Origin: Methanotorris igneus Kol 5
Lineage (GTDB): Archaea > AGJL01 > Methanococci > Methanococcales > Methanococcaceae
DNA: 64,000 nucleotides
NCBI RefSeq assembly: GCF_000214415.1
Contig: NC_015562.1
Span: forward strand, 372,001-436,000
Reading direction: 5' to 3'
Shown: positions 1 to 64,000 of the stretch, one piece after another
Layout: every line of letters begins with the position of its first letter
Numbering within the stretch: position 1 is the first letter of the stretch
The notes under the pieces: model-generated
Seen by the model: only the letters and a program-made list of their open reading frames with translations
Database searches by the model: none
Told to the model about the DNA's origin: nothing
Program-made: the position numbers and the translations under genes

Positions 1-341
1 TAATTGGCTGTTATCCAGAAGAAAAGGAAGTTGAGAAAGTTGTTGAGGCAATTTTAAACAACGATGAGGAAACACTTAAACCATACAGAGTTATTGCAGG
101 AGAACCAATTATAAAGCCATACATGACAGTTGATGAAGTTCTCTTAACTTCAAATAAGGAATTGTGTTTGGGATGTGACACAAGTCCAATAGAAAACACT
201 TACTGCACTGGTTGTGGGACATGTGTTGCAAAATGCCCAGCAGATGCTTTAAACATTGATGAAAAGCCAACAGTCAATATGGATAAGTGTGTTAAGTGTG
301 GAACATGCTTCTTCTCCTGTATAAAAGTTGGGGTGATGTAA
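1..341 (+). CDS. frhG: Coenzyme F420-reducing hydrogenase gamma subunit, C-terminal part
   Basis: The reading frame is open from base 3, so the gene begins before the window; about 112 residues are present. Two ferredoxin-type cysteine clusters are visible near the end (CTGCGTCVAKCP and CVKCGTCFFSC), preceded by another cysteine region (LCLGCDTSP). FrhG is the small, electron-transferring subunit of the hydrogenase that reduces F420 with H2, and a multi-[4Fe-4S] C-terminal half fits it. The stop codon abuts the ATG of frhB, the usual G-B gene order of frhADGB operons. The N-terminal small-subunit domain cannot be seen, so another iron-sulfur protein paired with an FrhB-like protein remains possible. 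Confidence 0.72.
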   Translation, partial: IGCYPEEKEVEKVVEAILNNDEETLKPYRVIAGEPIIKPYMTVDEVLLTSNKELCLGCDTSPIENTYCTGCGTCVAKCPADALNIDEKPTVNMDKCVKCGTCFFSCIKVGVM

Positions 342-1118
342 ATGAATATCCTATCTATAAAATCAAATTATGATGGACAGGATGGAGGTTTTGTGACTGC
401 ATTAACTACCTACTGCTTAAAAGAGGGTATTTTAGATGCTGTTGTGGTTGTTGGGGCAAACAACTGGAAGCCATATCCTTTTATAGCAACAAAACCAGAG
501 GATATTTTGAAGGCATCAAAAAGCAAATACTCAATCTCTCCAAATAACAAACTCCTTGAGTATGCAACAGAAAATTACGACAATGTAGGATTGGTTGGAG
601 TACCATGCCAAATATTGGGAGGAAATAAGTTTGATTTAAAAATGAAGATTGGTTTGTTCTGCACAAAAAACTTTCCTTACGATGCAATAAAAAATATTGT
701 TGATGGTTTGGGTATTCCAATTGACAGAGTAGAAAAAATGGATATTAAAAAAGGAAAATTCATTGTAAAAACATCAGAAATAGAAAATTTGATTAAAAAG
801 AAGGAAATGGTTAAAGAAATTCCAATAAAGGAGATAGAGAAGTTCGCTAATCCTGCATGTAGGTTATGCTGCGATTTCAGTGCAGAATATGCAGATATTT
901 CAGTTGGAAGTGTTGGAAGTGAGGACGGTTGGAATACAGTAATTATTAGAAATAATAACTGCAAGAAGATAATTGATGAAATGCATGAAAAAGGTTTAGT
1001 TGAGATTAAATTGGATGTCGATGTAAATGCAATACAGAAATTAGAAAATATTAAAAAGAGAAATCAGGAAATTAATAAATGCTCAGCATACTATGCAGTA
1101 TGTCCTTACATCTTCTAA
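342..1118 (+). CDS. frhB: Coenzyme F420-reducing hydrogenase beta subunit
   Basis: FrhB carries FAD and one [4Fe-4S] cluster and passes electrons from the hydrogenase to F420. The 258-residue protein has the family's N-terminal GGFVTAL region, the VGVPCQ motif (around residues 86-91), CRLCCDFSAEYADISVGSVGS (around 182-202, cluster cysteines followed by the flavin region) and a DGW segment. It is slightly shorter than typical FrhB (about 280 residues). The ATG immediately follows the frhG stop, so the two are translationally coupled. A T-rich tract follows and the next gene is convergent. Other FrhB-family proteins (FdhB, FpoF) exist, but the frhG neighbour favours FrhB. Confidence 0.8.
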   Translation: MNILSIKSNYDGQDGGFVTALTTYCLKEGILDAVVVVGANNWKPYPFIATKPEDILKASKSKYSISPNNKLLEYATENYDNVGLVGVPCQILGGNKFDLKMKIGLFCTKNFPYDAIKNIVDGLGIPIDRVEKMDIKKGKFIVKTSEIENLIKKKEMVKEIPIKEIEKFANPACRLCCDFSAEYADISVGSVGSEDGWNTVIIRNNNCKKIIDEMHEKGLVEIKLDVDVNAIQKLENIKKRNQEINKCSAYYAVCPYIF

Positions 1119-1127
1119 ATTAAAATT

Positions 1128-1160
1128 CTAAAACTTTTTTTGAATTATTATTTTTTTAAT
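1128..1160. terminator. T-rich terminator region between frhB and hpt
   Basis: The gap between the convergent frhB and hpt genes contains two runs of seven or more T on the plus strand, typical of archaeal intrinsic termination sites. No strong hairpin is needed or seen. Confidence 0.4.
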
Positions 1161-1192
1161 TTTGACAAACAACTAATATTTAAAAGGTTTCA

Positions 1193-1744
1193 TTATAAAA
1201 TTACGACCTTTCCATCCTTAACATCCAATTTAACCAATGTTTTAATTTTGTATCCTGTTTTTTCTTCAACAATTTTCTTTCCTTCCCCTCTTTCGATAAC
1301 ACATACTATATCCTTTATCTCTGCCCCCGCTTTTTTTAATGCATTTATTATTGCAATCATTGTACCTCCAGTTGATATAACATCATCAACTATCAAAACT
1401 CTATCTCCTTTTTCAATTCCATTTAGATAGAGTTGCCCTTTGCTGTATCCTGTTTCTTGATGAACGGGAATTTCCCCTTTTAATTTGTATTCTCTCTTTC
1501 TCATAATTACATAAGGAACGTCAGTATACAAAGACAGTGTTGTTACTAATGGAATCCCCATCGCCTCTGCAGTGACTATTTTATCAATATTTTCAAAATC
1601 GACCTCTTTTATAATCCGTGTGGCAACCTCTCTCAATAATTTTGGGTTTACAATAGGAACACCGTCAGATATTGGGTGGATGAAGTATTCATAGTCACCT
1701 CTTTTCACAGTTGGGCATGATTTTAATGTCTCTTCTAACAACAT
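1193..1744 (-). CDS. hpt: Hypoxanthine/guanine phosphoribosyltransferase (archaeal type)
   Basis: Salvages hypoxanthine or guanine with PRPP to IMP/GMP. The 183-residue protein starts [11 protein letters not shown] like the characterised methanococcal Hpt and has the PRPP-binding motif [13 protein letters not shown] at about residues 116-128. It belongs to the archaeal Hpt group, which looks more like adenine phosphoribosyltransferase than bacterial Hpt, so annotation as apt is a common alternative. An in-frame GTG nine bases upstream (1753) overlaps the ribosome binding site AAGGTGA; the ATG at 1744 sits at the correct five-base spacing and is preferred. Convergent with frhB. Confidence 0.85.
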
Positions 1745-1753
1745 TTGTCTCAC

Positions 1754-2056
1754 CTTTTTGAGTTGATAAATTATGTATATTAAGTGTTTGCGTTAAGGTA
1801 TGGATAAAGACACATTTAAATTTTTTCTATATTCAAAACTCATATTATCAAGGCAAAAAATAGAACACAAAAAGTGACAAAAATCATTAATTTTTTTAAA
1901 ATTAATAGTTTACAGAACATTCAACATTGATTTTCCAAAAAATCAAAAAAAAATAATTCATAATAAACTAAAAAACTAAAAAATAAAAATTTTTAGCAGG
2001 GAAAAGATACTCCAATTTCAATATGTTGAGTCCCAAATGTACTTTATGATTGTTTA
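1754..2056. other. Intergenic region, repeat remnant only
   Basis: About 300 AT-rich bases between the 5' end of hpt and the 3' end of ogt. At about 1781-1802 the stretch AGTGTTTGCGTTAAGGTAT resembles the terminus of the A-family element at 35588 (AGTTGTTTGCGTTAGGTAT), so it may be a worn element end. No coding or RNA signal was seen. Confidence 0.4.
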
Positions 2057-3229
<1,173 letters not shown>

Positions 3230-3391
3230 GTAAAATAATTTTTATATGCATCTCAAATTCCAATGCATGATTATCAATATTTAATATTTCTATTTTTTGT
3301 TTTTTAAAACCAAAAAATAGCAACCTAATCAAAATTTAATATTTAATTATTTTGGAAATTGAATATATCATAAAAAAATTTGGGGGTATCT

Positions 3392-4243
3392 ATGATAAAT
3401 GCAAAGACAAAACTTATTGGATTGTTGGGGCATCCTGTAGAACATTCCTTTTCACCAATAATGCACAATGCAGCATTTAGGGATAAAAATCTAAATTATG
3501 TTTATTTAGCTTTTGATGTGTTGCCAGAAAATTTAAAGTATGTTATTGATGGAGCTAAAGCGATGGGTATTGTTGGATTTAACGTTACCATTCCCCATAA
3601 AATTGAAATTATGAAGTATCTGGATGAAATAGATGAAAATGCCAAATTAATAGGGGCAGTAAATACCATAAAAATAGAGAATAACAAGGCAGTTGGTTAT
3701 AATACAGATGGTTTAGGAGCAAGAATGGCATTAGAGGAAGAAATTGGAAAAAAAGTTGAAAATAAGAACATTATCATCTACGGGGCTGGAGGGGCTGCAA
3801 GGGCAGTTGCATTTGAACTTGCAAAGAACAACAACATAATAATTGCAAATAGAACCGTAGAAAAGGCAAAAAATCTTGCAGAGGAGATAAGGGAAAAATT
3901 AAACAAAACTGAGGAAGAGGTTAAATATTCAGGATTAGATGCAAATTTGGATGGAATTGACATAATAATAAATGCTACACCAATAGGCATGTATCCAAAT
4001 GTTGACGTTAAGCCGATTGTGAAGGCAGAGCAAATGCACAAAGATATGGTTGTTATGGATTTGATTTATAACCCATTAGAGACCGTTCTTTTAAAGGAAG
4101 CAAAAAAAGCCGGTGCAAAAGCAATAAATGGATTGGGTATGTTGATTTACCAAGGAGCTATTGCATTTGAGATTTGGACAAATGAAAAGCCAAACATTGA
4201 GGTCATGAAAAATGCAATAATAAACCATTTAAATCTAAAATAA
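3392..4243 (+). CDS. aroE: Shikimate dehydrogenase
   Basis: NADP-dependent reduction of 3-dehydroshikimate to shikimate in aromatic amino acid synthesis. Family signatures: GHPVEHSFSPIMHN near the N-terminus (shikimate binding), NVTIPHK (catalytic Lys), the nucleotide-binding GAGGAARA at about residue 130, and NGLGMLIYQGAIAFEIW at the C-terminus. Length 283 is normal. The frame is open to a TTG at 3380, but ATG 3392 follows a G-rich ribosome binding site. aroC lies elsewhere in the window (34.4 kb), so the pathway genes are scattered. Confidence 0.93.
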   Translation: MINAKTKLIGLLGHPVEHSFSPIMHNAAFRDKNLNYVYLAFDVLPENLKYVIDGAKAMGIVGFNVTIPHKIEIMKYLDEIDENAKLIGAVNTIKIENNKAVGYNTDGLGARMALEEEIGKKVENKNIIIYGAGGAARAVAFELAKNNNIIIANRTVEKAKNLAEEIREKLNKTEEEVKYSGLDANLDGIDIIINATPIGMYPNVDVKPIVKAEQMHKDMVVMDLIYNPLETVLLKEAKKAGAKAINGLGMLIYQGAIAFEIWTNEKPNIEVMKNAIINHLNLK

Positions 4244-4407
4244 TCTATATCTTACTTTTTTATTTTCGAAGTATTTTCTAACCTTCATTTTTTATTTTTT
4301 GGTTGGTTATCATTGTTATTTTGGGAGATAACCATACCTATAATTTTTCTTTAGAAATTTTTAAATACTTAAAATTGATATAAATTTATATTAGAGGAGG
4401 AGATGTT

Positions 4408-4764
4408 ATGACTGGTGTTGAAAGATGGGTCTTAAATTACCCAACTAAATGTTACCATTGCCAAAGGCATGCCGACCAGATAATTGAGATATATACCAAT
4501 CAGGCCTTTGTTAAATGTTCTAACTGTGGGGCAACAAGATACTATCTAATAAGGAGAGTTGCTATTGAAGAAGAAAATATTTTAGAACTTGAAAGGAATA
4601 AAAAATCTAAATATGATATTTGGGATCTAAAAAAGGAAGTAACTTGCTACAACTGTAAAAAAGATAGCGTTCAGGATATTTTAGTAACTGAATCAAAACT
4701 TATTGTTAGATGTAGAAATTGTGGTTTTTCAAGATATTATTGGTTCCATATGGTGAGTATTTGA
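4408..4764 (+). CDS. Small protein with two tandem zinc ribbons
   Basis: The 118-residue protein consists of two copies of the same unit: a CxxC pair, about 20 residues, a second CxxC pair and a conserved (T/S)RYYxxxxVxI tail. First unit: CYHC...CSNCGATRYYLIRRVAI (about residues 15-51). Second unit: CYNC...CRNCGFSRYYWFHMVSI (about 80-118). A charged linker (ELERNKKSKYD) joins them. Each unit should bind one zinc. I do not recognise the family; nucleic-acid or protein binding is a guess from the fold. A strong GGAGGAGATG ribosome binding site precedes the ATG. It sits alone upstream of the cdc48 promoter. Confidence 0.75.
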   Translation: MTGVERWVLNYPTKCYHCQRHADQIIEIYTNQAFVKCSNCGATRYYLIRRVAIEEENILELERNKKSKYDIWDLKKEVTCYNCKKDSVQDILVTESKLIVRCRNCGFSRYYWFHMVSI

Positions 4765-4858
4765 ATGGGGAGGGGAGGTGCTAAAATCAAAGTTCATCAT
4801 GTATGTTATGGGGATGTCATTATGAATGTTGTTAGTTGTGTATCAATAATACACAAAA

Positions 4859-4874
4859 CCGAAAAATTTATATA
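4859..4874 (+). promoter_or_regulatory. BRE/TATA promoter of cdc48
   Basis: CCGAAAAA followed directly by TTTATATA is a consensus archaeal BRE plus TATA box. Transcription should start near 4898, giving a leader of about 120 bases before the cdc48 ATG at 5017. Confidence 0.7.
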
Positions 4875-4986
4875 GAACATCAACGGTATATTATAACATC
4901 TTAAAAATTACTGACAAATAATCTGGATATAATTATTAAAGTATTGTATAATATTAAATTAATATCATGATGTAAATAAAGTATAA

Positions 4987-7215
<2,229 letters not shown>

Positions 7216-7384
7216 AAAGTAGAAAATTAGATAAGAATTTAAGAGAAGTAAATAAACAGAAAATTTAACACTACCAATATTCCAAACCTTTTTATCTAAA
7301 ACTATAAAAACTCTTTTTAAATTCTAATTTTATTTTTTATCTATCATTAAATCAATACATTGAAATCTATTAATACAAAAAATG

Positions 7385-7392
7385 TTTATATA
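7385..7392 (+). promoter_or_regulatory. Probable TATA box of the HD protein gene
   Basis: TTTATATA lies 25-32 bases before the ATG at 7417. A normal archaeal start distance would place the transcript 5' end at or just before that ATG, suggesting a leaderless mRNA. No ribosome binding site is visible there. Confidence 0.5.
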
Positions 7393-7416
7393 GTCATTAA
7401 TTATATATTCACATAC

Positions 7417-8808
7417 ATGATTGTTAGCAACAACAAAAAGGTCATTAGGGATCCAATTCACAAGGATATTCCATTAAGCCATGAAGAAATTAAGTTAGTT
7501 GATACTATAGACCTTCAAAGGTTAAGAAATATAAAACAAACGGGATTAACGTATTTGGTATATCCAAGTGCAAATCATACGAGGTTTGAACATTCTCTTG
7601 GCACTATGTATATTGCTGGTGAAATTGCGGAGAAATTAAATGCTGATGTAGAATTAACAAGAATAACTGCGTTATTACATGATATAGGGCATCCTCCATT
7701 TTCTCATACATTAGAAATTTGTGGATACGACCATGAGCAAGTGGCTAAGGCGAAGATTAAAAAAATGGAGTTTGAGAATTATTCTCATAAAGAAATTATT
7801 GATGTGTTAAACAAAAAGGGGCTTGAAGGAAAGATAATTAGTGGGGATGTTGATGCCGATAGGATGGATTATTTGCTGAGGGATAGCTATCATACAGGGG
7901 TTGCTTATGGGCTTATTGATTTGCCGAGGATTATGAGAAGTATCGTAACTTATGAAGAGATGGGAAAATTGAGAATTGGAATTTTGGAGAAAGGAATTCA
8001 TGCCGTCGAATCCCTCTTAATTGCAAGGCATCAAATGTATCCAACCGTTTATATGCACCCAACATCAAGGATTGCAGACACTATGCTAAAAAGGGCCGTA
8101 ATGTATGCGTTGGAGGACAAATTATTTGGCATAAATGATTTAGCATATATGGATGACATTGATTTAATTTACACATTGAGAAATAGCGAGGGAGAGGAGA
8201 ATAAATTAATGAAAATGATTGATGAGAGGAGATTATTCAAAAAAATAATAACATACAAATACACTGACTTAACTCCAAGAGAAAGATGGGTTTTAATATC
8301 GATGGATGAGGAAGATGTGAGAAATCTTGAAAAAGAACTATCAGAGTATTTGGGCACAAGTGTATTCTTAGATATCCCAGATTACCCAAAAATGGAAGAA
8401 CATAGCGTTACAATTATCATAGATGATAAGAGATATAGGTTAGATGAAGTTTCCCCACTTGCAAAAAGTCTAAAACCTTCTGAAATTAGATTGTGGGATG
8501 TTGGTGTTTATGCTCCACCAGATAAGTTAAAGGAGATAAAAGAAAAATTAGAAATATGTAAAAGAGATCTTCTAAAAGAATTCATAAAAGATATCCCTGT
8601 TAAGAGTACTCTGTTGGAGATTATTGAAGAGTATGAGATTATTAAAGGTAGGGGGACATTTTTATCAATAGCAAAAGAGCATGGGATGACAGAGAGTGAG
8701 TTTTTCTCTGAATTGCATAAGTTGGTATTTTGTGGGTTAATAAAGGAGAAAATAGAAAAAATTGGTGGGATTTATAGGTATGATTATAGTCGTTTGCGTT
8801 ACAAATGA
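7417..8808 (+). CDS. HD-domain phosphohydrolase (dGTPase/SAMHD1-like)
   Basis: Metal-dependent phosphohydrolase of the HD superfamily; relatives hydrolyse dNTPs, but the substrate is not shown here. Motifs: an N-terminal HTRFEHSLGT (first His), HDIGHPPFSHTLE (HD pair), and DVDADRMDYLLRDSYHTG with the last metal Asp. The frame is open to 7360 but the TATA box falls at 7385, so ATG 7417 (MIVSNNKKVIRDP, 463 residues) is preferred. The last residues (YDYSRLRYK) and the stop are encoded by the terminal inverted repeat of an A-family element beginning at 8785, so the original C-terminus was probably replaced. Confidence 0.85.
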   Translation: MIVSNNKKVIRDPIHKDIPLSHEEIKLVDTIDLQRLRNIKQTGLTYLVYPSANHTRFEHSLGTMYIAGEIAEKLNADVELTRITALLHDIGHPPFSHTLEICGYDHEQVAKAKIKKMEFENYSHKEIIDVLNKKGLEGKIISGDVDADRMDYLLRDSYHTGVAYGLIDLPRIMRSIVTYEEMGKLRIGILEKGIHAVESLLIARHQMYPTVYMHPTSRIADTMLKRAVMYALEDKLFGINDLAYMDDIDLIYTLRNSEGEENKLMKMIDERRLFKKIITYKYTDLTPRERWVLISMDEEDVRNLEKELSEYLGTSVFLDIPDYPKMEEHSVTIIIDDKRYRLDEVSPLAKSLKPSEIRLWDVGVYAPPDKLKEIKEKLEICKRDLLKEFIKDIPVKSTLLEIIEEYEIIKGRGTFLSIAKEHGMTESEFFSELHKLVFCGLIKEKIEKIGGIYRYDYSRLRYK

Positions 8809-9160
8809 CTACAATCTTCAATGAAATTATAAAGGCATAATTTATTTTGAAATTTTGCATAATAATTTTATGTTCTTTCAAAAATTTGTCGTGGTTGAAT
8901 ATAGTCGTGTGCGGAATAGTTGAATAACCGTAGGTTATTCAACTTCCCTGCAACCGAAGGTTGCAGTGGATTTTTAAACTATACATAACATTAATGAATT
9001 TTTAAATAACTCTTATTCTTCCTTAAAATATACGGCAAAACCTTTTAGGTTTTGCCAAAAAATTAAAATAATACACTTAATCTTAAAAAATTTGCCAAAA
9101 AGTATATTTCAATTTTTAATGCACACGACTATAATGCAAAGAATTCCGCAAACGACTATA
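8785..9160. repeat. A-family TIR element containing a nested B element
   Basis: TATAGTCGTTTGCG (8785-8798) and its inverted partner CGCAAACGACTATA (9147-9160) bound a 376-base element with no coding capacity. A complete B-family element (8900-9133) sits inside it. The A-specific part (8799-8899) resembles, inverted, sequence at 61842-61910. The left end overlaps the last codons of the HD gene; the right end lies 17 bases from the cfbE-like stop. Confidence 0.85.
8900..9133. repeat. B-family TIR element nested in A
   Basis: TATAGTCGTGTGCG (8900-8913) pairs with GCACACGACTATA (9121-9133). It holds three palindromic units: 8919-8943 (GTTGAATAACC arms), 8948-8966 (CTGCAACC/GGTTGCAG) and 9034-9056 (GGCAAAACC/GGTTTTGCC). 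The first two reappear as one composite inside the radical SAM gene at 42986-43034. Confidence 0.85.
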
Positions 9161-9176
9161 CTTTTTAAGAGATAGT

Positions 9177-10406
9177 TTAAGAGATAGCACTCCTGATTAT
9201 AACTAAAACGTTCCCATCTAATTCATCCAAATCTATTTTAGAATAGAATGGATATTTGTCTAAATTTTTTTTCAATTCTTTTCCAATATCTCCAACAAAT
9301 ATAAAGTTTGCATTATATTTTTCTATAACCTTAGCCAATCTTTTAACATCTATTTCCTCGCAGGTTATACCAAAATCACCGCCAATAATAACTACATCTT
9401 TAATGTGGGGTTCTGAAGGATTTTGCTTAACTCCAAAAACCTCTAAAAAATCCTTTATTGCATAATCAATTGCCTTAACATCAAGTCCGGGATTTATATT
9501 CTTGACAATATATCTATTTTTTATTTTTTCTACACTCATCCTACTGTTTATTCTGAAGTTCTTTATTTTTTCAATTATATCCTCAGTATTAATAAAATTC
9601 TCACAAACCTTTATGGCAAAGATTGAATTTTCCACAAGATGCATGCCAAAGACATTTTTATTAAACTCAACAATATAGTCGTCAAATTTATACTTCAACG
9701 GATATTTAGATATTATTTCTTTATTTGTATCTATAACAAACAAATTTTCCAAATTTAATTTTAAACCATATTCTTCTAAAATTTTCATGTTGATGTATTT
9801 TTTATCTGCATTTTTTAGGGTAGATATCTTTGCTATTAGGGCGTTTCTTTTGCCTTTTGCTATTGGGTAGTTCTCAACGATATTTGTAATGACTCCGTAT
9901 CCACATGATGTTATTCCAAGTGAAACCTCAAAGATAAAGTAGTCAATATCGTCAACATTGCACTCTCTAAGGACATTTAATATTGAAGTTGGGGCTATTG
10001 AACCTTTATTGCTGTTGTGTAAAAAAACCTCATAATCATCCTTCAAAATAAAGTTTATCATTTCTGTTGTTGTTGTCTTTCCTTTAACTCCAGTAACTTC
10101 AATAAATTTTTTGTGTATGTTGCCATATTTTTCCTTCACAATTTCTGATACTGCATCATGGAATGAGATAAAATCATCTTCAATAGGACAGTGAATTGGA
10201 GCAATAATCTTATCATAGTTATCAAAGTTGATATTTTCATCCTTTTTTATGATTTTTACTTTCGAAATTATGTCTTTATAGTTTTTTGCAAAATCTTTAT
10301 CTTTTTCCAACTTCCCGTATATATCCCAAACATCAACGCTGTATCCCAATTCAATATATTCTCTTGCTAAATCCAACGCCCCATGATTCACATCTACAAT
10401 AAGCAT
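9177..10406 (-). CDS. cfbE: Mur ligase-family protein, probable coenzyme F430 synthetase
   Basis: ATP-dependent Mur ligase homolog of 409 residues. The P-loop VTGVKGKTTTTEMI lies at about residues 103-116, and the central domain carries the EVSLG segment. The N-terminus (VDVNHGALDLAREYIELGY...DIYGKL) resembles the start of CfbE, which closes the last ring of F430, the nickel cofactor of methyl-coenzyme M reductase. I infer CfbE from this resemblance and the length; pseudomurein-peptide ligases are the main alternative. Solo gene; ATG at 10406 behind AGGGATAAT. It ends 17 bases from the A element. Confidence 0.6.
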   Translation of the reverse strand: MLIVDVNHGALDLAREYIELGYSVDVWDIYGKLEKDKDFAKNYKDIISKVKIIKKDENINFDNYDKIIAPIHCPIEDDFISFHDAVSEIVKEKYGNIHKKFIEVTGVKGKTTTTEMINFILKDDYEVFLHNSNKGSIAPTSILNVLRECNVDDIDYFIFEVSLGITSCGYGVITNIVENYPIAKGKRNALIAKISTLKNADKKYINMKILEEYGLKLNLENLFVIDTNKEIISKYPLKYKFDDYIVEFNKNVFGMHLVENSIFAIKVCENFINTEDIIEKIKNFRINSRMSVEKIKNRYIVKNINPGLDVKAIDYAIKDFLEVFGVKQNPSEPHIKDVVIIGGDFGITCEEIDVKRLAKVIEKYNANFIFVGDIGKELKKNLDKYPFYSKIDLDELDGNVLVIIRSAIS

Positions 10407-10564
10407 ATTATCCCTAAATCTTTAATTGCACAATTTTTATTATTAATTTTAAAATTTATCATAAGTGTTAGGTATAGATAAATATTCAAAAATACAAAGT
10501 TAAAATTTTAGTTAAAATTTTAAGAATAAATCAAAATAATAAAAATATAAAGACAAAATAAGAA

Positions 10565-10963
10565 TTATTTGCCTCCTACAACTCTTGTTATTTTGTATCT
10601 TCCAACAGCTTCGATGTATTCTACTTCAGCACCAGGTTCTAAACCTTCCATATCTTCTGGAATTGGAAGTTCTATTGTTTCGTATGTTTCCAAGTCCATA
10701 ATTTGGACTAAATCCCCCATCAATGCTAAAACTTGACCTTTTCTTTTGTCAATAATTGGAACTTCTACTTTTGATGCTGTAGGTCCTACGTATTCTTTTT
10801 TAATTGGTTCAAAGATACCGATTGCTGTAACTCTTGCCTTTGCTCCTCCGTGTTTTCCTGGTTTTGATACGCTTATATCTACAATTTCACATGGAACTCC
10901 ATCTATCATGATGTACTGCCCCTTTTTCAATGAACCCAAGTTTACTTGCTTTGTTCCTGCCAT
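10565..10963 (-). CDS. eif5a: Translation factor aIF5A (hypusine-type)
   Basis: Helps the ribosome through difficult peptide bonds. The 132-residue protein has the SH3-like N-terminal domain with the modification loop [10 protein letters not shown], where the Lys before HGGA becomes hypusine/deoxyhypusine, and a C-terminal OB fold. Two ATGs lie at 10966 and 10963 behind GGTGAT; the second has better spacing. A strong promoter lies upstream on the minus strand (11083-11096). Confidence 0.95.
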
Positions 10964-11082
10964 CATATCACCCTTTGTTTAATTTTTAGTAGCTAAACAA
11001 AATTCTTAGAAAAAATTTCATTAAAATTTTACTTGTTTTGATTAATTTTTTACACTTACTAATCCACTAATAAACAAAATTA

Positions 11083-11096
11083 TATATAAAACTTTG
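11083..11096 (-). promoter_or_regulatory. Promoter of the aIF5A gene
   Basis: Read on the minus strand: CCAAAG followed by TTTTATATATA, a BRE plus TATA arrangement about 115 bases upstream of the start codon. Confidence 0.6.
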
Positions 11097-11199
11097 GTTC
11101 GCTTAAGAAAGATACAAAAAAGAATGAAACATAAATAATCAAATTACAATAAAATATAAAAATTTTGCGAATAGGCATATATTAAAATAAGGCAAAAAC

Positions 11200-11470
11200 T
11201 ATAGTCGTGTGCGAAATATATACGGCAAAACTCAGAGTTTTGCCATTATATTTATACGTTAATAAATTTCCAAATAATTGTTATGCATTCATTAAAATTT
11301 AAAATAACACATTAACCCTTAAAAATTTACCAATGCCATATTCCAAATTATACGGCAGAACCTAAAGGTTTTGCCAAAAGATATACGGCAAAATCCCTTG
11401 GATTTTGCCAAAAGACATACGGCAAAACTTTCAGTTTTGCCAAAAAACCCTTCTAACGCATACGACTATA
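11200..11470. repeat. B-family TIR element with four palindromic inserts
   Basis: TATAGTCGTGTGCG (11200-11213) and CGCATACGACTATA (11457-11470) bound 271 non-coding bases. Four mini-palindromes lie inside: 11224-11244, 11354-11375, 11387-11409 and 11421-11441, each GGCAAAA.../...TTTTGCC and mostly preceded by TAC. The last three are nearly tandem. The right terminus reads GACTATAAAA and may act as TATA box for rnhB. Confidence 0.85.
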
Positions 11471-11507
11471 AAATAACTAAAAAATTAATGATGGTTGGTA
11501 TGGTAAA

Positions 11508-12206
11508 ATGGAAGATAAAAAAATTATAATAGGCATAGATGAAGCTGGAAGGGGACCTGTTTTGGGGCCTATGGTGGTTGCAGGTGTTGCAGTTGAAGAA
11601 GATAAAATTAAAGAACTTGAAGATTTGGGTGTAAAGGACAGCAAACAATTAACAAAGAACCAAAGGAAAAAATTATTCCAATTAATAGGGGAGATGGGAA
11701 AAGTAAAGACAATAATAATTGAACCTGAAAAATTAGACGAATTAATGAAAACTAAGAGTTTAAATAAGATTGAGTTAAATGCATTCTCAAAGATAGCAAA
11801 TGGATTTTTAAAAGAAATTGAGGGAAATTTTGAAATATACGTAGATGCATGTAGTAGTAATGCAAAGGCCTTCGCAAACCAGCTAAGGGCTAAGATGATT
11901 GATAAAAGTCCTAAAATAATAGCAGAGCATAAGGCGGATGAAAAATATCCAATTGTCTCAGCTGCATCAATCATTGCAAAAGTTACGAGGGATGAAATAA
12001 TTGAAAGCTATAAGAAAGAATATGGAGAGATCGGTAGTGGCTATCCATCAGATCCAAAAACAATAAATTTCTTAAAGAAATATGTGGAGGAGTTTGGGGA
12101 ACTCCCAAAAATTGCGAGAAAAAGTTGGAAGACAGCAAAGAGAATATTGGAAGAAAATAAAAAAGAAAATAAGAAAGTAAAAACACTCTTAGATTATATA
12201 AAATAA
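11508..12206 (+). CDS. rnhB: Ribonuclease HII
   Basis: Removes ribonucleotides and RNA primers from RNA/DNA hybrids. The signature IGIDEAGRGPVLGPMVVAGV (from about residue 7) holds the first catalytic Asp/Glu; DSKQLTK and the later VDACSSNAK/HKADEKYPIVSAASI segments supply the other active-site positions. The 232-residue length is typical. The ATG lies 38 bases after the end of the B element, whose terminal CTATAAAA could serve as its TATA box. trmI follows after 126 bases. Confidence 0.93.
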   Translation: MEDKKIIIGIDEAGRGPVLGPMVVAGVAVEEDKIKELEDLGVKDSKQLTKNQRKKLFQLIGEMGKVKTIIIEPEKLDELMKTKSLNKIELNAFSKIANGFLKEIEGNFEIYVDACSSNAKAFANQLRAKMIDKSPKIIAEHKADEKYPIVSAASIIAKVTRDEIIESYKKEYGEIGSGYPSDPKTINFLKKYVEEFGELPKIARKSWKTAKRILEENKKENKKVKTLLDYIK

Positions 12207-12332
12207 GTGAGTCATTTTTGATAGACTTTTCTAAGAAAACATTGTAGATTTGGAAGAAAATTTTAAACAATTTTTAAAATTTTTAAGAATATTGTTAGAG
12301 TACTATTTTTAACAATTGAAAGAGAAGGTGAA

Positions 12333-13175
12333 ATGATGATGAAAAAAAAGATGCTTGTTGATGAAAGAGGGAAGAAATATCTAATAGACAAAAAATTAGA
12401 GAGGTTTGGAAACGATTTGGGTGTAGTGGATTTAAAGGGAAAAAAGGAAGGTGTTATTGTAAAATCCCATAAAGGGCATGAATTTTATTTGGTTGAGCCC
12501 ACGATTTACGATATCGTTAAAAAAATGAAGAGGACAGTAACAACTTTACTTCCAAAAGATATTGGACTTATCATCACCCATTTAGGTATTCGTGAGGGGG
12601 AGACCGTTGTTGAGGCAGGTACTGGCTCTGGTGCTTTAACCATATACCTTGCCAACGCTGTTGGTAAAACTGGAAAAGTCATAACCTACGAAAAAAGACC
12701 CGAATTTGCAAAGGTTGCAAGAAAGAATTTAGAAATTGCTGGGTTAGTAAGGAAGAATCAAAAAATTATTGGGTTGGATGAAAGAGATGTAGATGAAGAT
12801 GAAAATTCGGAGGAAGAAGAAGGCTTATACAATGTTATTCAAAAGATAGGGGATGTAACTAAAGGTATCGAAGAGAAGGATGTGGATGTTATTGTCTTGG
12901 ATTTACCAGATCCTTGGAATGTTGTTCCACATGCAAAAAAAGCTCTAAATAAAGCAAGAGGGAGGATAGCTACTTATGTTCCATACATAGAGCAGGCAAA
13001 AAAGACGGTTGAAGCTTTGAAGGAACATGGGTTTTTTGACATCCACACTTATGAATGTCTTGTTAGAGAGATAGAAATTAGTGAAAAAGGAGTTAGGCCA
13101 TCAACAAGGATGATTGGGCATACTGGATATATAACAGTTGCAAGGGTTAAGCCAGAAGAAGAAAATGAAGAATAA
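12333..13175 (+). CDS. trmI: tRNA (adenine-N1)-methyltransferase TrmI
   Basis: SAM-dependent methyltransferase that makes m1A in the T-loop (archaeal enzymes also act at position 57). The N-terminal barrel is followed by the Rossmann SAM site VVEAGTGSGALTIYLA (about residues 90-105) and VDVIVLDLPDPWNVV (catalytic Asp region). An unusual acidic insert, DEDENSEEEEG (about residues 154-164), follows LDERDV. Length 280. Three tandem ATG codons lie behind AGGTGA, so the exact start could be 12333, 12336 or 12339. Confidence 0.88.
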   Translation: MMMKKKMLVDERGKKYLIDKKLERFGNDLGVVDLKGKKEGVIVKSHKGHEFYLVEPTIYDIVKKMKRTVTTLLPKDIGLIITHLGIREGETVVEAGTGSGALTIYLANAVGKTGKVITYEKRPEFAKVARKNLEIAGLVRKNQKIIGLDERDVDEDENSEEEEGLYNVIQKIGDVTKGIEEKDVDVIVLDLPDPWNVVPHAKKALNKARGRIATYVPYIEQAKKTVEALKEHGFFDIHTYECLVREIEISEKGVRPSTRMIGHTGYITVARVKPEEENEE

Positions 13176-13367
13176 CTCTATGTTTCCATCCTTGTTATAA
13201 TGGGCTAGCTTTAAAACCAATCCGAACTTAAAACAATATAAATACCAATAAACAACTAAAATATTCCAAAAATCTCAATTTTAATTTGAAAAAATTAGTA
13301 ATATTTTTTCCCAATTTTCTAATACCAAAATCCACCAACCAAATGATAATGGGAAAAGAAAAATTAA

Positions 13368-13628
13368 AATCTACAAAAACCCCTTTATAATCTCAAAATT
13401 CCTTCGGAATTTTTACGACTTACTCACTTCGTTCGTAAGGAGCAAGAAAAGATAATTAGAAAAATTAATAACGATATTAAAAAAGTTAAGTAGTACTGCT
13501 GGGCGAAGCGAAGCAGTGCATCCCTTTGGATGAAATCTTTTTTAAAGGTTCCATATAGAAGCAAGAAAGCAAAATTAGAAAATTTAAATTTAATATATGC
13601 TATTAAAGAACCTAATAGATACTGCTAA
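13368..13628 (+). pseudogene. Decayed reading frame with palindromic inserts
   Basis: One frame stays open for 86 codons except for a TAG at 13491. It reads ...RKEQEKIIRKINNDIKKVK, stop, YCWAKRSSASLWMKSFL, then KVPYRSKKAKLENLNLIYA. The lysine-rich, amphipathic parts look protein-like, while the middle and the start are encoded by hairpin units (13395-13413, 13420-13439, and around 13495-13530). I do not recognise the protein. It may be a gene remnant that accumulated palindromic insertions, or chance. Confidence 0.3.
13395..13535. repeat. Cluster of palindromic hairpin units
   Basis: AAAATTCC/GGAATTTT (13395-13413), CTTAC/GTAAG around ACTTCGTTC (13420-13439), a CTGC...GCAG unit around GGGCGAAGCGAA (13497-13513), and CATCC/GGATG. 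The GCGAAGCAG...CATCC part resembles the start of the insert in the radical SAM gene (42968-42987). Confidence 0.6.
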
Positions 13629-13707
13629 GTGCATTCCTTTTATGTTTGACGGGAACTACGGTTATTTAATGTTATATTATATTCCATTCTGATGTCAATG
13701 CAGGATT

Positions 13708-13926
13708 TATAGTCGTGTGCGCTAAAAACTTTTTGGCAAAATCCAAGGGATTTTGCCGTATAATTTGGAAATATATCGTTGGTAAATTTCTAAGGTTTAA
13801 TGTATTATTTCAAATTTTAATGAATGATAACAATTATTTGGAAATTCATTAACGTATAAATAAGTTTAAAAATTAAATGATAAAACCCATAGGTTTTGCC
13901 GTATATTAATTCTGCACACAACTATA
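13708..13926. repeat. B-family TIR element
   Basis: TATAGTCGTGTGCG (13708-13721) and TGCACACAACTATA (13913-13926) bound 219 bases. Mini-palindromes lie at 13735-13757 and, with a mutated left end, 13879-13900. The central part matches the B element at 11200-11470 in the opposite orientation. Confidence 0.85.
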
Positions 13927-14019
13927 TTCCACCTTTAAATTTATTGGTGGTTATAACCAATTATTAACGCGAACAACCATACATAAATGTAACATTAAGT
14001 AGAATCAAGGGAGATATTT

Positions 14020-16395
14020 ATGTATATAACCCATCCATTAATAAAACCAAATACTATTGAGGCAAGAATTTATCAGCAAGTTATTGTAGCGAGTGCATTA
14101 AAAAAGAATACATTGTGTGTGTTGGGGACAGGATTGGGGAAGACAGCGATAGCAGCATTAACAATAGCAGGAATTTTATCAAAGAAGGATGGGAAAGTTC
14201 TCATAATTGCCCCATCAAGACCATTAGTTGAGCAACATTACAACAGCATGAGGAATTTCCTGAATATTGATGAAGATAAAATAATTGTCTTAACTGGAAA
14301 AACACCGCCAAACAAAAGAGAGGAACTTTGGAAAGAGGGGAAGATATTCATTGCTACACCGCAAATTGTGGAGAATGACTTAATTGCAGGCAGATTGAAT
14401 GTGGATGATTTTGTTTTGCTCATTGCCGATGAAGCCCATCACACTACAGGAAACCACTCATATACCTTTGTAGCAAATAAATTTAAAGGGAAGGTTCACG
14501 TTTTAGGATTAACTGCATCTCCTGGTTCTGATATGGATAGAATTTTGGAGGTCTGTGAAAATTTAGGAATTGAGCATGTTGAAATAAGGACGGAGGATGA
14601 TGAGGACGTAAAACCATATATTGCAAAAGTTAGGATAATCCCAAAAAGAGTTCCTCTACCAAAAGAATTTGAGGAGAGTTTAAAATTAATTAAAGATGCT
14701 TTAAAGGAGAGGTTAAAAGTTTTAAAGGAATCTGGCGTTATAAATTCAATCAATTTGACAAAAACAGAACTTATCGAACTTCAAAAGGAAATTTTTGCAT
14801 TGGATGGGGACGAGAAGTATGAACTTTTAAGGATTGCGTCAGAGGCATTAAAACTCTTCCATGCATTGGAGGTTTTAGAGACTCAGGGAAGGGGAGTTTT
14901 TTTAAATTACATAGAGCGACTAAGCAACCAAAGAACAAAATCAGCAAAATCCATTGTTAATGATGAAAGAATCATAAAGGTGGTGAATAATTTAAGGCAA
15001 TTAGATATAGAACACCCAAAATTTGATAAATTGGTAGAAATTGTTGAAGAAATTTTAAAGAAAAATAGGGATGAGAAGATTATAGTTTTTGCCCAATATA
15101 GGGATACAGTTGATAAGATTGTAAGGTTGTTAAATGAAAGGGGAATAAAAGCAATAAGATTCGTTGGACAATCTAATAGAGAAGGAAAAGGAATGTCCCA
15201 AAAAGAGCAAATTAAGGCATTGGAGGAATTTAAAAAGAATGGAAATGTTTTGGTTTCAACAAGTGTCTCTGAGGAAGGAATTGATATATCTGCTGTGAAT
15301 TATGTGATATTCTATGAGCCAGTTCCGTCGGAGATTAGATTTATTCAGAGAAGGGGAAGGGCTGCAAGGGGGGAAGGGGGAATAGTGATAATTTTAATAG
15401 CAAAAGGCACAGTGGATGAAATCTACTATAGATCTGCAATTGCTAAGGAAAAAAACATGAAGAGAATTTTAAAAAACATGCAGAAGATATTAAATAAGAA
15501 ATTGAAGGAGAGGAAAGAAACATTAGAAGAAACAAGGGAGGAACAATTAAAAGAAAAAATAGAAGAAAATATCCAAACAAAAGAAGTAAATGAAACAAAA
15601 GAAGTGAAAAAAGAAGAAAATGAAACAGAAAAAGATACCAAAAAGAGCATATATCCAGATATATTAGAACTCCTCAAAATAAAAGCAAAAGAAACAAAGG
15701 AAAAAACCCTATTAGAAAAAGTAGATGATGAGAAAGAAAAAGAAATAGAAAAGATAAAAGTAGAAGGAGCTAAAAAAATAAAGATTATTGTGGATGTTAG
15801 GGAGAGGCACGTTGGAAGGTTGTTAGCAGATAAGGCAAAAGTGGAGTTTAAGGTATTGGAAGTTGGGGATTACATAATAAGTGATAGGGTTGCAGTGGAG
15901 AGAAAGACGGCAGAGGATTTTGTAAATTCAATAATAGATAAAAGATTGTTTATGCAATTGAAGGATTTGAGAAAATATCAAAAACCAATCCTAATTGTGG
16001 AGGGTAAAAACTTTTTCCGACTGCATGAAAATGCCATAAAGGGAGCAATATTATCAATAATTTTGGACTTTGGGATTCCAATTATATTCACAGAAAATAT
16101 AGAAGAGACCGTTGATATATTAATAAAATTGGCTGAAAAGGAACAAATAAAAGAGAAAAGAGGGGTTTATGTAAGATATGGAAAAACAGCAATGTCTCTA
16201 AAAGAGCAGCAGAGGTTTATAGTGGAAAGTTTGCCAGATGTTGGACCACAATTGGCAGAGAATTTATTAAAGCACTTCAAGACCGTTGAGAGAGTCTTTA
16301 CAGCAAAGGAAGATGAGCTTATGGAAGTTGAAGGAATTGGTGAAAAAACAGCAAAGAAAATAAGGGAAGTTTTAACCAAGGAATATGAGGGATAA
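14020..16395 (+). CDS. hef: Hef helicase/nuclease (archaeal FANCM/XPF homolog)
   Basis: Processes stalled replication forks. The 791-residue protein has an SF2 helicase with Walker A GTGLGKT (about 37-43), DEAH box ADEAHH, and motif VI QRRGRAARG. A long charged linker rich in Lys and Glu follows (about residues 495-585, nearly repeat-like ETKEVKKEENETEK). The ERCC4 nuclease has GDYIISDRVAVERKTAEDF, containing the ERK catalytic motif, and two helix-hairpin-helix motifs end the protein. Full length, intact. wecB follows one base after the stop, so the two are probably co-transcribed. Confidence 0.93.
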   Translation: MYITHPLIKPNTIEARIYQQVIVASALKKNTLCVLGTGLGKTAIAALTIAGILSKKDGKVLIIAPSRPLVEQHYNSMRNFLNIDEDKIIVLTGKTPPNKREELWKEGKIFIATPQIVENDLIAGRLNVDDFVLLIADEAHHTTGNHSYTFVANKFKGKVHVLGLTASPGSDMDRILEVCENLGIEHVEIRTEDDEDVKPYIAKVRIIPKRVPLPKEFEESLKLIKDALKERLKVLKESGVINSINLTKTELIELQKEIFALDGDEKYELLRIASEALKLFHALEVLETQGRGVFLNYIERLSNQRTKSAKSIVNDERIIKVVNNLRQLDIEHPKFDKLVEIVEEILKKNRDEKIIVFAQYRDTVDKIVRLLNERGIKAIRFVGQSNREGKGMSQKEQIKALEEFKKNGNVLVSTSVSEEGIDISAVNYVIFYEPVPSEIRFIQRRGRAARGEGGIVIILIAKGTVDEIYYRSAIAKEKNMKRILKNMQKILNKKLKERKETLEETREEQLKEKIEENIQTKEVNETKEVKKEENETEKDTKKSIYPDILELLKIKAKETKEKTLLEKVDDEKEKEIEKIKVEGAKKIKIIVDVRERHVGRLLADKAKVEFKVLEVGDYIISDRVAVERKTAEDFVNSIIDKRLFMQLKDLRKYQKPILIVEGKNFFRLHENAIKGAILSIILDFGIPIIFTENIEETVDILIKLAEKEQIKEKRGVYVRYGKTAMSLKEQQRFIVESLPDVGPQLAENLLKHFKTVERVFTAKEDELMEVEGIGEKTAKKIREVLTKEYEG

Positions 16396-16396
16396 A

Positions 16397-17491
16397 ATGA
16401 AACTTTCAATAATCTTAGGAACAAGACCAGAGATTATAAAACTCTCACCAATCATTAGGGAATTGGAAGGGAGGAATTTGGATTGGAGTCTTATCCATAC
16501 TAACCAGCATTATTCGGAGAATATGGATAGGATATTTTTTCAAGAACTAAATCTACCGAACCCAAAATATAATTTAGGCGTTGGTTCTGGAACACATGGG
16601 GAGCAAACGGGAAGGATGCTTATTAAGATTGAGAAGGTTCTTTTAAAAGAGCGACCAGATGTTGTTATTGTTCAAGGGGATACGAATACTGTTTTGGCAG
16701 GAGCTTTGGCGGCATCAAAATTAAAGATAAAAGTTGCTCATGTTGAGGCTGGTTTGAGGAGTTATGATAAAAATATGCCAGAGGAAATAAATAGGGTTTT
16801 AACTGATCATATAAGCGATTACCTCTTTGCTCCAACAGAAAAGGCAAAAAATAATTTATTAAAGGAAGGAATTGAAGAAAATAGAATTTTTGTTGTTGGA
16901 AATACGATAGTAGATGCCACTTTGCAGAATTTAAAGATTGCAGAAAAAAATGAGCATATAAAGGAGTTTTTTAAGAACATCTCCAATGAAGAAGGCTATT
17001 TTTTATTGACCCTTCATAGAGCAGAGAATGTTGACAATAAAGAAAGATTAAAAAATATAATAGACGCAATAACAAAAATAACAGAAATTTATGATAAAAA
17101 TATTGTTTTCCCAATCCATCCAAGAACTGAGAAGAGGTTGAAGGAGTTTAATTTATTTGATAAACTAAAAAGCAACAAAAAAATAAAAATTATTGAGCCA
17201 ATCGGTTATTTGGAGTTTTTAATATTGGAGAAAAATGCAGAGTTAATTTTAACAGATAGTGGGGGAGTTCAAGAAGAATCTTGCATTTTAAAAGTCCCAT
17301 GCATAACTTTGAGAGACAATACAGAAAGGCCTGAGACATTAGAAGTTGGAAGCAATATTTTAGTTGGGGATGATAAAAATAAAATTATTAACGCTGTTGA
17401 ACTAATGCTAAACAAAAAAAGAGATTGGAAAAACCCATTTGGAGACGGAAAAAGTGGAAAAAGAATTGTGGAAATATTGATGAGTAAATAA
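16397..17491 (+). CDS. wecB: UDP-N-acetylglucosamine 2-epimerase
   Basis: Converts UDP-GlcNAc to UDP-ManNAc for surface glycans. Signatures: LGTRPEIIKLSPII at the N-terminus, GDTNTVLAG, HVEAGLRS, PEEINR, TLHRAENVD and SGGVQEE. Length 364. The frame is open from 16385, overlapping hef, but ATG 16397 follows GAGGGA with correct spacing and leaves a single base after the hef stop. The pairing with hef appears to be operon convenience; no functional link is evident. Confidence 0.92.
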   Translation: MKLSIILGTRPEIIKLSPIIRELEGRNLDWSLIHTNQHYSENMDRIFFQELNLPNPKYNLGVGSGTHGEQTGRMLIKIEKVLLKERPDVVIVQGDTNTVLAGALAASKLKIKVAHVEAGLRSYDKNMPEEINRVLTDHISDYLFAPTEKAKNNLLKEGIEENRIFVVGNTIVDATLQNLKIAEKNEHIKEFFKNISNEEGYFLLTLHRAENVDNKERLKNIIDAITKITEIYDKNIVFPIHPRTEKRLKEFNLFDKLKSNKKIKIIEPIGYLEFLILEKNAELILTDSGGVQEESCILKVPCITLRDNTERPETLEVGSNILVGDDKNKIINAVELMLNKKRDWKNPFGDGKSGKRIVEILMSK

Positions 17492-17508
17492 AGTCAAAAA
17501 AGCCATTT

Positions 17509-18363
17509 TTATTTTTTCAACTCATCTTTTAAGAATTTTGGAGATGATAAGAACACTCCTTTGTGAACTTCTTCATCGTAGTATTTTGTAGGTATGTTTT
17601 TCAATTTTTCTTTTATTTTGTTTTCATCAACATCCAATGGGTCATATTTCTTTGATGCTAATGTAAAACACCAGAACCCACTTGGGTATGTTGGGATAGA
17701 GCATACGTAAGGCTTAACAATACTGAATCCAGCATCTTTTAAGTAAGTGTATATCTTTTTAATTAAGTCCAAGTTGTAGAGCGGACTCTCTGTTTGCTGT
17801 GTCATTATTCCGTCATCATTTAAGCATTTAAATACATTTTTGTAAAATTCTTTCTCAAACAATCCAACTGCTGGCCCAACTGGATCTGGACAATCAACAA
17901 TAATTACATCATATTTTTCATCGCACTCTGCAACATACTTAATTCCGTCTCCAATAATTATGTTAACTTTCTCATTGTCCATCTCACAACTGAGTGATGG
18001 CATGTATTTTTTGCAGAGTTCTAATACCATCTCGTCAAGTTCAACAAAATCGACTCTTTCCACACTTTCATGTTTTACAACTTCTCTCACAGTTCCTCCG
18101 TCTCCTCCACCAATGACCAAAACTTTCTTTGGGTTTGGGTGAGTGAATAGTGCTGGGTGAGATATTAACTCATGGTAGATAAATTCATCTCTTTCGGTTG
18201 TTTGGAATGTGTTATCTAAAATTAATACCTTACCAAAATCGTAAGTATCTAAGATTTGAATCTCTTGGTATTTTGACTTTCCTGTGAAAAGAACGTCTTT
18301 AACTCTCAAAGATAAAGCAAAGTTTTTTGTGTGGTACTCAGAGAACCACAACTGACATTTCAT
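17509..18363 (-). CDS. speE: Spermidine synthase-family aminopropyltransferase
   Basis: Transfers aminopropyl from decarboxylated SAM to a polyamine acceptor. The 284-residue protein has the family pattern LWFSEYHT at the N-terminus, QTTERDEFIYHE, VLVIGGGDGG for decarboxylated SAM binding (about residues 86-95), and VDCPDPVGPA with the catalytic Asp. Archaeal enzymes of this group may prefer agmatine or other acceptors; the sequence does not decide. It starts one base after the speH stop, so the genes form an operon, with pdaD just upstream. Confidence 0.92.
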   Translation of the reverse strand: MKCQLWFSEYHTKNFALSLRVKDVLFTGKSKYQEIQILDTYDFGKVLILDNTFQTTERDEFIYHELISHPALFTHPNPKKVLVIGGGDGGTVREVVKHESVERVDFVELDEMVLELCKKYMPSLSCEMDNEKVNIIIGDGIKYVAECDEKYDVIIVDCPDPVGPAVGLFEKEFYKNVFKCLNDDGIMTQQTESPLYNLDLIKKIYTYLKDAGFSIVKPYVCSIPTYPSGFWCFTLASKKYDPLDVDENKIKEKLKNIPTKYYDEEVHKGVFLSSPKFLKDELKK

Positions 18364-18364
18364 T

Positions 18365-18727
18365 TCACTTTCCCTCCTCTAAGATTATTCCTCTTTTAAC
18401 ATCTAAAACTTCTAAGTGCTTGGGTTTTAAAAACTCCCTTATTGGTTTTAATGCATTCGCTGGCTCAACATGACTTCCACATGTAAATACATCTATTGCT
18501 GCATAACCTAACTCTGGCCATGTGTGAATGCTTATATGGCTCTCTGCTAAAACAGCAACTCCTGTAACACCTTGGGGGGAAAATTTGTGTGTTTTTATAC
18601 AAATTAATGTAGCTCCGCAGGCGTTAACACTATCTACGAGCATCTTTTCTATACCTTCTTGATCATCTAAGGCCTTTGGGTCACAACCCCATAATTCTAA
18701 TATGAGGTGCTTTCCCAAATATCTCAC
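18365..18727 (-). CDS. speH: S-adenosylmethionine decarboxylase proenzyme
   Basis: Makes the aminopropyl donor for polyamine synthesis. This 120-residue prokaryotic class 1b enzyme self-cleaves before a Ser to form a pyruvoyl group; the cleavage region [12 protein letters not shown] is intact, followed by [11 protein letters not shown] with the active Cys. The GTG start at 18727 follows GGGGTGAT. speE overlaps the end by spacing of one base. Confidence 0.93.
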
Positions 18728-18883
18728 ATAATCACCCCCTTTTAGTTTTTTATTGCATTTATCTCAATAATTTTTAATTATTTTTAATTTTAATGTTTAA
18801 TTTATTAAGTTTTTTAATATTTATTATATTTTGGCAATAATTTTTAAAGATTTTGGGGAAAATATAGTTAATTAAGTTTAAAT

Positions 18884-19381
18884 TTATTTATACCACAACG
18901 CCGCAGCAGCGAAAGCGCATCCTATGTTTTCAACGGTATGTTCTGTTGCAATAGATACGATTTTATCAATTTCCCATCCTCTTTCCTCAAAACCAATTTT
19001 TGCCATTTCCCTGACTGTTTTTTCTGCCTCTTTTTTGCTACATTTACCTTCATATTCCATAATTAATCCACATAATTCCTTATCTTTTGGAATTGCCACA
19101 CTAATTGCTGCTGCGATTGTTTCTCCTTTGACATCACTTATTATATACCCATAAGCAGTAGGAACTAATGAGCCCATTGGGATTTTTGGGAGGGGGACGA
19201 TTTCAGCTTTTGGGGGCATGATACTACTGATCCTAATTAAGTTTAAGTTTCCAATACCCGCTTTCAATAATGCATTATCAAAAGCGTTTAATGGTGTTTT
19301 ACCTTCTGCACTACCCGCAACCAATGAAACAGTGTTTGGAACCCTAAAAGGAGCATGAATACAACTTAAATCTGTGTTCAG
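18884..19381 (-). CDS. pdaD: Pyruvoyl-dependent arginine decarboxylase, probable CTG start
   Basis: Decarboxylates arginine to agmatine, the entry to archaeal polyamines; neighbours speH and speE are the next steps. The self-cleavage site [11 protein letters not shown] is intact, giving the pyruvoyl Ser53. The only canonical start is GTG 19390, but that GTG is the end of the ribosome binding site GGAGGTG. The CTG at 19381 has normal spacing, gives exactly 165 residues, and aligns with the initiator Met of M. jannaschii MJ0316 as I remember it (MNAEINPLHA versus [10 protein letters not shown]). A strong promoter lies at 19474-19490. Confidence 0.9.
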
Positions 19382-19473
19382 GGCAGACACCTCCGATAAT
19401 TTCTTTATTATCTAATTTATGCAATGTTATAAATGATTATAATTAACCAATTTCAAATTAAATAAAGATTTCT

Positions 19474-19490
19474 CATATATAAACTATTCG
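19474..19490 (-). promoter_or_regulatory. Promoter of pdaD
   Basis: On the minus strand CCGAATAG precedes TTTATATATG, a good BRE/TATA. It gives a leader of roughly 60-70 bases. The rest of 19391-19701 is AT-rich with no gene or repeat visible. Confidence 0.6.
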
Positions 19491-19701
19491 GTGCTAAAAT
19501 AGATGGGAATTTTCTGATATTTTAATTAAATTTTTGAAAATTTCTGATTTTTAAATTAAAAAATAGATAAAATAAAATCTTACAAGATTAAATAAAAAAC
19601 TCTATGGGCTTTTTTGTAGATTCAAAAGTAAAATAGAAATATAATAGTAATTTTGGTTTTTATTTGTTCTATTATGTTAAATTAAATACATTTTTTAATT
19701 T

Positions 19702-20379
19702 TTAGTCAATAATAAACCCCTGTTCTTTGAGTAATGTTGCTACATGGTCTGCTAAAATCTTATCATTAGAAACTATGCCATAAGGATAGAGATAGACCTT
19801 ATCCTCGATATTTATTCTTGGATAATTTGGTTCAAGTTTGACTTCATCCAATAGACATCTTTTTAGATAGTTTGTAGTTTTTGTTAAATTCATCAATTTC
19901 GGTGGTTTGAATGGGGCATTGTTCTTTGGTAAAATCCATTTTGTACCATAGTATGAGATATAAGATGGGTTAATTAACAAAACGGTCTCTCCATGGATCT
20001 CCAAAGCTAACGTCCAAGAGAAGACTCCCCTTGTAAAGCCCAACAATCTTCCAAGATAAGACGTCTTTGGATTTTTATAGCAGACCTTTAATGTTCTCCC
20101 AACGATTCGAGATAGTGCCTCTTTAACATGCACATTCTTTGGGTTTGTTGGTAGAGAAGTTTTTGGAACTACATTAGTTGGAATGCAATTAAGGGGTCTT
20201 ATCATGTGTAAAGCACGTAATGGGTAAAAATAAACATGTTCCTTTTTATTTACCATTACTACTCCTTCTAAGGGCCCATTAAAATCGGCTTTTATGACTC
20301 TACCTCTATAAGTGTTAAATGATTTGTTTAATGTAAATTCTGCAACCATGTCCTTCCTTAATGCATATTTTGGTTTCAA
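19702..20379 (-). CDS. Conserved-looking protein of unknown function
   Basis: A 225-residue basic protein starting at a TTG (20379) behind GGGAGG. I do not recognise the family. Two stretches have the character of small beta-barrels: about residues 10-57 (VAEFTLNKSFNTYRG...VYFYPLRALHMI) and about 92-150 (VGRTLKVCYKNPK...VLLINPSYISYYG); the N-terminal one resembles Sm/SH3-like strands. There is no membrane segment, signal peptide or clear catalytic motif. Codon use and the ribosome binding site look native. Solo gene, tail to tail with pdaD's upstream region. Confidence 0.65.
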   Translation of the reverse strand: MKPKYALRKDMVAEFTLNKSFNTYRGRVIKADFNGPLEGVVMVNKKEHVYFYPLRALHMIRPLNCIPTNVVPKTSLPTNPKNVHVKEALSRIVGRTLKVCYKNPKTSYLGRLLGFTRGVFSWTLALEIHGETVLLINPSYISYYGTKWILPKNNAPFKPPKLMNLTKTTNYLKRCLLDEVKLEPNYPRINIEDKVYLYPYGIVSNDKILADHVATLLKEQGFIID

Positions 20380-20561
20380 AATAAAACCTCCCTAAAAATT
20401 AGAGAAATCTAAGTTTTAAATTATATTTTAATTTTGATACTTATTATTTTAATACTTCAAAGTATTTAAAAATTACACTATCCAAATAGGAAATTATCAA
20501 GATAAACATTTATTTATACACAAAGGCATAATTATCTATAAGAAATAAATTGGGTGAAATT

Positions 20562-20738
20562 ATGGCAACATTATTAGAAGAAGGTGTTTGTGTAATTAAA
20601 GATGAAAAAACTGCTAAATGGGTGCTAGAGGAGTTAACTAAGCCATCAAAAGAACCTTTCATATCTGAAAATGTTAGGGTTAGAACAAGAAAGGCTTTAA
20701 AAGAGGGAATTGAATGGGCGGAGAAGATGCAGTTATAA
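20562..20738 (+). CDS. Candidate antitoxin of a GNAT toxin-antitoxin pair
   Basis: A 58-residue protein (MATLLEEGVCVIKDEKTAKW...) with ATG behind GGTGAAATT. Its 3' end overlaps the start of the downstream acetyltransferase by 25 bases in another frame, an arrangement typical of toxin-antitoxin operons. The C-terminal half is basic then helical (VRVRTRKALKEGIEWAEKM), but no ribbon-helix-helix motif is obvious. The antitoxin role is inferred from size, order and overlap only. Confidence 0.5.
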   Translation: MATLLEEGVCVIKDEKTAKWVLEELTKPSKEPFISENVRVRTRKALKEGIEWAEKMQL

Positions 20739-21181
20739 TCCCTTTGAAACTTCTATTGCACAAATATGGTAAAGAAAAAGTTAAAAATTTACTCAATACA
20801 TTTAAATGCTCTATAAACACTGATGTGGAACATTTCCTAAAAAATTCTTCTATTTTATTTGAAGAAATAAACAAAAGCAGAACATATTTAGTTATAAAAA
20901 AAGGAACTACCGACATTTTGGGCTATTTTACTTTAACATTATCTATTTTAAAAATTGTTGAAGATGTTTCGAAGAAAACATTGAAAAAATTAGATGGCAT
21001 TTTAAAAGATAAAACAGAGTTTCCTGTTTATTTAATTGGACAATTGGGAAAAAATGAAATGTTTTGGAATGAAATTACTGGAAGTTATCTATTAGAGAGT
21101 GCCATTTCCATTATTTATGACGCCTACGAAATTGTTGGTGGTAGAATAGTCTTAGTTGAGACTTTGAATAATTTTAACTAA
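20714..21181 (+). CDS. GNAT-family acetyltransferase, candidate toxin
   Basis: A 155-residue protein with the pattern of TacT-like GNAT toxins: YLVIKKGTTDILGYFTLTLSILKI (strands b2-b4), PVYLIGQLGKNE (b4 and the start of the acetyl-CoA site) and VGGRIVLVET (b5). The usual Q/RxxGxG/A acetyl-CoA loop is degenerate here (NEITGSYLLESA), so activity is uncertain. GNAT toxins of this type acetylate charged tRNAs. The ATG follows GAGGGA with five-base spacing and lies inside the upstream small gene. Confidence 0.65.
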   Translation: MGGEDAVIIPLKLLLHKYGKEKVKNLLNTFKCSINTDVEHFLKNSSILFEEINKSRTYLVIKKGTTDILGYFTLTLSILKIVEDVSKKTLKKLDGILKDKTEFPVYLIGQLGKNEMFWNEITGSYLLESAISIIYDAYEIVGGRIVLVETLNNFN

Positions 21182-21194
21182 AAACATATTTAGT

Positions 21195-22265
21195 TTATTT
21201 TTTAGCCAGATAGACCCATATTCTTTTATTATCAACTTTGACCCATATTCGATTATATTTTCTAAAGTTTATGGGTGTGCGTAATTCATCTTCCTTTGTG
21301 AAACATCTATCCAACCACGCACCATAATATTTTCCAAATGCTGGATAAAGTGCATCAAATGGCATATAAATATACAATCCCGAAGAATATCCTTTTGGGA
21401 GATATTTCTCATGTTCCATGTTAGAAATTGTCTTATCGGGTTTTAGATTGGGATATTTTGAAATAAAGTAATTCATAATATCTTTACTTATTTTTTCTTT
21501 ATCTGATCGGGTCAAAACATTGTTAGGATTGTTATAATACAGTTTGCCATACTTGTATTTTATGTCATCATTTTCAATCCATAATTTGAAATAATGAATT
21601 TCAAATATGGGGGAAATTGTATGATTCAACATCAAATGATGAATATGTGTGTTGATATCATAAATTGGAGCATGCTGATCTAATGCATATAATGTTCCAC
21701 TTATATTTACGGCACAAAACGCATGTCCGGAATCATGTTTTTCATCTATCAGTATTATGTATGGCTCATATCCCATGTCTAATAACAATCCTGCAGTTAG
21801 AACTGCATAGTCGATGCAAATTCCTTTCGATGATTCTAATGTGTCAGAAGGATACTTGACATAAGGTCCTATTCGATGCTTACCGGGGTAGTCATATTTT
21901 ATATTTTCCTCTTCCCATAGTATAATATTCCATATAGATTCTGATATATCCCTACCTTTCAACTGGGAAGCCAAATGAGATATTGTCTGAAGTTCATTTT
22001 TGTTTAGAGCATTTGTTATTTCGCTTATTACATATTTATTTTTATCATTCATCCCATAGTATTCATTATTACTTTCAATTTTGTTTTCATGATTTCCTAT
22101 TAATATTATTCCCAAAACTCCTACAAAAATTCCAATGCATATTAGTGATGCAAATGTGTTTATTTTACCAAATATTCTCTTTAAAACACTTTTTCTAGTT
22201 TTTCGTCTCTTATATGTCTTATAGTTTTTCCTCCTCTTGTATTTTTTATAGTTCTTCCGTTTCAT
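21195..22265 (-). CDS. Membrane-anchored transglutaminase-like protein
   Basis: 356 residues. Residues 1-30 are strongly basic and contain an imperfect duplication (KRKNYKKYKRRKNYKTYKRR); about 36-56 form one membrane segment; the rest should face outside. The core has the transglutaminase-like cysteine site SSKGICIDYAVLTAGLLLDMGYEPY, a following HDSGHAFCAVN (His) and ALDQHAP (Asp), i.e. a Cys-His-Asp triad. Likely a peptidase or cell-surface cross-linking/processing enzyme; substrate unknown. Convergent with the candidate toxin gene. Confidence 0.7.
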   Translation of the reverse strand: MKRKNYKKYKRRKNYKTYKRRKTRKSVLKRIFGKINTFASLICIGIFVGVLGIILIGNHENKIESNNEYYGMNDKNKYVISEITNALNKNELQTISHLASQLKGRDISESIWNIILWEEENIKYDYPGKHRIGPYVKYPSDTLESSKGICIDYAVLTAGLLLDMGYEPYIILIDEKHDSGHAFCAVNISGTLYALDQHAPIYDINTHIHHLMLNHTISPIFEIHYFKLWIENDDIKYKYGKLYYNNPNNVLTRSDKEKISKDIMNYFISKYPNLKPDKTISNMEHEKYLPKGYSSGLYIYMPFDALYPAFGKYYGAWLDRCFTKEDELRTPINFRKYNRIWVKVDNKRIWVYLAKK

Positions 22266-22298
22266 ATTCCCCCGTTATGACTTTGAAAAATTAAAGCT

Positions 22299-22312
22299 TA
22301 TAGTTGTGTGCA
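22299..22312. repeat. Solo B-family element end
   Basis: TATAGTTGTGTGCA, one mismatch class from the B terminus, lies 34 bases upstream of the transglutaminase-like gene. No inverted partner was found downstream, so this is probably a truncated copy. Confidence 0.5.
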
Positions 22313-22540
22313 AAATTTTTTAAAGTTATTTTACAGTAGTTCCTATCAAATCGATAAATATTTAAATTCACTGTTATAAAGATATGGTAAATTTTACAAA
22401 ATAAGGGTTTCGCAAATATATTTAAATATTTGGATTAACTATGAAAAAGACCCTCAACGTAAAGAGATTATGGCATTTTTAGTAATTATTCGATTTGATT
22501 TTTTTCTAAACTCCTATGAAACTCCCCTATTATCGAAGAG

Positions 22541-22640
22541 GCCGTTTCTGACCTCTTGGAATTCTTCGAAATCCATAAATAAGTTATTTATTATATAAAA
22601 TACCACCTTTCCGTTTTTGGAAAGGCAGGAGGTGGAATAT
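22541..22640. other. Hairpin-rich segment upstream of ilvD
   Basis: Two GC-rich stem-loops stand out: AAGAGG...CCTCTT at about 22537-22560 and CCACCTTTCC...GGAAAGG...GGTGG at about 22606-22637 (10 pairs with a 7-base bulge). Short direct repeats TATATTCATA follow. These lie before the ilvD promoter (22791), so they are not in its leader. They may be palindromic units like those elsewhere or part of a small RNA; neither can be shown here. Confidence 0.35.
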
Positions 22641-22790
22641 ATTCATAGTGAAGTATATTCATAATATATAACGTTTCTTTTTTAACATAAACAAATTTAT
22701 TTGTTAATTCAAACATAATAGTATAAGATTGCAATATAAATATTTAATGTAGTGATTATAATTAAATATTCAAATGTATATGCGAAAGTT

Positions 22791-22800
22791 CTATATAAAG
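22791..22800 (+). promoter_or_regulatory. TATA box of ilvD
   Basis: CTATATAAAG is placed so that transcription would begin near 22822, about 20 bases before the GTG start and just upstream of the GGTGAT ribosome binding site. Confidence 0.6.
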
Positions 22801-22841
22801 TTTTTAATTATTATGCTTTATCAAATTAATTTGGTGATAGA

Positions 22842-24500
22842 GTGATAAGTGATAACTTAAAAAGAGGAATAAACAGAGCACCAAATAGGAGTTTATTAAA
22901 AGCTTGCGGATACACAGATGAGGAGATTGATAGGCCTTTTATTGGAGTAGTTAACAGTTTTACAGAAGTTGTTCCTGGACACATACATTTAAGAAATATT
23001 GCAGAAGCAGTTAAGATGGGAATATATGCAAATGGAGGAACAGCATTTGAATTCAACACAATGGCAATATGTGATGGTATTGCAATGGGGCATGAGGGGA
23101 TGAGATACTCCCTTCCTTCAAGAGAGATTATTGCCGATACAGTAGAAAGCATGGCAAAGGCACATGGGTTTGATGGTCTTGTTTTAATTCCATCATGTGA
23201 CAAAATCGTTCCTGGAATGATAATGGGAGCAATAAGGACAGGACTTCCATTTATTGTTGTTACCGGAGGGCCTATGCTTCCTGGTGAGTTGAGAGGGAAA
23301 AAATATGATTTAATTAGTGTATTTGAAGGGATTGGACAGTATAGTGCAGGAAAGATAACTGAGGAGGAGTTGAAGGAAATTGAAGAATGTGCATGTCCAG
23401 GGGCTGGAAGCTGTGCAGGATTATTTACAGCCAATAGTATGGCATGTTTAACAGAGGCAATGGGGCTCTCTCTTCCATATTGTGCAACAACTCATGCAGT
23501 AGATGCCCAAAAAATAAGGATAGCAAAGAAAAGTGGAATGAGAATTGTTGATTTGGTTAGAGAAGGTATAAAACCAACAGATATATTAACAAAAGAGGCC
23601 TTTGAAAATGCAATTTTGGTTGATTTGGCATTGGGAGGTTCAACAAACACCACCTTACACATCCCAGCAATTGCAAATGAAATTGCTCCTAAGTTTATAA
23701 CATTGGATGACTTTGATAGGTTAAGCGAGGAAGTTCCACACATAGCATCTTTAAGGCCTGGTGGAGAGCATTTCATGATTGACTTGCATAGGGCAGGAGG
23801 TATTCCAGCAGTGTTGAAGGTTTTGGAGGAAAAGATAAGGAAAGATTGCTTAACTGTTAGTGGAAAAACCATAAAAGAAATCATAAGTGAGGTTAAATAC
23901 ATCGATCACAGTGTAATAAGGCCAATAGACAATCCAGTTCATAAAACAGCAGGTTTAAGGATATTAAAAGGAAATCTTGCCCCAAATGGAGCAGTTGTTA
24001 AAATAGGAGCCGTAAATCCAAAGATGTATAAACATGAGGGGCCTGCAAAGGTATTTGATAGTGAGGAGGAAGCAATAAAGGCAATCCTTGGTGGAGAGAT
24101 AGAGAGGGGGGATGTTGTAGTTATTAGGTATGAGGGACCAGCAGGCGGGCCAGGAATGAGAGAGATGCTTGCTCCAACCTCTGCTATATGTGGAATGGGA
24201 TTAGATGACAGTGTCGCTTTGGTTACTGATGGAAGATTTAGTGGAGGTAGTAGAGGGCCTTGTATAGGGCACGTCTCTCCTGAGGCAATGGCAGGAGGTC
24301 CAATAGCAATTGTTGAAGATGGGGATATTATAAAAATAGACATGATAAATAAGAGATTGGACATTGAATTGTCTGATGAGGAGATAAAAGAGAGATTAGC
24401 AAAATGGAAAAAACCAGAACCAAAAGTTAAAAAAGGTTACTTAGCAAGATACGCGAGAATGGTATCATCCGCTGATGAAGGAGCAATATTGAAGTATTAG
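22842..24500 (+). CDS. ilvD: Dihydroxy-acid dehydratase
   Basis: Dehydrates dihydroxy-acids in valine, leucine and isoleucine synthesis, using an iron-sulfur cluster. The 552-residue protein has cluster cysteines in [22 protein letters not shown] and [18 protein letters not shown], plus [19 protein letters not shown]. It starts at GTG 22842 behind GGTGAT. No other ilv gene is adjacent. Confidence 0.95.
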
Positions 24501-24525
24501 CTACTTTACAATTTAATAATCCAAA

Positions 24526-24603
24526 TAACATCTAACATAACTCTAATTTAAATTGGAGTTTTGTTAAATTTGCTTAAAAATGATTAAGATTATGGACAGC
24601 GCT
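24526..24603. repeat. Degenerate C-family element core
   Basis: The stretch with ATAACTCTAATTTAAATTGG, GTTAAATTTGCTTAAAAAT and GATTATGGACAG matches the interior of the C elements at 42054-42179 and 43820-44086. The terminal inverted repeats are not recognisable. It lies just after the ilvD stop. Confidence 0.65.
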
Positions 24604-24734
24604 ATGATTTCAGAATATTTTATTACCAAAATTTTATTTTTGGAACACCGCAAGTCGCAAACAAATAATTTATATGGCTAAAAGATATAAAAAGATATAA
24701 CATGAATTTTAATTAAAGTTATTTGGGTGGTAGG

Positions 24735-26045
24735 ATGTTCTTGGGGAACGACATGATAACCATTGAAAATGGAAGATTAAAGATAGATGGACATGATGCT
24801 GTTGAATTAGCAGAAAAATTCGGAACTCCTTTGTATGTAATGAGTGAAACGCAAATAAAAAGAAACTATGAAAAATATGTTGATGCATTTAAGATATATG
24901 AAAAAGAGACGGGCAAAGAGTTTATCGTTGCATACGCATATAAAGCAAATGCAAATTTAGCAGTAACAAAGCTCCTCTCAAAACTTGGATGTGGAGCAGA
25001 TGTTGTAAGTGGAGGGGAACTCTACATAGCAAAACTCTCAGGAGTACCATCAAACAAAATTGTATTCAACGGAAACTGCAAAACAAAAGAAGAAATTATA
25101 ATGGGAATTGAGACAAACATTAGAGCATTTAACGTAGATAGCATAAGCGAACTTATATTGATAAATGAAACAGCAAAGGAAATGGGAGAAGTTGCAAATG
25201 TCGCATTTAGGATAAACCCAAACGTTGACCCAAAAACACACCCAAAAATCTCAACAGGTTTAAAGAAGAACAAATTTGGTTTGGATGTTGAAAGTGGAAT
25301 TGCAATGAAGGCAATAAAAATGGCATTGGAAATGGAGAATGTCAATGTTGTTGGAGTTCACTGTCACATTGGTTCCCAATTAACCGACATAAGCCCATTT
25401 GTTGAAGAAACAAGAAAAGTTATGGATTTTGTTGTTGAGTTGAAGAAGGAAGGAATTGAGATTGAGGACGTTAACTTAGGAGGAGGTTTAGGAGTTCCAT
25501 ACTACAAAGATAAAGAAATCCCAACACAATATGATTTAGCAGATGCAATAATCAACACAATGCTTGAATACCAAGACAAAGTAGAAATGCCAAACCTCAT
25601 CTTAGAACCAGGAAGAAGTTTGGTTGCAACTGCTGGAGTTTTACTTGGAAAAGTTCACCACATAAAAGAGACACCAGTTGCAAAGTGGATTATGATAGAT
25701 GCTGGAATGAATGATATGATGAGGCCTGCAATTTATGAGGCATACCATGAGATTACCCCATGCGTTATAAGGGATGGAGAGAAAGAAAAAGTCAATATTG
25801 CTGGAGGACTTTGTGAGAGTAGTGACGTTATGGGTAAGGATAGAGAATTAACTCCAATAGAGGTTGGAGATGTTGTTGCTATTTTGGATGTTGGAGCTTA
25901 TGGTATAAGCATGGCAAACAACTACAACGCAAGAGGAAGACCAAGAATGGTTTTAACAAATGAGAAGGGTGTTTATTTAATTAGGGAGAGAGAAACCTAC
26001 GCAGATTTAATTGCTAAGGATATTGTTCCACCACACTTGCTGTAA
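24735..26045 (+). CDS. lysA: Diaminopimelate decarboxylase
   Basis: PLP enzyme that makes lysine from meso-diaminopimelate. The 436-residue barrel protein has AYAYKANAN with the PLP Lys, the glycine-rich NLGGGLGVPY, HIGSQ, LEPGRSLVATAG, and CESSDVMG with the dimer-interface Cys. The frame opens at a TTG (24723), but ATG 24735 follows GGTGGTAGG and matches the length of the methanococcal protein. Confidence 0.95.
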   Translation: MFLGNDMITIENGRLKIDGHDAVELAEKFGTPLYVMSETQIKRNYEKYVDAFKIYEKETGKEFIVAYAYKANANLAVTKLLSKLGCGADVVSGGELYIAKLSGVPSNKIVFNGNCKTKEEIIMGIETNIRAFNVDSISELILINETAKEMGEVANVAFRINPNVDPKTHPKISTGLKKNKFGLDVESGIAMKAIKMALEMENVNVVGVHCHIGSQLTDISPFVEETRKVMDFVVELKKEGIEIEDVNLGGGLGVPYYKDKEIPTQYDLADAIINTMLEYQDKVEMPNLILEPGRSLVATAGVLLGKVHHIKETPVAKWIMIDAGMNDMMRPAIYEAYHEITPCVIRDGEKEKVNIAGGLCESSDVMGKDRELTPIEVGDVVAILDVGAYGISMANNYNARGRPRMVLTNEKGVYLIRERETYADLIAKDIVPPHLL

Positions 26046-26228
26046 GATTTAATTCTAAATAAGATTTAATTCTAAAATTATTTTATTGCTTCTTAAATTA
26101 TTTTTAGATTATTTTTTATATTCAATAAATCATGGCAAAAATATACCACAATTTTTATTAGGAAGAAATAATAAAAAACATTACAAGTTATTTTACATTT
26201 TGGAATTTTAAAATTTTTAGGTGATGAG

Positions 26229-27113
26229 ATGGACATTGCTCAAATTTTGGTTGATACTGTTGTGTTGGGAAGTGTCTATGTTCTTGTAGCGGTTGGATTA
26301 ACTATGACCTACGGACTTTTAAAGTTTGCAAACTTTGCCCATGCTGAGTTTATAACCTTTGGGGCATATGTTGGTCTTGTTGCAGTAACAATGTTGAATC
26401 TTGGATTAGTTGGCGGAGGAATCTTAGCTTTTATTTTAACGGGATTATTGGGAATTTTGGGTTATTTGTTAGTCTTTAAGCCCCTACAAAAGAGAGGGGC
26501 AAATAGTGTTGAGTTGATGATTGCGTCTATTGGGGTTGGTTTAATAATTAGGCATATCCTTCAACAAATTTTTGGAGCTCCAATGAAAACTTACGGAATT
26601 GTAAGGCATATTTATGAGATTGGCTCAGTTAGGATAACCAATTTAGAAATTTTAGAGATTATTTGTGCATTTGCATTTATCATTATTTTCCATATAATAC
26701 TGCATAAAACAAAACTTGGTAAAGCAATGAGGGCAGTATCAAACAACCCATCACTTGCAATGGCTTCTGGGATAAATGTTGATAAGATTATTTTGTGGGT
26801 TTGGTTTATCGGTGCTGGGGCAGCGGGCTTAGGTGGAATGTTGTTTGCTGCAAACACGAGGGTAATTCCAACTTTTGGATGGGAAATTCTATTGCCTGTT
26901 TTTGCTGTTGTGGTATTGGGAGGTATTGGGAGCGTATATGGGACGTTCTTAGCAGCATTTATAATTGCATTGGCAGAGAACATTGGAGTTGTATTGTTAT
27001 CTGAATTAGGGTTATCAACTGGATATAGGCCAGCAGTGGCATTTATAATACTGATATTGGTGCTTTTAATTAGACCACAAGGATTAATATCCCTAAAAAC
27101 AAGAGTGGGATAA
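26229..27113 (+). CDS. livH: LivH-type branched-chain amino acid ABC permease
   Basis: Integral membrane permease of 294 residues with about eight hydrophobic segments and the family signatures YGLLKFANFAHAEF and RAVSNNPSLAMASGINVDKI, the cytoplasmic EAA-like loop, and GGIGSVYGTFLAA. LivH normally works with LivM, ATPases LivG/LivF and a binding protein, usually in one operon. Here none of those is adjacent: lysA lies upstream and pyrC downstream. The partners may lie elsewhere in the genome. Confidence 0.9.
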   Translation: MDIAQILVDTVVLGSVYVLVAVGLTMTYGLLKFANFAHAEFITFGAYVGLVAVTMLNLGLVGGGILAFILTGLLGILGYLLVFKPLQKRGANSVELMIASIGVGLIIRHILQQIFGAPMKTYGIVRHIYEIGSVRITNLEILEIICAFAFIIIFHIILHKTKLGKAMRAVSNNPSLAMASGINVDKIILWVWFIGAGAAGLGGMLFAANTRVIPTFGWEILLPVFAVVVLGGIGSVYGTFLAAFIIALAENIGVVLLSELGLSTGYRPAVAFIILILVLLIRPQGLISLKTRVG

Positions 27114-27203
27114 ATTCAGGTTCAGATATTATCTTTATACTTTATGATTAAATTTTGATTAAATAAGTTTATTTTAATTTTTTAAAAACAAGAACGGGAT
27201 AAA

Positions 27204-28478
27204 ATGCTGCTAAAGAACTGTAGAATAATCAAAAACAACAAAATAATTGAAGGGGATATTTTAATAGATGAGGAAAATGGAAGAATAGAGAAAATTAGAA
27301 AATCAATACCATATAATGGAGAAACCATTGATTTAAAAAATAAAATTGTCATTAGCGGAGTTATTGATGCCCATGTTCATTTTAGATATGGAGAGGAAAA
27401 GAAAGAGGATTTTATCTCTGGAAGTGAGGCAGCAATAAATGGAGGAGTCTGCTTTGCCATAGATATGCCAAATAACAAGCCCCCAATAACAACAAAAGAA
27501 CTTTTTTACAAAAAATACAAAGAAGGCAAAGAAAAGAGCAAAATAAACATTGAGTTTAACTTTGGGGTTACTGAAAATAACTACTTAGAAACCGTTGAGG
27601 ATGCGAAAGCATACAAAATCTTTATGGTTAAATCAGTTGGAGATTTGTTTATAAGTGATTACTCAAAATTAAAGGATATTTTAAATCAAAACAAACTTTT
27701 CTGCATACATGCAGAGCATAAGGACATAATAGAGGAGAATTTAAAGAGATGTTCCTTAAACAGTTGGACAGATCATTGCAAAATAAGGGATAAAAAAAGC
27801 GAAGTTGAAGCAATTAAAGAAATTATAAAAAACCTAAAAATTATTGATAAAATTGGAAAATACAAACCACATATCCACTTTTGCCATGTTTCAACAAAAG
27901 AGGGATTATATTTAATAAAAAAAGCAAGAGAAGAGTTAAAAAATGTCAAAATTACGGTAGAGGTTACTCCACACCATCTATATTTAAATATGGATATGGC
28001 TGAAGATTTGAAAGGTTTAGGGAAATTTAACCCACCACTAAGAACAAAAGAAGATAATATAGCCCTAATTAAAGGAATTGTAAACAAAGATGTTGATATC
28101 ATCGCTACTGACCATGCCCCACATATTTATGAGGAAAAAAGCAATGAGCCCAAAAACTGCCCTTCTGGGATTCCTGGAATTGAGACATTTGTGCCTTTAG
28201 TATTTAATTTAGTAAGTAAAAAACTCATCTCATTATTCGATGCTGCTAAAATGCTTTCGGAAAATCCCGCAAAGATATTTAATATTGATAATGAGATTAG
28301 AGAGGGGAATTTGGCAAATTTAACGATAGTTGATTTAGATATGGAGGGGGAGATAAGGGGAGATAACTTCAAATCAAAAGCAAAATTCACACCGTTTGAA
28401 GGTTGGAAAGTTAAAGGACTTCCAATTTATACAGTAGTTAATGGGTCTTTATATGATGCATACGGAAAAATTATTTAA
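27204..28478 (+). CDS. pyrC: Dihydroorotase
   Basis: Zinc amidohydrolase that cyclises carbamoyl-aspartate in pyrimidine synthesis. Metal ligands and motifs: DAHVHFR (first His pair), [10 protein letters not shown], a Lys region around AYKIFMVKS (carboxylated Lys), HAEH, HFCHVST and ATDHAPH (final Asp). Length 424. The ribosome binding site GGGAT is weak. The 20 bases before the ATG repeat the last codons of livH (AAAAACAAGA...GGGATAAA), a local duplication. Confidence 0.92.
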
Positions 28479-28523
28479 ACAACTTTAGAAAAAATTAATA
28501 TTATAAAAATTGGAGGGATACCA

Positions 28524-28898
28524 ATGGTAACTTTTGACAAAGAAAAAATGTTAAATCCTTCGATTATTGGAGGTATTGTTAATGGTGTTTTAGGAACATT
28601 TTGTTGCTTGGGCTATATTGTCGGGGGAGCAGTTGCATCTCATCTTTACGTAAATGCTGGAGGTAGTTTAGATTATGAGAATTGTGGTCTTGTTGGAGCA
28701 GTTAGTGGAGTTATAGGGGGAGTTATTGCGGCAATATTAAATTTCATTATAGCGACATCATTTATGTCAATGTTTGGAGGAGTTAAAGCATTTGTAATGA
28801 CAGGTTCTTTGGCTATAGGGTTGATTAGTGGGGCAATATTTGGGGCAATTCTTGGAGCAGTTGGTGGAATTCTGTATGTTGTTATAAAAAATAGGTAG
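28524..28898 (+). CDS. Small Gly/Ala-rich membrane protein (DUF5518-like)
   Basis: A 124-residue protein with three hydrophobic segments (about 12-34, 52-76, 88-120) built of glycine-zipper-like runs (GAVSGVIGGVIAAIL, GAIFGAILGAVGGILY). It resembles the DUF5518 type of archaeal membrane protein; function unknown. ATG 28524 follows GGAGGGAT. Genes to 30541 follow in the same direction with gaps of 9-28 bases, so pyrC to the SWIM protein may be one transcript. Confidence 0.75.
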   Translation: MVTFDKEKMLNPSIIGGIVNGVLGTFCCLGYIVGGAVASHLYVNAGGSLDYENCGLVGAVSGVIGGVIAAILNFIIATSFMSMFGGVKAFVMTGSLAIGLISGAIFGAILGAVGGILYVVIKNR

Positions 28899-28907
28899 GG
28901 CAATTAT

Positions 28908-29375
28908 ATGTTGAAGAAATTCTATGCCACAATATTGATTTCTTTTATAATTTTTTATGCTGGAATTTTTTTAGCACCTTATACTGCATATTTAGGGGAG
29001 GGTTCGGAAGTTTTCAGATGGGTTTCATTTTTTATATATACAATTTATTCAACGATATGTCATCAACTTCCACAAAGGAGTTATTTCATCTTTGGACATA
29101 AGATGGCTGTTTGTGCAAGGTGCTTTGGTATTTATACGGGAGTTTTGATTGGGATGTTAATTTATCCTTTTATAAAAAGGTTGGAAGATTTTAAGACACC
29201 ATCAAAATGGTATTTAATAATCGCATTAACTCCAATGGCGATTGATGGAACTACTCAACTCATCGGATTAAGGGAAAGTTTTAATGAATTGAGGTTTATA
29301 ACTGGCTTTATTGCAGGCTTTGTTGGGGTTTTTTATATCCTTCCAGTATTCTTAAAAATATTATCAAAATCTTGA
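28908..29375 (+). CDS. DUF2085 membrane protein
   Basis: A 155-residue membrane protein with four hydrophobic segments. It carries the conserved DUF2085 features CHQLPQRSYFIFG, CARCFGIYTG and PMAIDGTTQLIGLRESFNELR. The conserved His, Cys pair and Asp suggest metal binding or catalysis at the membrane, but no function is established. It begins 9 bases after the preceding small membrane protein. Confidence 0.85.
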   Translation: MLKKFYATILISFIIFYAGIFLAPYTAYLGEGSEVFRWVSFFIYTIYSTICHQLPQRSYFIFGHKMAVCARCFGIYTGVLIGMLIYPFIKRLEDFKTPSKWYLIIALTPMAIDGTTQLIGLRESFNELRFITGFIAGFVGVFYILPVFLKILSKS

Positions 29376-29397
29376 AAAAATTAGGGGGAAATTTTTT

Positions 29398-29808
29398 ATG
29401 GGAATGGGCGGGATTTTTGTTTTATCAATTTTATCAATCTTGATTTTGGGAATAATATTTATAGCATTAATCATAGCAGGAATCTTTTTGTACTTCGGAT
29501 GCAAATTGGCAAATATAGAAGATGTGTCTTTGGGAAAAGCCATTGTAGCTGTTGTTGGTGGAGGAATTTTGTCTTTTATAGTATCTTCCATATTCTCAGC
29601 AGTTCCAGTAATTGGTGGAATTTTAAGTTTTGTATTTGGAATATTGTCTTATGTTTGGGTGATAAAGGTAATTTTCAATACAAACTGGTCTAAAGCATTT
29701 TTGGCATGGCTGATGGCAATCGTTGTGGAAGTGGTTGTAATGTTTATCATTGCATTTATCATAGCATTCATATTTGGTGTTGGAATACTGTCTTTGATGC
29801 ATTTATGA
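29398..29808 (+). CDS. Small multi-spanning membrane protein
   Basis: A 136-residue, very hydrophobic protein with four likely membrane segments (about 6-36, 46-66, 68-90, 98-132). It has no charged catalytic motif; GCKLANIEDVSLGKAI forms a short cytoplasmic or outer loop and a Trp/Asn stretch (VIKVIFNTNWSKAF) lies between segments three and four. Family not recognised. It is third in the run of small membrane protein genes, 22 bases after the DUF2085 gene. Confidence 0.7.
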   Translation: MGMGGIFVLSILSILILGIIFIALIIAGIFLYFGCKLANIEDVSLGKAIVAVVGGGILSFIVSSIFSAVPVIGGILSFVFGILSYVWVIKVIFNTNWSKAFLAWLMAIVVEVVVMFIIAFIIAFIFGVGILSLMHL

Positions 29809-29836
29809 TTTAAAAAATTTTTATTTTTGGGATATT

Positions 29837-30541
29837 ATGCATTACGATAATAAAATTGTTGAAAGGGGAAGGGAATACTACAAAAATGGGCTCGTTAAGT
29901 TCTGCGTGAAATTTGAGGATTTTCTTTATGGAGAGGTCGTTGGTGGAGATGTTTATGATGTTAAAGTTGATTTGAGCAACTATTTTGGATCCTGCTCATG
30001 TCCATACAAATACAACTGTAAACATGCCTATGCTTTAATTGAGGCATATAAAAACAACAACTACATTGATGGAAATGAATTATTTAACTCTCTCAGCAAA
30101 AAACCAAAAGAAGAAATTTTGGAAATTTTAAAGAGCATAATTTTAAAACATAATCTTTGGGATGATTTAATTGGAAAGGAAGATAACTTAGTGGAAAAAG
30201 GCAAGGCAATCTTAAAACTTATTCCTGTTGAAAGAAAAAATATTTATACATTCAAATCTTTTTTAAGAAACCAATTTATTAAAAATGCACGTGATGACGA
30301 GCTGTTGGAGATGTTAGAGGAGATTGCAAATTTTGATTATTTTGATTATGAAGATAGGGATGTTGTTGAAATTATAGAATCTATTGTTGTGGAAATATTC
30401 GAGAGAGGAAACAAAAAAACAATAAAAAAGGCCTTAGAACTTTCAAATAAATATAAGTATGCACTATGGATTATTAGAGAGTATTTTTATGATTATTGCA
30501 TAGAGGCAGGCCTAGTAGATGATTTCGCAGAAAAGTATTAA
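29837..30541 (+). CDS. SWIM zinc-finger protein
   Basis: The 234-residue protein starts with a SWIM domain: KIVERGREYYKNGLV and CSCPYKYNCKHAYALI (CxCx6CxH, about residues 54-64), which binds zinc and usually DNA or protein. The remaining 170 residues are helical, without a recognised domain; in larger relatives SWIM sits with SNF2 helicases or transposases, absent here. It follows three membrane protein genes with a 28-base gap. Confidence 0.75.
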   Translation: MHYDNKIVERGREYYKNGLVKFCVKFEDFLYGEVVGGDVYDVKVDLSNYFGSCSCPYKYNCKHAYALIEAYKNNNYIDGNELFNSLSKKPKEEILEILKSIILKHNLWDDLIGKEDNLVEKGKAILKLIPVERKNIYTFKSFLRNQFIKNARDDELLEMLEEIANFDYFDYEDRDVVEIIESIVVEIFERGNKKTIKKALELSNKYKYALWIIREYFYDYCIEAGLVDDFAEKY

Positions 30542-30800
30542 AACCTGTATGAGGATATAATGTTGTTTGGTCATCTTTTCTATTTGAATTTTAACGAACA
30601 TTAAGCCAATAAATTTTTTTGCAAAACCTACACATAAAGTTTAAAATATAGTTGACTGTATAAATCTCAATATTGTTATAATTTTATTTAAAATCTATTT
30701 AAAATCTATGTGAACAAACTGAGATAAATTTTTGTAGAGTTTTTGCTCAAACTCAATAATATATCGTATACTCCATTATAACTTCATTAAGCCAGTTTTC

Positions 30801-30950
30801 TATAGTTGTTTGCCAATTTTCTTGTACGGATTTAGATACAACCAAATTTTTAAAAGGATGATAAATCAATTGTAAAATTCCAAATAAAGGTTAATTATCC
30901 CTTATATAATTTAATGAAGTTTTTATTCATCTGTAAGGCAAACAACTATA
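30801..30950. repeat. A-family TIR element, empty form
   Basis: TATAGTTGTTTGCC (30801-30814) and GGCAAACAACTATA (30937-30950) bound 150 bases. It is the near-identical empty counterpart of the 177-base element at 53869-54045, lacking the 27-base palindromic insert there. The remaining part of the gap 30542-31031 shows no other feature. Confidence 0.85.
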
Positions 30951-31031
30951 ATTATCTTTTTGCGCAATTTTTATAATGCTAATTTTTAATTTAAAAATTT
31001 AGATCAAAAATTTATAATCACGGGGATAATC

Positions 31032-33317
31032 ATGATAGAGAAATGTAGAATCTGTAACGGAACTGGAAAAAAAATTGTAAGATACAAGCCATGTCCTGTG
31101 TGCGAAGGAACTGGGTATGTTGAGGAGTTTAATCCAAAAGCGCACTTAAAAAATGTATCAAAAAGGGCAAAGTATGATTTAGAATTGGCAGAAGTTCCAT
31201 GTGAGGAATGTAATGGAACAGGTAAAGTTCCAGTTTATGATGTCTGTGATTTTTGTGGAGGTAGTGGAAAGATAGTAAAATGTGATAAATGTGGAAGGGT
31301 TATTGGAAAGTATCCTCAAGATAAAGACAAAACACTATGTGCTAAATGTCAGCAAGAAGAGGAAGAGAGAAGAAAGAACTTAAGGAATGTTTATGAGGTT
31401 GATGAACTTTGCACATTTAGTGACATAGAAACTGGAAAGTTCTACAAGGGTATAGTAACAAGAATTGAAAGGTATGGAGTATTTATTTCATTAAATGAAC
31501 AAACAAGGGGTCTTTTAAGACCAAGAGAGATGGTCGGTAAGAGATTGGAGGACTTTAACATAGGGGATGAAGTAATTGTCCAAGTAACAGATGTTAGGCC
31601 AGAGAAGAGGGAAATTGACTTTAGATATATACCAATAACCAACTACAATATAGTTAAATTAGAAAAAGAAGTTCCATTATCACCAATTAAAAACATAACA
31701 AGCAAGATCATAGAAATGAAAGATGAAGTTGTCCATATACAGGGAGAAGTTATTCAAATTGTCCAAACTCCCGGCCCTACAGTATTTACAGTAACAGATG
31801 GAACTGATGTTGCATGGGTTGCGGCAATAGAGATTGCTGGTTTAAGGGCACACCCTGAGGTCAAAGTTGGGGATGTAATTGATGTTATTGGTAGGGTATC
31901 GATAAGAGAAGGAAAACTCCAAATTGAAAGGATTAGATTGAGGAAATTAGAGGAAGATGAGGCAAGAGAAGTTAAAGAAAAGATTGAAGCAGAAATAGAG
32001 AGAAAATCAGAACCTGCAAGGGATATAGAATTCTTAGTAAAAAGTGAGGTCTTAGAAAAATTAAGACCAAGAATGGCAGATGTTGCAAAAAGAATAAGAA
32101 GGGCTATTTTGGATGGAAGACCAATTATAATAAGACACCATGCTGATACAGATGGTTATTGTGGAGGATTGGCATTAGAGAGGGCAATACTCCCAATAAT
32201 ACAGGAGTTTGCAATAGATGAAGATGCTCAGTGGCACTTCTTCAAAAGAAGACCATCAAAGGCACCATTTTATGAATTAGAGGACGTTACTAAGGATTTA
32301 GTATTCTCTATTGAAGATCACTTGAAATTTGGGCAGAAGTTGCCATTGATTATATTAGTTGATAATGGAAGTACTGATGAGGACATCCCAGCAATCTCTA
32401 AGGCAAAGGCCTATGGTATTGAGGTTATAGTTATAGACCACCACTTCCCAGGGGAAGTTGTTGATGGAAAAGTTGAGGTTGATGAATTCGTTGATGCCCA
32501 TGTTAATCCTTACTTAGTTGGTGGAGACAGCAACCTAACAGCAGGGGTCTTATCAACCGAGATAGCAAGGATGATAAACCCAAACGTCTCAGAGAGCATT
32601 AAGCATCTTCCAGGAATTGCAGTTGTTGGAGATCATGCGAAAGGAGAAGAGGCAGAACAGTATGTAAAAATTGCACTTGAAAGGTTAAATGAACTCAGTA
32701 AAAAATATGGTAGAGGAAACACCTACGACAGAGAATACTTAGAAAAGATATCTTTGTGTATGGACTTTGAGGCATTCTACTTAAGATTCATGGATGGAAA
32801 GGGTATTGTGGATGATATATTAGGGGTTAATAATGAGGAATTTGCAAGGCATGAAAGGTTAATAGAAATATTATACGAGCAAGCAATGAAGATGGTTGAT
32901 AGGCAGATGAGAGCAGTCCTCCCATCAATAAAAACAATGGAACTCGAAAATGGAATTGTATTGAATCTCTTAGATGTGGAGAAACATGCTCACAAATTTA
33001 CATTCCCTGCCCCAGGAAAAACATGTGGGTTTGCTCATGACCACATGGTTCAGAAGTTTGGGGAAGATAGACCAATAATAACCCTCGCCTATGGACCTGA
33101 TTTTGGGGTTGTGAGGGCTACAGATGCTGTCCATGAGAGGTATGACTTTAACTTGAACTTAATTGTTGAGCAACTTATGGAAGAAATTCCTGAGGCATCG
33201 TTGGATGGCGGAGGGCATGAATGTGCTGGAAGTTTGAAATTTGTTGAAGGATTAAGAGATAGAGTATTAAATAGATTCATAGAAATTATAAAATCTATGA
33301 AACCAAAACAACAATAA
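31032..33317 (+). CDS. RecJ-like DHH protein with zinc finger, S1 and OB domains
   Basis: 761 residues in four parts. A DnaJ-type zinc region (CRICNGTG, CPVCEGTG, CEECNGTG, CDFCGGSG, then CDKC...CAKC) covers about 1-115. An S1 RNA-binding domain (FYKGIVTRIERYGVFISL) covers about 135-200, and an OB fold (VHIQGEVIQIVQTPGPTVFTV) about 235-310. The DHH/DHHA1 phosphoesterase core follows, with IIRHHADTDG, VDNGST, IDHHFPG and GDHAKG, ending in DGGGHECAG. This is the archaeal RecJ/GAN-related nuclease family; the zinc/S1 parts suggest RNA or translation-linked substrates. Confidence 0.85.
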   Translation: MIEKCRICNGTGKKIVRYKPCPVCEGTGYVEEFNPKAHLKNVSKRAKYDLELAEVPCEECNGTGKVPVYDVCDFCGGSGKIVKCDKCGRVIGKYPQDKDKTLCAKCQQEEEERRKNLRNVYEVDELCTFSDIETGKFYKGIVTRIERYGVFISLNEQTRGLLRPREMVGKRLEDFNIGDEVIVQVTDVRPEKREIDFRYIPITNYNIVKLEKEVPLSPIKNITSKIIEMKDEVVHIQGEVIQIVQTPGPTVFTVTDGTDVAWVAAIEIAGLRAHPEVKVGDVIDVIGRVSIREGKLQIERIRLRKLEEDEAREVKEKIEAEIERKSEPARDIEFLVKSEVLEKLRPRMADVAKRIRRAILDGRPIIIRHHADTDGYCGGLALERAILPIIQEFAIDEDAQWHFFKRRPSKAPFYELEDVTKDLVFSIEDHLKFGQKLPLIILVDNGSTDEDIPAISKAKAYGIEVIVIDHHFPGEVVDGKVEVDEFVDAHVNPYLVGGDSNLTAGVLSTEIARMINPNVSESIKHLPGIAVVGDHAKGEEAEQYVKIALERLNELSKKYGRGNTYDREYLEKISLCMDFEAFYLRFMDGKGIVDDILGVNNEEFARHERLIEILYEQAMKMVDRQMRAVLPSIKTMELENGIVLNLLDVEKHAHKFTFPAPGKTCGFAHDHMVQKFGEDRPIITLAYGPDFGVVRATDAVHERYDFNLNLIVEQLMEEIPEASLDGGGHECAGSLKFVEGLRDRVLNRFIEIIKSMKPKQQ

Positions 33318-33409
33318 CTTCTGCTATTCTCAAAAATTTATCTGTGGTATCCCGAAATTATTTCGCATCAGTAGGTAATAAAAAGAGGAATGTTAATAAT
33401 AAGAATAAT

Positions 33410-34304
33410 ATGAAGGGGGCAAAACTTAACGATAAAAAGATTAGGAAAATCATTAGATGGAAAGAAAAGGGCTTTGAAACCAGCCGTATAGCTAAGAAAG
33501 TTGGAGTAACTCCCCGCAGAGTTCAGCAAATATGGAAAGAATATAAAGAGACCGGAGAAATTCCAAAGATAAAACGTAGGGGTAGAAAGCCAAAGAAAAT
33601 ATCGAAGGAAGAAATTGATTTAGTTCTTAAAGCAGTTGAGGAGTATAAAGGAACCAGTGCAGTGCATTTAGAGAAATACATAGAGAGTAAGCACAATATA
33701 CATATTCCACACAATCGTATATATACTATATCGTATATATACTATACTGAAGGAATTCGGCCTCACCCACAAGAGAAAGAAGAAAAGAAAGAAAAAGCCA
33801 AAGCGATTCAGCGCTTCAAAACCTAACGAAATGTGGCAGATGGATTTTAAAATCGTAAATGTGGATGGAGTTAGATATAATCTCCTGTTAATAATTGATG
33901 ATCACAGTAGATTCATCCTACACGCTGGAATTTACGAAGAATCTACAACCGACGTTGTTATCTCGGCTTTAGAAGAATGCTTTGAAAAGCATGGAACGCC
34001 GAAAAAGATATTAACTGACAATGGAACCCAATTCGTCCCTGCAAGGGGTGGAATCTCGAGATTTCAGAAGTTCCTAATGGAAAGGGAAATTTTGCATATA
34101 AAAACCTCAATCAGACACCCTCAAACGATAGGAAAAGTTGAAAGAATAAATAGGGAAGTTGAATATCGACTGGACAAGTTCAACAACCTGAAAGAATTCG
34201 TTGAATGGCACAACCAAATAAAACCACACCGCTCATTAAGTTTTAAAACCCCATACGAAGTATACTTCGAAAATACCAAATGTAATAAAGAGGTGATAAC
34301 ATGA
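33410..34304 (+). pseudogene. IS481-type transposase, frame broken by 16-bp duplication
   Basis: ATG 33410 begins an HTH region (KKIRKIIRWKEKGFETSRIA, then VTPRRVQQIWKEYKETG) and runs to HNRIYTI. A perfect 16-base tandem duplication (33714-33745) then shifts the frame, ending at a stop (33824). In the shifted frame the sequence continues without a stop as LKEFGLTHKRKKKRKKKPKR, then KPNEMWQMDFK, DDHSRF, TDNGTQF and the final Glu region of the DDE integrase core to 34304. Removing one duplicated copy restores one 293-codon reading frame. The upstream GTG at 33344 is within the TIR and unlikely. Confidence 0.88.
33714..33746 (+). repeat. 16-bp tandem duplication in the transposase
   Basis: ATCGTATATATACTAT occurs twice in direct tandem (33714-33729, 33730-33745), with period 16 continuing one more base. 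16 is not a multiple of three, so it produces the frameshift. Confidence 0.95.
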
Positions 34305-34365
34305 ACATGAACAACGAAATAATTTCAGGATACAACAATGAACGAGTATTGCCTGTTTGGATAAA

Positions 34366-34412
34366 AATTATACGGCAAAACTTTGTTTTGCCATAAAGTT
34401 TTCTAAAAGTTT
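34366..34412. repeat. 47-bp inverted repeat, copy 1
   Basis: Identical, in inverted orientation, to 36620-36666. It contains the mini-palindrome GGCAAAAC/GTTTTGCC (34374-34392). The two copies bracket aroC and rps15, 2.2 kb apart. Copy 1 lies between the IS right end and the aroC stop. Confidence 0.9.
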
Positions 34413-34415
34413 CGT

Positions 34416-35546
34416 TTAGAGCCTACAAGGATGTATAAACCCTCCTTTTATCATTAAATCAGCAAGAGTTATTGCCACCATAGATTCCGCTACTGGAATA
34501 ACTCTTGGAACTATTATTGGGTCATGCCTACCCTCAATTGCTATATCTACATTTTCAAGGGTTCTTAAATCAATTGTGTGTTGCTTTTTTGATATTGAAG
34601 GTGTTGGCTTTATGGCAATTCTAATAACAATTGGAGTCCCACAACTTATTCCTCCTAAAATCCCACCGCAGTTGTTGGTTTTTAATCTTATGTTTTTCTC
34701 ATCATCAAAATAAATTTCATCATTCATTTCACTTCCAAACATCTCCGCACTCTCAAACCCTCTCCCAATTTCAACACCTTTAACTGCATTTATACTCATT
34801 AAGGATTTCGCCAACTCTCCATCCAATTTATTAAATATTGGGTTTCCCACACCTATAGGCACATTTAATGCAACTATCTCAACGACTCCCCCAACACTCT
34901 CCTGATTTTCTATTGCATTTAAAACATACTCTTCCATTTCCTTCTCATTTGATGATGGGCATCTTAACGGATTGCTTTCAATTCTTTCAATAAGATTTTT
35001 TAGGGAATCTTCATCCATATTGTTAAAGAGTTCTTCATTTTTATAATAGCTGAAATCTCCTTCAATCTTACCAATCTTTATTGCATATCCAATAATCTTA
35101 ATGTTGTGAGTATAGTCCAAAAGTTTCTTTGCTATTGCTCCACCAATGACATTTCCTATGGTTGTTCTTCCACTGCTTCTCCCCCCTCCTCTATAATCTA
35201 CATGCCTATATTTTAAATGGTATGTTAAATCTGCATGTCCTGGTCTTGGGGTGTCTTTTATTTTGCTGTAATCTTTAGGTCTCTGATTTTTATTATAAAC
35301 TAATGCCAATATTGGAGCTCCAGTGGTTTTACCTTCAAAAATCCCAGAGAGTATCTCAACTTTATCTTCCTCTTTTCTTGGTGTTGAGAATAAACTATAA
35401 CCTGGCCTTCTCCTGTTCAGTTCTTTTTGAATATCCTCTTCAGATAATGGCAAATTTGCTGGACATCCATCAACAACAGCTCCGACGGCTTTTCCGTGAC
35501 TTTCTCCCCACGTAGTTACCCTAAACATGTCTCCAATGGTATTCAT
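34416..35546 (-). CDS. aroC: Chorismate synthase
   Basis: Converts EPSP to chorismate with reduced FMN. The 376-residue protein has the family signatures MFRVTTWGESHGKAVGAVVDG (N-terminus), RPGHADLTYHLKYRHVDYRGGGRSSGR (flavin/phosphate site), NNCGGILGGISCG and GRHDPIIVPRVIPVAE. ATG 35546 follows GGTGATGTT. Solo gene flanked by repeats; aroE and trpC are elsewhere in the window. Confidence 0.95.
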   Translation of the reverse strand: MNTIGDMFRVTTWGESHGKAVGAVVDGCPANLPLSEEDIQKELNRRRPGYSLFSTPRKEEDKVEILSGIFEGKTTGAPILALVYNKNQRPKDYSKIKDTPRPGHADLTYHLKYRHVDYRGGGRSSGRTTIGNVIGGAIAKKLLDYTHNIKIIGYAIKIGKIEGDFSYYKNEELFNNMDEDSLKNLIERIESNPLRCPSSNEKEMEEYVLNAIENQESVGGVVEIVALNVPIGVGNPIFNKLDGELAKSLMSINAVKGVEIGRGFESAEMFGSEMNDEIYFDDEKNIRLKTNNCGGILGGISCGTPIVIRIAIKPTPSISKKQHTIDLRTLENVDIAIEGRHDPIIVPRVIPVAESMVAITLADLMIKGGFIHPCRL

Positions 35547-35587
35547 AACATCACCAAATGCATTAATCCTTAATTTTAGAGTATTTT

Positions 35588-35731
35588 TACAGTTGTTTGC
35601 GTTAGGTATTGGATATGACTATAATGAATTTTAAAATGTTATAAAGCGTTATTTAAATTTAAGAATTATTACTTAATTTTTTGGAATTTTAAATATATAA
35701 ATAAATTCCAAAAATTCCACAAACAACTATT
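35588..35731. repeat. A-family variant element
   Basis: TACAGTTGTTTGCG (35588-35601) and CCACAAACAACTAT (35717-35730) bound about 144 bases with no coding capacity. A worn copy with the same interior pattern (GTTTGCRTTAGRTATTRGATAT, ending ATATAAATAAAT...CACAAAC) lies at 55514-55662. Confidence 0.7.
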
Positions 35732-35847
35732 GCCTCCCAATAATATTTTTGGTTGTGTATTTATTTAACTATTAATTTAAATTAATCAATATACAATACC
35801 AAAATAAAAAAGAAAAAAATAGATAATGTAAGATGATATTAACCAGT

Positions 35848-36303
35848 TTATTCGACCAACAATCTTGCTTTTTCTGGTGTGTATCTCCAATCCATTGGCA
35901 ATACTCCTTTTCTCTTGTAGTATTTAACCAATCTTCTGATTTTTGATTCAATTAATTGTAATCCTCTCTTTGAGTGTAAATCTTTTGGGTGCTGTTCTAA
36001 GTGGTTTCTTAAGTTGACTGCTCTTCTCATTAAGTTAAGTAAATCTTCTGGAACTTCTGGATATACACCATGTTCTTTCATTATTTGTGAGATTTTCTTT
36101 CCAGTAATTAATTTTACGTCAGGTATTCCGTAGGTATCTCTCAATATCATTCCAATCATTGCTGATTGGTATCCTTCTTTTGCTAATTTAACTACTAACT
36201 CCTCAACTTCCTCTGGTTTCAAAGTGACCCATTCAGGAACTTCTTTCCTTAAAGGCCTCTTTGAACCGGAGGAACCTCTTCTATCTGAGTGAAGTCTTGC
36301 CAT
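35848..36303 (-). CDS. rps15: Ribosomal protein uS15
   Basis: Small-subunit protein of 151 residues, the long archaeal/eukaryotic form of S15. The conserved C-terminal helices include [38 protein letters not shown]-type sequence, where the rRNA-binding DLHSKRGL segment is visible, and the N-terminus [16 protein letters not shown] is typical of archaeal S15. ATG follows GAGGTGA. The leader contains an unusual inverted-repeat structure. Confidence 0.96.
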
Positions 36304-36332
36304 ATTTTCACCTCAATTTTTTTCCGACGGTT

Positions 36333-36443
36333 CCCAGCCCAAAGGGCCTGTTGGGTAAGAATTACTAAGATGATTTAAAATTATTATATTAATTTTTGAT
36401 TAATATAATATATAACAAAAATAATAACATTCTTACCCAACAG
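36333..36443 (-). promoter_or_regulatory. Inverted-repeat promoter/leader of rps15
   Basis: A perfect 15-base inverted repeat, CTGTTGGGTAAGAAT at 36348-36362 and its complement at 36429-36443, brackets the probable TATA region (TTATATATTA on the minus strand near 36406-36415) and a second palindrome (TTATATTAAT/ATTAATATAA). In the predicted transcript, a GC-rich hairpin (36333-36355: CCCA-GCCC-AAA-GGGC...TGGG) lies shortly before the ribosome binding site. It may control S15 synthesis. Confidence 0.45.
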
Positions 36444-36499
36444 TTTTATTGGCTTATTGTGATTGAGACGATTTCATATATATAACTTGCGGTACTTTT

Positions 36500-36513
36500 T
36501 ATAGTCGTTTGCA
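36500..36513. repeat. A-family element end
   Basis: TATAGTCGTTTGCA followed by GAATTC, as in other A ends. No exact inverted partner; sequence of the A type continues to about 36760 in broken form. Confidence 0.5.
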
Positions 36514-36619
36514 GAATTCACGTTATTTATAGTCTCGGACATTAATAAGTGGAAAAAATACTTCATGGAAAATTACTGTGGTTTATATTTATTCAAAATT
36601 AAATTTTGTTGAGGTAAAT

Positions 36620-36760
36620 AAACTTTTAGAAAACTTTATGGCAAAACAAAGTTTTGCCGTATAATTAACTACAACAAAAATTTTTAAAAGGGCAATAAAT
36701 CAGGCGTAAAATTTTAAATAAAGCATTATTTATATGCTTAATTTCATTAAGATTGTAGTT
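36620..36760. repeat. 47-bp inverted repeat copy 2 plus A-family remnant
   Basis: 36620-36666 is the exact inverted copy of 34366-34412, including the mini-palindrome at 36640-36658. The following bases (AATTTTTAAAAGG, GGCAATAAATCA, TTTCATTAAG) match the interior of the A element at 30801-30950. Confidence 0.75.
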
Positions 36761-36819
36761 ATTTAATATTAAGACTATCAATTCCATTTTAAAAATTCAA
36801 CGTTAAAAGGGATATGGTA

Positions 36820-37794
36820 CTATTTTTTCTCGTTTGGATATATTATTCCTTTTTCAGTTATAATAGCTGTTATCAACTCAGGTGGAGTGCAATCAAATGC
36901 ATAGTTATAAACACCAACTCCTTCTGGGATAATCCTAACTCCATCAATATATGCTACTTCTTTTTCTCCCCTCTCCTCAACAATAACATCTTCAACTTTG
37001 CTTTCAAAATCAAACGTTGAATATGGTGCTGCGACATAGAATGGGATGTTGTGGTATTTGGCGAGGATTGCAAGTGAGTATGTCCCTATCTTGTTGAATA
37101 CATGATAATCACTCAAAATCCTATCTGCCCCAACAATAATTTTATCAATCATCCCCTTACTCATTAAGTAGCCAGCCATGTTGTCAGGAATTACCTTTAC
37201 TGGAATGCCCTCATAACTTAACTCAAATGCTGTGAGTTTAGCCCCCTGCAATCTTGGTCTTGTTTCATCTGCTATAACTTGAATTTTTTTGTTGTTGTAA
37301 TGTGCAAATCTTATAACACTCAAGGCAGTCCCATAGGCGGAACATGCTAAAGCCCCCGCATTGCAGTGGGTTAAAATTGTATCCCCATCTTCAATAAGTT
37401 TCTCCCCAATTTCCCCAATTTTTCTGCAAGTTTCTATATCCTCTTCATGTATCTTTTTTGCTTCTTCAAGGATTGATCTCCCCTTATCATAAGCATCCAT
37501 AACCCTATTCAATGCCCAAAATAAGTTTACAGCAGTAGGTCTTGTGTTTTTTAATGTGTTATATGCCTTCTCAATATCCTCCCCATGAATTTCAGCAAGA
37601 GCCATCCCGTAGGCAGCAGAGATACCTATCGCTGGAGCTCCTCTAACGACCATATCCTTTATCGCAAATGCAACATCCTCATAAGTTTTGCAGGTAAAGT
37701 ATTCTAATTTATGTGGGAGTTTTCTCTGGTCAATTAAGATTAATTCCTTTTTGTCATCATCCCAAATTATGGGCCTTAAATCCTTCCCTCTCAT
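36820..37794 (-). CDS. mtnA: S-methyl-5-thioribose-1-phosphate isomerase family protein
   Basis: Isomerises methylthioribose-1-phosphate to the ribulose form in methionine/5'-deoxynucleoside salvage; in methanogens related enzymes also handle 5-deoxyribose-1-phosphate. Motifs: VVRGAPAIGISAAYGMALA, THCNAGALACSAYGTAL (catalytic Cys) and VGADRILSDYHVFNKIGTY (catalytic Asp). 324 residues from ATG 37794, which follows GGTGA; a longer frame starts at 37806. aIF2B subunits and ribose-1,5-bisphosphate isomerase are relatives, but the Cys/Asp motifs favour MtnA. It directly follows trpC. Confidence 0.87.
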   Translation of the reverse strand: MRGKDLRPIIWDDDKKELILIDQRKLPHKLEYFTCKTYEDVAFAIKDMVVRGAPAIGISAAYGMALAEIHGEDIEKAYNTLKNTRPTAVNLFWALNRVMDAYDKGRSILEEAKKIHEEDIETCRKIGEIGEKLIEDGDTILTHCNAGALACSAYGTALSVIRFAHYNNKKIQVIADETRPRLQGAKLTAFELSYEGIPVKVIPDNMAGYLMSKGMIDKIIVGADRILSDYHVFNKIGTYSLAILAKYHNIPFYVAAPYSTFDFESKVEDVIVEERGEKEVAYIDGVRIIPEGVGVYNYAFDCTPPELITAIITEKGIIYPNEKK

Positions 37795-37812
37795 TTTTTT
37801 CACCATTTTAAA

Positions 37813-38619
37813 CTATTTTCTTGATAATTCTTCAACTTTCTCTTTTATATTTCCACTTTCCATTATTGATGAGCCAATTAAAGCACAGTTAGTATATTTT
37901 AGAACATACATTAAATCGTCTCTTGTATAAATCCCACTTTCACTTATTTTTATCTTTTTATTTGGTATTAATGGAGCTAATTTTTCCGTGGTTTTTAAAT
38001 CAATATTGAGTGTTTTTAAATCCCTATTATTTATGCCAATAATCTTTGCATTACTGTCTAATGCAATATCAATTTCTTCCTCGCTATGTGTTTCAACTAA
38101 ACACTCCAAATCATTCTCATGAGCATAATCCAAGAACTCTCCAATATCTTCCCCTAAAACAGAAACCATCAACAACACTATATTTGCTCCAATGGTTTTT
38201 GCTATGTCGATCTGATAAAAATCAACAACAAAATCCTTGAAGAGTATTGGAACTTTAAATTTCCTTGCTATAATCAAATTTCTATAACTTCCATTAAAAT
38301 ATTTTGGCTCAGTTAGGATGGAAATTCCACAACATCCGCCCTCAACCATATCTCTTGCTATATTTTCAATATCTTCCTCTTTAATTCTTCTGATATTTCC
38401 TTTTGATGGTGATGATGGTTTAATTTCTGTAATTATTGGATTTCTTGTTTCTTTCGCTTTTTTTATACTTTTTGATAGTTTTAATTTGCTATGTTTTTCA
38501 ATATACTCATCAAGTTCACGATCTTTGATAAAATTTTCCAATTCTCTCAATATATTCCTTCCTCTTTCTAATTCTATTCTTTTCCTTGTATCCTTTACAA
38601 TTTTATCTAAAACATTCAT
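37813..38619 (-). CDS. trpC: Indole-3-glycerol-phosphate synthase
   Basis: Closes the indole ring in tryptophan synthesis. The 268-residue barrel has PIITEIKPSSPSKGNI (catalytic Lys), GGCCGISILTEPKYFNGS, VPILFKDFVVDFYQI, IIGINNRDLKTLNIDL and ISESGIYTRDD, all standard. No other trp gene is nearby; it shares a transcript with mtnA (18-base gap). Confidence 0.93.
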   Translation of the reverse strand: MNVLDKIVKDTRKRIELERGRNILRELENFIKDRELDEYIEKHSKLKLSKSIKKAKETRNPIITEIKPSSPSKGNIRRIKEEDIENIARDMVEGGCCGISILTEPKYFNGSYRNLIIARKFKVPILFKDFVVDFYQIDIAKTIGANIVLLMVSVLGEDIGEFLDYAHENDLECLVETHSEEEIDIALDSNAKIIGINNRDLKTLNIDLKTTEKLAPLIPNKKIKISESGIYTRDDLMYVLKYTNCALIGSSIMESGNIKEKVEELSRK

Positions 38620-38753
38620 GAAACTACCTCCAATAAACTTGTAGTCGATGGTTGAAAACTTAATTAAAATTATAAGGAAAATATTTCATTTGAAAATAAA
38701 TGTAAATTATTTTATTTAAATACAATAATCTTCGAATACATAACAAACAACAA

Positions 38754-38766
38754 ATTTTTATATATG
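38754..38766 (+). promoter_or_regulatory. TATA box upstream of fbp
   Basis: TTTTTATATATGA about 95 bases before the fbp ATG is the best TATA match in the divergent trpC-fbp gap. Confidence 0.5.
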
Positions 38767-38858
38767 ATGTATAGATTATTTAAATGCTGGGCATAATATA
38801 ATAATTAATAAAATTTAAGCAAAAAATAAAATTTAAGTTGTGCATAGAGGTGAGAAAT

Positions 38859-40010
38859 ATGGATAACAACAAAATAACTGTTAGTGTAATTAAGGCAGAT
38901 GTCGGTGGTTTATGTGGACACACATTAGCACCAGAGGATTTATTAGAAGCTTGTGAAGGTGTGTTAGAGGAGGCAGTTGATGAATTAATAATTGACTATT
39001 ATGTCACAAGATGTGGGGATGACGTAGATTTAATTATGACACACAAAATGGGAGTAGATAACGAAAAAATACACAAATTAGCATGGAACGCATTTGAAGA
39101 AGCAACTAAGATTGCAAAAGAACTTAAATTGTATGGGGCAGGACAAGATTTACTTGCAGAATGTTTCTCTGGAAATGTTAGAGGATTGGGTCCAGGATGT
39201 GCAGAAATGGAGTTCGTTGAGAGACCAAGCGAACCAATAGTCGTATTCTGCTGTGACAAAACAGACCCAGCGGCATTTAACTTGCCATTATACAAGATAT
39301 TTGCTGACCCATTTAACACAGCAGGTTTAGTATTTGACCCATCAATGACAAGTGGATTTGCATTTGAAGTTCACGACGTAATAGGCAGCAAAAAAGTTAT
39401 TTTAAACACCCCAGAAGAGACATACTCATTATTAGCATTGATTGGGGATGTTGAAAGATATGCAATTAAGAGAGTTTATAGAAGAAGAGATAATGAAATT
39501 GCAGCAGTTGTCAGTACTGAGAAATTAAACTACATTGCAGGGGAGTATGTTGGTAAAGACGACCCAGTTGCAGTTGTAAGGGCACAAAGTGGATTCCCAG
39601 CAGTTGGGGAAATATTAGAGCCATTTGCTAACCCACACTTTGTTGCAGGATGGATGAGAGGTAGCCACTGGGGTCCATTAATGCCTGTTGGTGAGGAAGA
39701 CGCAACACCTTCAAGATTTGATGGGCCTGCAAGAATTATGGCGTTAGGATTCCAATTGGCAGATGGTATGTTAATAGGGCCAAACGACTTGTTTGCAGAT
39801 AAGGGCTTCGATAAAGCAAGAGAAAAAGCTTTAGAAATGGCAGACATTATAAGAAGAATGGGGCCATTCCAACCACACAGATTACCATCAGGAATGATGG
39901 AATATACAACAGTCCCAAAGGTCTTAGAAAAATTAAAAGATAGATTTGAGCCACTTGATGATGAGCCTAAAAAATTAGAAAAATGTAGGGATAGAGGAGA
40001 TGTAGAATAA
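38859..40010 (+). CDS. fbp: Fructose-1,6-bisphosphate aldolase/phosphatase
   Basis: Bifunctional archaeal gluconeogenic enzyme that condenses triose phosphates and dephosphorylates the product. The 383-residue protein has the N-terminal ITVSVIKADVGGLCGH (metal and Schiff-base region), repeated acidic metal ligands (CGDDVDLIMTHKMG), FADPFNTAGLVFDPSM and the C-terminal lid PFQPHRLPSGMMEYTT. ATG 38859 follows GAGGTGA; the frame is open to 38838 but that part holds the ribosome binding site. tpiA, its substrate-supplying partner, is at 2.6 kb. Confidence 0.95.
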   Translation: MDNNKITVSVIKADVGGLCGHTLAPEDLLEACEGVLEEAVDELIIDYYVTRCGDDVDLIMTHKMGVDNEKIHKLAWNAFEEATKIAKELKLYGAGQDLLAECFSGNVRGLGPGCAEMEFVERPSEPIVVFCCDKTDPAAFNLPLYKIFADPFNTAGLVFDPSMTSGFAFEVHDVIGSKKVILNTPEETYSLLALIGDVERYAIKRVYRRRDNEIAAVVSTEKLNYIAGEYVGKDDPVAVVRAQSGFPAVGEILEPFANPHFVAGWMRGSHWGPLMPVGEEDATPSRFDGPARIMALGFQLADGMLIGPNDLFADKGFDKAREKALEMADIIRRMGPFQPHRLPSGMMEYTTVPKVLEKLKDRFEPLDDEPKKLEKCRDRGDVE

Positions 40011-40075
40011 CTTTCCTTCTTATTTTTCTAATTTATCTATCGGAAGTTATAACTATTTCAATTTGGGGTTCGTAT

Positions 40076-40129
40076 TATAGCCAGTGACAAAACTTTATTG
40101 AATAAGTAATTTTAATACCTTTTGTCACC
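40076..40129. repeat. Short D-family element
   Basis: TATAGCCAGTGACAAAA and TTTTGTCAC face each other within 54 bases. The interior (ATTGAATAAG ... TTTTAATACC) matches the outer parts of the large D element at 43746-44123, so this is its form without the nested C element. Confidence 0.75.
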
Positions 40130-40271
40130 ATGCCAGGTTTTTTACTGCTTTTCATATCTATTTTTTAGTTCATTATATTTAAGTTTTTCAATTATTTCCA
40201 CCCTCCATAACATTAATATAAACCAAAAGAGGTATTTGATTAGGAGCATTAAAGATCAATTTGGTGAAAGA

Positions 40272-41519
40272 ATGTATAACGTGAAGGATATAAATTTGGC
40301 TCCAGAAGGGGAGAAAAAAATTGAATGGGCAAAACAACACATGCCTGTTTTAGGATTAATTAGAAAAGAATTTAAAAAAGAAAAACCATTTAAAGGGATA
40401 ACTATTGGAATGGCTCTGCATTTGGAAGCAAAAACTGCTGTTTTAGCGGAAACATTAATGGAAGGCGGAGCAAAGATTGCCATTACAGGATGCAACCCAT
40501 TATCAACTCAAGATGATGTCGCTGCTGCATGTGCTAAGAAGGGAATGCATGTTTATGCATGGAGAGGGGAAACAACAGAGGAGTATTATGAAAATTTGAA
40601 TAAAGTTCTTGACCATAATCCAGATATCATTATAGATGATGGATGTGATTTGATATTCTTATTGCACACACAAAGAACTGAACTCTTAGATAACATAATG
40701 GGTGGTTGTGAAGAAACAACAACAGGAATTATAAGACTTAAAGCAATGGAGAGAGAGGGGGCTTTAAAATTTCCAGTAATGGACGTTAATGATGCATATA
40801 CAAAGTATCTATTTGATAACAGATATGGGACTGGGCAGAGTGCAATTGATGGAATCATTAGAACAACAAACTTACTAATTGCAGGGAAGACAGTTGTTGT
40901 TGCTGGTTATGGGTGGTGTGGAAAAGGAGTGGCAATGAGAGCAAAAGGAATGGGAGCAAATGTTGTAGTTACTGAAGTAAACCCAATTAGGGCATTAGAA
41001 GCAAAGATGGATGGATTTAGAGTTATGAAGATGGAAGATGCTGCTAAAATAGGAGATATATTCATAACAACAACTGGATGTAAGGATGTTATTAGAAAGG
41101 AGCACATGTTGCTTATGAAGGATGGAGCAATATTGTGCAATGCAGGACACTTCGATAATGAAATAAATAAGAGGGATTTGAGAGAATTGGCTACTTCAGT
41201 TAGAGTTGTTAGGAATAACATTGAAGAATATAAATTAGGAGACAAAAAACTCTACCTACTTGGAGAAGGAAGATTGGTTAATTTGGCATGTGCTGATGGA
41301 CATCCTTGTGAAGTTATGGATATGAGTTTTGCAAATCAGGCGTTGGGGGCTAAGTATATATTGGAGAACCATGATAAATTAGAAAATAAGGTCTATCGCA
41401 TCCCATACGAGCAAGATTTAAGAATAGCATCATTAAAATTAAAATCCATGGGTGTAGAAATAGATGAATTAACAGAAGAGCAGAAAAAATACTTAGAAGA
41501 TTGGAGAGAAGGAACGTAA
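40272..41519 (+). CDS. ahcY: S-inosyl-L-homocysteine hydrolase (AhcY family)
   Basis: In methanococci this AhcY homolog hydrolyses S-inosylhomocysteine, formed after deamination of S-adenosylhomocysteine. The 415-residue protein has [13 protein letters not shown], the substrate-site region [17 protein letters not shown](Y/H)[11 protein letters not shown], the NAD motif [14 protein letters not shown] and [12 protein letters not shown] 40272 follows TTGGTGA and gives the family N-terminus [20 protein letters not shown]; the open frame back to 40122 crosses a D element and is not real coding. Confidence 0.93.
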
Positions 41520-41637
41520 AAATGCAAACTCTTTTTTCTATTTTAATACTTTTTTTCCATATTTTAAAATTTATGTGAATCAATAATCTATTTTATAATA
41601 TTTTATTGTGTATTGTATCTATTTCAGGGTGGTGATT

Positions 41638-42048
41638 ATGGAATTTGTAATCCACGCGAAGGGCCATGAAAACGTAAGGGCTTTGCATAAAACAACATTG
41701 GAAATAACAAAAGAAACTTATTTAACTCCAAGGGGGGATTGTATTATTGGGGTTTCAGCGGACAAATCCATGCAAGATTTTCCAGAGGAATTTAAAGAAA
41801 AAATAAGGAAGAGTAAAAGGATTATCGTTGAAATTGAGGTTGAAGGCATTAAAGATGTTGTTATTGGGAGGGGGGACGAGAGATTAATCCTAAGCCATCC
41901 AACTGATATTGTTATTAGGAAGAGTGATTTTATCTGCCCACGAACTTTGATGATTAAAGCAAATAAGGGAGCAAAAGATATTAATAGGGAGATAGTAGAG
42001 AAATTAAAAAATGGGGCAAATTTAACTTTTAGAATAATTGTTGAGTAG
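41638..42048 (+). CDS. DUF371 protein
   Basis: A 136-residue archaeal protein of unknown function. Characteristic DUF371 features are the N-terminal HAKGHENVRALHKTTLEI, TPRGDCIIGVSADKS, IKDVVIGRGDERL and the LSHPTDIVIRKSDFICPRTL stretch. ATG 41638 follows GGTGGTGATT. The C element starts six bases after its stop. Confidence 0.85.
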   Translation: MEFVIHAKGHENVRALHKTTLEITKETYLTPRGDCIIGVSADKSMQDFPEEFKEKIRKSKRIIVEIEVEGIKDVVIGRGDERLILSHPTDIVIRKSDFICPRTLMIKANKGAKDINREIVEKLKNGANLTFRIIVE

Positions 42049-42053
42049 TTTGT

Positions 42054-42179
42054 TATAGTCATTCTACAATTAGATGGCAGTTAACATAACTCTATGTTTA
42101 AATTAGAGTTTTTGTTAAATTTACTTAAAATTTAAAATTTGATATTGTGATTAGTGCTGTAATTCGTAGAACGACTATA
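42054..42179. repeat. C-family TIR element
   Basis: TATAGTCATTCTAC (42054-42067) and CGTAGAACGACTATA (42165-42179) bound 126 bases. The interior carries the C-core motifs (ACATAACTCTA, GTTTTTGTTAAATTTACTTAAAA). It has no palindromic cluster, unlike the copy at 43820. Confidence 0.85.
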
Positions 42180-42275
42180 AATACAAAAAATGTAAATCTT
42201 GAGCTTTACTCCAAATTTAAAACTGTTATTATAAAAGCGAGTATAGATTTGATTTTTAAAATTTTGTGAATATTA

Positions 42276-42444
42276 CAAGATGGGGTCTGTCCAATATGGG
42301 TATTGGTGAGTAAATACCCATATTGGACTTGGGCGTCATCAGCCACACAAGAGTGTCTCTGCCCCTGTCGTGGACATAAAAACCTAACGGTTTTTAAGTT
42401 CTCGTCGCTTCGCTCCGAGATGACCCCAAGCTCCACCCATCTAC
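42276..42444 (-). ncRNA. Candidate structured RNA gene
   Basis: On the minus strand a consensus TATA (42466-42473) lies at the right distance for transcription to start near 42444. The following 165 bases are far richer in G+C than the surroundings. They fold into a closing stem (AGATGGG 42442-42436 with 42284-42278) around four hairpins: 42420/42400, 42395/42378 (AAAAACC/GGTTTTT), 42364/42331 with inner GTGT/ACAC, and a perfect 16-pair hairpin 42328-42313/42304-42289. A CTGATGA (C-box/kink-turn-like) lies at 42342-42336. The 5' part plus promoter is duplicated at 63758-63902. Function unknown. Confidence 0.6.
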
Positions 42445-42542
42445 GTTTTTATCTTTATAAAGTCCTATATAAATATATCGAAAACTCATAAACACACATA
42501 TCCTCACAAATACTCACAAAAAACTAAACAGTTTTGAACGGC
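42398..42542 (-). repeat. 145-bp duplicated segment, copy 1
   Basis: Matches 63758-63902 on the other strand over the full 145 bases with six substitutions by eye. It covers a conserved upstream region, the TATA box and the first ~45 bases of the candidate RNA. Confidence 0.9.
42466..42480 (-). promoter_or_regulatory. Promoter of the candidate RNA, copy 1
   Basis: Minus strand reads CGATATATTTATATA. The TATA is 21-24 bases upstream of the predicted 5' end at the closing stem. It is unchanged in copy 2. Confidence 0.6.
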
Positions 42543-42559
42543 TATAAAGTGTGGTGGTT

Positions 42560-43750
42560 ATGGAACTTCCAAAGGGTTGTCAATACTGCATTAGAGGAGA
42601 GAAGTTAGTTTTATTTGTTACTGGTTTGTGTAATCAAAACTGCTACTACTGCCCACTATCTGAAAAAAGAAAGGGTAAAGACGTGATTTATGCCAATGAA
42701 AGACAAATAACATCTATTGAAGAGGCTATAGAGGAGGCATACCTTTGTAGTAGTAAGGGTGTGGGGATAACTGGAGGAAACCCACTCCTAAGGATAAATA
42801 GGACGTGTGAATACTTGAAAGCATTAAAGAACGAGTTTGGGGAAAAATTCCATGCCCATCTCTATACAACTCCCGACTTAATAGATAGAGAGAAATTAGA
42901 AAAATTGCAAGATGCTGGATTAGATGAAATTAGGCTACATCCAACAAAAATATTCAACGAAATCGGAGCGAAGCAGAAAGCTGCATCCACTGCAACCGAA
43001 GGTTGCAGGGAAGTTGAATATGAATATTCAACTAAATCCGAAGGATTTTGTTCAAATGCTGATGAGAAATATTACAACCTCCTATTGGATAAGTTAAAAC
43101 TCTGCATGGAATATATAGAAGATGTTGGAGTTGAAATCCCATCTATTCCAAACATGGAAAAGGAAATCTTAAATCTTGCATATAAGTTGGATGAAATAGG
43201 AGTTAAGTTTTTAAACATTAATGAGTTGGAGTTTTCGGAAACCACTTATGAAACCTTAATCGCAAAAGGGTTTGAGGTTAAGGATGATATATCTTCAGCT
43301 ATTAAGGGTAGTGAAGAAACTGCCCTATATGTGTCTGAAAACTTTAAAGGAAACATGATAATTAATTACTGTCCATCTTCATTAAAGGACAACATCCAGT
43401 TGAGGAATAGACTCATAAACAGGGCAAAAAACGTGGCAAAAGATTATGAGGTTATAACAGATGAGGGTTTGTTGCTTAGGGGAATTATGATATTTGATAA
43501 TGAAGAAGATTTGGAAGAGATAGCAGAGATTTTAAGAGATAATGAAGTTGAATTTGAAATTGTTGAAAATAAAATCTATCTAAATCCGTTTGTATTGGAG
43601 GATTTAATAGAGGAGATGAAAAGGGCAAGATATGAAATTAAATTCAGTGCATATATCTCCGAGGTGTATCCAACAGCTGATGCATTGGAAGTTGAGAGAA
43701 TACCATTAGTTACTAAAAAGTTGAGGTTTAGAAGGAGAAGAAAATTATAG
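42560..43750 (+). CDS. Radical SAM protein with in-frame palindromic insert
   Basis: A 396-residue protein with the radical SAM motif CNQNCYYC (Cys24, 28, 31), an additional N-terminal CQYC pair (7, 10), and GITGGNP for SAM binding. The C-terminal half is specific to this methanogen family and ends in an Arg/Lys-rich tail. Residues about 135-164 are encoded by a stack of palindromes shared with intergenic elements and look like an insertion between LHPTKIFNE and NADEKYYNLLLDK. ATG follows GTGGTGGTT. The stop codon TAG is part of the terminus of the D element. Substrate unknown. Confidence 0.85.
   Translation: MELPKGCQYCIRGEKLVLFVTGLCNQNCYYCPLSEKRKGKDVIYANERQITSIEEAIEEAYLCSSKGVGITGGNPLLRINRTCEYLKALKNEFGEKFHAHLYTTPDLIDREKLEKLQDAGLDEIRLHPTKIFNEIGAKQKAASTATEGCREVEYEYSTKSEGFCSNADEKYYNLLLDKLKLCMEYIEDVGVEIPSIPNMEKEILNLAYKLDEIGVKFLNINELEFSETTYETLIAKGFEVKDDISSAIKGSEETALYVSENFKGNMIINYCPSSLKDNIQLRNRLINRAKNVAKDYEVITDEGLLLRGIMIFDNEEDLEEIAEILRDNEVEFEIVENKIYLNPFVLEDLIEEMKRARYEIKFSAYISEVYPTADALEVERIPLVTKKLRFRRRRKL
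42962..43051 (+). repeat. Palindromic composite inside the radical SAM gene
   Basis: About 90 bases (30 codons) containing three hairpins: CTGCAACC/GGTTGCAG (42990-43008), GTTGAATA/TATTCAAC (43013-43032) and AAATCC/GGATTT (43034-43048), preceded by a GCGAAGCAG...CTGC unit. 42986-43034 matches the complement of 8917-8970 in the B element, differing mainly in the hairpin loops. The frame is kept without stops. Confidence 0.8.
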
Positions 43751-44123
43751 TCAGTGACAAAACTTTCTGAATTGAATAAGGAAGATTAGACTACCTTCCT
43801 AATGGAAGGCAGTCGTTTTTATAGCCGTTCTACAATTAAATAAAATCACTCCGTGATTTTATAGCATTTCGAGTGAAACGAGAAAATTTAAAACCTCTGG
43901 TTTTAAATCTTCGCTTCGCTCCGATTAAACGAAAATCTTCGGTTTTCGTAGCTCTTCGCTCTTTCGGAGCTCCGATTTAATAACATCTAACATAACTCTA
44001 ATTTAAATTGGAGTTTTGTTAAATTTGCTTAAAAATTGAAATTTTAAGATTATGGACAGTACACTATATTCCGTAGAACGGCTATACCTTGTATCATTTT
44101 AATACCTTTTGTCACTGACTGTA
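43746..44123. repeat. D-family TIR element containing a nested C element
   Basis: TATAGTCAGTGACAAAA (43746-43762) and TTTTGTCACTGACTGTA (44107-44123) bound 378 bases. Inside lies a full C element (43820-44086). The short D copy at 40076-40129 shows the element without it. The left end provides the radical SAM stop codon. Confidence 0.85.
43820..44086. repeat. C-family TIR element with palindromic cluster, nested in D
   Basis: TATAGCCGTTCTAC (43820-43833) and CGTAGAACGGCTATA (44072-44086) bound 267 bases. Compared with the 126-base copy at 42054-42179, it carries about 140 extra bases near the left end (43838-43980) made of at least five hairpins: AAAATCAC/GTGATTTT, TTTCG/CGAAA-type, TTAAAACC/GGTTTTAA, CGAAAA/TTTTCG and AGCTC/GAGCT. 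Confidence 0.85.
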
Positions 44124-44297
44124 TCCTTCCTTAAAATTTGAAATAACCTGCACAACCCTTAAAATTTATTGCAGCTATATCCATCGAACTGAAGGTTCGA
44201 GCAACGAAAACTCCATAGGAGTTTTCACCTAAAATCCTAACGCACACGGCTGTAATTTCGTTGAGGTTTTTAGCCACTTATAACGCAAACAACTATA
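44124..44297. repeat. Fragments of B and A elements
   Basis: AT-rich B-type interior (CCTTAAAATTTGAAATAA, ACCCTTAAAATTTAT), two hairpins (CGAAC/GTTCG at about 44190, GAAAACTCC/GGAGTTTTC at about 44207), a B-type end CGCACACGGCTGTA (about 44251-44264) and an A-type end CGCAAACAACTATA (44284-44297). The left termini are missing, so these are truncated copies. Confidence 0.6.
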
Positions 44298-44304
44298 CAA
44301 AAAA

Positions 44305-44314
44305 CCTTTATATA
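44305..44314 (+). promoter_or_regulatory. TATA box of the SIS/galU operon
   Basis: CCTTTATATA just after the A-element end; transcription would start near 44338, about 70 bases before the ATG at 44407. Confidence 0.55.
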
Positions 44315-44406
44315 CCCCTAATTTAAAAATAAGCCTACAATAAATTAAATTATATATTTTTATTTTAATTTTCAGAATTTTAAATTTTTGAAGGGGGGTG
44401 GGTATA

Positions 44407-45186
44407 ATGGAGCCACTTTCATATTATGTTGAGAGAGCTGTAGAAGTATTAAAGAATATCGAAGAGCCAGATAAAGAAACAATAGAGAACTTGAAAAACC
44501 GTGCATTTATTGGTAATGGAAATGCATTCCAAGTGGCTAAATATTATGCAAATAAATTGAATGGTTATGCAATAGAACCAACATACTATAAATCATTAAA
44601 AAAGGATGAGAGGGTTTGCGTAATCTCTGCATCTGGGAGTAAAGATTCTATAGAAATTTGTAAATACTTTGATGATGTCGTGTTGATAACATGCAATAAA
44701 GATGCTCCAGCAAAAGAGTACGCAAAAGAAACTATTGTCCTTCCATCAGTAAAAGAACCTCCATTTTATAATGTATCAACATATTCAGCAATGATTTATT
44801 GGATTGATAGACAAGATTACAAATTTAGAGAAGATGGATTTTTAAAATATTTACTTAGAAAACCAAGTATAATATTTATAGGAGATGAACTAACATATCC
44901 TATAGCATGTATGTGTGCATTAAAGGTTAGAGAGATATTTGGTAAACTTTCTGCGGGTTTAAGTGATATGGAAGCATATCACGGATGGTTTTTACATGAT
45001 AACGATGATGAAGCAGTAATTTGCTTAAATACCAATTTTGATTTGGTTAATAATTACAAGATTGTCGGCACACCTTTAGAATTGTTATTGACCATATATT
45101 ATAACATAGGATTTTTACAAGAGGAGCTTGAAATAAACGATTACAAATACGACATGGTATTGAAAAAGAAGGGTTGGAAAATCTAA
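44407..45186 (+). CDS. SIS-domain sugar-phosphate binding protein
   Basis: A 259-residue protein with the fold of phosphosugar isomerase (SIS) domains: FIGNGNAFQVAKYYANKLNG, CVISASGSKDSIEICKYFDDVVLITCNKDAPAKEYA (phosphate-binding Ser-Gly-Ser region) and a second half with FIGDELTYPIACMCALKVREIFG. It resembles PgiB-like archaeal SIS proteins, but the substrate cannot be read from sequence. It precedes galU by 12 bases, which favours a role in sugar nucleotide supply. ATG 44407 follows a GGGGGGTGGG stretch. Confidence 0.72.
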   Translation: MEPLSYYVERAVEVLKNIEEPDKETIENLKNRAFIGNGNAFQVAKYYANKLNGYAIEPTYYKSLKKDERVCVISASGSKDSIEICKYFDDVVLITCNKDAPAKEYAKETIVLPSVKEPPFYNVSTYSAMIYWIDRQDYKFREDGFLKYLLRKPSIIFIGDELTYPIACMCALKVREIFGKLSAGLSDMEAYHGWFLHDNDDEAVICLNTNFDLVNNYKIVGTPLELLLTIYYNIGFLQEELEINDYKYDMVLKKKGWKI

Positions 45187-45198
45187 TGGGGGATAGTA

Positions 45199-46050
45199 AT
45201 GATAAAAAAAGCGATAGTTCCTGTAGCTGGTTTTGGAACGAGGTTATTACCAATAACAAAGGCTCAGCCAAAAGAAATGCTTCCTGTTGTTGGGAAGCCA
45301 ATAATTCAGTATGTTGTTGAGCATTTAATTGATGCAGGGATTAAAAATATACTAATGGTAACTGGTAAAGGAAAGCAGGCGATTGTAAATCACTTTGATA
45401 AAAATTTCGAACTTGAGGAAAGATTAAGAAGAGATGGGAAAATAAGTTTGTTAAATACTGTTAGGGAGATAGATAATTTAGCAAATATATTCTATGTGAG
45501 ACAGAAAGAGCAGAAAGGGTTAGGAGATGCCATCTTATGCGGAGAGGGGTTTGTTGGAGACGAATACTTCATAGCAATGGTCGGAGATACTATATACTCT
45601 GAAAATGTAGTTAAAGACTTAATTAAAGTTCATGAAAAATATGGATGTTCAGTTATTGCATTGGAGAGAGTCCCAATGGAAGAGGTCTATAAATATGGAG
45701 TTATAAAAGGAGAAGAGATTGAAGATGGCATATACAAGATAACAGACATGGTAGAAAAGCCTCCAGTAGATAAGGCACCATCAAACTTAATAATTACTGG
45801 GGCTTATTTATTATCTCCAAAGATATTTGAGTGTCTAAAAAGAACTCCTCCAGGAAGAGGAGGGGAAATACAGATAACTGATGCTATGAAATTACTGCTG
45901 AAAGAGGAAGAAATATTAGGCGTTGAAATTAAATGCAGGAGATATGATATTGGAGATTTGTTGGGATGGTTAAAGGCAAATGTAGAGTTGGGTATTGAAA
46001 ATGTAGATGGGTTTAAAGAATATCTAAAAGATTTCACAGGAAAGTTGTAG
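45199..46050 (+). CDS. galU: UTP--glucose-1-phosphate uridylyltransferase
   Basis: Makes UDP-glucose for glycan synthesis. The 283-residue protein has the nucleotidyltransferase signature VPVAGFGTRLLPITKAQPKEMLPVVGKPIIQY, QKEQKGLGDAILC, AMVGDTIYSE (metal Asp), VEKPP and GEIQITDA. It is co-transcribed with the SIS-domain gene. Confidence 0.92.
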   Translation: MIKKAIVPVAGFGTRLLPITKAQPKEMLPVVGKPIIQYVVEHLIDAGIKNILMVTGKGKQAIVNHFDKNFELEERLRRDGKISLLNTVREIDNLANIFYVRQKEQKGLGDAILCGEGFVGDEYFIAMVGDTIYSENVVKDLIKVHEKYGCSVIALERVPMEEVYKYGVIKGEEIEDGIYKITDMVEKPPVDKAPSNLIITGAYLLSPKIFECLKRTPPGRGGEIQITDAMKLLLKEEEILGVEIKCRRYDIGDLLGWLKANVELGIENVDGFKEYLKDFTGKL

Positions 46051-46084
46051 TCCATTAGAACTTTTTCATTTATTCAATCACAAT

Positions 46085-46170
46085 AAATTTTTTAAAGAAC
46101 AATAAATCATGGAAATTCCAAATAAGGTCTATTTATGCTTTTAATTTTATTGAAGTTTTTAATCATATTA
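46085..46170. repeat. A-family remnant after galU
   Basis: TTTTTTAAAGAACAATAAATCA, AAATTCCAAATAAGG and TTTTATTGAAGTTTTTAATCAT match the interior of the A element at 30801-30950. Terminal repeats are absent. Confidence 0.55.
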
Positions 46171-46187
46171 GGGCAAAATAAGGTGGG

Positions 46188-46610
46188 ATTATTAGTATAG
46201 GAGTCATTATTGGGTTATTAACAGCACTATTTTTTGGTATTGGAACATTTTTGGCAAAAATAGTATGTGAAAAAGATCCCATATTTCAGTGGATAGTGGT
46301 TAATATCGTGGGTATAATATTATGTATTGCCATCCTTGCAAAATATCATCAGAAACTGCAGGTTTTTGAGTGGAAGATATTACTATATGCAGTATCTTCA
46401 GCGATAATGATTGTATTAGGTTCTCTCCTTTTATACTATGGATTGTATAAAGGTAAGGCGAGCATAGTAGTTCCACTATCATCAATAGGCCCAGCTATAA
46501 CGGTAATTTTGGCAGTAATATTTTTAAAAGAGCAACTGACAACCAATCAAATAATGGGTATATTTTTAATACTTCTTGGAATAATCCTAATCTCAATAAA
46601 CCAAGGATAA
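46188..46610 (+). CDS. EamA/DMT-type half-transporter, unusual start
   Basis: A single EamA-like unit with four to five membrane segments (GVIIGLLTALFFGIGTFLAK, IVVNIVGIILCIAIL, YAVSSAIMIVLGSLLLYYGL, VVPLSSIGPAITVILAVIFLKEQ, GIFLILLGIILIS). Such half-size proteins act as dimers; the substrate is unknown. The first canonical in-frame start (TTG 46251) would cut off the first membrane segment. Upstream, the frame is open only to GGTGGG, a good ribosome binding site, followed by ATT ATT AGT ATA, so either a non-canonical ATT/ATA start is used or a base has been lost. Confidence 0.65.
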   Translation: MISIGVIIGLLTALFFGIGTFLAKIVCEKDPIFQWIVVNIVGIILCIAILAKYHQKLQVFEWKILLYAVSSAIMIVLGSLLLYYGLYKGKASIVVPLSSIGPAITVILAVIFLKEQLTTNQIMGIFLILLGIILISINQG

Positions 46611-46693
46611 AATCCTTAAAAATAAGGAATATTCCTTATAATTAATTAAATTTTAATTATAATATTTTTAATAGTTAAATAATTAATTAATGA

Positions 46694-46945
46694 TTAAAGT
46701 TGTTGCATTAAAGCATATTTCTTTGCCCCCTGAGCCCCAATTTGCAATTTTAGAGCTTTTATTAACTCGTTCACATCCTCAATAGTTTCCGCATTTTCCA
46801 AGGCTTCCTTGAACATGTCCCTTTTTGAAGGTTCAACAAGTTCTATTAAGTATTCAACAGTGCTTACAAGTTCAATATATTTACTATCTCTTTTAAGTTG
46901 TGCTTGAACTTCATCAAGAACTTGCTTTATTTTTTCTGATACCAT
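46694..46945 (-). CDS. Small helical protein of unknown function
   Basis: An 83-residue, fully helical-looking, charged protein (MVSEKIKQVLDEVQAQLKRD... ending GAQGAKKYALMQQL) with heptad-like spacing of hydrophobics; probably an oligomeric coiled protein. ATG follows GGAGGTGAGGT, a strong ribosome binding site. No known motif. Solo gene. Confidence 0.65.
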   Translation of the reverse strand: MVSEKIKQVLDEVQAQLKRDSKYIELVSTVEYLIELVEPSKRDMFKEALENAETIEDVNELIKALKLQIGAQGAKKYALMQQL

Positions 46946-47123
46946 TACCTCACCTCCACAGACAAAATTATAAATAGTTCCAACAAAGAAATCACAATTA
47001 GTTTTTGTATTTAGTATTTTTTTATTTTTTCCAATTAGAATAAATCCATTTGAGATTTATTCTTGATAGCGGCTATTTATAAAGGATAAGTATAGTAATT
47101 TTTGATATAAATACTATTCGGAA

Positions 47124-47247
47124 TATAGTCATTTGCAGAATTCATGCCAGCCATTCGGCCATAATAAATTACAGCCAAATTCTCAAATAAAGCATAGGCC
47201 ATAATTTTAATTATGTTTTAAACCATTTATAACGCAAATAACCCTAT
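47124..47247. repeat. A-family TIR element
   Basis: TATAGTCATTTGCAGAATTC (47124-47143) and AACGCAAATAACCCTATA (47230-47247) bound 124 bases; the right end is worn. Its terminal CTATAAAAA lies 32 bases before the YchF-like ATG and could be its TATA box. The rest of the gap 46946-47278 is AT-rich with nothing else visible. Confidence 0.65.
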
Positions 47248-47278
47248 AAAAATTACAAAAAATTGATTGGTGGTACTC

Positions 47279-48457
47279 ATGGCAATCTTAGGACTCGTGG
47301 GGAAACCTAACGTAGGAAAATCAACTATGTTTAATGCAATGACAGAGAAAGTTGTTGATATAGCAAATTATCCTTTCACAACTATCGATCCAAATATAGG
47401 AACATCCTATGTAATAACAGACTGCCCATGTAAAGAATTGGGAGTAAAATGCAACCCACAAAATTCCAAATGCATTGATGGAAAAAGATATATTCCAGTA
47501 GAGATTATTGACGTTGCTGGGCTTGTTCCAGGAGCGCACGAAGGAAAAGGTATGGGAAATAAGTTTTTGGATGATTTGAGGCAGGCAGATGCATTTATAC
47601 TTGTTGTAGATGCAAGCGGAAAAACTGACTTAGAGGGAAATCCAACAGAAAACCACGACCCAGTTGAGGATGTTAAATTTTTGCTTAATGAGATAGATAT
47701 GTGGATTTATGGGATATTAACCAAAAATTGGGAGAAATTGGCGAGAAGAGCCCAGCAAGAAAAAAATATCGTCAAAGTTCTTGCAAACCAGTTGAGCGGT
47801 TTAAATATTACTGAGGATGATGTAAAAGTGGCGATAAGGGACTTAGATGAAAGCCCAATAAAATGGACGGATGAGGATTTATTAAGTTTGGCAAAAAAAT
47901 TGAGAAAAATATCAAAACCAATGATAATAGCAGCAAACAAGGCAGATCATCCTGATGCAAAGGAAAATATTGAAAGGTTAAAGAAAGAATTTAAAGATTA
48001 CATAGTTATTCCAACATCCGCTGAGATAGAACTTGCTTTAAGGAAAGCAGAAAAGGCAGGTTTGATAAAATATGATGGGAAAGATTTTGAAATAGTAGAT
48101 GAGAACAAATTAAATGAACAGCAGAAAAATGCCTTTACCTATATAAAAGAATTCTTAAAAACCTATGGTGGAACAGGAGTTCAAGAATGCATAAATAGGG
48201 CTTATTTTGATTTGCTCGATATGATTGTTGTTTATCCAGTTGAAGATGAGAATAAGTTTTGCGATAAGAAGGGGAATATTTTGCCAGATGCGTTTTTGGT
48301 TAAAAAAGGAACTACTGCAAAAGAATTGGCATATAAAATACACACTGAGATTGGGGAGAAGTTTATTTATGCTGTTGATGCAAGGAAAAAGATGAGAATT
48401 GGGGCAGATTATGAGTTAAAGCATGGTGATATAATTAAGATTGTTTCTGCTGCATGA
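47279..48457 (+). CDS. YchF/Obg-family GTP-binding protein with TGS domain
   Basis: A 392-residue translation-associated GTPase. G1 GKPNVGKSTMFNA at the start, G2 region YPFTTIDPNIG, G3 DVAGLVPGAHEGKGMGN, G4 NKADH, and a C-terminal TGS domain (from about 315: YPVEDENKFCDKKGNILPDAFLVKKGTTAKELA). ATG 47279 follows TTGGTGGT. The archaeal form has a Cys-rich insert after G2 (CPCKELGVKCNPQNSKC), likely metal binding. Confidence 0.9.
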   Translation: MAILGLVGKPNVGKSTMFNAMTEKVVDIANYPFTTIDPNIGTSYVITDCPCKELGVKCNPQNSKCIDGKRYIPVEIIDVAGLVPGAHEGKGMGNKFLDDLRQADAFILVVDASGKTDLEGNPTENHDPVEDVKFLLNEIDMWIYGILTKNWEKLARRAQQEKNIVKVLANQLSGLNITEDDVKVAIRDLDESPIKWTDEDLLSLAKKLRKISKPMIIAANKADHPDAKENIERLKKEFKDYIVIPTSAEIELALRKAEKAGLIKYDGKDFEIVDENKLNEQQKNAFTYIKEFLKTYGGTGVQECINRAYFDLLDMIVVYPVEDENKFCDKKGNILPDAFLVKKGTTAKELAYKIHTEIGEKFIYAVDARKKMRIGADYELKHGDIIKIVSAA

Positions 48458-48602
48458 TCATGTATATTTTTATAGTTTAATATTGTTTAAATCGAGTATT
48501 AAATAAATTGAAATGGATTATGGTTTTATTGTGTCTCAATAGCAAAGTCATGCACTGTATAACTCCGTTAAGTATATAATATTTAGTAAACATAATAATT
48601 AT

Positions 48603-48637
48603 GTGCAAAATTTTTGCACGTTTAAGCACATATAAAT
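48603..48637 (+). promoter_or_regulatory. Palindrome next to a TATA box upstream of sufC
   Basis: GTGCAAAA-T-TTTTGCAC (48603-48619) lies ten bases before CATATAAAT (48629-48637). A second TATA-like ATTATATATG lies near 48726, closer to the gene. The palindrome is a plausible operator for an iron or cluster-responsive repressor, which is inference only. The rest of 48458-48801 shows nothing. Confidence 0.4.
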
Positions 48638-48801
48638 TTTTGGGGTGTACTTCCCAAATTCAAACAATAAATAATATAAGCTCGATGGATTGACAGTAAA
48701 TTTATTGATGATTGATGTTTGTTTAATTATATATGCAGCACTTACCTAACTTCAAATTTAAACTAATTTGCCAATAAATTTAAGTAAATTTAGGTGAAAA
48801 G

Positions 48802-49548
48802 ATGCTTTTAGTTGTCAAAGATTTGTATCTTAAGAGAGGAGACCGAATGATATTGAAAGGATTAAACTTAGAAATTGAAGAAAATGAAATTCACGCTGTT
48901 GTGGGGCCAAATGGGGCTGGAAAGTCAACTTTATCCTACACTTTAATGGGTTGTAGTGGCTATGAGCCAGTAAAAGGGGAAATTATATTTAAGGGGATAA
49001 ATATTGTCGATAAATCAATAACCGAAAGGGCAAGAATGGGAATGACTTTAGCATGGCAAGAACCAGCAAGATTTGAGGGGATTACAGTTAAACAATACTT
49101 ATCCCTTGGAATGAAAGAATACGATGAGGAAAAGATATACAAAGCATTGGAATTTGTTAACCTATGCCCTGATACCTATTTAAATAGATTCGTTGATGAC
49201 AGTTTAAGTGGTGGAGAAAGGAAAAGAATTGAATTAGCTTCAATTTTGTGTATGGAACCTGATTTGGCAATTTTAGATGAGCCTGATAGTGGGATTGATA
49301 TTGTCTCTTTGGATGAAATAACAAAACTCTTTAAGCATTTAAAGAAAAATGGTTCATCAGTTTTAGTAATCACTCACAGAGAGGAGATTACAAACTGTGC
49401 TGATAAGGCATCATTGCTTTGCGATGGAAGGGTCATTAAAACTGGAGATCCAAAAGAGGTTGGGGAGTATTACAAAAGAGAATGTGGAAAATGTCTGGTA
49501 AAAGTACCATCAATAAAAAAAGAGGTTGAGGAAGACAATAACGAATAA
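48802..49548 (+). CDS. sufC: SufC ATPase of Fe-S cluster assembly
   Basis: ABC-type ATPase that drives SufB-containing scaffolds. The 248-residue protein has Walker A GPNGAGKST, Q-loop WQEPARFEG, signature LSGGERKR, Walker B LAILDEPDSGID and switch His in VITHRE. A CGKC pair near the C-terminus (RECGKCLVKV) is a methanogen-type addition. It precedes sufB by 89 bases. Confidence 0.93.
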   Translation: MLLVVKDLYLKRGDRMILKGLNLEIEENEIHAVVGPNGAGKSTLSYTLMGCSGYEPVKGEIIFKGINIVDKSITERARMGMTLAWQEPARFEGITVKQYLSLGMKEYDEEKIYKALEFVNLCPDTYLNRFVDDSLSGGERKRIELASILCMEPDLAILDEPDSGIDIVSLDEITKLFKHLKKNGSSVLVITHREEITNCADKASLLCDGRVIKTGDPKEVGEYYKRECGKCLVKVPSIKKEVEEDNNE

Positions 49549-49637
49549 ACAATATTGTAAACAATATAAACAATTATAAAAAATTAAAAATTAAACAAAA
49601 ATTAAATTAAAGAAAATTTTTGAATTTAGGTGAAATT

Positions 49638-50579
49638 ATGGACAAAGACCTTAAAGAAATTTTAGAGGCGTATAAATTAACTAATGGGAATCCAGAGGAA
49701 CTCATTCATGGAAAAGGACCAAGAATGATAGTTAAAGAAAATAAAATTTTGGGAGTTAAGGATGCTGAGGGGATCATATTAGATGGAAAAGTAGTAGATG
49801 GGAAAATTGTAGCAAAGATTATTGTAAAAGAGGGGTATAAGTTCGACACTCCTATGCATATGTGCTTTGGAGTTACAGAGGAGGAAGCAGAGCAGATAGT
49901 TGATGTCGAGATAATTTTGGAGGACAACAGTGAGATAACTTTAATGTCTCATTGTTCATTCCCAAGAGCAAAGAATGTAAAGCACATAATGGATGGAAAA
50001 ATAACAGTTGGAAAAAATGCAAAATTTGTATATAAAGAAGTTCATTTCCATGGAGAAGAAGGGGGAGTTTTGGTAAAACCAACAGTAAAAGCAACTGTTA
50101 AAGAAGGGGGCGTTTATATATCTGAATTAACCTTAACAAAAGGTAGGATAGGGTTCTTAGAGATTAATGCCGATATAGATGTGGAGAAAAATGGTGTTGT
50201 GGACATAACAACAAAAACCTATGCAGTGAAAGATGACAAAGTTATAATCAACGAAACTGTAAAATTGAATGAAGAAGGAGGAAAATGTATAATAAAAAGT
50301 AGGGGAGCAGCGAAAGATAACTCAGAGGTCGTATTGAAATTAAAAATAGAAGGTAATGCTCCTTACTGTAAGGGACACATAGATTGTGCAGAAGTTATTA
50401 AAGGGGATGCAATAGTTGAATCTATTCCAATTGTTGTTGTTAGGGACGATAGAGCAAGAATTACACACGAGGCAGCAATTGGTAGCGTAGATAAAAAGCA
50501 AGTAGAGACTTTGATGGCGAAAGGATTGGATGAAGATGAGGCAACGGAGATTATAGTTAAAGGAATGATTGGGGAATAA
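49638..50579 (+). CDS. sufB: SufB/SufD-type Fe-S scaffold protein
   Basis: Partner of SufC. The 313-residue protein has the beta-helix core of the SufB/D family and its C-terminal signature (HEAAIGSVDKKQVETLMAKGLDEDEATEIIVKGMIG), with invariant HEA. It is shorter than bacterial SufB (about 480) and has several central Cys residues (CHSC-like SHCSFPRA, APYCKGHIDC). Archaea with a single SufBD use it as a homodimer scaffold. The frame opens at TTG 49620, but ATG 49638 follows GGTGAAATT. Confidence 0.9.
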   Translation: MDKDLKEILEAYKLTNGNPEELIHGKGPRMIVKENKILGVKDAEGIILDGKVVDGKIVAKIIVKEGYKFDTPMHMCFGVTEEEAEQIVDVEIILEDNSEITLMSHCSFPRAKNVKHIMDGKITVGKNAKFVYKEVHFHGEEGGVLVKPTVKATVKEGGVYISELTLTKGRIGFLEINADIDVEKNGVVDITTKTYAVKDDKVIINETVKLNEEGGKCIIKSRGAAKDNSEVVLKLKIEGNAPYCKGHIDCAEVIKGDAIVESIPIVVVRDDRARITHEAAIGSVDKKQVETLMAKGLDEDEATEIIVKGMIGE

Positions 50580-50633
50580 TTTAATTTCTTTTTTTTGAGT
50601 AACGTTAAAAAGATTTAGGGGTTGATAAAAGAG

Positions 50634-51008
50634 TTATAAGCGGAAAATGTTATTACTTATCCTTTTCTTTTGCATTTTTTCTTTTTTCTCTCTTATCATA
50701 GGTATCCTATAAATCCTACCACACTCTAAGCATGTTATAACGACATGTGGATAACGTCTACTCTTAACTCTAACCCTTGCATTTTTTCCATACACCAATA
50801 AAGTATTGCATTTCCTACAGATTCTTCTCTTCCATTTTTTTGGAAATCTAACTCTAACTTTCATTGCTATTCTTCTTGCTAATGATACGTACCTCTTTAC
50901 TCTTTTCCAATTGCCTTTTTTTGCTTCTTCTTCTGCGAGGTTCATTAATATCTCTATCCTTTCAAGTGCTATTTTTTTTGCTCTTTTAAGCATTCTTCTA
51001 TATTTCAT
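50634..51008 (-). CDS. rnp4: Ribonuclease P protein component 4
   Basis: Archaeal Rpp21 homolog that binds RNase P RNA. A basic 124-residue protein: helical N-terminal half (RAKKIALERIEILMNLAEEEAKKG, LARRIAMKVRVRFPKKWKRR), then a zinc ribbon CRKC...CLEC (about residues 64-96). The start at ATG 51008 gives MKYRRMLKRA; the longer frame to TTG 51020 is less likely. Confidence 0.92.
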   Translation of the reverse strand: MKYRRMLKRAKKIALERIEILMNLAEEEAKKGNWKRVKRYVSLARRIAMKVRVRFPKKWKRRICRKCNTLLVYGKNARVRVKSRRYPHVVITCLECGRIYRIPMIREKKEKMQKKRISNNIFRL

Positions 51009-51099
51009 ATTTTCACACAATAATTATCATTTTTTCAAAAATTTTATTAAAAATTCTCTAAACTACAACTTCGAGTTAATTAATTAAAAAAGGACACGA

Positions 51100-51198
51100 T
51101 ATAGTCGTTTGTGGAATTTATAGTCAATGACAAAACTTTTAAAATTATAAAATTAACTAAGGAATATCTGATTGTCTCCCTAATGGGAGACAACCTTA
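51100..51198. repeat. A-end and D-end fragments
   Basis: TATAGTCGTTTGTGGAATT (51100-51118, A type) is followed directly by TATAGTCAATGACAAAA (51119-51135, D type) and a hairpin TTGTCTCCC/GGGAGACAA (51174-51195) that abuts the coaBC stop codon and may end its transcript. Confidence 0.65.
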
Positions 51199-52416
51199 TT
51201 ATTGGCATCTTCTCGGAATAATTAATTTTTTAACCATGCTAACAATTTCTTTAGCAATCTCTGATTTTTTACCCTTAATTTTTTTGATAGTATTGTCTTT
51301 ACTTATAGCGATAACTTCATTATAGTCATCCCCAAAGTAATGCTTTGATAAATCGTTTGCTATTATCATATCTAAACCATATTTTTTCATCCTATCTTTT
51401 GCTTTTTTTATTAGCTCTTCTTCTTCTATCCCATATTCTGCCTTGAATCCAATTATTATCTTATCTTTAAATTCTTTTCGCAATTCTTCCAATACTTTTG
51501 GATTTCTTTTTAGTTTTATTGTCAATTCCTCATTTTCAGAACTTATTTTTTTATCTGATGTACTCTCTGGTTTGTAATCGGAGATTGCCGCACATGAGAT
51601 AATAATGTCCGCGTCCTTTCCAATCTCCAAAGCCTTATTGAGCATCTCCTCTGCAGTTAAAACTTTATGCGTCTTTATATAATATGGGGGCGTTAAGCCG
51701 AGTGCGTTTATAACTTCAACATCAAAACCTTCCCTGCAGAATGCCTCTGCCAATGCAACTCCAGTTTTTCCAGAGGAGAGATTGCTTATCACCCTAACTT
51801 TATCAATAAACTCTGCAGTTCCCCCATTTAATATTAAAACTTTCTTATCCATTTTATTTCCAATTTTTTCAATAACAAATCCTACAACATCCTCTATTGA
51901 TGCCACTTTTGCCTTTTCTTCCTCCATTTTTGGAGAAATGAAATAGACGTTTTCCTTTGATTTTAATTTTTCAATGTGTTCTTTTATCGCATTGAGCATA
52001 TTTTCATGCATTGCTGGGACAATAAATAATGGCTTTTTTTCCAAAAACATCATTGCAGTTGTATTTACAATATTATCCGCAATGTTTAACGCTATCTTAC
52101 TTATAATGTTGGCTGTTGCGGGATATATAATCATCGCATCACACTCATCATACAAAGCAACATGCTCAATGTTTCCAGTTATTTCTTCCATAACCTCATT
52201 ACCGCACCCAAATGTCAGTGCATCTTTGCCAATTATTTTTTTAGTCTCTTCGGTAATGATGCAATAAACCTCAGCCCCATGCCTTATAAGTTCCCTCATC
52301 AACTTTGGTGTCTCTATCGCTGCAATTGAAGATGTAACTCCAACCACAATTTTTTTATTTTCTAAAAGTTTTGATTTTGTTCCCTTTAATTTTTTTGTTG
52401 GATGGATGTTAATCAC
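51199..52416 (-). CDS. coaBC: CoaBC: phosphopantothenoylcysteine decarboxylase/synthetase
   Basis: Makes 4'-phosphopantetheine in CoA synthesis. The N-terminal flavin decarboxylase domain has VGVTSSIAAIETPKL, YPATANIISK and PAMHENM (catalytic His/Asn); the C-terminal synthetase domain has LNGGTAEFIDKVRVISNLSSGK and NDLS. The frame is open to TTG 52434 inside a mini-palindrome; GTG 52416 (VINIHPTKKLKGTK) matches the N-terminus of the M. jannaschii protein better as remembered. About 405 residues. Confidence 0.9.
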   Translation of the reverse strand: MINIHPTKKLKGTKSKLLENKKIVVGVTSSIAAIETPKLMRELIRHGAEVYCIITEETKKIIGKDALTFGCGNEVMEEITGNIEHVALYDECDAMIIYPATANIISKIALNIADNIVNTTAMMFLEKKPLFIVPAMHENMLNAIKEHIEKLKSKENVYFISPKMEEEKAKVASIEDVVGFVIEKIGNKMDKKVLILNGGTAEFIDKVRVISNLSSGKTGVALAEAFCREGFDVEVINALGLTPPYYIKTHKVLTAEEMLNKALEIGKDADIIISCAAISDYKPESTSDKKISSENEELTIKLKRNPKVLEELRKEFKDKIIIGFKAEYGIEEEELIKKAKDRMKKYGLDMIIANDLSKHYFGDDYNEVIAISKDNTIKKIKGKKSEIAKEIVSMVKKLIIPRRCQ

Positions 52417-52429
52417 CTTGAAATTTTTT

Positions 52430-52451
52430 GGCAAAATCCAAAGGATTTTGC
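52430..52451. repeat. Mini-palindrome in the coaBC leader
   Basis: GGCAAAATCC/GGATTTTGC spaced by AAA lies between the stop of the upstream ATPase gene (52456) and the coaBC start, so it is transcribed as a hairpin in the leader. Confidence 0.75.
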
Positions 52452-52455
52452 TTTA

Positions 52456-53466
52456 TTATAAATATTTTATCGCATAATAGGTAGTCAATGAATGCGGCTT
52501 TATAATGCCATTAATAACATCATAAAACAAAATCTCATTTTCAATTAATATCTTTAAAGCATCAAATATCTCATCCCCAACATCTTCACTTTTTATTTTT
52601 ATTTTATCGCTAAATAACTTTAATATTTTTAGAATATCTTCTTTTTTATTTGGGTTTGTTCTCATGATGTGCCTAATTCTCTCTTCTTCAATATTTATCC
52701 AATTTTTTATAGTTTCTTTAACAGAGACGCCTAACTGTTTATTTGATTTTAATAATTCAATCTCATAAGGTAAAGAGATATAATTTATTGCATAATTTAT
52801 TTCTTCTTCATTGAATTTTTCTTCTTTTAATATTTTTTCAATAGTTTCTTTTTCTAACCAGTCAATTAAATAATATTCTGATGCTTTTGCCAGGGATGAG
52901 TTGTTGTGAATCTCATTTATGAATAAAGAGTCAGAAGTTAAGCAAATAACGTGGCATAAATGTCTAACTTTTGTTAAATGAACAAATAAATTAAAGAGCT
53001 CATTTAATAGTGACTTGCTACCATTAAAGTAAATACTTTTTAATTTTTGTAGTTCATCAATTATCAATATTGGCCTTTTTCCTTCTTCAACAACTGCATT
53101 TATATCTTCATTTATCTTTGCAAAAACATTATTTAAAGAGACGTTATTAAAATCGAAGTTTTCCTCGACTCCAAACTTGAATATTTTTAAGTCTATTTCT
53201 AATTTATTATATAGATATTTTTTATCCCCCTTTTCAAAAAATATATTCAAAAACTCTTCCTTTGTTGGAGTTGCGTATTTTCTTAAATCATAATAAAAGA
53301 AAACCAAATCATCCCTATCTTTAAATTCTTCTATTACTTTAAGCATTACTGTTGATTTCCCTGATGATTTAGGTCCATAGACAAATAAAATAGAATTTGG
53401 GATTAATTGGCAGTAAGTTTTTAAATAATTCAGTTCTCTTTCTCTATCATAAAATTTAATTTGCAT
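52456..53466 (-). CDS. Archaeal P-loop ATPase (PF01637-type)
   Basis: A 336-residue STAND-like ATPase of a family expanded in Methanocaldococcus. It starts MQIKFYDRERELNYL, the diagnostic opening; Walker A is GPKSSGKST (about residues 33-41), Walker B is PILIIDELQKL, and a sensor region follows with CLTSDSLFINEI. The C-terminal half is a helical winged-helix-like region. Function is unknown; association with mobile or defence loci is common but not shown here. ATG 53466 follows GGTGGTTG. Confidence 0.8.
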   Translation of the reverse strand: MQIKFYDRERELNYLKTYCQLIPNSILFVYGPKSSGKSTVMLKVIEEFKDRDDLVFFYYDLRKYATPTKEEFLNIFFEKGDKKYLYNKLEIDLKIFKFGVEENFDFNNVSLNNVFAKINEDINAVVEEGKRPILIIDELQKLKSIYFNGSKSLLNELFNLFVHLTKVRHLCHVICLTSDSLFINEIHNNSSLAKASEYYLIDWLEKETIEKILKEEKFNEEEINYAINYISLPYEIELLKSNKQLGVSVKETIKNWINIEEERIRHIMRTNPNKKEDILKILKLFSDKIKIKSEDVGDEIFDALKILIENEILFYDVINGIIKPHSLTTYYAIKYL

Positions 53467-53545
53467 TTCAACCACCAAAAATTACAATTTGACTCGCATA
53501 AAAACCGCCAAATACTTTATTTAAGTTTAAATCCAGCTCTAATTT

Positions 53546-53707
53546 TTATTTTTTTATCATTCTCTTACAATAAGGACACATCATCTTTTTTCCAACATAT
53601 TTAAACTCTTTATTACAAAATGGGCATTTGTAGGTTTTTGTTTTTAATGCATCTAAATCTATTGTAACATATTTGCTTATGTCCAACTCTTCAATATTAT
53701 TTAGCAT
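53546..53707 (-). CDS. 53-residue zinc ribbon protein
   Basis: A short gene: 53 codons, ATG at 53707 behind AGGGATAT, TAA at 53546. The product begins MLNNIEELDISKYVTIDLD and ends with a classic zinc ribbon, CPFC-x12-CPYC, and a KRMIKK tail. Codon use and ribosome binding site look genuine. Function unknown; it resembles small archaeal zinc ribbons. It lies 80 bases upstream of the ATPase gene on the same strand and may share its transcript. Confidence 0.65.
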   Translation of the reverse strand: MLNNIEELDISKYVTIDLDALKTKTYKCPFCNKEFKYVGKKMMCPYCKRMIKK

Positions 53708-53736
53708 GATATCCCTACGTGCCTATTTTATTGGAC

Positions 53737-53803
53737 TCAAAGATGCCTTTGAAACTTTCATCAAAAATCAAAGATTTTTGCAGCCAAACCTTTAATGGTT
53801 TGG
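53737..53803. repeat. Cluster of three palindromic units
   Basis: TCAAAG/CTTTGA (53737-53752), CAAAAATC/GATTTTTG (53762-53780) and CCAAACC/GGTTTGG (53784-53803), in tandem, like the hairpin clusters elsewhere. Confidence 0.55.
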
Positions 53804-53868
53804 TTTCATCCAGACTGATAGAATGCCTCCACTTCTTCGGTATTCTCCCAGATTAATTATTGTTTTAT

Positions 53869-54045
53869 TATAGTTGTTTGCTAATTTTTTGCACGGATTT
53901 AGATGCAACCAAATTATACGGCAAAACTTTGTTTTGCCATTTATTTTTTAAAAGGACGATAAATCAATTGTAAAATTCCAAATAAAGGTTAATTACTTCT
54001 ATAATTTAATGAAGTTTTCATTCATTTATAAGGCATACAACTATA
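53869..54045. repeat. A-family TIR element, filled form
   Basis: TATAGTTGTTTGCT (53869-53882) and GGCATACAACTATA (54032-54045) bound 177 bases. It is collinear with 30801-30950 apart from 27 extra bases at about 53914-53943 that contain the mini-palindrome GGCAAAAC/GTTTTGCC (53920-53938). Confidence 0.9.
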
Positions 54046-54061
54046 TTTTACTATTCATGAT

Positions 54062-54865
54062 TTAGGTTCCTATTTTAATTGGCTCAGAGATATCTTTTAT
54101 GATTCTAATTGCTGAGTATGCGGCAAGTGCAGATGTTTTAGGGTTTTCTTCACATGGAACATTTTCAATAAGTACCTTCAATGTCCCTATAGAACTTTTA
54201 ACAAAAATCTCATGGTTGTTTGTTTTTGCATTTGGGTCTGCTACTATTATAACCTTTGCTGGAAATTCTGATGCTATGGAGAGCATAACGGACACATTTA
54301 TGTTTGATGGGAATTGCTTTATTGCATCAAATACATCTCCTTCAAAAACAACCGTAGGTTCTTTTATAGCATCAGCATCAATTCCTTTATCTTTTAATGC
54401 TTCCTTTAAACCCTCAACAGGTTTTGTTGTTTTTAATACAACTTCCTCAATTTTTCCAAATGTAAGGGACTTGATAGCATCAATTCCAGCAATAGCACCA
54501 GATGGTAAGTATATCTTTCTACCCTTATCTTTTGCAAGATTGTAGAGTTTTAAAAATAACTCCTTATCCACAAAAGCACCTACACTCATAACTAAGACAT
54601 CTTTGTTGTTGGATAATGCCTTTGTAGCAACCTCTTCAACAGCTTTAATTGATGCTGCCTCAACGACCAAATCAATATCCTTTTTAACTAACTCATCTAT
54701 GCTATCGCAAACATCCGCATTTGTAATCTTGCTTAATTTTTCTGCTTTGTGTCTATTTTTGTCATAATATGCTACTACCTTTGCATTACTTACTTTTTTT
54801 CTTGCGATGGCTTTTGAAATGAATGTGGCTATTGCTCCGCAACCTACAATACCTATTTTTAACAT
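54062..54865 (-). CDS. nadX: L-aspartate dehydrogenase (NAD synthesis)
   Basis: Oxidises aspartate to iminoaspartate for quinolinate and NAD synthesis. The 267-residue protein has the NAD motif [15 protein letters not shown], the conserved [11 protein letters not shown] loop and the substrate region [14 protein letters not shown]...NNHEI with the catalytic His. Tandem ATGs; the second (54865) is preferred. The NAD kinase fusion lies 900 bases upstream on the other strand, so two NAD(P) genes are neighbours. Confidence 0.92.
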
Positions 54866-55094
54866 CATATCACTACGTTTATTTTTAATACTTTGTAAAT
54901 TAAATTATGAGCTATTAAATTATGGACTGAGGACTAAATTAAATTTTTGATAATAATATTGATAATAAATTTTTGATAATTTTGATAATTGGTAATTTAT
55001 AGTAAAATAATTATGGTAAACAATACAAAAATATGTATCATTTAATGACAAAAAATAATGATGATAAATTAAATTCATTAACACACTATAATAT

Positions 55095-55397
55095 CTATTC
55101 TTTCTGTTTTATAGTTGCCTTACCTTTTTCAGCGTTTGGTGTTTTAACTAACATTTTTGCTGGAGGTTTTATTAATATTATGTTCCCTATTGATGTAATT
55201 AAACTGTATGGCAGAACTATTTTTTTATCAACATCCCCAACCAAATCTCTTAAACATCCATTTGATACATCAGATACTACAATTCCACTAATTGCAGATT
55301 TTTCTGTATCAAGGATAGCATCATATACTTTACCCACGTATCTTGCAGTCGTTGTGTATATTTGCTTATCTAATATATCGCTGATTTTAATAGCCAT
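55095..55397 (-). CDS. PRC-barrel domain protein
   Basis: A 100-residue protein with one PRC-barrel ([40 protein letters not shown]) and a C-terminal [17 protein letters not shown] strand pair, then a basic tail. Archaeal proteins of this kind may bind RNA or act in ribosome processing or cell division; nothing here decides. ATG 55397 follows GGAGGGATT. Confidence 0.8.
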
Positions 55398-55513
55398 TAA
55401 TAATCCCTCCAAATTTAGAACTATGGGCTTCAAAAATATAAAAACATAAACTTACAAAACTAACGAATCTTTTTATTTTTATGAGAGTAATAATATTTAA
55501 ATGCAACGCTTTC

Positions 55514-55662
55514 ATGAGTTGTTTGCATTAGATATTAGATATACCTCGAGAAATTTCATGAAGTTTTGGGTATTATTTTAAATTTAAGTAAGGTCGTATC
55601 TACTTTGAAATTTTATAAAATTTTATGTATGATGTATAAATAAATACAAAAATTTCACAAAC
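55514..55662. repeat. Worn A-family variant element
   Basis: GAGTTGTTTGCATTAGATAT at the left and ATACAAAAATTTCACAAAC at the right match the ends of the element at 35588-35731. Internal sequence is only loosely similar. It is the only feature seen in 55434-55786. Confidence 0.5.
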
Positions 55663-55786
55663 ATTGTTGCATTAGAGAGGTAATATAACCAATTTCAAAA
55701 AAATTTTGTATCATATTGCATTATATTAAAATTCTGCAGACAAGCATAATTCTCTAATTATAATTCTCTAATTTGGGTGTGAAAAT

Positions 55787-57526
55787 ATGGATATGTTAAA
55801 TCTTGCCAAAAAAATCGTTGATAATATTGATAAAGGCGTTAAACCATTAATTGGATGGGAAAAATCTGATGAAATTGTTAAAATTGGTGCAGATGGAACT
55901 CCAACAAAAAGGATAGACTTAATTGCCGAGAACATTGCCTCAAATACAATAGAAAAACATTGTGGTGCAATATTAATAAGTGAGGAAATTGGAGTTAGTG
56001 TTATTGGGCATGATTTGGAGTATATCATTATTTTGGATCCAATAGACGGAACATACAACGCATTGAAAGACATCCCTATTTATTCAACATCTGTGGCAAT
56101 AGGTAGAATAAGTGAGGAGTTAAAAAAGAAACTAAGTAATATGCAGAAGAAAGAAATAGCAAAATTCATAAAAAACCATACCATTAATGATTTGGAAGTT
56201 GGAGTTGTTAAAAATCTTTACACTGGGGATTTGTACTATGCAAAAAAAGGAGAGGGAGCATATTTATTAAAAAGTGGTGAAAAGGAGGAAAAGAGAATAA
56301 CTGTCTCATCTATAAACAACCTAAAAGATGCATCTATAGGACTTTTTGTTTATGGATTGTCAAATAACATATTAGATTTCATTAAAGATAGGAAGGTTAG
56401 GAGGATTAGATTATTTGGTTCAATTGCTTTGGAGATGTGTTATGTTGCAAGGGGGGCATTAGATGCATTTATAAATATAAATGAAAACACTCGATTATGT
56501 GATATTGCAGGAGGGTATGTTATAGTTAAAGAGGCAGGTGGAGAAATAACTGATAAAAATGGAAAAGAACTTAATTTAAGATTAGATGTGAATGAAAGGA
56601 CATCTTTAATTTGCTCAAATAAATTAATCCATAAAAAATTGGTAGGAATTTTTGGAAATAAATGGGCAATAAAACCAACAAAATTTGGTATAATAACGAG
56701 GAGGGATAAGGAGAGAGCTATTAAGTTAGGTATTAAAATTGTAAACTACCTAAATTCTAAGGGTATAAAATGTGCTGTAGAACCCCATTTGAAGAGAAGA
56801 TTAACAAACATTGATGTCGAAGAAATAAATCCCAAAGACCCAAAATCCCTTTCCTCAATTTCACATGTAGTGTCCATTGGGGGAGATGGAACAGTTTTGA
56901 GAACATTGAAGTTGATAGATGGTAATGAAATTCCATTAATAAGTATAAATATGGGAACTGTTGGATTTTTAACGGAATTTGATGAGAAAGAGGCATTTAA
57001 AATCATCGACGATGTTATAAAGGGAGAATATGAAATCGAAAAACGAACAAGATTGGGGGGAAAAATCAAATTTAAGAATGGAAAAGAACTCAAAATATCT
57101 GGTGCTTTAAATGAGATAGTTTTAATTACCAAAAATCCCGCAAAGATGTTACACTTTGAAGTTTTTGTAAATGGAGACTTTGTAGAGGATGTTAGAGCAG
57201 ATGGAATAATAATATCAACCCCGACTGGCTCAACTGCCTATTCTCTAAGTGCTGGAGGCCCTATTATAGAACCATTGGTGGATGGATTTGTTATAGTCCC
57301 AATATGCCCATTTAAGTTGTCATCAAGGCCTATTGTCGTGAATGGAAATTCCGAGATTAGGATAAAATTAGTTTCCCCTGGAAAACCTGCATTGGTTGTA
57401 GTGGATGGTGATGTTGAGGCTAAAATAGATGTTGGGGATGAAATAATATTAAAAAAATCAGATTCATATGCATATTTTGTCAAAGGAAGTAATTTCTACA
57501 ATAAATTAAAAAAATTGTATTACTAA
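55787..57526 (+). CDS. nadK: Bifunctional NADP phosphatase/NAD kinase
   Basis: A fusion of 579 residues known from M. jannaschii MJ0917. The N-terminal inositol-monophosphatase-type domain (1-270) has the metal sites ISEEIG and LDPIDGTYN and the later LCDIAGGYVIV; it dephosphorylates NADP. The C-terminal NAD kinase domain (295-579) has GGDGTVLRT, INMGTVGFLTEF and STPTGSTAYSLSAGGP. Together they can both make and remove NADP. ATG 55787 follows GGTGTGAA. Confidence 0.94.
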   Translation: MDMLNLAKKIVDNIDKGVKPLIGWEKSDEIVKIGADGTPTKRIDLIAENIASNTIEKHCGAILISEEIGVSVIGHDLEYIIILDPIDGTYNALKDIPIYSTSVAIGRISEELKKKLSNMQKKEIAKFIKNHTINDLEVGVVKNLYTGDLYYAKKGEGAYLLKSGEKEEKRITVSSINNLKDASIGLFVYGLSNNILDFIKDRKVRRIRLFGSIALEMCYVARGALDAFININENTRLCDIAGGYVIVKEAGGEITDKNGKELNLRLDVNERTSLICSNKLIHKKLVGIFGNKWAIKPTKFGIITRRDKERAIKLGIKIVNYLNSKGIKCAVEPHLKRRLTNIDVEEINPKDPKSLSSISHVVSIGGDGTVLRTLKLIDGNEIPLISINMGTVGFLTEFDEKEAFKIIDDVIKGEYEIEKRTRLGGKIKFKNGKELKISGALNEIVLITKNPAKMLHFEVFVNGDFVEDVRADGIIISTPTGSTAYSLSAGGPIIEPLVDGFVIVPICPFKLSSRPIVVNGNSEIRIKLVSPGKPALVVVDGDVEAKIDVGDEIILKKSDSYAYFVKGSNFYNKLKKLYY

Positions 57527-57610
57527 TGTGGTATTTATAACTTAATTAGAATATTAATCTTTATTTGCTAAAAATATAAAAAACTATTTTTTATTTATAT
57601 ATAATTCGAA

Positions 57611-57626
57611 CAGAAAAATTTATATA
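57611..57626 (+). promoter_or_regulatory. BRE/TATA promoter upstream of the small ORF and kamA-like gene
   Basis: CAGAAAAA directly followed by TTTATATA, a consensus archaeal promoter. Predicted transcription start about 57650, just before GTG 57655. Confidence 0.6.
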
Positions 57627-57654
57627 AGATAAATGTAAATAACTAATTTGGGTT

Positions 57655-57798
57655 GTGAGTGAATGGTATTATTACATTGCTTTTATTAAAGCATTAACCT
57701 ATAGAATTCCTCAATTTTTGTATCTGAGCCTTATTTTGGCTATAATGTTGGAATTCTGTTTTATCATGGGCTATTTTAATTCAAAGGCTGGAATATAA
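57655..57798 (+). CDS. Possible 47-residue membrane peptide
   Basis: GTG 57655 opens a 47-codon frame ending TAA at 57796. The product has one membrane segment (FLYLSLILAIMLEFCFIMGY) flanked by aromatic and basic residues. The strong promoter at 57611-57626 would start transcription a few bases upstream, giving a leaderless message. No homolog is known to me; it could be a chance frame in the leader of the next gene. 57799-58043 otherwise holds nothing recognisable. Confidence 0.35.
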   Translation: MSEWYYYIAFIKALTYRIPQFLYLSLILAIMLEFCFIMGYFNSKAGI

Positions 57799-58043
57799 TT
57801 TTAATCCAAATAGTATCGTTTCATAATTTCCTTAATAATCGTAACAATCTATATGGGTTTTAGCTCATCAATTTAACACTATAGAGCAAAAATCGGATGT
57901 TTCTTTATTTTCCGATGTATTTCATAAATTATGAATTTTGACAATCTGGAGGGGAGTATATTGAGTGTGTGTTGATTAGAATGGTATTGATAATTTTCTA
58001 CATTTTGGAATTAATTTTAAGAGTTAACGGGAGGTGGGAGTTC

Positions 58044-59840
58044 ATGACAAATTTACACACAGAAACATTAAATGAACTTTGGGACACAAACAAGGAAGTT
58101 TATGAGATATTGAGGAATAGTGACAGTGTAGAAACTGCAAGAAAAAAACTCTATGATTATTTAATCAACCTTGAAAAGAAAATATACTACGGAGAAATAA
58201 ATGTGCATCCATTGGAAAGAATAAACATGAAGGAGTGCATAAAAGTATTTAAAAACATATTAGCACCAAAAAATGAGGAATTGAGTGGTTTTAGTGCTTT
58301 GAGGTTGTTGTGGTTACTTGCAAATGAAAAGTTTTCGGAGATTGACGTTGAGGTAAGTGAGGGTTTCATAGAGGAATTTAAGCATTTATTTAAAGGAATA
58401 ATTGGCAACTCTGGAATATATGATGGTAAAGAAGAGCCAATATTCTTAAAGTTGAGGGGAAGAGAAGCAGCAATAGTAAGGTCAGATGAGCTTGATAAAC
58501 TCGCAGAGTATGCAAAGAAATTTATGGATAGGTATCCTTCTGGGTTATTAGAGGACGTAAAGAAAAAGAGAGAAGAAAATAAAAAAAGAATATTAGAATA
58601 CTTTGGGGGTGATGAGGACGATTGGAATGATTGGAAGTGGCACCTTAAACATATTATAAAAGATAGTAAAACCCTTAGCGATTTAGTGAATTTGACGGAA
58701 GAGGAGATAAAAGCCATAGACCTTGCAGTAGAAAATCACATACCTTTTGGAGTAACTCCATACTATGCCTCATTGATGGACAAGGACGCAAGTAGGAAAT
58801 ACGACCATGCTATTAGAGCCCAAGTAATTCCTCCGTTAGATTATGTTGAAAAGATGATAGAGGCAAAAAACAATAGAAAGAATTTAGATTTTATGGGGGA
58901 AAGTGATACATCACCAATTGACTTGGTAACAAGAAGGTACCCAATGATTGCAATAGTAAAACCATACAACACATGTGCTCAAATTTGCGTTTATTGCCAG
59001 AGAAATTGGGAAATAAAAGAGGTTCTTGCAAAAGATGCACTTGCTCCAAAAAGTAAACTTGAGGAAGCAATAGATTGGTTCAGAAACCATGAATCAATAA
59101 AAGAAGTTCTTATAACCGGTGGAGATCCATTCATCCTTAACGACAAGTTTTTAGATAAAATATTGTCAGAATTTGCAGAGATGAAGCATATTGAGAGAAT
59201 AAGGTTTGGAACAAGAATACCTGTTGTGTTACCACAGAGAGTAACTGACGATCTTGCGGAGATTCTCGAACAATACCACGAACCAGGTAGAAGAGAAATT
59301 GTTGTCTCAACACACGTTGAGCATGTTTATGAAGTAACTGAAGATTTAATGAATGCTGTCCAAAAGATAAGGAAGAAAGGTATTTGTGTATATAACCAAG
59401 AGGTATTCACAACAGAAAATAGTAGAAGATTTGAAACCGTTGCATTGAGAAGACTATTGAGGTTAATTGGAATAGAGCCATACTACACCTTCAACACAAA
59501 AGGAAAAGAAGAAACAAGAAAATATAGAGTTCCGATAGCAAGGTTGTTGCAAGAGCAAAAAGAAGAGGCAAGATTAACTCCAGGTGTAGAAAGAACAGAT
59601 AAGCCAATATTTAATGTGCCAAGGTTAGGAAAGGTTAATTTAAATGCATGGCAAGACCATGAGGTAATAATGATAATGCCAAATGGTAGTAGAGTTTATG
59701 AATTCCACCCATGGGAAAAGAACATATCCCTCGCAAATACTTACATCTACACAGATGTGCCAATTTATGACTACTTGAAAGAATTGGAGAGAAGAGGGGA
59801 AAACTTAGAGGATTACAAAACTATTTGGTACTACTTCTAA
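58044..59840 (+). CDS. KamA-family radical SAM aminomutase-like protein
   Basis: 598 residues, longer than classical lysine 2,3-aminomutase (about 420) because of an N-terminal helical region of about 230 residues. The radical SAM cysteines are CAQICVYC (about 311-318), with ITGGDPFILND for SAM binding and the PLP-region pattern of KamA (RFGTRIPVVLPQRV, STHVEHVYEV, YNQEVF, PYYTFNTKG). Resembles MJ0634 of M. jannaschii. Lysine 2,3-aminomutase is the likely class, but the long N-terminus leaves the substrate open. ATG 58044 follows GGGAGGTGGGAG. Confidence 0.8.
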   Translation: MTNLHTETLNELWDTNKEVYEILRNSDSVETARKKLYDYLINLEKKIYYGEINVHPLERINMKECIKVFKNILAPKNEELSGFSALRLLWLLANEKFSEIDVEVSEGFIEEFKHLFKGIIGNSGIYDGKEEPIFLKLRGREAAIVRSDELDKLAEYAKKFMDRYPSGLLEDVKKKREENKKRILEYFGGDEDDWNDWKWHLKHIIKDSKTLSDLVNLTEEEIKAIDLAVENHIPFGVTPYYASLMDKDASRKYDHAIRAQVIPPLDYVEKMIEAKNNRKNLDFMGESDTSPIDLVTRRYPMIAIVKPYNTCAQICVYCQRNWEIKEVLAKDALAPKSKLEEAIDWFRNHESIKEVLITGGDPFILNDKFLDKILSEFAEMKHIERIRFGTRIPVVLPQRVTDDLAEILEQYHEPGRREIVVSTHVEHVYEVTEDLMNAVQKIRKKGICVYNQEVFTTENSRRFETVALRRLLRLIGIEPYYTFNTKGKEETRKYRVPIARLLQEQKEEARLTPGVERTDKPIFNVPRLGKVNLNAWQDHEVIMIMPNGSRVYEFHPWEKNISLANTYIYTDVPIYDYLKELERRGENLEDYKTIWYYF

Positions 59841-59938
59841 ATTCATGTTTAACTTAGTTTTTTATATTTTCATTACTATTTTGCACTGATTATAATAAAT
59901 TAATGTTTATGAAAATTGACTTTTTAAATTAATTTAAA

Positions 59939-60484
59939 TCAATTATTACCATCGAAATTCTGTCCAAGATACTTATCCAATAGCGGTAAAATTTTCCTCA
60001 ATAATGATTTCTCACTAAATTGTGATAACTCTATTTTTGTATTAATAATTAAATAAAGAGGAATATTCCCTTTTGAAATGGATATTATATAAACATACCC
60101 ATCTTTATCTTTGATACTAACCTTCACTATATCTTTTTTCATGAAGTTTTTTATGTATTGGTAGATTCCACTATATTTTGCTGCTAATTCCTCAGAATCG
60201 GCAAGAGTTGATGCAATTGGCAGCCCTTCTTCATTGGCAATAGTAATATCCAAGATATCATGTTCAAAAGCTATTTCGAGTAAGTCGTATTCTTTTGAGG
60301 CTTTTTTTTGTTCTGGAGCTATGTATGATTTTAGCTCTTTTAAACCCTCAATTATTTCTTCTTCTTCTTTGGCACGCTCCTCACGAATTTTGGATTTATT
60401 TAAGTTTTCAAATGTTTTCCATATTAGTATAACCCCCAAAAATCCTGATATTAAGGAGATTATGAATAAAATGTATCCCTCCAT
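59939..60484 (-). CDS. Membrane-anchored roadblock/LC7-like protein
   Basis: 181 residues: one N-terminal membrane helix (YILFIISLISGFLGVILIW), a charged coiled-coil linker (about 28-58), then a domain with the strand-helix pattern of roadblock/LC7 proteins (DITIANEEGLPIASTLADSEELAAKYSGIYQYIKNF, VYIISISKGNIPLYLIINT). Roadblock proteins often regulate small GTPases. It follows the DUF2226 gene by 8 bases, so the two should work together. Confidence 0.65.
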   Translation of the reverse strand: MEGYILFIISLISGFLGVILIWKTFENLNKSKIREERAKEEEEIIEGLKELKSYIAPEQKKASKEYDLLEIAFEHDILDITIANEEGLPIASTLADSEELAAKYSGIYQYIKNFMKKDIVKVSIKDKDGYVYIISISKGNIPLYLIINTKIELSQFSEKSLLRKILPLLDKYLGQNFDGNN

Positions 60485-60492
60485 AGTAACAC

Positions 60493-61761
60493 CTACTCAA
60501 TTTTAATGACTATTTTTGAATCAAATTCATAATGGTACGCTTTTAAAGTATTATTAATTTTGTTTTCTATCTCTTTAGCATTTATATCCTTTTTTATAAT
60601 TCCAAGTAATTTTTTTGTTTTTACGACTACTTCCCCCTCACACACAATTTTGCCATCATAATCACAATTAAGCCTTATATTTACGTCAACGTCCCTTACC
60701 CCATCCAATTCCTTAATGCTATTGTAAATCCTTTCTTTAATTTTGTATCTTAATTCTTCAAGTTCTGATTCTGAAGGAAAGGTTAATTCTCTTACCATAT
60801 TTTCAACCCAATTTTCATCTGGAGGTTTTATATTTAAACGCTTTAACAACTCTTCACGAGAAAGATTTTCAAGTTCTGTATTTATATTTTCTTTCCTATC
60901 CTCATTTTGTTTTGATGATATTGGGGTTTCTCCAACATTTCCAAAATCTATTTTTTCTTCATTTTTAGTTACTTTTTCATATTTACTTTCTTCATATTTC
61001 TCTTTTTTCTTTTCATTTTCATCTTTCAATAATAAAGCCTTGGGATAAGCCTCTAAAATTATATCTACCTTAGTCGGTGAGTATTCATATACGTCAATAA
61101 TTGCGTTTTCATCATCCAACAACTTTTTTAAATATGGACATGCATCAATACCCAAAAGCACACCTTTACTACATTCATAAATCCCAACTATCGGCTCATT
61201 ATCTTTAAAGATAATATACCCCCTTTCATACTCGCTATCAACTTTCCTAAATACATCTACTAATGTGTAACCTTTTTTGAGGTAGTTTTTAAAATCTTTA
61301 TTTACGTTCATTTTTATTAATTTTCCATCTGGGATATTCAATGCAATATGCAAGAATTCTACATCTTCTTTGTGTTCACTTATGGGTTTATTAAGAATTT
61401 CGTCACGTTTTTCTTCTTTTTCTTTGAATATATTTTTAGGGTCTGAGATAAAGATTTCTGGTTCTAACTCCTGCATCAAATTCAATTTTTCATCATCATA
61501 TTCAAAAATTTCAACTAAATACCCACTATTCATTAACTTTTCAATTGATTCTTTAGCATCATGCCCAAAAAGTTCTTTGTCATAAGTGTAGTAGTAGCCA
61601 ATGATTTTCCCATTTTTTATGAATATATACCCCTCTTCAAAGTTCCCATTCTTCTTTACAGAGATACGTAAATAACCTTTAAAATCCTGACTTAGAGTGT
61701 TAATGGCCTTATTGAAGTCGTTTTCTGTTCCTACAAACTTTCCTTCCACTACTCTTATCAT
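60493..61761 (-). CDS. DUF2226 protein, two repeats
   Basis: 422 residues. Two copies of a DUF2226-like unit are visible: about 1-95 (FKGYLRISVKKNGNFEEGYIFIKNGKIIGYYYTYDKELFG) and about 140-240 (FKNYLKKGYTLVDVFRKVDSEYERGYIIFKDNEPIVGIYECSKGVLLG), each with GYI(I/F)F near an IxGxY motif. A charged linker follows, then a C-terminal alpha-beta domain with DVDVNIRLNCDYDGKIVCEGEVVVKTKK. Function unknown. ATG 61761 follows GGTGGGGGTC. It is co-transcribed with the roadblock-like gene. Confidence 0.72.
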   Translation of the reverse strand: MIRVVEGKFVGTENDFNKAINTLSQDFKGYLRISVKKNGNFEEGYIFIKNGKIIGYYYTYDKELFGHDAKESIEKLMNSGYLVEIFEYDDEKLNLMQELEPEIFISDPKNIFKEKEEKRDEILNKPISEHKEDVEFLHIALNIPDGKLIKMNVNKDFKNYLKKGYTLVDVFRKVDSEYERGYIIFKDNEPIVGIYECSKGVLLGIDACPYLKKLLDDENAIIDVYEYSPTKVDIILEAYPKALLLKDENEKKKEKYEESKYEKVTKNEEKIDFGNVGETPISSKQNEDRKENINTELENLSREELLKRLNIKPPDENWVENMVRELTFPSESELEELRYKIKERIYNSIKELDGVRDVDVNIRLNCDYDGKIVCEGEVVVKTKKLLGIIKKDINAKEIENKINNTLKAYHYEFDSKIVIKIE

Positions 61762-61841
61762 AATGACCCCCACCAAAAATAAAAAAAGTTTTTTAAATTT
61801 ATTTATTTTTTATGTCAAAAGAACTATAAAAATTTAGTCAT

Positions 61842-61917
61842 TCTTTATGGCCACAACAAAATTATTATGCAAAATTTCAAATAAGTTTTAATTTCATTGA
61901 GAATTGTATCGGCTATA
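61842..61917. repeat. A-family element remnant
   Basis: GGCCACAACAAAATTATTATGCAAAATTTC and TTAATTTCATTGAGAATTGTA correspond to the complement of the A-specific part of 8799-8899; GGCTATA at 61912-61918 resembles a worn terminus at the larB stop. (Motifs quoted overlap in the sequence.). Confidence 0.55.
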
Positions 61918-62682
61918 TTAATGTTTTTGGTATATCATAGATGCTATTAAACCAGCAAATGCCCCAGCACCAAATCCATTATCAATATTAACAATTGCTA
62001 ACCCTGGAGAACAAGAGTGGAGCATTGTAAGGATAGGAGTTATCTTTACTCCATAACCCACTGATGTTGGCACTCCAATAACAGGAACATCAACGAGAGA
62101 TGTTACAAGAGAGGGTAAAGCCCCTTCCATACCTGCAACAACAATAATACAACAAACATCTTCTTCAATCATTTTTTTTAATGGTTTAAATAACCTATGG
62201 ACTCCAGCAATCCCTACATCGTAGGATTTTATAACCTCACATCCCATAATCTCTGCTGTCTCTTTCGCCTCCTCTGCAACAGGTATGTCCGATGTTCCCG
62301 CTGCTAAAATGCCAATCTTTCCAATTTTTTCTATTTTATGTCCTTTTTTTATTAATGCAAAGGTTCTTGCAGTTTCATTTATCCTCAAATTAAAATTCTC
62401 CAAATCATATTTTTCCAATTCTTTTTTTAATGCATCAATATCTCTAACACGGGTAGCGAATGCAACGTTGTTCTTCTCTGCTAAACACACCATAATTTCT
62501 GCTAAATCTTTGATATTTTTACTCTCACCATATATTGCCTCTGGTATCCCTGTTCTATGCTTTCTATTTACATCTAATTTGCAAAATTCTCCTAACTCTT
62601 CAAAATAACTCAATTTCAATCTTTTTTCAGCTTCATCAATGTCAATTTCCCCATTTTTTAACTTTATCAAAATGTCTCTCAT
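61918..62682 (-). CDS. larB: LarB-family nickel-pincer cofactor carboxylase homolog
   Basis: 254 residues; the C-terminal part is PurE-like. LarB carboxylates and hydrolyses nicotinate adenine dinucleotide in lactate-racemase cofactor synthesis. Visible: ETARTFAL, LAAGTSDIPVAEEAKETAEIMG, GIAGVHRL, VVAGMEGALPSLVTSLVDVPVIGVPTSVGYG and NIDNGFGAGAFAG, all typical. Methanogens carry LarB without always having lactate racemase, so the final product is unclear. ATG 62682 follows CGGTGA. Confidence 0.88.
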   Translation of the reverse strand: MRDILIKLKNGEIDIDEAEKRLKLSYFEELGEFCKLDVNRKHRTGIPEAIYGESKNIKDLAEIMVCLAEKNNVAFATRVRDIDALKKELEKYDLENFNLRINETARTFALIKKGHKIEKIGKIGILAAGTSDIPVAEEAKETAEIMGCEVIKSYDVGIAGVHRLFKPLKKMIEEDVCCIIVVAGMEGALPSLVTSLVDVPVIGVPTSVGYGVKITPILTMLHSCSPGLAIVNIDNGFGAGAFAGLIASMIYQKH

Positions 62683-62739
62683 ACAATTCACCGAATAATA
62701 ATGTAAGTATTTAGCTAATATTAAGTTGTAAGTGATATT

Positions 62740-63501
62740 TTATATCTTTTTCCAAATTACACCTCTTTCTTCAAGGAATTTAATGTATCTTCTTTTATCA
62801 TCCCCTCTCAAACCTTTCCAATCAAAGGCAGCATAATCAAACTCCTGCTTGTTAATCATCTGCTCAAGAACCCTATCAGATACTGACGCATATTTTGGAA
62901 CTATATAACCAACATAATAACCATTTAAAGCCAAATTTGTAAATCTTGGGGCATAATGCCCCCCGCCAAACCCAATAATCTTATCTCCCTCTGCATATTC
63001 AGTATTCTTAATTTGGTCAATTGTATCCACTATACTCTTTGCAATAATCTCTCCTGCCTCTTTTATAACCCATTCTCTCTCAGAACTCCCAATCTCTACA
63101 AATACTGCTGGAGCGTTTAAATCTGAAGGTCCATGATGAACAACTTCAAAAGAAACATCGAAGATGCCTATTTTTTCTTTATATTGGTTGTTATATTTGA
63201 ATATATTCCTTAATAAGAGGGTATTTAAAATAGGGTCGCATGGGCAGATTTCTTCTTTATTTCCGCCAAAACTATTATCTTCTGTTAAATTTCCTGGTGT
63301 GTGGACGGTTAATGTTGGTTTCCCACTTTCACTTCTATGCTTCGATAAAAAAATATATGCCTCTACCTTTGGTAAATCATCTTGTGTAATTTGAATTAGC
63401 TCCTTATCAATTTCAAAAACATCGAATCCATAATTTTCAATGCAGTTTTTTATATTTTGACTTGCCAAATCCTTTTTTGAAGAGATTAATAAATATTCCA
63501 A
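62740..63501 (-). CDS. dtdA: D-aminoacyl-tRNA deacylase (archaeal DTD2)
   Basis: Removes D-amino acids from tRNA. The 253-residue protein has the family motifs LSKHRSESGKPTLTVHTPGN, FEVVHHGPSDLNAPAVFVEIGSSE and FGGGHYAPRF, the conserved zinc and substrate residues. TTG start at 63501 behind GGAGGGA. The C-element end at 63540 reads, on this strand, GACTATATAAC and lies at the distance expected of its TATA box. Confidence 0.92.
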   Translation of the reverse strand: MEYLLISSKKDLASQNIKNCIENYGFDVFEIDKELIQITQDDLPKVEAYIFLSKHRSESGKPTLTVHTPGNLTEDNSFGGNKEEICPCDPILNTLLLRNIFKYNNQYKEKIGIFDVSFEVVHHGPSDLNAPAVFVEIGSSEREWVIKEAGEIIAKSIVDTIDQIKNTEYAEGDKIIGFGGGHYAPRFTNLALNGYYVGYIVPKYASVSDRVLEQMINKQEFDYAAFDWKGLRGDDKRRYIKFLEERGVIWKKI

Positions 63502-63539
63502 AGTAGTCCCTCCTTATGTTTATTAGCCGTTTTGCGTTA

Positions 63540-63600
63540 TATAGTCGTTCTACGAAATATAGTACTGTTCATAATCTTAAAATTTCAATTTTTAAGTAAT
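63540..63600. repeat. Truncated C-family element
   Basis: TATAGTCGTTCTACGAAATA starts at 63540, and ACTGTTCATAATCTTAAAAT matches, inverted, the right half of the C element at 43820-44086. The rest of the element and its other terminus are missing. Confidence 0.75.
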
Positions 63601-63705
63601 ATTTTTTGTTATTATACATTCTTTCAACCTAAAAAGTTTTATTATTAACTATAAATTCAGATACTTGAATTATATACTACTCTTCAATAAAAAAATAATG
63701 ACAAT

Positions 63706-63760
63706 TATAGTTGTGTGCGTTGGAAGTTGAATATATGGGCAAAACCTAAAAGGTTTTGCC
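63706..63760. repeat. B-element end and mini-palindrome
   Basis: TATAGTTGTGTGCG (63706-63719) followed by GTTGAATATAT and the mini-palindrome GGCAAAACC/GGTTTTGCC (63738-63760). The inverted partner is not present before the duplicated RNA segment begins. Confidence 0.7.
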
Positions 63761-63820
63761 GTTCAAAACTGTTTAGTTTTTTGTGAGTATTTGTGAGTAT
63801 ATATATGTTTATGAGTTTTC

Positions 63821-63834
63821 GATATATTTATATA
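63821..63834 (+). promoter_or_regulatory. Promoter of the candidate RNA, copy 2
   Basis: GATATATTTATATA, identical to copy 1. Predicted start about 63856, at the 5' strand of the closing stem. Confidence 0.55.
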
Positions 63835-63855
63835 GAACTTTATAAAGATAAAAAG

Positions 63856-63902
63856 ATAGATGGGTGGAGCTTGGGGTCATCTCGGAGCGAAGCGACGAGA
63901 AC
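63856..63902 (+). ncRNA. Candidate structured RNA, second copy, interrupted
   Basis: Contains the first 47 bases of the RNA (AGATGGG closing strand, GGAGCTTGGGGTC and the TCTCG/CGAGA hairpin), then stops at a B-element terminus. The remainder would lie beyond the window if the element is simply inserted, or be lost if the copy is truncated. Confidence 0.5.
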
Positions 63903-64000
63903 TATAGTTGTGTGCGTTGTAGTTTGGAAATATGCTGCTGATGAATTTTTAACGGCTGTAAGCCGTTTCAAATTTTAAGGTGGCTTATTACTATTTGAAA
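63903..64000. repeat. B-family element, running off the window
   Basis: TATAGTTGTGTGCG (63903-63916), then AT-rich B-like sequence with a hairpin ACGGCTGTAAGCCGT (63950-63964). The other terminus is outside the window. Confidence 0.65.

Follow-up and report, generated by a model that had tools for sequence, protein, structure and literature searches.

A radical SAM gene of Methanotorris igneus Kol 5 carries a mobile palindromic element inserted in frame

The insertion in the radical SAM gene of Methanotorris igneus Kol 5 described here is real: a mobile palindromic element entered the gene recently and in frame. The gene lies in a 64-kb stretch (G000:C1:372001-436000; the window, in which all positions below are counted unless a contig is given) of the 1,854,197-base genome. 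It has an intact frame and matches in 49 of the 61 genomes searched. The element is very probably non-autonomous, and was very probably kept in this conserved gene because it neither shifts the frame nor brings in a stop. The original prediction, made from the sequence alone, placed stacked palindromes at 42962-43051 (30 codons). The palindromes are in the gene as described; the bounds were corrected to 42963-43055 (93 nt, 31 codons) because of the empty site in homologues and the ends shared by the family (Table 1).

Table 1. Features of the radical SAM gene, its insert and related elements in the window
Feature	Position	Strand	Remarks
Host gene, radical SAM protein (Pfam PF04055 and Fer4_12)	42560..43750	+	ATG at 42560; GTG at 42551 also possible
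Inserted palindromic element, long form, 93 nt	42963..43055	-	Gap in all other homologues; family ends
Second hairpin of the unit, 17 nt, TTTCTGC-ttc-GCTCCGA on the minus strand	42963..42979	-	Partly decayed compared with 45-nt units
Hairpin A, CTGCAACC-gaa-GGTTGCAG	42990..43008		TCC/GGA on either side lengthen the stem around a bulged A
Hairpin B, AGTTGAATAT-ga-ATATTCAACT	43012..43033		Non-coding form has TAA in the frame of the host gene
First hairpin of the unit, AAATCC-gaa-GGATTT, and end TGTTCAA (TTGAACA on the minus strand)	43034..43055	-	
Intergenic copy of hairpins B and A ("B element")	8917..8970	+	Orientation opposite to the in-gene insert
Non-coding unit TTAA...CTCCGA, 50 nt	43925..43974	+	In array just downstream of the host gene
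MITE-like sequence, 14-bp terminal inverted repeats TATAGCCGTTCTAC	43820..44086		Contains the array at 43925..43974

On the minus strand the element starts with TTGAACAAAATCC and ends with GCTCCGA, which are both ends of a 45-nt unit. It is composed of 17+3+7+19+3+22+22 nt, with hairpins A and B internal. The fold z-score is -6.7 as DNA and -6.2 as RNA, and none of 200 shuffled sequences was equally stable. Among 93-nt segments taken every 31 nt across the 64 kb, the insert has the most bases in perfect stems. The proposed complementarity of a 49-base part (42986-43034) to the intergenic copy is borne out, with 43 of 54 columns identical to the reverse complement of 8917-8970 and one 5-nt gap; the mismatches lie in the loop of hairpin A and at the middle of hairpin B. 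A possible 5-nt target duplication, TTCAA (42953-42957 and 43051-43055), was considered and rejected: with it the insertion would be 98 nt long and no longer in frame with the homologues.

Against the closest relative (G001), the protein aligns over residues 1-134 and 167-394, with a single codon separating the two segments, each of which has 96% identity. This is the clean gap that an ortholog alignment was predicted to give. A segment homologous to the insert was sought and is absent from G001 and from 36 other homologue sequences, an alignment of 37 in which two pairs are the same genomes via different collections, so that the independent number is slightly lower. Several of the 36 have a short loop of their own near the site, unrelated to the insert. 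When the flanks outside 42963-43055 are joined they read ...KIFNENADEKYY... (NENADEKYY), which fits ...KIFNEGANTEYY... in the relative. From these comparisons of sequence, the element is an insertion, one that very probably postdates the split from the nearest sequenced relative.

The insert belongs to a family of hairpins that is multicopy in this genome. A genome search with the insert region gave about 40 further places with the same hairpin orientation and order, nearly all intergenic, and 27 non-coding copies of the A-B core were recovered in the home genome. The hairpin AAAATCCnnnGGATTTT occurs in 35 places there and in others in 12 further genomes; a reversed control pattern gave 0. This hairpin and the unit-end pattern were not found in any of the seven genomes of genus g4 among G001-G036, and other genera of the order carry them. 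The arms vary in a matched way between copies (ACAAAATCC/GGATTTTGT, ACAAATTCC/GGAATTTGT, ACAAAACTC/GAGTTTTGT and ACGAAATGC/GCATTTCGT); therefore, the palindrome itself is what the family keeps. The best intergenic relatives in the home genome have about 80% identity to the insert over 80-90 nt, and a copy in G023 has 84% over 76 nt with the hairpin order common to both. The insert thus differs by about 20% from the intergenic copies closest to it in the home genome, among which a donor was not found.

Nested MITE-like sequences lie just downstream of the radical SAM gene (43746-44123). The outer inverted repeats TATAGTCAGTGACAAAA (43746-43775 and 44094-44123) surround the inner TATAGCCGTTCTAC (43820-43833 and 44073-44086).

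The 45-nt unit was defined by setting in-gene copies against homologues that lack them. It consists of a tetranucleotide (TTGA, TTAA, TCAG or variants), a 21-nt hairpin, a 3-nt linker (AGC, AAC or variants) and a 17-nt second hairpin. The insertions in BioF, L095, the acylphosphatase, DUF447, CobN and GmhB are exact, and the joined flanks are those of the empty homologues. In DNA, with [45] for the unit, L095 reads CCAACTA[45]AAACAATAACT against CCAACTAAAACTATAACT in L182, L120 reads GGAA[45]AAGTTCAAC against GGAAAAGTTCAGC in L177, L086 reads ATGAATA[45]GAGCAATTT against ATGAATAAAGCAATTT in L169, and L220 reads GATTTAA[45]TAGAAGAAGAT against GATTTAATAGAAGAAGAT in L232. None of the exact empty sites has a target site duplication, and the empty sites compared have no strict target sequence or fixed target tetranucleotide.

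The home genome also has filled and empty copies of one gene. L207 (G000:C1:981742-982188) is an IS1595-type transposase gene (PF12760) with exactly TTAAACAAAAACCTTCGGTTTTTGTAGCTCTACGCTTCGCTCCGA (45 nt) extra, and the transposase copies L260 and L262 (C1:625040 and C1:770301) are without it; within the compared flanks, about 70 nt on each side, there is no other difference. The unit starts TTAA in the phase TGT TAA and so interrupts the L207 copy, while the near-identical copies are intact. The 45-nt length therefore exists also where the frame is not kept open. This pair of states is direct evidence that the 45-nt unit is mobile. In a strict set, every one of the 8 in-gene units whose frame is intact measures 45 nt, compared to 5 of 14 non-coding ones (Fisher about 0.004, by hand), a difference that is partly built in because the in-gene copies were found by an open-frame search.

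It is unlikely that the insert was instead copied from an intergenic array by ectopic recombination or replication template switching. Hairpins favor such switching, target duplication is not seen, and no enzyme was identified with a presence that matches the spread of the element. However, copying of this kind would be expected to leave ragged ends and partial copies, whereas the same ends occur at many unrelated sites, the in-gene units are fixed in size and the empty sites are exact. For transposition of a defined unit, several candidate movers were considered. Neither of two element-rich genomes, the home genome and G003 (the one with the most coding insertions found), has the IS200/IS605 TnpA family (PF01797), and TnpA was rejected on this ground. 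Serine recombinases (PF00239) are present in the home genome and absent from G003, so an IS607-type enzyme was also rejected. The search for these two families in the two genomes did not identify a moving enzyme. Viral carriers were set aside since two exact patterns had no match in viral contigs.

Clean 15-codon in-frame insertions of such units occur in ten further genes from five genomes, a lower bound since only stretches around the element and gene matches were sampled. The home genome has 15-residue insertions in DUF447 and a carbamoyltransferase, both absent from G001. In G003 they occur in HemC, BioF, CobN, YgiQ and an acylphosphatase-like protein, which has the insertion in G015 as well. 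G001 has one in an ATPase, and G027 has one in L095 and one at the start of a HAD phosphatase. Protein alignments give the corresponding 15-residue gaps for HemC, YgiQ, CmcH and others. The units in genes lie in both orientations and five reading frames, so it is DNA that spreads and not a protein motif. Together with the radical SAM gene, these are in-frame insertions in unrelated conserved genes that are absent from homologues.

At the BioF site, L233, L234 and L220 carry 17, 19 and 15 extra residues in three genomes (the 17 and 19 in G032 and G029), and several relatives are without an insert. This pattern may reflect repeated insertion, transfer, or an old insertion followed by losses. The N-terminal stretch of the HAD phosphatase orthologue L167 (G023) is shorter and looks like a unit that has lost a part (NIRQNQNSVSKAIF). 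In L082, L106 and L128 a hairpin array of this family extends over the C-terminal codons of TnpB; these units stand outside the insertion count, which covers sites compared with an empty version. Three candidates stand outside the homologue-checked set: a glycosyltransferase (G009), an ATPase (G030) and an intein in a helicase gene of G028, which we take to be Methanocaldococcus jannaschii (L272, L270 and L213). In the last, the unit lies in frame within the intein (L213:1501-1545, G028:C1:1064380), a selfish element inside a selfish element.

The original prediction had offered two ways in which the palindromes could persist in a gene, as tolerated protein loops or as variants selected to be stop-free, and both find support. 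In the frame of the host gene, 26 of the 27 non-coding A-B cores in the home genome would bring in a stop (GAA TAA). At this place the coding copy has GAA TAT, and the opposite arm is changed too; therefore the hairpin is kept in the coding copy. Three intact copies lie in a frame where TTGA or TTAA would give a stop, and their tetranucleotide is TCAG, TAGA or TTAT. The stop-free variants are thus those in intact genes, and the insert holds no stop, as predicted. An AlphaFold2 model from nine sequences has a mean pLDDT of 84; the value drops below 50 for residues 140-164, which are part of the insert (135-165), and exceeds 90 in the strand before and the helix after the insert. The insert is thus modeled as a low-confidence loop in an otherwise confident fold. 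This fits a predicted disordered loop and suggests that hairpin units may be tolerated in this form.

The same data bear on two further explanations. If the host gene were a decaying pseudogene, the insertion would be uninformative on tolerance in a working protein. Decay is very unlikely: the reading frame runs unbroken from end to end, both flanks have 96% identity to the relative, and the fold is predicted with confidence except at the insert. It is even less probable that the insert is spliced out of the transcript at its hairpins, like an archaeal intron, so that the protein never has it. The RNA would be highly structured; however, splicing would not require the homologue-checked in-gene copies to keep the frame and be stop-free, as they do, and a unit copy with TAA interrupts its gene. 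The chance that the palindromic DNA merely codes for an ancestral protein loop is negligible, as support was sought and none found, neither the 96%-identical relative nor any of the 36 other homologue sequences has the segment, and the same DNA recurs in intergenic regions.

The course of events under the mobile-element explanation may be outlined as follows. A palindromic element would have entered the radical SAM gene after the split from the nearest sequenced relative, and would have been retained since it caused no frame shift and carried no stop. The extra 31 residues would form a disordered loop, as predicted by the model. The element probably moved as DNA, perhaps (this is a guess) in a single-stranded hairpin form, and an enzyme acting in trans may have moved it. 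Retention would reflect neutral tolerance rather than a gain of function. A broader proposal is made tentatively: the 45-nt two-hairpin unit could be a mobile DNA element of very small size, which inserts via an unrecognized enzyme or a single-strand route, leaves no target duplication and has repeatedly added 15-codon loops to core enzymes across thermophilic Methanococcales.

The statement that no archaeal counterpart had been described does not hold. Papers that cite Suyama, Lathe & Bork (2005; FEBS Lett 579:5281) credit it with finding, in Methanocaldococcus jannaschii, a member of the same order, palindromic repeats that are fused into genes for proteins (PMC2229807, PMC2996958), so the likeness is known through the citing papers. 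The original article may already cover the 45-nt unit in its exact form, the absence of target duplication and an empty site within one genome. The present unit has copies in G028, which fits M. jannaschii, and one of these is inside the intein. The earlier study reportedly had three such elements within coding regions.

The proposed likeness to Rickettsia palindromic elements (RPE; Ogata et al. 2000, 2002) is sound as regards behavior. Both are repeated palindromic DNA that lies between genes and also, in frame, within unrelated metabolic genes. RPE are bacterial and about 105-150 nt long (PMC2229807, PMC10969869). In contrast, the unit here is archaeal, 45 nt long (93 nt in the long form), and lies in several frames and both orientations.

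Movement of DNA without target duplication also recalls IS200/IS605, REP and serine-recombinase systems. REP/REPIN and IS200/IS605-type non-autonomous elements are short hairpins with a recurring flanking tetranucleotide that insert without target duplication. The unit resembles them in its short hairpins, flanking TTGA/TTAA and lack of target duplication, but differs in that no Y1 transposase is present in G000 and G003 and its empty sites have no fixed target tetranucleotide. Archaeal MITEs are likewise non-autonomous and multicopy, and the arrays here are often inside terminal inverted repeats such as TATAGTCGTTCTACAA and TATAGCCGTTCTAC; however, the in-gene unit has no such terminal repeats and no target duplication.

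Selfish palindromes inserted in proteins have mostly been described in Rickettsia and Wolbachia, and once in an archaeon. Here they occur throughout much of an order, and the data include exact empty sites, a defined unit, and filled and empty copies in one genome. The evidence for the unit, its ends and its mobility is unusually clear. How such units move, and how the enzymes of hyperthermophiles gain loops, thereby become directly testable.
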